18,453 bases of DNA from Acanthamoeba castellanii str. Neff (lineage: Eukaryota; Discosea; Longamoebia; Acanthamoebidae), in assembly GCF_000313135.1 (NCBI RefSeq), contig NW_004457408.1:1-18453 (forward strand), given 5' to 3'. The notes below the pieces were generated by a model that saw only the letters and a program-made list of their open reading frames with translations, did no database searches and was not told the DNA's origin. Below, one piece after another: positions 1-18,453 of the stretch. Numbering within the stretch: position 1 is the stretch's first letter; each line of letters begins with the position of its first letter. A program made the position numbers and the translations under genes.

Positions 1-1152
1 TCGGTCGGGTTGTTGGACACGGCGCGGCCGGCGTTGATGAGACGTTCGATGGCCGACGCGACGTCCTTGGCGCTCGACAGGATCTTCACGCGGGCCACGC
101 GCTCGTCGGTGGTCGACGCCACGGCCTTGGCGGCGCCGAAGACCTGGCCCACGGCGCTGGTGGTGGCCTTGGCCGGCGCGCCCATGGCCTGGGGCGAGAC
201 CTTGGCCTTGTCGACCAGGTCATCAGAGGCATCGCGGAGCTGGTCCGCCGCGCGCTTGAGAATGGCGAGGGCGCCCTCGCGCGACTGGCCGGGCATGGCG
301 GCAAAGTTGCCCTCCTGGGCCGACAGCAGCGCGTAGTCGAGATCGGCGGCCGTCGCGGCAAAGGCCTCGAGGGCCTCGTCCACCTCCATGTGACCGCCGG
401 ACTCCTTGACAGCTGCGTGTGTGCAAAGCCAGGGTTAGTTCGGTCGACAAGAAAGAATGAAGGCCGTGTGTGGGTGGGCGCGTACCGCTGAGGGCCTCAA
501 GCATCTTCTTGAGCGCGTCGGTGACCTGGGTGGCGGCAGTGTTGAGCTGCAGCTTGGACTGGGGGTCCTTCAGCTTGGTCACGCACGAGCGCGAGACGGC
601 GACGAGGCCCGTGGCGGGCCTGGCCAGCGCCGCGGCGGCATGCATGAGGCGGTTGTCGTACTCCGGGTTGGTGGGCGAGGTCCACGAATCCTTAACCGCA
701 GCCACGAGGCCAGCCGTCGCTGTGTCACACCGCGAAGAGAAAATGTAAGCTTCGCGACACGCGACACGCGACACACGTACACACGACAGGACGGAAGTGA
801 CGTACGCGAAGCGGCCTGGTTGGCGCTGTCGACAAGGCTGGAGTAGGTCTCGTAGTCGAGCTGCGAGCCCACGCCCTTGCAGTCGGCGACCAGGGTCGAC
901 GTGGTGGCGGCGACGGCCTTGGACGCCGTGCGGAGCGCAGCCATGGCGGCCTCGCGCGTGGTGATGTCACCCAGGATGTGCTTGGTGGCGTCGGCCACGA
1001 GGGTGGCAGCATCACGCATCGTCTTGTGAGCCTGCTTGTCGCTCGGGTCGTTGGCAGCAGGCGAGGCGGTCGCCAACATGTTCTTCACTGCCGCAGTGAG
1101 GTCAGCCACGCCCTTGAAAAGGCGGTTCTTCTCCTCAGGATCGGACTCACTG

Positions 1153-1203
<51 letters not shown>

Positions 1204-4200
1204 GTGTGGTCAGCACTGTACCGCGGCGGGTTGGAATGGCGGGAATGTGGAGCGTACTTGGCAACGGACTTCGCAGCCTGGATGAGTTGGCCCTGAGCAG
1301 ACGCGACGCTGCGAGAGGCAGTGATGATAAGGTTGGGATTTCCCTCAGACGACATGAGACGCGCAACGGCATCCTGGATTTCAAACGCGGCGGCGGCCAT
1401 GGCCTCGCGGTTGGCCTGGGTTCGGCTGCCCACGCAGAGAGTCGAGTTGACGAGCTGCTGGAGGGCCTCGGTGGCGGCCTTGGCGGCGCGGGCGAGGTCA
1501 TTGCGCTGCTGCGGGTCCCTCACGCCGGCCTGGATGCCGGACACGAGACCGCCGCACGAGTCGGTGAGCGCACGCGCGGCATCCACCATGTACTTCTGGC
1601 ACGTCGGGTCCACAGCCACTGCACACAAAAAAAAATAAGAAATAAATGTGAGTATTCACCAAATGATGAATAATAAATAAATAATAAATAATAAATAGCA
1701 GTGGGGCTCTGGGTACCGGGAGCGATGGCCTCGGCGGTGGCGTTGACCTTGCCGCTGCCGAACTCGACCCTCCTGGCGCCCTCGGCCTGAGCGTTGCGGG
1801 TGCCGGGGTCAGCGCTGGCGGTGGCGTTCGCGGAGGTGTTCATGAGGTCCTTCGTCGCGGCGGCGACAGCGGCGGCCGAGGCCAGGAGCAGGTTCTTGGA
1901 GTCCTCGTCGGCATACTTGCCCTGCGCGGTCGCGTTGAGCGCCGCCGAGGTGGCCTGCAGCGACGCCGCAGCCTCCAGCAAGCGAGCTGTGGTAGGACAC
2001 CCAACGCATCATTGAGAAATGAACGAGAAAAGAAGAGAAAAGCAGCAAGAGAAAATGTGTACCCTTGGAGAGAGCGCTCGGATTGTCGGCGAGCTCGCCG
2101 GCGGCGTTCATGAGCTCCTTGAGGGCGTCGGACACGGCCTTGGCGCCATCGAGCAGCGAGATGTCGCCACCGTTGGCGGCGGCGGCGAGCTTGGCCGCGG
2201 AGATGAGGTTGGCCAGGTTGGTGGCCAGACCGCCGGCGTGCTTGTTGAGCTCCGACCGCGGCAGACCGTTGCCGGCGTCACGAATGAGCGCGCCAGCGGC
2301 GGCCGCGAGGGCGTTGTTGAGGTTGCACAGCTCCTGGCGCAGCTGCTCGGGGGTCTTGCCGCCGTGCTGGCCGATGGGAAGCGGGATGAGGAGATCGTTC
2401 ATCATGCTCATGATCGCGTTGTCGGCGTCGACCAGGTTGCCGATGCTGCCCAGCATGCCGGCCATGCCTGGCGACAGGCCCGGGAACTGGCCGCCGCCGC
2501 CCATGATCGCGCTCGAGCCCTGGTCGCCCCAGGTGCCACCATAGTCACTGTCACATTCCACACACCACGTCAGCACATTCCTCACAGCAATAAAATAGTA
2601 ATAAATTGTGATGCGAATCGTACCTGGTGGTCACGCTCTGGATGGCCAGGCCGTGGACGGTGCCGACGTGCTCCTCGGTCGCGCGCTCGCCCTCGTCGTC
2701 TTCGATCACGACGCCACCGTCCTTGCGCTTCTTGAGCAGGATGTCGATGTAGCCGGCGAGCTGCTGGGAGATGGCCTCGGCGTCGGGCGTGCCGATGATG
2801 ATGTACTCGTCGCGGTAGTCGCCGAAATCGAGCGTGAACGAGTTGGGGCCGGCGGCCCAGCGCTTGAGGTGGATGAGCGGGTGCTCCTCCTCGATCTGGC
2901 GGGTCTCGGGGTGCATGCAGATGATGTTCTCCTTGGTCACGCCCAGCATGAGCTCCTCGAGCCTCTTCTTGCCCTTGGGCTTCCACTTGCCGCGGTAGTA
3001 GGTGATACCGTAGGTCTTGAGCGAACGGCACAGCTGCACGTAGCGGTACTTGGCGTTGACCTCGGACATGTTCACCAGCTTCTTCCACTCCTGGACGAGC
3101 GGATCGTACAGGCCCTTGCTGCGGTGTGTCTTGGAGATGAGATCCTCCAGCTTCTTCTCCTTGTAGAAGGACTTGTTGTGCTTCGTGGGATCGAAGTTGC
3201 CATAGACGATCTGGCACTGCAGCGCACCGAACGCGATCGCCTCATCGCGGGTCACCGGGTGGTCGCCCTTCACCACAGCTGTGGCGAAGAAGAAGTGGAG
3301 GTGAGTGGTTTGTTTTTAGCTCCGATGAGCCGCCTGACGCGTTTTAGCTCCGATCAGCGAGAAAAGAACGAACGGCGTACATTCGTGGCACTGGACGTAG
3401 ACGAGATGGAGCTGGACGGGGTCGCTGCGATCGACGCGGTCGTCGTCGACGTAGAACTTCTTTTTGAGGGTGACCACTGAGTCATCGAGGAGACCCTGCT
3501 CGACCAGCGTCTGCGTGGGGTTGAGCCAGCCCTTGGCCTCGGCACCTGGCGCACCATCGTCATCGTCAGCGCCACCACCACCATCATCAACAACAAAGCG
3601 ATCGATGGTCAATGTGCGATGAGCGTACTGGGAAGCTTCTTCAGGACGGAGGGCCTGTCCTTCTTTTTCTTCTTCTTGAGCGTGTCGCCTTCCTTGGGCG
3701 GCTGGTCCTCCTCGTTGTACTGGAGGGCGAACTCCTCGGGGTTCCTGAGACCCATCTTCTTACCGATCATCTCCACGATCTCCGAAACCTGCCATACAAA
3801 TATTTAATATTTAATATTAATTCATGAATCGATTAATAAAAGAATTGATTAATTAATATATATTTAATTCTTTATTGATTAATATTAAAGATGAGAAGGA
3901 TGGAAACGTTACCGGCTCGGACTCATCGATCATCACAGTCTTGACGGTCTCATCGAGGAGCTTCACCTTCAGCGGTCTGTGCTTCTTTTTCACTTCGATC
4001 GTTTCCTAGGGAACGAACGGGGTAAGCACTCCGATTTGGCACAAATCAACTCAACTGCTGAGGTTTGGCGGGGAAGTACTCCGGCCTTGATGTCGTAGAA
4101 GAGAAGGGTCTTGTCGGGCCTCAGCCAACGGCCGAAGCGACCGATCTTTTCATCGGGGGGCTGGAACAGACCTACACATCGTCAACAAGAAGTTAGAAAG

Positions 4201-4495
4201 CACGGCTTCATCATCGATTCAGGATTGTTTTTCTCCTTGCTAATCGATCGTTGCGAGAAGATGAAGAACTCATCGAGGCAGAAAAAGAACGAAGATGGGA
4301 AAAAAACGAAAGCGAAGACGAAGACGAAGAAGAAGCGAAAGCGAAGGAGGGGGAGGGGTTACCGTGGTCACGGCCTCCTTCGTTGGTCTTGTCCTTGATG
4401 TCCCGCAGGGTCTCGGAGACGGACATGGTCTGGGTGAAGCGCATGGTCTTCGTCAGACCCGTAGTCGTGAACAAGATCTTTAGCTGGAGCGCCAT
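1..4495 (-). CDS. tln: Talin, N-terminal head (FERM) and start of rod; partial at 3' end
   Basis: Talin links integrin-like adhesion receptors to actin at the plasma membrane. Exons (minus, 5' to 3'): 4495-4363, 4171-4080, 4005-3913, 3788-3381, 3278-2624, 2547-2063, 1986-1717, 1618-1258, 1149-806, 719-486 and 412-1 (continues off the window). The start MALQLKILFTTTGLTKTMRF is talin-like F0. F1 follows with an acidic loop, then F2, where RYVQLCRSLKTYGITYY matches animal talins. F3 (PTB-like) carries KRWAAGPNSFTLDFGDYRDE and AGYIDILLKKRK, hallmarks of the talin integrin-binding lobe. A Gly-rich linker (near 2490) leads into Ala-rich helices of the rod. The C-terminal actin-binding I/LWEQ module lies outside the window. 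Every junction is in phase except inside exon 4, where the frame slips at a run of five A's (3664-3668). The ATG is the first in frame and matches the family N-terminus. Confidence 0.95.
1155..1202. repeat. (GT)24 microsatellite, intron 8 of talin
   Basis: A perfect dinucleotide tract of 48 bp. On the talin strand it reads (AC)n and sits immediately before the 3' splice site, whose AG is at 1151-1150. The tract fills the position normally held by the polypyrimidine tract. Confidence 0.97.
3664..3668 (-). other. Apparent frameshift at an A-homopolymer in talin F1
   Basis: Upstream of this run the talin frame ends in KEGDTLKKKKK and then meets a stop (TGA at 3613-3611). Downstream, the conserved frame (LTIDRFVVDD and WLNPTQTLVEQG) is open in another register and can be followed back to the run. 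No GT-AG intron can reconcile the two. One additional A would restore a single frame. An assembly or sequencing error is most likely; a genuine mutation is possible. Confidence 0.75.
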
Positions 4496-4960
4496 CTTGT
4501 TCTTCTTCTTTCTCTACACTAGGATTCTTCTGTTCTTTCTGCTTCTTGCAGGAGCTTGCTGCGTGTTATGATACAACACACCACCTCTCTTCCTTTCGCC
4601 AAACTCGACTTTCTCGTCTGTCTGGCTTGGTTGGTGGTGCCAAGAAGGAATGATGAAAAAGGAGGAAAGCACGGCAAGCCGTTGGTGCATCCACGCACCA
4701 GAAGAAAAGACTCCTGGCAGCTCCTGATTGGCTCCGGAGTCCAAACTTTAATTTTTATTTCTGTCGACTCGAGAAGAAGAAAACAGTTTCTTTCTGAGTT
4801 TCGAAATTTCGTTCGACAGCGCCCCTTCAGTGAGGAAGTTACAGCGTTGCCTTCAGTTCAAGAGCCCGATCACCGAAGACGAAGAAGCAGGGGGAGTGGC
4901 AGAATAAAAAGCTGATCGATAGCAGTCAAGCACGACAACTACAAAGAACAACTTGCAACG
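4496..4960. promoter_or_regulatory. Divergent intergenic region between talin and the VWA gene
   Basis: These 465 bp separate two ATGs facing away from each other, so the region must hold both promoters and both 5' UTRs. An A/T-rich element agaataaaaagc at 4901-4912 lies about 50 bp before the VWA start and could act as a weak TATA-like element. Nothing comparable is clear on the talin side. No conserved ORF was recognised here; short ORFs on both strands look random. Confidence 0.5.
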
Positions 4961-6801
4961 ATGGAAGCGAATAAGACCGCCCCAGTGAACGAACTCTGCC
5001 AAGTGGTGGTACAGGCGTCTACCACCCACGCCCTTCGTGGCGTGGTCAACAACGTGCAGGTCCTCTTCAACGTCATGACGGGTACCCTTTCTTCTTCTTT
5101 TTCTTCTTTGACGAGATCACCATACCCATCTCCATCTTCTTTTTGATTGACCATTTTTATGGGTAGGGCACACGGTGGAGGATACGGAGACGAAGCGTCC
5201 GCCCATCAACTTGGCCATCGTGCTGGACCGCAGCGGGTCGATGGACAGCGGCCAAAAGCTGAAGAACGCCAAGCTGGCCATCAAGAAGGTGATCGAGGCC
5301 CTGGGCGCAGACGATATCCTGCACCTGGTGCTCTACGGCTCCGAGGTGGAGCTGGCCTTCCAGAACGCCAGCGTCAAGGACCGCGAGTCTCTACTTGCTC
5401 GGGTGGACCAGGTCGTGACCGAGGGCATGACCAACATGCACGCCGGCCTCGACAAGGGTTCGCAGGTGGTGAGCGAGTACGCCAAGCAGGGCTACACCAA
5501 CCGCATCTTCCTCTTTTCGGACGGCCTCGTCAACGAAGGCGTCACCAACAAACAGGAGATCTACCGGTTCATCTCCCAGGTACGTACAAGAGCGCAACGT
5601 CGTCTGTCTCAGCGGTCGCTACTAGAAACCGTCTCTTACGTATCTTCTTCTTCTTCTACATGTTCTGCAACAAGATCTACACGGAGAGGGACACCAAGGT
5701 GAGCGCGTTCGGTCTCGGTAACGACTTTGACGAGGAGCTGATGAAGAGCATCGCCGAGCACGGCAGCGGTGCCTACTTCTTCATCGAGGGCAGCGCGGCC
5801 ATCCCTCGCTTCGTCGACTTTGCGCTCAAGGGCCTGTTCAAGCTGGTGGGCACCGACGCCGGTCTCAAGATCCGCGGGCTCAACGGCGCCGTGGTGACTA
5901 AGATCTACTCCCACCATGACCTCACCAAGCCCTACCAGTTCGGCGACCTCAAGCAGGACGACCACCGCAGCGCCGTGTGCGAGCTGCAGGTCACGCCCTC
6001 GGTGCAGCCCAGCGAGGAGGTGCTCACATGGGAGCTGGAGTATCGGCCCGCCTCCAACGCCGAGGAAACCCTGAGCTGTACGTCTGCTCTGCTTCACCCA
6101 CTTTGTCTGCGGTGTCGTGGCTCACGTTCCTTCTCGTACTCTCCACCTACACAGCTGAGAGAGCGGTCATTAAGGGCACACTCCGCATCCACTTCACCGA
6201 TAACGAGGAAGATGTGGCCAAGGGCGAGAACCCGCAGGTTCTGGCCAAGGTGGCCATCCAGCGCACGGGCGAGCTTGACGCCGAGCTCATCGGCCTCATC
6301 AGCAGCGGCAAGACCAAGGAAGCCATTGCCCTCACCGAGAAGGAGATCGTACGTAACACCCACCATGCGATCAACTGATGGGGGAGGCCTCTGACAAGGT
6401 TTGTTGTTTGCACGTGGTGCGCAGGAAATCCTGAGGTCTGCGCTGGACAAGGACCTCGATGGCAGCGCCAACATCGCAAACCACCTGAAGCATGTGGAGA
6501 CTGCCCTGGCCGACCTTCATCGCGAGGGAGCCAGCAAGGCTAACATGAAGAAGGTACGCAGCCCAGTGCCTCTGTACGGATCCAGATCGCGTACAGGTTC
6601 TAATGTTATTTGGTCGCGCCTGTGCAGGCTCACCACAGGAACTACATGAAGAGGAGAGCCTCGATCTGCTACGAGCAGCAATACATCAGCGATGAAATGA
6701 CGAAGGCAGCTGAAGACGAGGACAGCCCTCCTTCGAGCCCTCCTGCGAGCCCTCCCACCAGCCGTGCTGGATTGAACCGCCGCAATCTTCCATACTCGTA
6801 A
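4961..6801 (+). CDS. VWA (von Willebrand factor A) domain protein, 477 aa
   Basis: Exons: 4961-5081, 5167-5579, 5675-6077, 6155-6348, 6425-6553 and 6628-6801, total 1434 nt, all phases compatible. The VWA domain spans about residues 54-235. It has a complete metal-binding MIDAS: Asp61-x-Ser63-x-Ser65 in LDRSGSMDSG, Thr129 in EGMTNMHAGL and Asp159 in FLFSDGLVNEG. Such domains bind ligands through a divalent cation. Beyond it lies a beta-rich segment, then a helical segment (about 330-420), then a Ser/Pro-rich tail with tandem SSPPASPP-type repeats. There is no signal peptide or membrane segment, so a cytosolic location is inferred. This layout resembles the soluble VWA proteins common in amoebae and plants; partner and function are unknown. 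The ATG is the first in frame. The TAA lies in a TCGTAAGC context that mimics a splice donor, but the intron would be only 31 nt. Confidence 0.9.
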
Positions 6802-7037
6802 GCGCAACTGCGTCAACCCCACTTGCAGGCTCACCGCCACGCCGTGAAGCAGCCTCCTCGTTTGTACAATCAATCTTACTCAAGACTAGTCCAACACCTC
6901 AACAACTGTCTACATCTTCTTCATGAAGAACGAAGCAAGAGAAGAACGAACGTCGAAATTCCAAGAAACCAAAGAACACCCACAGACAGATCGCTTCGCT
7001 TTAGCAACACACACAACGAAAGAGACCACGAACGGCA
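6802..7037 (+). other. Spacer between VWA and porin-like genes
   Basis: These 236 bp must hold the 3' UTR of the VWA gene and the promoter and 5' UTR of the next gene. The sequence is A-rich toward its end (many AGAA, AACGAA and CACAACGAA motifs), typical of a leader. I see no AATAAA and no convincing ORF. Confidence 0.5.
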
Positions 7038-8886
7038 ATGGGCGCTGAAGAAAGTAGACCACGATACACGCTCGTGCCGCCCGTGTTCAAGCGCAGGCGA
7101 CCCCTGCGGTGCGTAGAAGTGAAATCCTGCTTGTTGCAACATGTCAAGATTGAAACCTCACATTATCTCCATCTTCTATATTTCGAATTGTAAAGATTTG
7201 TGGAGGCACACGAACGTGAGTACGACGAGGCTGGCAAGGAAGTGCGCAGGTACCCACCACTCTTCACCGTCGGTGCACCCTTTGGTGCGGCGAGAGCTGA
7301 GCCCGCTCTCTGGTGCTGGCGCGCAGGCTGCTTTCCGACTTGTACACAACGGACAGCTCGGTCAGTGGTGAGTTCTTTGCGTCGCCCGAGGAGAACGTGG
7401 TACGCCAGGGCTGCCCGCCGCCTGCACACGCCAAAGTAGTGGTGTGATCCGCTGACGGTTTAGACCGAAACACGACGCGACACGACCAACGACAGGACTG
7501 CTATGCGGAGATCCATCACCCGTACCAGAGCGTGGGCGGGAACACCATCGAGGGCAGCGCTCTGTTTACGTACGCGCTCACTGCGGGCCTTGCCTCGAGG
7601 CGAGTTTCTAGACTCACAGCCCTGGACGCTCTGCACGGGCGCACAGCGTTCGGTCGGAGCCGATGACGGTCGAGGGCCTGCTCTTCTCCAAGAACGGCGG
7701 CGGAGCGTCGATCACGCTGGGCTATAGGACCAAGGACGACAGCACCACCTCGTATGTTGCCGCCGAACACATGGTGAACAAGCCCGGCGGTACGCGCATT
7801 GCGCTCTCTGTCTCTCTTTCTCTCTGTCTCTCTCTTTGCGTTCGTCTGTCTGACAAACATTGGTCGACTCTGCTGCGCCAACGTGTGCCAACCAAGGCGG
7901 AAGCGGCACTGATCTGAAGGCCGGCATCTTCTACCGCTACAAGTACCTGTCATGCGGGGCCAGCGTCACCTCGCCGCTCGACCTGACGCTCAACGCCGCC
8001 AGGTAAGAGTCAGCGAAGTGAATCAAAGCAAAGCTGAGCTCTCCCTCTCTTGACTTGGCTGCAGCTTCTCACCTGTTCGACAGTCAACGAGGCGGGCTCC
8101 AGGCGCTGCGACAGCGCGTCGACGGCAACGTGTGGGCCATGTTCAAGCAGGGCACCGTCGCGCTGGGCACGGCTTGTCAGCTCGTCGACGGACGCCCTGG
8201 TGTGTTCTACACTTCGTGTGTGTGTGTGTGTGTGTGTGTGTGTCATCACCACTCACTTCCTGCTGTGCTGTGTCGGACCGCACACAGATGCGCTCAATGG
8301 TGTCATTTGCTACCGCAACCAGTGGACGCGACCCGACGAGCCGTGCACCGAGCTCACCATCCGCACCACGCAGAAGATCGCCGATGGACAGAGCGCGCCC
8401 ACTTTCCACGGCTCCTACTACCAGCGCATGGTCACCCGCCGCAAAGTGCAGGTACTACGGTCACCCGCGTCTCGCACGCTTCTTCACTCTTCGCCGACTC
8501 ACGCGCGCGTGTGTGTTCGCCTGGTCTCCTTCTAGAATCCGTTCGAGGAAGCGAATGTCCAGTTCATCACCAACTACGTCGACTTGGGCGTCGAGACCAC
8601 GGTCGCCGCTACGGGCACCAAGATGGCAGTTGGCGCGGTACTCCTTCGTCAAGGACCCGCCTTGTGTTTGACGCCCTTCCGCGCTCACCCGATTTCTCTC
8701 TCTCTCTCTCTCTCTCTGGTCGCGCTGGGTGCAGGCGTGGCAAGTCAACAAGAACACGCTGGTCAAGGGCAAGATCGGCAACTCTGCGTTCTCATTCTTG
8801 GTGGCCGCCAAATCGTACACGGCCCTTCGTCTTGTCTTGCTCTTCTTCTAGAAGACTCCCGCAAGTGCCTCACCAGGGGTTTTCTG

Positions 8887-8938
<52 letters not shown>

Positions 8939-9205
8939 CGACTGTGTACCGCGCAGGTGGTGGGACCCGTCGGCCACGGTGGCACTCACGGTGTCGAAGC
9001 CGTTCGATGGGGCCTCGCGGGGCACCAGGATCGGCCTGGCCTTCTCCATCGAGAACTGGGGCGGCATCGGCTACCACCGGCCCTCCGACACCTACAAGCG
9101 CTACGTTCCCATGCAGTACTTGCCTCCTCCCTCTCAGCTCAAGAAAAGTATGAGACCTCTCGCTGACCCAACACTGTCCGTGTGCGAGCAGGATGGACCG
9201 AGTAA
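7038..9205 (+). CDS. Predicted porin-like beta-barrel protein (VDAC/Tom40 fold group), about 407 aa
   Basis: Exons: 7038-7108, 7196-7249, 7327-7435, 7496-7569, 7647-7789, 7897-8002, 8084-8199, 8288-8451, 8536-8637, 8735-8814, 8957-9147 and 9192-9205. The first ~25 residues are basic (PPVFKRRRPLR); a helical segment EREYDEAGKEVRRLLSDLY follows. The rest is dominated by short alternating polar/hydrophobic segments such as KAGIFYRYKYLSCGASVTS and ASITLGYRTK, as in membrane beta-barrels. The end (VKGKIGNSAFSFLVAAKS, SATVALTVSKPFD, TRIGLAFSIENWGG) resembles the last strands of mitochondrial porins. That fold suggests the mitochondrial outer membrane; this is inference. At about 407 residues it is longer than VDAC (about 280). 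Other outer-membrane barrels are possible. The gene model is firm, the family call moderate. The C-terminus is uncertain: as written it ends KKRWTE, but another frame gives a charged tail ending at 9270. The seventh exon needs the second of two nearby acceptors (after 8083) to keep frame. Confidence 0.6.
7803..7842 (+). repeat. CT-rich low-complexity tract in an intron
   Basis: Imperfect TCTCTGTCTCTCTTTCTC-type repeats within intron 5 of the porin-like gene (7790-7896). A strong polypyrimidine stretch, but about 55 bp before the acceptor. Confidence 0.8.
8216..8243 (+). repeat. (GT)14 microsatellite, intron 7 of the porin-like gene
   Basis: A perfect 28-bp tract that reads (GU)n in the transcript, lying about 15 nt after the 5' splice site (GTGTGT at 8200). 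Confidence 0.95.
8694..8717 (+). repeat. (TC)n microsatellite, intron 9 of the porin-like gene
   Basis: About 24 bp of TC repeats directly before the 3' splice site region (AG at 8733-8734), where they act naturally as the polypyrimidine tract. Confidence 0.9.
8886..8936 (+). repeat. (GT)n microsatellite, intron 10 of the porin-like gene
   Basis: A GT tract with one GC interruption near 8892-8893 and about 21 uninterrupted repeats after it (8894-8935). It reads (GU)n in the transcript and lies 20 nt before the acceptor AG at 8955-8956. Confidence 0.95.
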
Positions 9206-9322
9206 GCGACGAGACCGAACCCGACACGGCGGAGGCCCTCTTGCGGCGCCAGAAGACGGCCGCCAACTGAGCAGACCTGATTCTTTTTTTATTCTTTGCT
9301 TTTTAATTTGAAAATACAAACA

Positions 9323-9328
9323 AATAAA
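9323..9328 (+). terminator. Poly(A) signal AATAAA of the porin-like gene
   Basis: A canonical hexamer in an A/T-rich stretch 53-118 bp after the two possible stop codons of the porin-like gene and only 22 bp before the ATG of the next gene. Function is inferred from position. Confidence 0.5.
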
Positions 9329-9349
9329 AACAGGACAAAACAACAACAA

Positions 9350-10833
9350 ATGGCGAGCAAGGACAACATCATGTTCCCCCTCTCCTTGCCCATTGAGGTA
9401 CTCGACCACCACCACGACCTGCGACTTGGCTGGCGAAATGTGGTGGCTTGGCTGAAAACAACTCCTAACTCTCGGGGGGGACGTGAACAGCTGCAGCTGG
9501 GCATCTGGGCGCTACTCGACCGGAGGAGCCTCTGCAGCGCAAGTCTCGTGTGCCACGCCTGGCACGACCTCTCCTCCGACAATCACCTCTGGGTACCTTC
9601 TCGCCGCTACGCCTTTTTTTTTTTTTTTTTGTTCACTGAAGCCGTGGCTGTGCCGCGGCGGGGCTGAGCAGAAGGAGATGTGCCGCAGAGAGATCACGGA
9701 AGTGGAGTGGACGCCGCGCGCCCTGGCCCGCAACCACAAGTCGTGGAAGCGCCACTTTGGCGTGCGGCTGCGCGCCGCCGATCCCTACCTTGCTGCCTTG
9801 CGCCGTGTGGTGCCACAGCTGCTGGCCGACGCACGCACGCGCGGGTATAGCGCTGGTTTTGAATCGCTGTTCGCACGTTCTTCACTCTGACGCAGTAGTG
9901 CCTCGCTTCGTTCTGTGCGGGCCGTATTGAGGGGGGGCAGAGCGACCACGGAGACGGTGGACATCTCCATCAAGCTCTACTATGACCCCTATCGAGATCG
10001 GAGGTTCATTATAAGCAAGCCATTGCCTCACGCCATCAGGTAACCACGCCCCCTCCAGACCGCACTCTTCTGACAAGTGCTCATTGTTGTTGGCTCTGAC
10101 TTTTTCTGAACACACGCACCACCGCACACGCACGATACAAACAGGCATGCGACATCGGCCAAAGCTCGTAGTGATCTCCTTGGCATCATTGGACCCGATG
10201 GGCTCACCGTTCTTTGTGACCAAGCCGCCAAGCTGGGCGTGCACTACTTCGACGCCACGCACCTGCGATCCTTCAACAAGGACAGGAAAGCGATCAAGAA
10301 GTGGGGTGCGTGATGACCTCTGCAGCACACCTTGGTTGGTTGGTTTTCTCACCTTCTCTGCTGTTGATCAGGGCGACAGCACCACTGCTTTTACGCCCAT
10401 CACGAAATCATACGCATGGTCCCGCGACTCCTGGGGCCGCAGCTGAACAAGATGAGCAAGTTCCCTCGCCTGCTGCCCAGCGACGTTCCGCTTGCGGCGG
10501 TGGTCGAGGAATACCACCGTACGGCAAGAGTGGCCCTGCGCAAAGCTCCCACCCTGCAGGTGGCAGGTACCGGCACCTCCCCGCCCGTGGGCAGCGCATA
10601 TGCGTGTCGTGTGTGTCGTGTGCAAGCAGTGTACTCACGCCATCTTTGTGTGGGTGGTGGGGGCAGTGGGCCACGTGGGCATGAGCGCGGAGCAGCTCAT
10701 CCAAAACGTCAAGGCCTTCTCAGTTGCGCTGGTGGAGGTGCTGCCATCGTGGGATCGGGTCGCGAGCATCGCACTGCACGCCACCAGAGGACCGCCGTTC
10801 ACCGTCATCTCTGCGCCACCTCCTCGCCGTTGA
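9350..10833 (+). CDS. F-box protein fused to ribosomal protein uL1 (RPL10A)-like domain, 314 aa
   Basis: Exons: 9350-9397, 9491-9592, 9672-9844, 9941-10039, 10145-10305, 10372-10566 and 10667-10833, total 945 nt, exactly in phase. Residues ~13-55 are a classic F-box: LPIELQLGIWALLD, then SLVCHAWHDLSSDNHLWKEM, with the usual Trp after the box (HKSWKRHF). F-boxes bind Skp1 in SCF ubiquitin ligases. Residues ~86-305 follow eukaryotic uL1 almost end to end: TVDISIKLYYDPYRDRRF near its start, KDRKAIKKW in the second lobe, LLGPQLNKMSKFPRLL (215-230), LQVAVGHVGMSAEQLIQNV (around 258-265) and a final SIALHATRGPPF. Human RPL10A has LGPGLNKAGKFP and AVAVGHVKMTDDEL at the equivalent places. The domain is diverged, so it is probably not the housekeeping ribosomal protein. 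The two parts are joined within one exon (exon 3), so the fusion does not depend on a doubtful splice. Cytosol or nucleus expected. Confidence 0.85.
9614..9630 (+). repeat. T17 homopolymer in intron 2 of the F-box/uL1 gene
   Basis: Seventeen consecutive T's inside intron 9593-9671, about 40 nt before the acceptor. It may serve as an early polypyrimidine tract. Confidence 0.9.
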
Positions 10834-10989
10834 GAAGCAAGGCCGATAGCTATTGGCAGAGTGGCAGATGACAACAACTTTTGTTCTCTTTCACACGTCG
10901 ACACATATCTACACCCGTTGTACAATCTGTACACTCACTCAGCTTGAGGTGTTCTCTCCTCTTTGCGCCGTCGTGCTCTTCGCCGCGCG

Positions 10990-11950
10990 CTACTCGTCGT
11001 GCTCCTCTTCCCTTCGTGCCTTCTTCGCCTGCGGCTCCTCTTCGTCGTCGCGCTCCTCCTCGCCGTCGCGCTCCTCCTCGCCAGTGTGCTTCTGGGCACA
11101 ACCAAAAGTAATAAACCAGTGGAGAGGTCATGATTAAGGTTGCAATCACCAAAGTAGGACTGGTTGGGGAGTCACCTCTTGCTCGGCCATAGCGCGGGTT
11201 GAGCTGCGTTTCCTCACCTGAGAGGTCGGGGCCGACTTTCCAACTGCATTGACGATCTTGTCAAAGTTCCTGTCGAAGGCCCCCTTGCTCTTGTCGAAGG
11301 TCGCCTTCCTTGCGCCCATGGCTGCTATGGCCTCTTTGTGCTTCCTCACTTCCATCTCAAGGAGTTGAACTCGTTCACCTTGATCATCTCGATCCTTCTT
11401 GTGATCCTTCTTGAGCTGCGTGATCTTCTTCTTGAGCTGCTCGATCTCCTTCTTGCGCTGCTCGATCTCCCCGCTACGATCCTTCTTGAGCTGCTCGATG
11501 TCCCCGCTATGATCCTTCTTGAGCTGCGTGATCTTCTTCTTGAGCTGCTCGATCTCCTTCTTGCGCTGCTCGATCTCCCCGCTATGATCCTTCTCGAGCT
11601 GCTCGATGTCCTTCTGGCGCGCTGCAGTCTCTGCAGCAATCAGCTCCTCGAGGCGAGCGAATTTCTGGTCCGCAATTTGCTGATCCTGAGCCGCAAGCTG
11701 GATTTCCACAGCTGATTGAGAAGACAAAGATTTGTTTAGTACCGTTCTCGACCCTCTTCCAGCTAGCTATGTTGTAAGAGGTACCTGCGGCTGGTTCCAG
11801 CTCCTGCACCTTGAGTTGAGGATCAACAGCGGATTTAGGAGCAAGCCAGTCGTGCCAAACACTGACCGGGGCTGCAACAAGACGCGTGGGTGACTGGATC
11901 GCGTTGAATGAGCTCTCCTGCTTCAGGCCATAGAGCGCGACGGCATTCAT
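10990..11950 (-). CDS. Coiled-coil protein with acidic tail, 267 aa, unknown function
   Basis: Exons (minus): 11950-11785, 11711-11176 and 11091-10990, total 804 nt, in phase throughout. Residues 1-55 are a non-repetitive N-terminus (MNAVALYGLKQESSF) with a WHDWLAP motif. Residues ~57-195 form a long, highly charged coiled coil rich in Glu, Gln and Lys, built of units such as EIEQRKKEIEQLKKKITQL. Next is a basic Ser/Lys segment (KRSSTRAMAEQE), then a short tail of Glu, Asp and Arg clusters with a possible nuclear localisation patch (QAKKARR). No enzyme motif is visible. Without the last splice the ORF would end in VTPQPVLLW at 11146; the spliced version continues in frame to TAG at 10990-10992 and is preferred. 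Stops of this gene and the F-box/uL1 gene face each other with 156 bp between. E2F-like sites upstream suggest cell-cycle expression. I do not recognise a family. Confidence 0.82.
11402..11584 (-). repeat. 108-bp tandem duplication within the coiled coil
   Basis: Positions 11402-11476 and 11510-11584 are identical over 75 bp, giving a period of 108 bp (36 codons). Similarity with a few mismatches continues between the two copies. The period is a multiple of 3, so the coiled coil lengthened without a frame change. Confidence 0.95.
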
Positions 11951-12002
11951 GTCTGGCTATCTTCGAGTTGGAATTCTACAACACTCTACAAACCGTGCCC
12001 CG

Positions 12003-12033
12003 TTTGGGCGCCAAAAATTGTTTTTGGCGGGAA
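12003..12033 (-). promoter_or_regulatory. Pair of E2F/DP-like sites upstream of the coiled-coil gene
   Basis: TTTTTGGCGC (minus strand, within 12008-12017) and TTTTTGGCGGGAA (plus strand, 12021-12033) both fit the E2F consensus TTTSSCGC / TTTGGCGGGAA. They are in opposite orientation, 3 bp apart, 53-83 bp upstream of the ATG at 11950. Binding is inferred from the motif only. Confidence 0.55.
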
Positions 12034-12063
12034 CTTTTTTGTGCAGGGAAAAGCACGTAAAAA

Positions 12064-15000
12064 TCAGGACGAGAAAAGGAAAATAAAATAAAGTGGAGAA
12101 AAGTTGAGCACCCAGGGATAGGGCGTTCGAGGTCCACTACCGGCCAAGAGCTTGAGCTTGAGAGCACCGGTCGAGGGGAGTGGGCTGCTGGGTTCGTGCT
12201 GGCCGTCCACCACAGCGCTCGCCAACACTTGTCGCCCTGCGGTGGGCAGCCACCGGGCCAGCCCCAGCTCCTGCTCAATCGGCACCGCCTTGGCCGCTCT
12301 GTCGGCGAACTCCTGCGACTCGGCTAGCTTGGCTAATGCACATGCGCGCGTGCGTATTGTAAGAAGGAAAACTGTGACAGCACCTGGCGAGAGTGGGTAA
12401 GGTGTGGGTACCCAGGATGTCGTTGTCGCTGCCGTGCACTCCGCGAGCGCGCGCCACCAGCCGACAAACCCCTGCCGTCGCCCAGCGCTGTCGTACATTT
12501 TTAGTTCCAAGTGTCATATGCATACGACTGTGCGTCGGCTGGGCAGGCGCACCTGGAGATCGTTTCGGATGGCGGGGTCGGCCATCAGCGCGTGGTGCGC
12601 CACCAACGCGGCCAGCTCGTCGGGCAACGCGCTCAGGTCGCCAGACTGCCCACTGGCGGTGGCGGCCAGACGCGCAGCGGCGGCCTCTCGGAGGGCTACG
12701 GCCTCGCCGGGCGGAGGCGGCAAGCACAAGCCCAGAAGCGCGACCACCTGCCGCATGCACTCGGCCTTGTCCTCCTCCTCGCCGGGGGCCGACGGCAAGG
12801 GAACGATGAACGTGAGGGCCACGAGCGCGGTGCCTCGAACTCGCAGCGGCCGCGCAGTGTCGCGAAAGATCGCCGTGAGAAGCGGCATCGTCAGAGCCCA
12901 TTGATCGGGGCACATCTGCACCGCGCCCCCATTCACCTTGAGTTTGTGTGCGTGTGCGGCGTGTGCGGCGTGTGCGGCGTGTGCGGCGTGTGCGGCGTGT
13001 TCATGCGCACGTACAGCAAAAAGTTGAATGGCCGCCAGCGCGGTGTCAACATCGCTGTGTCCGGAGAGCGAAAGGTAAAGCTGCATGTGCTCCACCTGGT
13101 GGTGCGCAACATATATCAGGCGCGCGTAGGGAGTGTTCAGATCAGAGCGGAGAGAAGCGAGGGATTGATGAGGGGTGTTGCGTGCCACTTTGTCGTGGAT
13201 CTCCTTCTTGAAGGGCCGGTCGTTGAGTGGATCCTCTAATGCGCCGTTGCGCCCGACCATTAGGAACTCGTCGACGCTACCGCCCAGCAACATTTCCGCC
13301 AATGCCTGATTGCAGCGTGAGTGTGTTGCGCCTACATACGCACACGGCACACGCACACGCACCACCGCACACTCACACAGAATGACATGTTATAAAGACG
13401 TACAGTGAGCAGAGAGCGTTTGTTGAGAACGCACGGGTAGTCGAGGAGATAGATGAGCCATTTCGCTACCGCGAGCGCTGCTTGATTGCCTGCAACGAGA
13501 GTCAGCCACAAGAAACGATCTACGCTATTGTCCCACAACATTCTCTAACCTTGGTAAGGCACGGAGGAGCGGTCGAGCCCATGGAGGCTGCGTGACTGTG
13601 CCTCGGGGTCGGAAGAGGCCAGGCCGCGGATGAGCGAGGGAAACTGAGTGGCTGTCTCCGAGATCAGACAAGTTGGCTCCGTGCGTTTTATTATTTATTT
13701 ATTTATTTACTTATTTATTATTCCTTGCTTTTGTTTGTTCGTGCGTGCGTGCGTGAGACTGTACCTTGGGGATTGCTTTCGCACAGCTGAACCCAGTTCT
13801 CGTCATCGAGACCCGCAAAGTCGGGAATCCTGCGCAGCACCCAAGCAATGTTGTACTTCCGCCCACGAGTGACTGCGTTTCCCGAGGGGGAGGAGGGCAC
13901 GCACCACTTGCGGCCGATCAGATGTGGCTCGAGCGGAGCGTCAAGAAACGCCTGCAGTGCTGCTCGCGTGCCCGGCAGGCCTTTGGCCTCCAAGAGTGTC
14001 GTCGCTTTTCCTTGTTCGGCCGATCCGTGGCCGCTGGTGGCCGCTGGCCTGCGCCCATCATCATCGTGGTCGGTCATTATTAGAGGCCTTTCGCCGCCAG
14101 TCATGCAACACACACCACGTACTCGAGCCAGGCCCAGGTGTTGTCGAAGTGGGGCTCGAAAGCAAGTCTCCGCAGCACGCTGATGAGGGTCGCGTCTCGC
14201 AGGTCGTGCACAGTGGTGCCCTTGTGCAGCGGCTCCGGCAGGATGATGTCCAGCAGCAGAGCGACACACAATCTGCGCGCGCGACACATGAAACATGGCT
14301 AAGGCGCGTGTGCGTCGGTGAGTGTCAGTGTGGGCGAGGCGCGTGCGAGTACGTGGTGTCGGTGTGTGGTGGCAGCGAGTTGAACAGATGGAGCAGGCGT
14401 GGGAACACATGCTGCTTGGTCCACACAGCGCCCACTTCCATCAACGCCTCTTGCATCATCTGCCAAAGCAAGTTTGGGAGGTTCTTTTCAGAAGAATGAA
14501 GAGCGAAAGCGAGAGAGAAGAGCGAAGGAGTACCTTGCCGAAAGAGAATGTAAGATAGGTCGGGTCCTAGAGTTGCGGCACAAAGAGGGATGGGTTGGTG
14601 GAGCCAGGGGAGAAGCCACTGAAAAGGCTCTCTTTCTTGGCACGGTACGCGTCCAGCTTCGCTTGGCACTCAGGCGGCATGTCCGGTGGGAGCAGCGCTG
14701 TCACGGGCACATACTTTACGGCCCAGGCGTTCACCGGACGCAAAGCATCACCTCCTGCGGTACCGATTTCGTGTCATTGCCTGAGTGCGAGTGCGGTGGT
14801 GTGTGCGCGTGCGGTGAAGATCTTGTTGGGCCAACACGACACGCACCTGGGACGGTGGCCCATGCGGCCGCGACCTGCGTGTCGTCGGCCAGCACCGCGA
14901 GCGCATGTTCGATGGCATCCACGGGCGGGTTCACGAGGCTGCGCACAGCGCTCCATGCCATCGCCGCCTTGGTGATTGTGCCACAACCAGCTCGCATCAT

Positions 15001-15305
15001 CACCGCCTTTGACACGTCTGGTTGAGCCTCTTCCGAGTCGTCATCACATTTGTCTCCGCTTTCTGTGTTATCACGCACATCAACAACACACGAGTGCGTG
15101 AGTGCGATAAATGTGTGCATGAGTGGTGGTGCGTGAGTCGTACTGAGGTATTCACTAGCGCGCCAAACGCCGCCCCAAATTCTAGCCAGCCACTTCTTCG
15201 CTGAAAGAATCTTATCCTCATTACCCGCCATGCAACTGTACATTTCGGGAGGGTGAGCGCCAGTACTGCACACGCGCGCACTTTATCCGAGCTCTCCTGC
15301 TCCAT
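12064..15305 (-). CDS. Alpha-solenoid (HEAT/ARM-like) protein, about 790 aa, 5' end uncertain
   Basis: Exons (minus): 15305-15274 (start provisional), 15235-15144, 15062-14847, 14754-14534, 14483-14353, 14272-14123, 14087-13765, 13651-13550, 13489-13404, 13305-13015, 12936-12553 (or from 12915), 12487-12412 and 12332-12064. Phases agree across all twelve introns. The protein is almost wholly helical with repeated amphipathic pairs, for example WQMMQEALMEVGAVWTKQ, LCVALLLDIILPEPLHKG, AALAVAKWLIYLLDYP and VRGTALVALTFIVPLP, typical of HEAT-like scaffolds. No catalytic motif is visible and I recognise no family. Exon 14754-14534 holds an in-frame TAG at 14567-14569. An alternative 53-nt intron ending at that TAG would remove it, but needs another acceptor in the next exon. 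The HEAT-like frame (SPDSWNIIPFLVER) is open upstream of the provisional ATG to about 15412, so an unseen first exon is likely. The last residues (FIFLFSS) look like untranslated-type sequence. Confidence 0.65.
12952..12996. repeat. Five perfect copies of a 9-bp minisatellite in an intron
   Basis: The unit GTGTGCGGC (plus strand) is repeated five times without change. It lies in the intron between solenoid exons 13305-13015 and 12936-12553, just inside the donor GTACGT. It is open in all frames because 9 is a multiple of 3 and is easily mistaken for an Ala-His-rich coding repeat. Confidence 0.92.
13684..13755. repeat. ATTT and GTGC short tandem repeats in an intron
   Basis: A TTTATTTATTTATTTA tract (about 13685-13720) is followed by GTGCGTGCGTGCGTGA (13741-13756). 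Both lie in the solenoid-gene intron 13764-13652. Confidence 0.85.
14567..14569 (-). other. In-frame TAG within a solenoid exon
   Basis: The frame reads SLFVPQL, TAG, DPTYLTFSFGK. Exon 14754-14534 joins its neighbours in the correct phase only when this codon is kept in frame. The TAG follows a pyrimidine-rich stretch (CCATCCCTCTTTGTGCCG) and so could instead be a 3' splice site. Confidence 0.6.
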
Positions 15306-15614
15306 GCGCTCCACCAGGAATGGTATGATGTTCCAGCTGTCGGGGGAACTGGAGTTGGTGGCCCAAAACGTTTGGGATGATGGCGTGTTGTCCCTTTTGC
15401 TCCAACACAATCATTCCACTTTTTATTCCTGTTTTCTTGTTCCTTGTTTCCGTTAGTGGAAGTGTCGACATAGCGCCAGGTTCCCCCGCAGTCCCCATCT
15501 CACAGTGGAGGCGCCGTCGCAAAAACTGTCGCCACAATTTTATCGCTCAAAACCGGTCTAGGCCCCCAACGCCCGTCCCGGAGCTTAACGACAGCCAATC
15601 AGGCCGTTGTCTCA

Positions 15615-15625
15615 GGGCGCCAAAA
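15615..15625 (-). promoter_or_regulatory. E2F-like site TTTTGGCGCCC
   Basis: The plus strand reads GGGCGCCAAAA; its complement contains TTTGGCGC, a full match to the E2F core. It lies between the divergent solenoid and membrane-protein genes and could serve either. Confidence 0.4.
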
Positions 15626-15777
15626 TTCAAGTGTCGACAAAAACGATAGCGCAAGGGAAGCTGCGTTGGCCAGGAAGGCACAAGAAGCCGGCGGAGGAGA
15701 ACACCGCGCTACCGACGAGAGAAGGGAAAGTCCACTTCTAGTTGTCCGTTGCCTTCGTGCTGCCGGCCTCTACTTCA

Positions 15778-15907
15778 GTAAGTAACCAGTCCGCTCGGAT
15801 TAGCGAGCGTAGTGTGTGTGGACGGAGAGAGAGCAACACAGCGAGAGGCTCGAAGGAATCGAGAGAGAGGAGAATTAATTATTTTACCATTTGCGCTGCC
15901 TCCACAG
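15778..15907 (+). other. Predicted 5'-UTR intron of the membrane-protein gene
   Basis: The donor TTCA/GTAAGTAACC at 15778 is the best match in the window to the general eukaryotic consensus. The acceptor at 15907 follows CTGCCTCCACAG with an AT-rich stretch (AATTAATTATTTTACC) upstream. The ATG at 15937 begins 30 nt after the acceptor. Confidence 0.5.
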
Positions 15908-15936
15908 TCTGAACATCCGCAGAAGATAGAGGCAAG

Positions 15937-17706
15937 ATGAACATCACAATCGAGTTCGATTGGAAGCACATTGCGGTACCCGTGATCGGCGCCGCCTTCG
16001 CTGCGGGCGTGGTTCTCCTGTGCCAGATCGTGGCCGAGAGGGCACGGTCGATATGGGGCGGCATCCTCGGGTACGTCGCATCTTCAAGCTGACCCAATGA
16101 AGGAGTTGTCCTAGCTCACGGGCAAGATCGCTTGTGTTTGATTTTACAGCACCATGCCACAGACTGCTGGTGTTGCGGCCTTTTGTATAGCGCTAGTAAC
16201 AAATGACAGTCAAGCATTCCAGGATGCCATGTTCGCTGTGCCCCTTGGCACGTACGTACCCGCCCATTTTTACAGACGTAACTCATCCCCCCCCCCGCTG
16301 AGATGGTAATTGACATTTTTTGATTCAATTCTTCAGCCTCCTGGGCGTGCTCATATTCTGCATCTGGAAGTTCTTCCCCATGATCACCCTCAACCTGAAC
16401 ATCAACGTCAAGCAGGCCATCGTTGTGATCGCTTCTCTCGTCCTATGGGTCGGAGGCAACTTCTTCATCGTTGCCATCCTCAAGGGTACCCTCTTGACTA
16501 CAATCTCCCCACCTCTTGCGCATTCGCTAACATCCCAAATCCACAGGCAAGGAGATCAAGTCCTACGACATCTTGCACGTGACGCTCTTCTTCTTGGCCA
16601 TCGCCTATGTCATCGCCGTCGTCGCGGGCTGCTTGTGCATGCGCAACTATGTCCGTCCCCGAGACTACACCGTACGCACCTCTCCTCTACTGTCCATGGA
16701 ACCGTGACGCCAAGCAGGCCACGAAGGCACGCTTGCTAATTCGGTGCGTGTGTCCCTTCTTGTACAGGGCCGTGCCAAGTTCTGCATTTACATTTGGAAG
16801 CCCATCTGCGCCGCTTTCATCACGGCTCTCGCGGCTTTCCTGGCCACCCGGTTCCAGGTCGTGTCCGGTCTGACCGCCGTCTTCCCGCTCGTCGGCATCG
16901 TCTGGCTGCTCATCATCTGGACCGAGCACGGTGAGGCCTACATGACCGGTCTTGCCAGTACGTAACCACCTCGAGTACCGCCCGTCCACCATTCATCCCC
17001 ATCTCACTCACCGCCATCGCCTCTCTTTGCGTGCACAGCCACCGTCATGCTTGGCAACCTGTCCAACGGAGTCTACTGCATCATCTTCGGCCTGATGTAC
17101 CCCTACCTCGGTGCCTGGATCGGCGGCGTCGTGTCCTGGGTCTTCTCGCTCTTCCCCTCGGCCATTCCCATCGGCATGGCCCTCTACTGGAGGAACAAGA
17201 CCGCCGAGAAGGAGCGCGATGCTCGCAAGGCCGAGGAGGCCGGCATGGACCACCTCGAGGATGGCCACCCCGACGAGGAGGGTGAGATTGTTGGCATGCG
17301 CAGCGGCGGCCGCAACACCACCTACGGTGCTACCGAGGGCGGCTACGACGGCTACAGCGGTGGCGGCGGTTACGGCGGTAAGGGCGACGACGGCTACGGT
17401 GGCGGCTACGGCAAGGGTGGCGACGATGGCTACGGTGGCGGCTACGGCAAGGGTGGCGACGACGGCTATGGCGGCTACTCAAGCGGTGGCGGCAAGGGCG
17501 ACGGTGGCTATGGCGGCTACTCGAGCGGCGGTGGCAAGGGCGACGACGGGTATGGCGGCGGTTATGGCGGCGGCAGAGGTACCACTCCATCTTCATCTTC
17601 TTTTAGCTCTCTCTCTTCCCGTTCTGGCACATGATGTTGATCATCTTTGTCTGCTTCGGTAAAAGGAGGAGGCTATGGTGGCGGCTATGGCAAGAACGAC
17701 TACTAA
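15937..17706 (+). CDS. Polytopic membrane protein with Gly-Tyr-rich tail, 426 aa, unknown function
   Basis: Exons: 15937-16070, 16150-16251, 16337-16485, 16547-16671, 16768-16957, 17039-17578 and 17666-17706, total 1281 nt, in phase. I count about nine hydrophobic segments: residues ~11-32, 46-61, 79-96, 104-126, 137-158, 178-196, 199-217, 243-265 and 268-285. There is no cleavable signal peptide, so the first segment is probably an anchor. After the last segment come a charged helix (KTAEKERDARKAEEAGMDH), an acidic stretch (LEDGHPDEEGE) and, from about residue 333 to the stop, a tail of GGYG, GDDGYGGGYGKG and YSSGGGKGD repeats ending KNDY. Gly-Tyr-rich tails of this kind are often disordered and self-associating. 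I do not recognise the membrane domain; transporter, channel or structural roles cannot be told apart. A predicted 5'-UTR intron precedes the ATG. Both exon 6 and exon 7 encode GGYG units, so the last intron interrupts the repeat. Confidence 0.9.
17338..17578 (+). repeat. Coding Gly-Tyr repeat region
   Basis: In-frame repetition of GGTGGCGGCTACGGCAAGGG-like units, the clearest being two 36-bp copies between about 17383 and 17460 (protein GDDGYGGGYGKG), followed by two copies of a YSSGGGKGD-type unit. The copies differ at synonymous sites. Confidence 0.88.
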
Positions 17707-18453
17707 AGCGCGAGAGCTTCCAATGAAACTACAACACACGGATTGTATATATAGCGCCGGCCCTTCAAGCTCAGCCACACTCCCCACGCTCTCTGACAGC
17801 GTTCCTCCCCCCCTCCCCTCTCTTCCTCTTCCTCTTCTACTCTCTACCGGTCTCATCATCACCGCACATGTCGGCCTCGTCGAACGAGGCCTCCTGCAGC
17901 TTCCTCTTCTCTTCCTCCTCTTTCGTCCTTTTTCTACGAACGAAGCCCAATAAATAATAAGCCATTCTAGAGGGAAGATGATCAAGGCTGTTCGAAGTGG
18001 GAGATGATTAGATGTGGGTGGATGAAGAAGGTGGCCAAGAAGAAGAACGTGTTGTGCACCCAAGGTTTTCGTAAGCGGGTGTTTTGGGTGGGTGGTGGAG
18101 CTGCGCGACGGTGGGGAGCTCCCGGATTGGCCTGCGGCACGGTAACACTGACGGGCGAGCGGCGCGGAGACAAAACAGCCGTGAGGTTAGTTCAGAAGCA
18201 CGCCAGTTTGATCTGGTGGCTGGTGTACATGTTGTGAAGACGAAGGAGAAGGAGAAAGGCCCAAAAGGACGAAGGCGAGGAAGTGAGTGACAGAGAAGAA
18301 GGAGAGGCCACAATAATGAACGAAGAGCGCATTGACGTCGTCGTACGTGGTTTTTACTATCCATCTCGCAACTCTCTCATCTTGCTTCTCATTCATCTCC
18401 GTATATTGTTGATTACTCGTTATTTTTGTGGTTATGATTTGAGGTGGGGGGGG
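17707..18453 (+). other. 3' UTR and gene-free right end
   Basis: Stretches of CT-rich sequence (17800-17940) follow the membrane-protein stop. Beyond about 17960 there are only short ORFs on both strands (for example minus 18364-18008) with no conserved motif, no clear splice pattern and no typical codon bias. I see no gene I can support; the end could be the start of a further 5' region. Confidence 0.55.
17949..17954 (+). terminator. Poly(A) signal AATAAA of the membrane-protein gene
   Basis: The context CCCAATAAATAATAAGCC contains two overlapping AATAA-type signals, about 245 bp after the TAA, following a long CT-rich 3' UTR. Confidence 0.55.

What the first reader, a model, noticed from the sequence alone, without database searches (positions are those of the whole stretch)
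9350..10833. F-box joined to a ribosomal protein uL1 (RPL10A)-like domain in one polypeptide
Seen: a seven-exon gene, exactly in phase, encodes an F-box (LPIELQLGIWALLD, NHLWKEM) followed by about 220 residues that track eukaryotic uL1 from start to end, including LGPQLNKMSKFP and VAVGHVGMS. Known: F-boxes recruit Skp1-cullin ubiquitin ligases; uL1 binds the rRNA L1 stalk and, in some organisms, its own mRNA. I know of no described F-box/uL1 fusion. Inference: uL1 would serve as the substrate- or RNA-recognition module, aiming an SCF ligase at the ribosomal L1 stalk, at free uL1 partners, or at RNA. Divergence from RPL10A and the exon-internal junction argue for a dedicated protein, not a chimeric gene model.
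Basis: partly seen in the sequence, partly recalled or inferred. Interest (0 to 1): 0.88.

Follow-up and report, generated by a model that had tools for sequence, protein, structure and literature searches.

The report
F-box fused to ribosomal uL1-like domain
An amoeba gene joins the part of a protein that recruits a ubiquitin-tagging machine to a diverged copy of a ribosomal RNA-binding protein; it belongs to a small conserved gene family, and what it tags is not known.

Summary
Window 9350-10833 (+) is a seven-exon gene for a 314-residue protein with an F-box (Pfam F-box-like E=1.7e-11, residues 12-56) and a nearly complete eukaryotic-type uL1 domain (Ribosomal_L1 E=6.5e-25, residues 109-302). 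The genome is Acanthamoeba castellanii Neff or very near it. The gene is one of four paralogs on four contigs with a common exon plan. Intronless, cDNA-like contigs for two paralogs run through both domains, so a chimeric model or misassembly is excluded for the family. The window copy has no transcript match, but its own substitutions show purifying selection in both parts. No relative known to come from another genus was found at the sensitivity used. Most likely it is a substrate receptor of an SCF ubiquitin ligase in which a duplicated uL1 became the recognition module. Whether that module still binds the rRNA L1 stalk is open: the T-M-G motif is T-R/K-G in 4 of 4 paralogs, and domain I is not better kept than domain II. 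No canonical RPL10A was found in the 38.4 Mb held.

The parts
9350..9397 (+). exon 1: start codon and first F-box residues (aa 1-16)
   Evidence: donor GTACTC
9491..9592 (+). exon 2: main part of the F-box (aa 17-50)
   Evidence: Pfam F-box-like aa 12-56
9672..9844 (+). exon 3: end of the F-box, conserved linker (VEWTPRxLARxHKSWKxHF in the four paralogs), weak start of uL1 similarity (aa 51-107)
9941..10039 (+). exon 4: uL1 part (from the split codon 108 to aa 140)
10145..10305 (+). exon 5: uL1 part (aa 141-194)
10372..10566 (+). exon 6: uL1 part with LGPQLNKMSKFP (aa 195-259)
10667..10833 (+). exon 7: uL1 part with VGHVGMS and the altered T-M-G motif (ATRGPP), stop TGA

Best explanation
The gene encodes an F-box substrate receptor of an SCF (Skp1-cullin-F-box) ubiquitin ligase whose recognition module is a duplicated and diverged eukaryotic ribosomal protein uL1 (RPL10A). 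Shown: both domains lie in one reading frame, the fusion is shared by four paralogs, both parts of the window copy are under purifying selection, and the genome has Skp1-family matches. Inferred: the F-box binds Skp1; the linker packs as a post-F-box extension; the uL1 part binds a partner (an RNA, a ribosome surface, or a protein that normally handles uL1) and presents it or its complex for ubiquitination. The F-box and linker are the more constant part and the uL1 part the more variable one, as expected of a receptor family.
For: F-box above both curated cut-offs and similar to solved F-boxes. Full-length uL1 match. Intron places: 6 of 6 in the same alignment column and phase in C147 and C141, 5 of 5 modelled ones in C61, and 5 of 6 in C154, whose third intron lies one codon further on. 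P0001, on a 1117-base contig, equals the C61 exons over 308 of 308 residues; P0003, on a 1040-base contig, matches C154 at 98% over 316 columns; each runs over five intron places. Whole-alignment Ka/Ks 0.27-0.45 in 6 of 6 pairs. Window branch: 10 nonsynonymous and 36 synonymous single-base changes at 170 codons, neutral nonsynonymous fraction 0.73, p=4.1e-13; F-box plus linker 2 and 8 (p=2.2e-4), uL1 part 8 and 28 (p=1.1e-9). F-box identity exceeds uL1 identity in 6 of 6 pairs (0.68-0.84 against 0.40-0.62). Skp1 family: 3 places over the cut-off. F-box-like: the 150 matches listed (150 of 452 candidates scored) pass the cut-off.
Against: No interaction, ligase or localisation data. No transcript match for the window copy. 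Structure prediction failed (mean pLDDT 33.6 and 33.2), so fold retention rests on sequence. C61 has no in-frame ATG before its exon-1-like end, so one paralog may lack part of the F-box. The C141 branch is less constrained than the others (23 nonsynonymous, 23 synonymous). The low F-box divergence between C147 and C141 is partly due to apparent gene conversion.
Confidence: 0.72

Rival explanations
1. A narrower form of the best reading: the uL1 part still binds the rRNA L1 stalk (or a look-alike RNA) and brings the ligase to 60S subunits or pre-60S particles, as a receptor for ribosome quality control or turnover.
For: Full-length uL1 match. The uL1 part stays basic (net +7 to +12, pI 9.3-10.3). 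T and G of the T-M-G motif and the (E/D)TV strand are kept in 4 of 4.
Against: M of T-M-G is R or K in 4 of 4; the F before ETV is missing in 3 of 4; domain I is not better kept than domain II; canonical lysines K146 and K206 (Arabidopsis numbering) are V and H in 4 of 4. That these residues touch rRNA is recalled, not tested.
Confidence: 0.25
2. The uL1 part binds proteins that handle free uL1 (a dedicated chaperone such as yeast Acl1, an importin) or acts as a decoy, and the ligase controls uL1 supply.
For: The stretch LxxFxxxxKxIKKW is kept in the four paralogs; surfaces of uL1 that do not touch RNA could be kept.
Against: No direct evidence; Acl1 and its role are recalled.
Confidence: 0.15
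3. The F-box is vestigial or used for another purpose, and the protein is mainly an RNA-binding uL1 paralog.
For: C61 lacks an in-frame ATG before its exon-1-like end.
Against: The F-box is more conserved than the uL1 part in 6 of 6 pairs, and F-box plus linker are constrained on the window branch.
Confidence: 0.08
4. Chimeric gene model, pseudogene or misassembly.
For: No transcript match for the window copy; the contig is only 18,453 bp.
Against: Four contigs with a common exon plan, two cDNA-like contigs for paralogs, purifying selection on the window branch.
Confidence: 0.02

Closest known systems
F-box substrate receptors of SCF ligases (F-box/WD proteins 1A and 7; Skp2)
   Same: N-terminal F-box above the Pfam cut-offs followed by a C-terminal domain; sequence hits to solved F-boxes (1fs1_A is labelled cyclin A/CDK2-associated p19 there, and I recall it as the Skp2 F-box)
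   Different: C-terminal domain is uL1-like, not WD40, LRR or Kelch (that these are the usual ones is recalled)
Eukaryotic ribosomal protein uL1 (RPL10A / yeast Rpl1)
   Same: L1 match over almost the whole profile, best E=3.2e-32, family profile E=5.3e-38
   Different: 33-34% identity to recalled yeast and Arabidopsis proteins, N-terminal F-box, T-M-G changed to T-R/K-G, fewer lysines (K/(K+R) of the whole protein 0.19-0.34 against 0.82 in recalled Arabidopsis RPL10A)
RSL1D1 / Utp30 / Cic1, L1-domain proteins of ribosome assembly
   Same: Non-ribosomal proteins with an L1 domain; one such gene lies at C161:881453-882246, its middle exon matching the fission yeast, human and thermophile members best (E=3.2e-10 to 3.4e-7)
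   Different: The fusion family is far nearer to canonical uL1 (5.3e-38) than to RSL1D1 (2.4e-7) or Utp30 (1.2e-4)
A. castellanii Neff 'L1P family protein' entries (P0002, P0004)
   Same: Paralogs of this gene (C141 and C154), already in public databases with F-box and L1 Pfam hits
   Different: Named for L1 only; 8 and 34 residues shorter than the gene models made here

Membership tests
F-box protein | F-box domain above curated cut-off | tested here: met
   PF12937 44.1 bits (24.3), PF00646 28.2 bits (20.5)
F-box protein (SCF receptor) | binds Skp1 and joins a cullin complex | not testable with these tools
   Skp1 family present in the genome; cullin not searched; no binding data
F-box protein (SCF receptor) | second domain that recognises a substrate | tested here: inconclusive
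   a second domain is present; its ligand is unknown
Ribosomal protein uL1 (RPL10A) | complete L1 domain sequence | tested here: met
   PF00687 profile 8-198 of 198, 88.3 bits
Ribosomal protein uL1 (RPL10A) | T-M-G motif near the C-terminus (its importance for RNA binding is recalled) | tested here: not met
   T-R-G in three and T-K-G in one of four paralogs
Ribosomal protein uL1 (RPL10A) | stand-alone protein of about 217 aa | tested here: not met
   314 aa with an F-box
Ribosomal protein uL1 (RPL10A) | part of the 60S subunit | not testable with these tools
   no proteomic or structural data at hand
RSL1D1/Utp30/Cic1 | closer to that group than to canonical uL1 | tested here: not met
   2.4e-7 (RSL1D1) and 1.2e-4 (Utp30) against 5.3e-38 (uL1)

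The most novel reading that the evidence does not exclude
An SCF ligase family of Acanthamoeba that uses a duplicated ribosomal protein as its aiming part, so that ubiquitination is directed by uL1-type binding to a ribosome or RNA target; the four paralogs would differ in which RNA or particle they read.
Probability: 0.25. Interest if true: 0.85.

Novelty: new variant of a known kind. Interest (0 to 1): 0.6.

Why it matters
A ribosomal protein turned into the recognition half of a ubiquitin-ligase receptor would be an unusual way to link protein degradation to ribosomes or RNA, and the family gives four natural variants to test it. If the domain still reads the L1 stalk, it would be a direct route by which a cell could mark whole ribosomes; if not, it shows how a ribosomal protein can be freed for a new binding task.

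Tried and rejected

Canonical RPL10A: in the held genome the profile PF00687 gave six matches, in the four fusions and in the RSL1D1/Utp30-like gene of C161 (its kind checked, while its first exon alone was too weak to place). The yeast protein gave one match, the window gene. The Arabidopsis protein gave five matches at E<=1, all in the four fusions, only one of them (the window gene) at E<=0.001. Controls uL3, uL14 and uL5 each gave matches over the cut-off, 3 of 3. I do not conclude absence: the genome paper (PMC4053784; passages seen) reports 45.1 Mb of scaffolds with 7.5% gaps, and 38.4 Mb is held here.

Relatives elsewhere: three protein-database searches gave five proteins in all: two named A. 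castellanii Neff, two from a source labelled lgn that match the C61 and C154 paralogs, and P0005, a 284-aa frame on a 1595-base contig whose organism is not shown. P0005 resembles the window protein (59% over 38% of it), reads like unspliced genomic DNA, shows no F-box and stays under the L1 cut-off (16.1 against 32.2 bits). In some searches only the 7993 and 7999 candidates sharing most words were scored; (uL1 part alone, 1641 candidates) even missed P0002-P0004, so distant fusions can have been missed. Viral contigs and prokaryote genomes: no confirmed relative.

Literature: ten searches, listings only; several were capped (10 of 112, 15 of 86 and 10 of 2,385 papers listed). No title or abstract start shown described an F-box/uL1 fusion. 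In the main text of PMC4053784 F-box, ubiquitin and ribosomal protein have 0 occurrences. Preprints and most subscription journals are not held.

Rejected: chimeric model, pseudogene, misassembly; membership in RSL1D1/Utp30. Lysine poverty as a guard against self-ubiquitination was considered and is not claimed: the fusions have K/(K+R) 0.19-0.34, but a VWA exon of the same window has 0.40, and only a few host proteins were compared (uL3 exon 0.53, talin exon 0.65, C161 exons in the right frame 0.64-0.85).

Full report
Setting. The window is the whole of contig C147 of genome G000 (38,447,144 bases, 250 contigs). Contigs C141 (43,010 bp) and C154 (382,699 bp) of G000 have exactly the lengths of the contigs that carry two A. 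castellanii str. Neff proteins, P0002 and P0004, so the genome is that strain or a copy of its assembly. The published genome has 6.2 introns per gene on average (PMC4053784, passage); this gene has six.

The gene. Seven exons between 9350 and 10833 with GT-AG introns of 66-105 bases join in phase to 314 codons and a TGA. Pfam recognises F-box-like at residues 12-56 (E=1.7e-11), F-box at 11-51 (E=1.6e-6) and Ribosomal_L1 at 109-302 (E=6.5e-25). By sequence the nearest solved structures are eukaryotic uL1 chains, and over the N-terminus F-boxes of F-box/WD proteins 1A, 11 and 7 and 1fs1_A. Chance is excluded by these E-values. Exon 3 (residues 51-107) holds the end of the F-box, a conserved linker and the weak start of the uL1 similarity (from residue 92); the Pfam L1 match starts in exon 4.

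A family, not an accident. The window protein finds three more loci of the same kind in the same genome: C141, C154 and C61. Gene models made here are C141 29162-27593 (-), C154 61998-60379 (-) and C61 153196-154692 (+, first exon unresolved). The exon ends were set by eye on GT-AG sites with the window gene and P0001-P0004 as guides. Placed on the protein alignment, all six introns of C147 and C141 share column and phase (0, 0, 2, 2, 1, 1); so do the five modelled introns of C61; in C154 five of six do, and the third lies one codon further on, as P0003 reads it. P0001 (310 aa, 1117-base contig, 9 member sequences) equals the C61 exons at 308 of 308 residues. P0003 (316 aa, 1040-base contig) matches C154 at 98% over 316 columns, with two mismatches and three extra residues in its tail. 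The genomic genes span about 1.5-1.6 kb, so these contigs lack the introns: they come from spliced RNA or a copy of it, and they run from inside the F-box through the uL1 domain. I read the source label lgn as Logan (assemblies of public reads); that is recalled. No such contig was found for the window copy.

Selection. Whole-alignment Ka/Ks lies between 0.27 and 0.45 in six of six pairs (Nei-Gojobori, synonymous differences high, Ks 0.74-1.48). At 170 codons where two of the other three paralogs agree, the window copy has 10 nonsynonymous and 36 synonymous single-base changes, where neutrality predicts 73% nonsynonymous (p=4.1e-13). The other branches: C141 23 and 23, C61 17 and 41, C154 26 and 46 (p=3.3e-4 or lower each). 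For the window copy the test also holds for F-box plus linker (2 and 8, p=2.2e-4) and for the uL1 part (8 and 28, p=1.1e-9). Choosing codons shared by two relatives favours constrained sites, but a decaying copy would still change them at random. The window gene is thus very unlikely to be a pseudogene.

How the two halves behave. F-box identity is 0.68-0.84 and uL1 identity 0.40-0.62; the F-box is higher in six of six pairs. Part of this between C147 and C141 is apparent exchange: the synonymous difference per site is 0.25-0.27 in exons 2 and 3, 0.40-0.43 in exons 1 and 4, and 0.52-0.71 in exons 5-7 (residues 17-85 against the rest: 0 of 5000 shuffles as extreme). The pair C147-C61 shows no such contrast (703 of 5000) and C147-C154 a weaker one (156 of 5000).

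The uL1 part. It is nearer to eukaryotic cytosolic uL1 than to the RSL1D1/Utp30 group (5.3e-38 against 2.4e-7 and 1.2e-4). Of residues identical in recalled Arabidopsis and yeast RPL10A, the window protein keeps 26 of 70 in domain I and 26 of 56 in domain II; the four paralogs together keep 15 of 70 and 11 of 56 (the domain bounds were set by me). The T-M-G motif, recalled as a core rRNA contact, is T-R-G in three and T-K-G in one. Several canonical positions changed to one new residue in all four (for example L102W, Q198D, K206H; Arabidopsis numbering), which marks a coherent new family. The part stays basic (net +7 to +12). So RNA binding is plausible, but the canonical L1-stalk contact is doubtful.

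Canonical uL1. Neither the Pfam profile nor yeast or Arabidopsis queries found a canonical RPL10A in the held genome, while three other large-subunit families were found. The one further L1-domain gene, C161:881453-882246, matches the Utp30/RSL1D1/Cic1 group best. I take the missing RPL10A as a gap in what is held, not as a sign that the fusions replace it: they diverge too fast from each other for a ribosomal protein (inference).

Mechanism. The best reading is an SCF substrate receptor: the F-box is above both cut-offs, three Skp1-family places exist, and this genome holds at least 150 F-box-like matches over the cut-off (150 of 452 candidates scored), so F-box proteins are common here. The new element is the second domain. 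What it binds is not shown. I rank an unspecified protein or RNA partner first, the ribosome or pre-60S second, and uL1-handling proteins third.

Novelty. The paralogs C141 and C154 are already in public databases as L1P family proteins with both Pfam domains precomputed, but ten paper searches (listings) showed no description of such a fusion. It is a new domain pairing within the known kind of F-box proteins.

Noticed in passing
C147 exons 2-3 (9491-9844) against C141 29042-28628: The F-box exons are far more alike at synonymous sites than the uL1 exons, which suggests gene conversion of the F-box module between two paralogs.
   Followed up: partly
G000 C61, within 100 bases upstream of 153196: C61 keeps an exon-1-like end (LALPHE then GT) but no in-frame ATG before it, so its start is unresolved or lost, although a cDNA-like contig exists.
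   Followed up: partly
P0002 and P0004: The deposited models of two paralogs are 8 and 34 residues shorter than exon models made here; the cDNA-like contig P0003 supports the longer form of C154.
   Followed up: yes
four paralogs, whole proteins: Lysine is scarce: K/(K+R) 0.19-0.34, against 0.82 in recalled Arabidopsis RPL10A, 0.53 in a uL3 exon and 0.40 in a VWA exon of the same genome.
   Followed up: partly
window 579-3315, minus strand: Talin-like stretch: FERM_M and PTB (IRS) domains (2551-3312) and a talin IBS2B match (579-1652).
   Followed up: no
window 5151-5699, plus strand: Von Willebrand factor type A domain exon (VWA_2 E=1.6e-14).
   Followed up: no
G000 C161:881453-882246 (L001): A separate L1-domain gene of the Utp30/RSL1D1/Cic1 kind.
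   Followed up: partly
window about 8884-8936: Long GT repeat upstream of the F-box gene.
   Followed up: no
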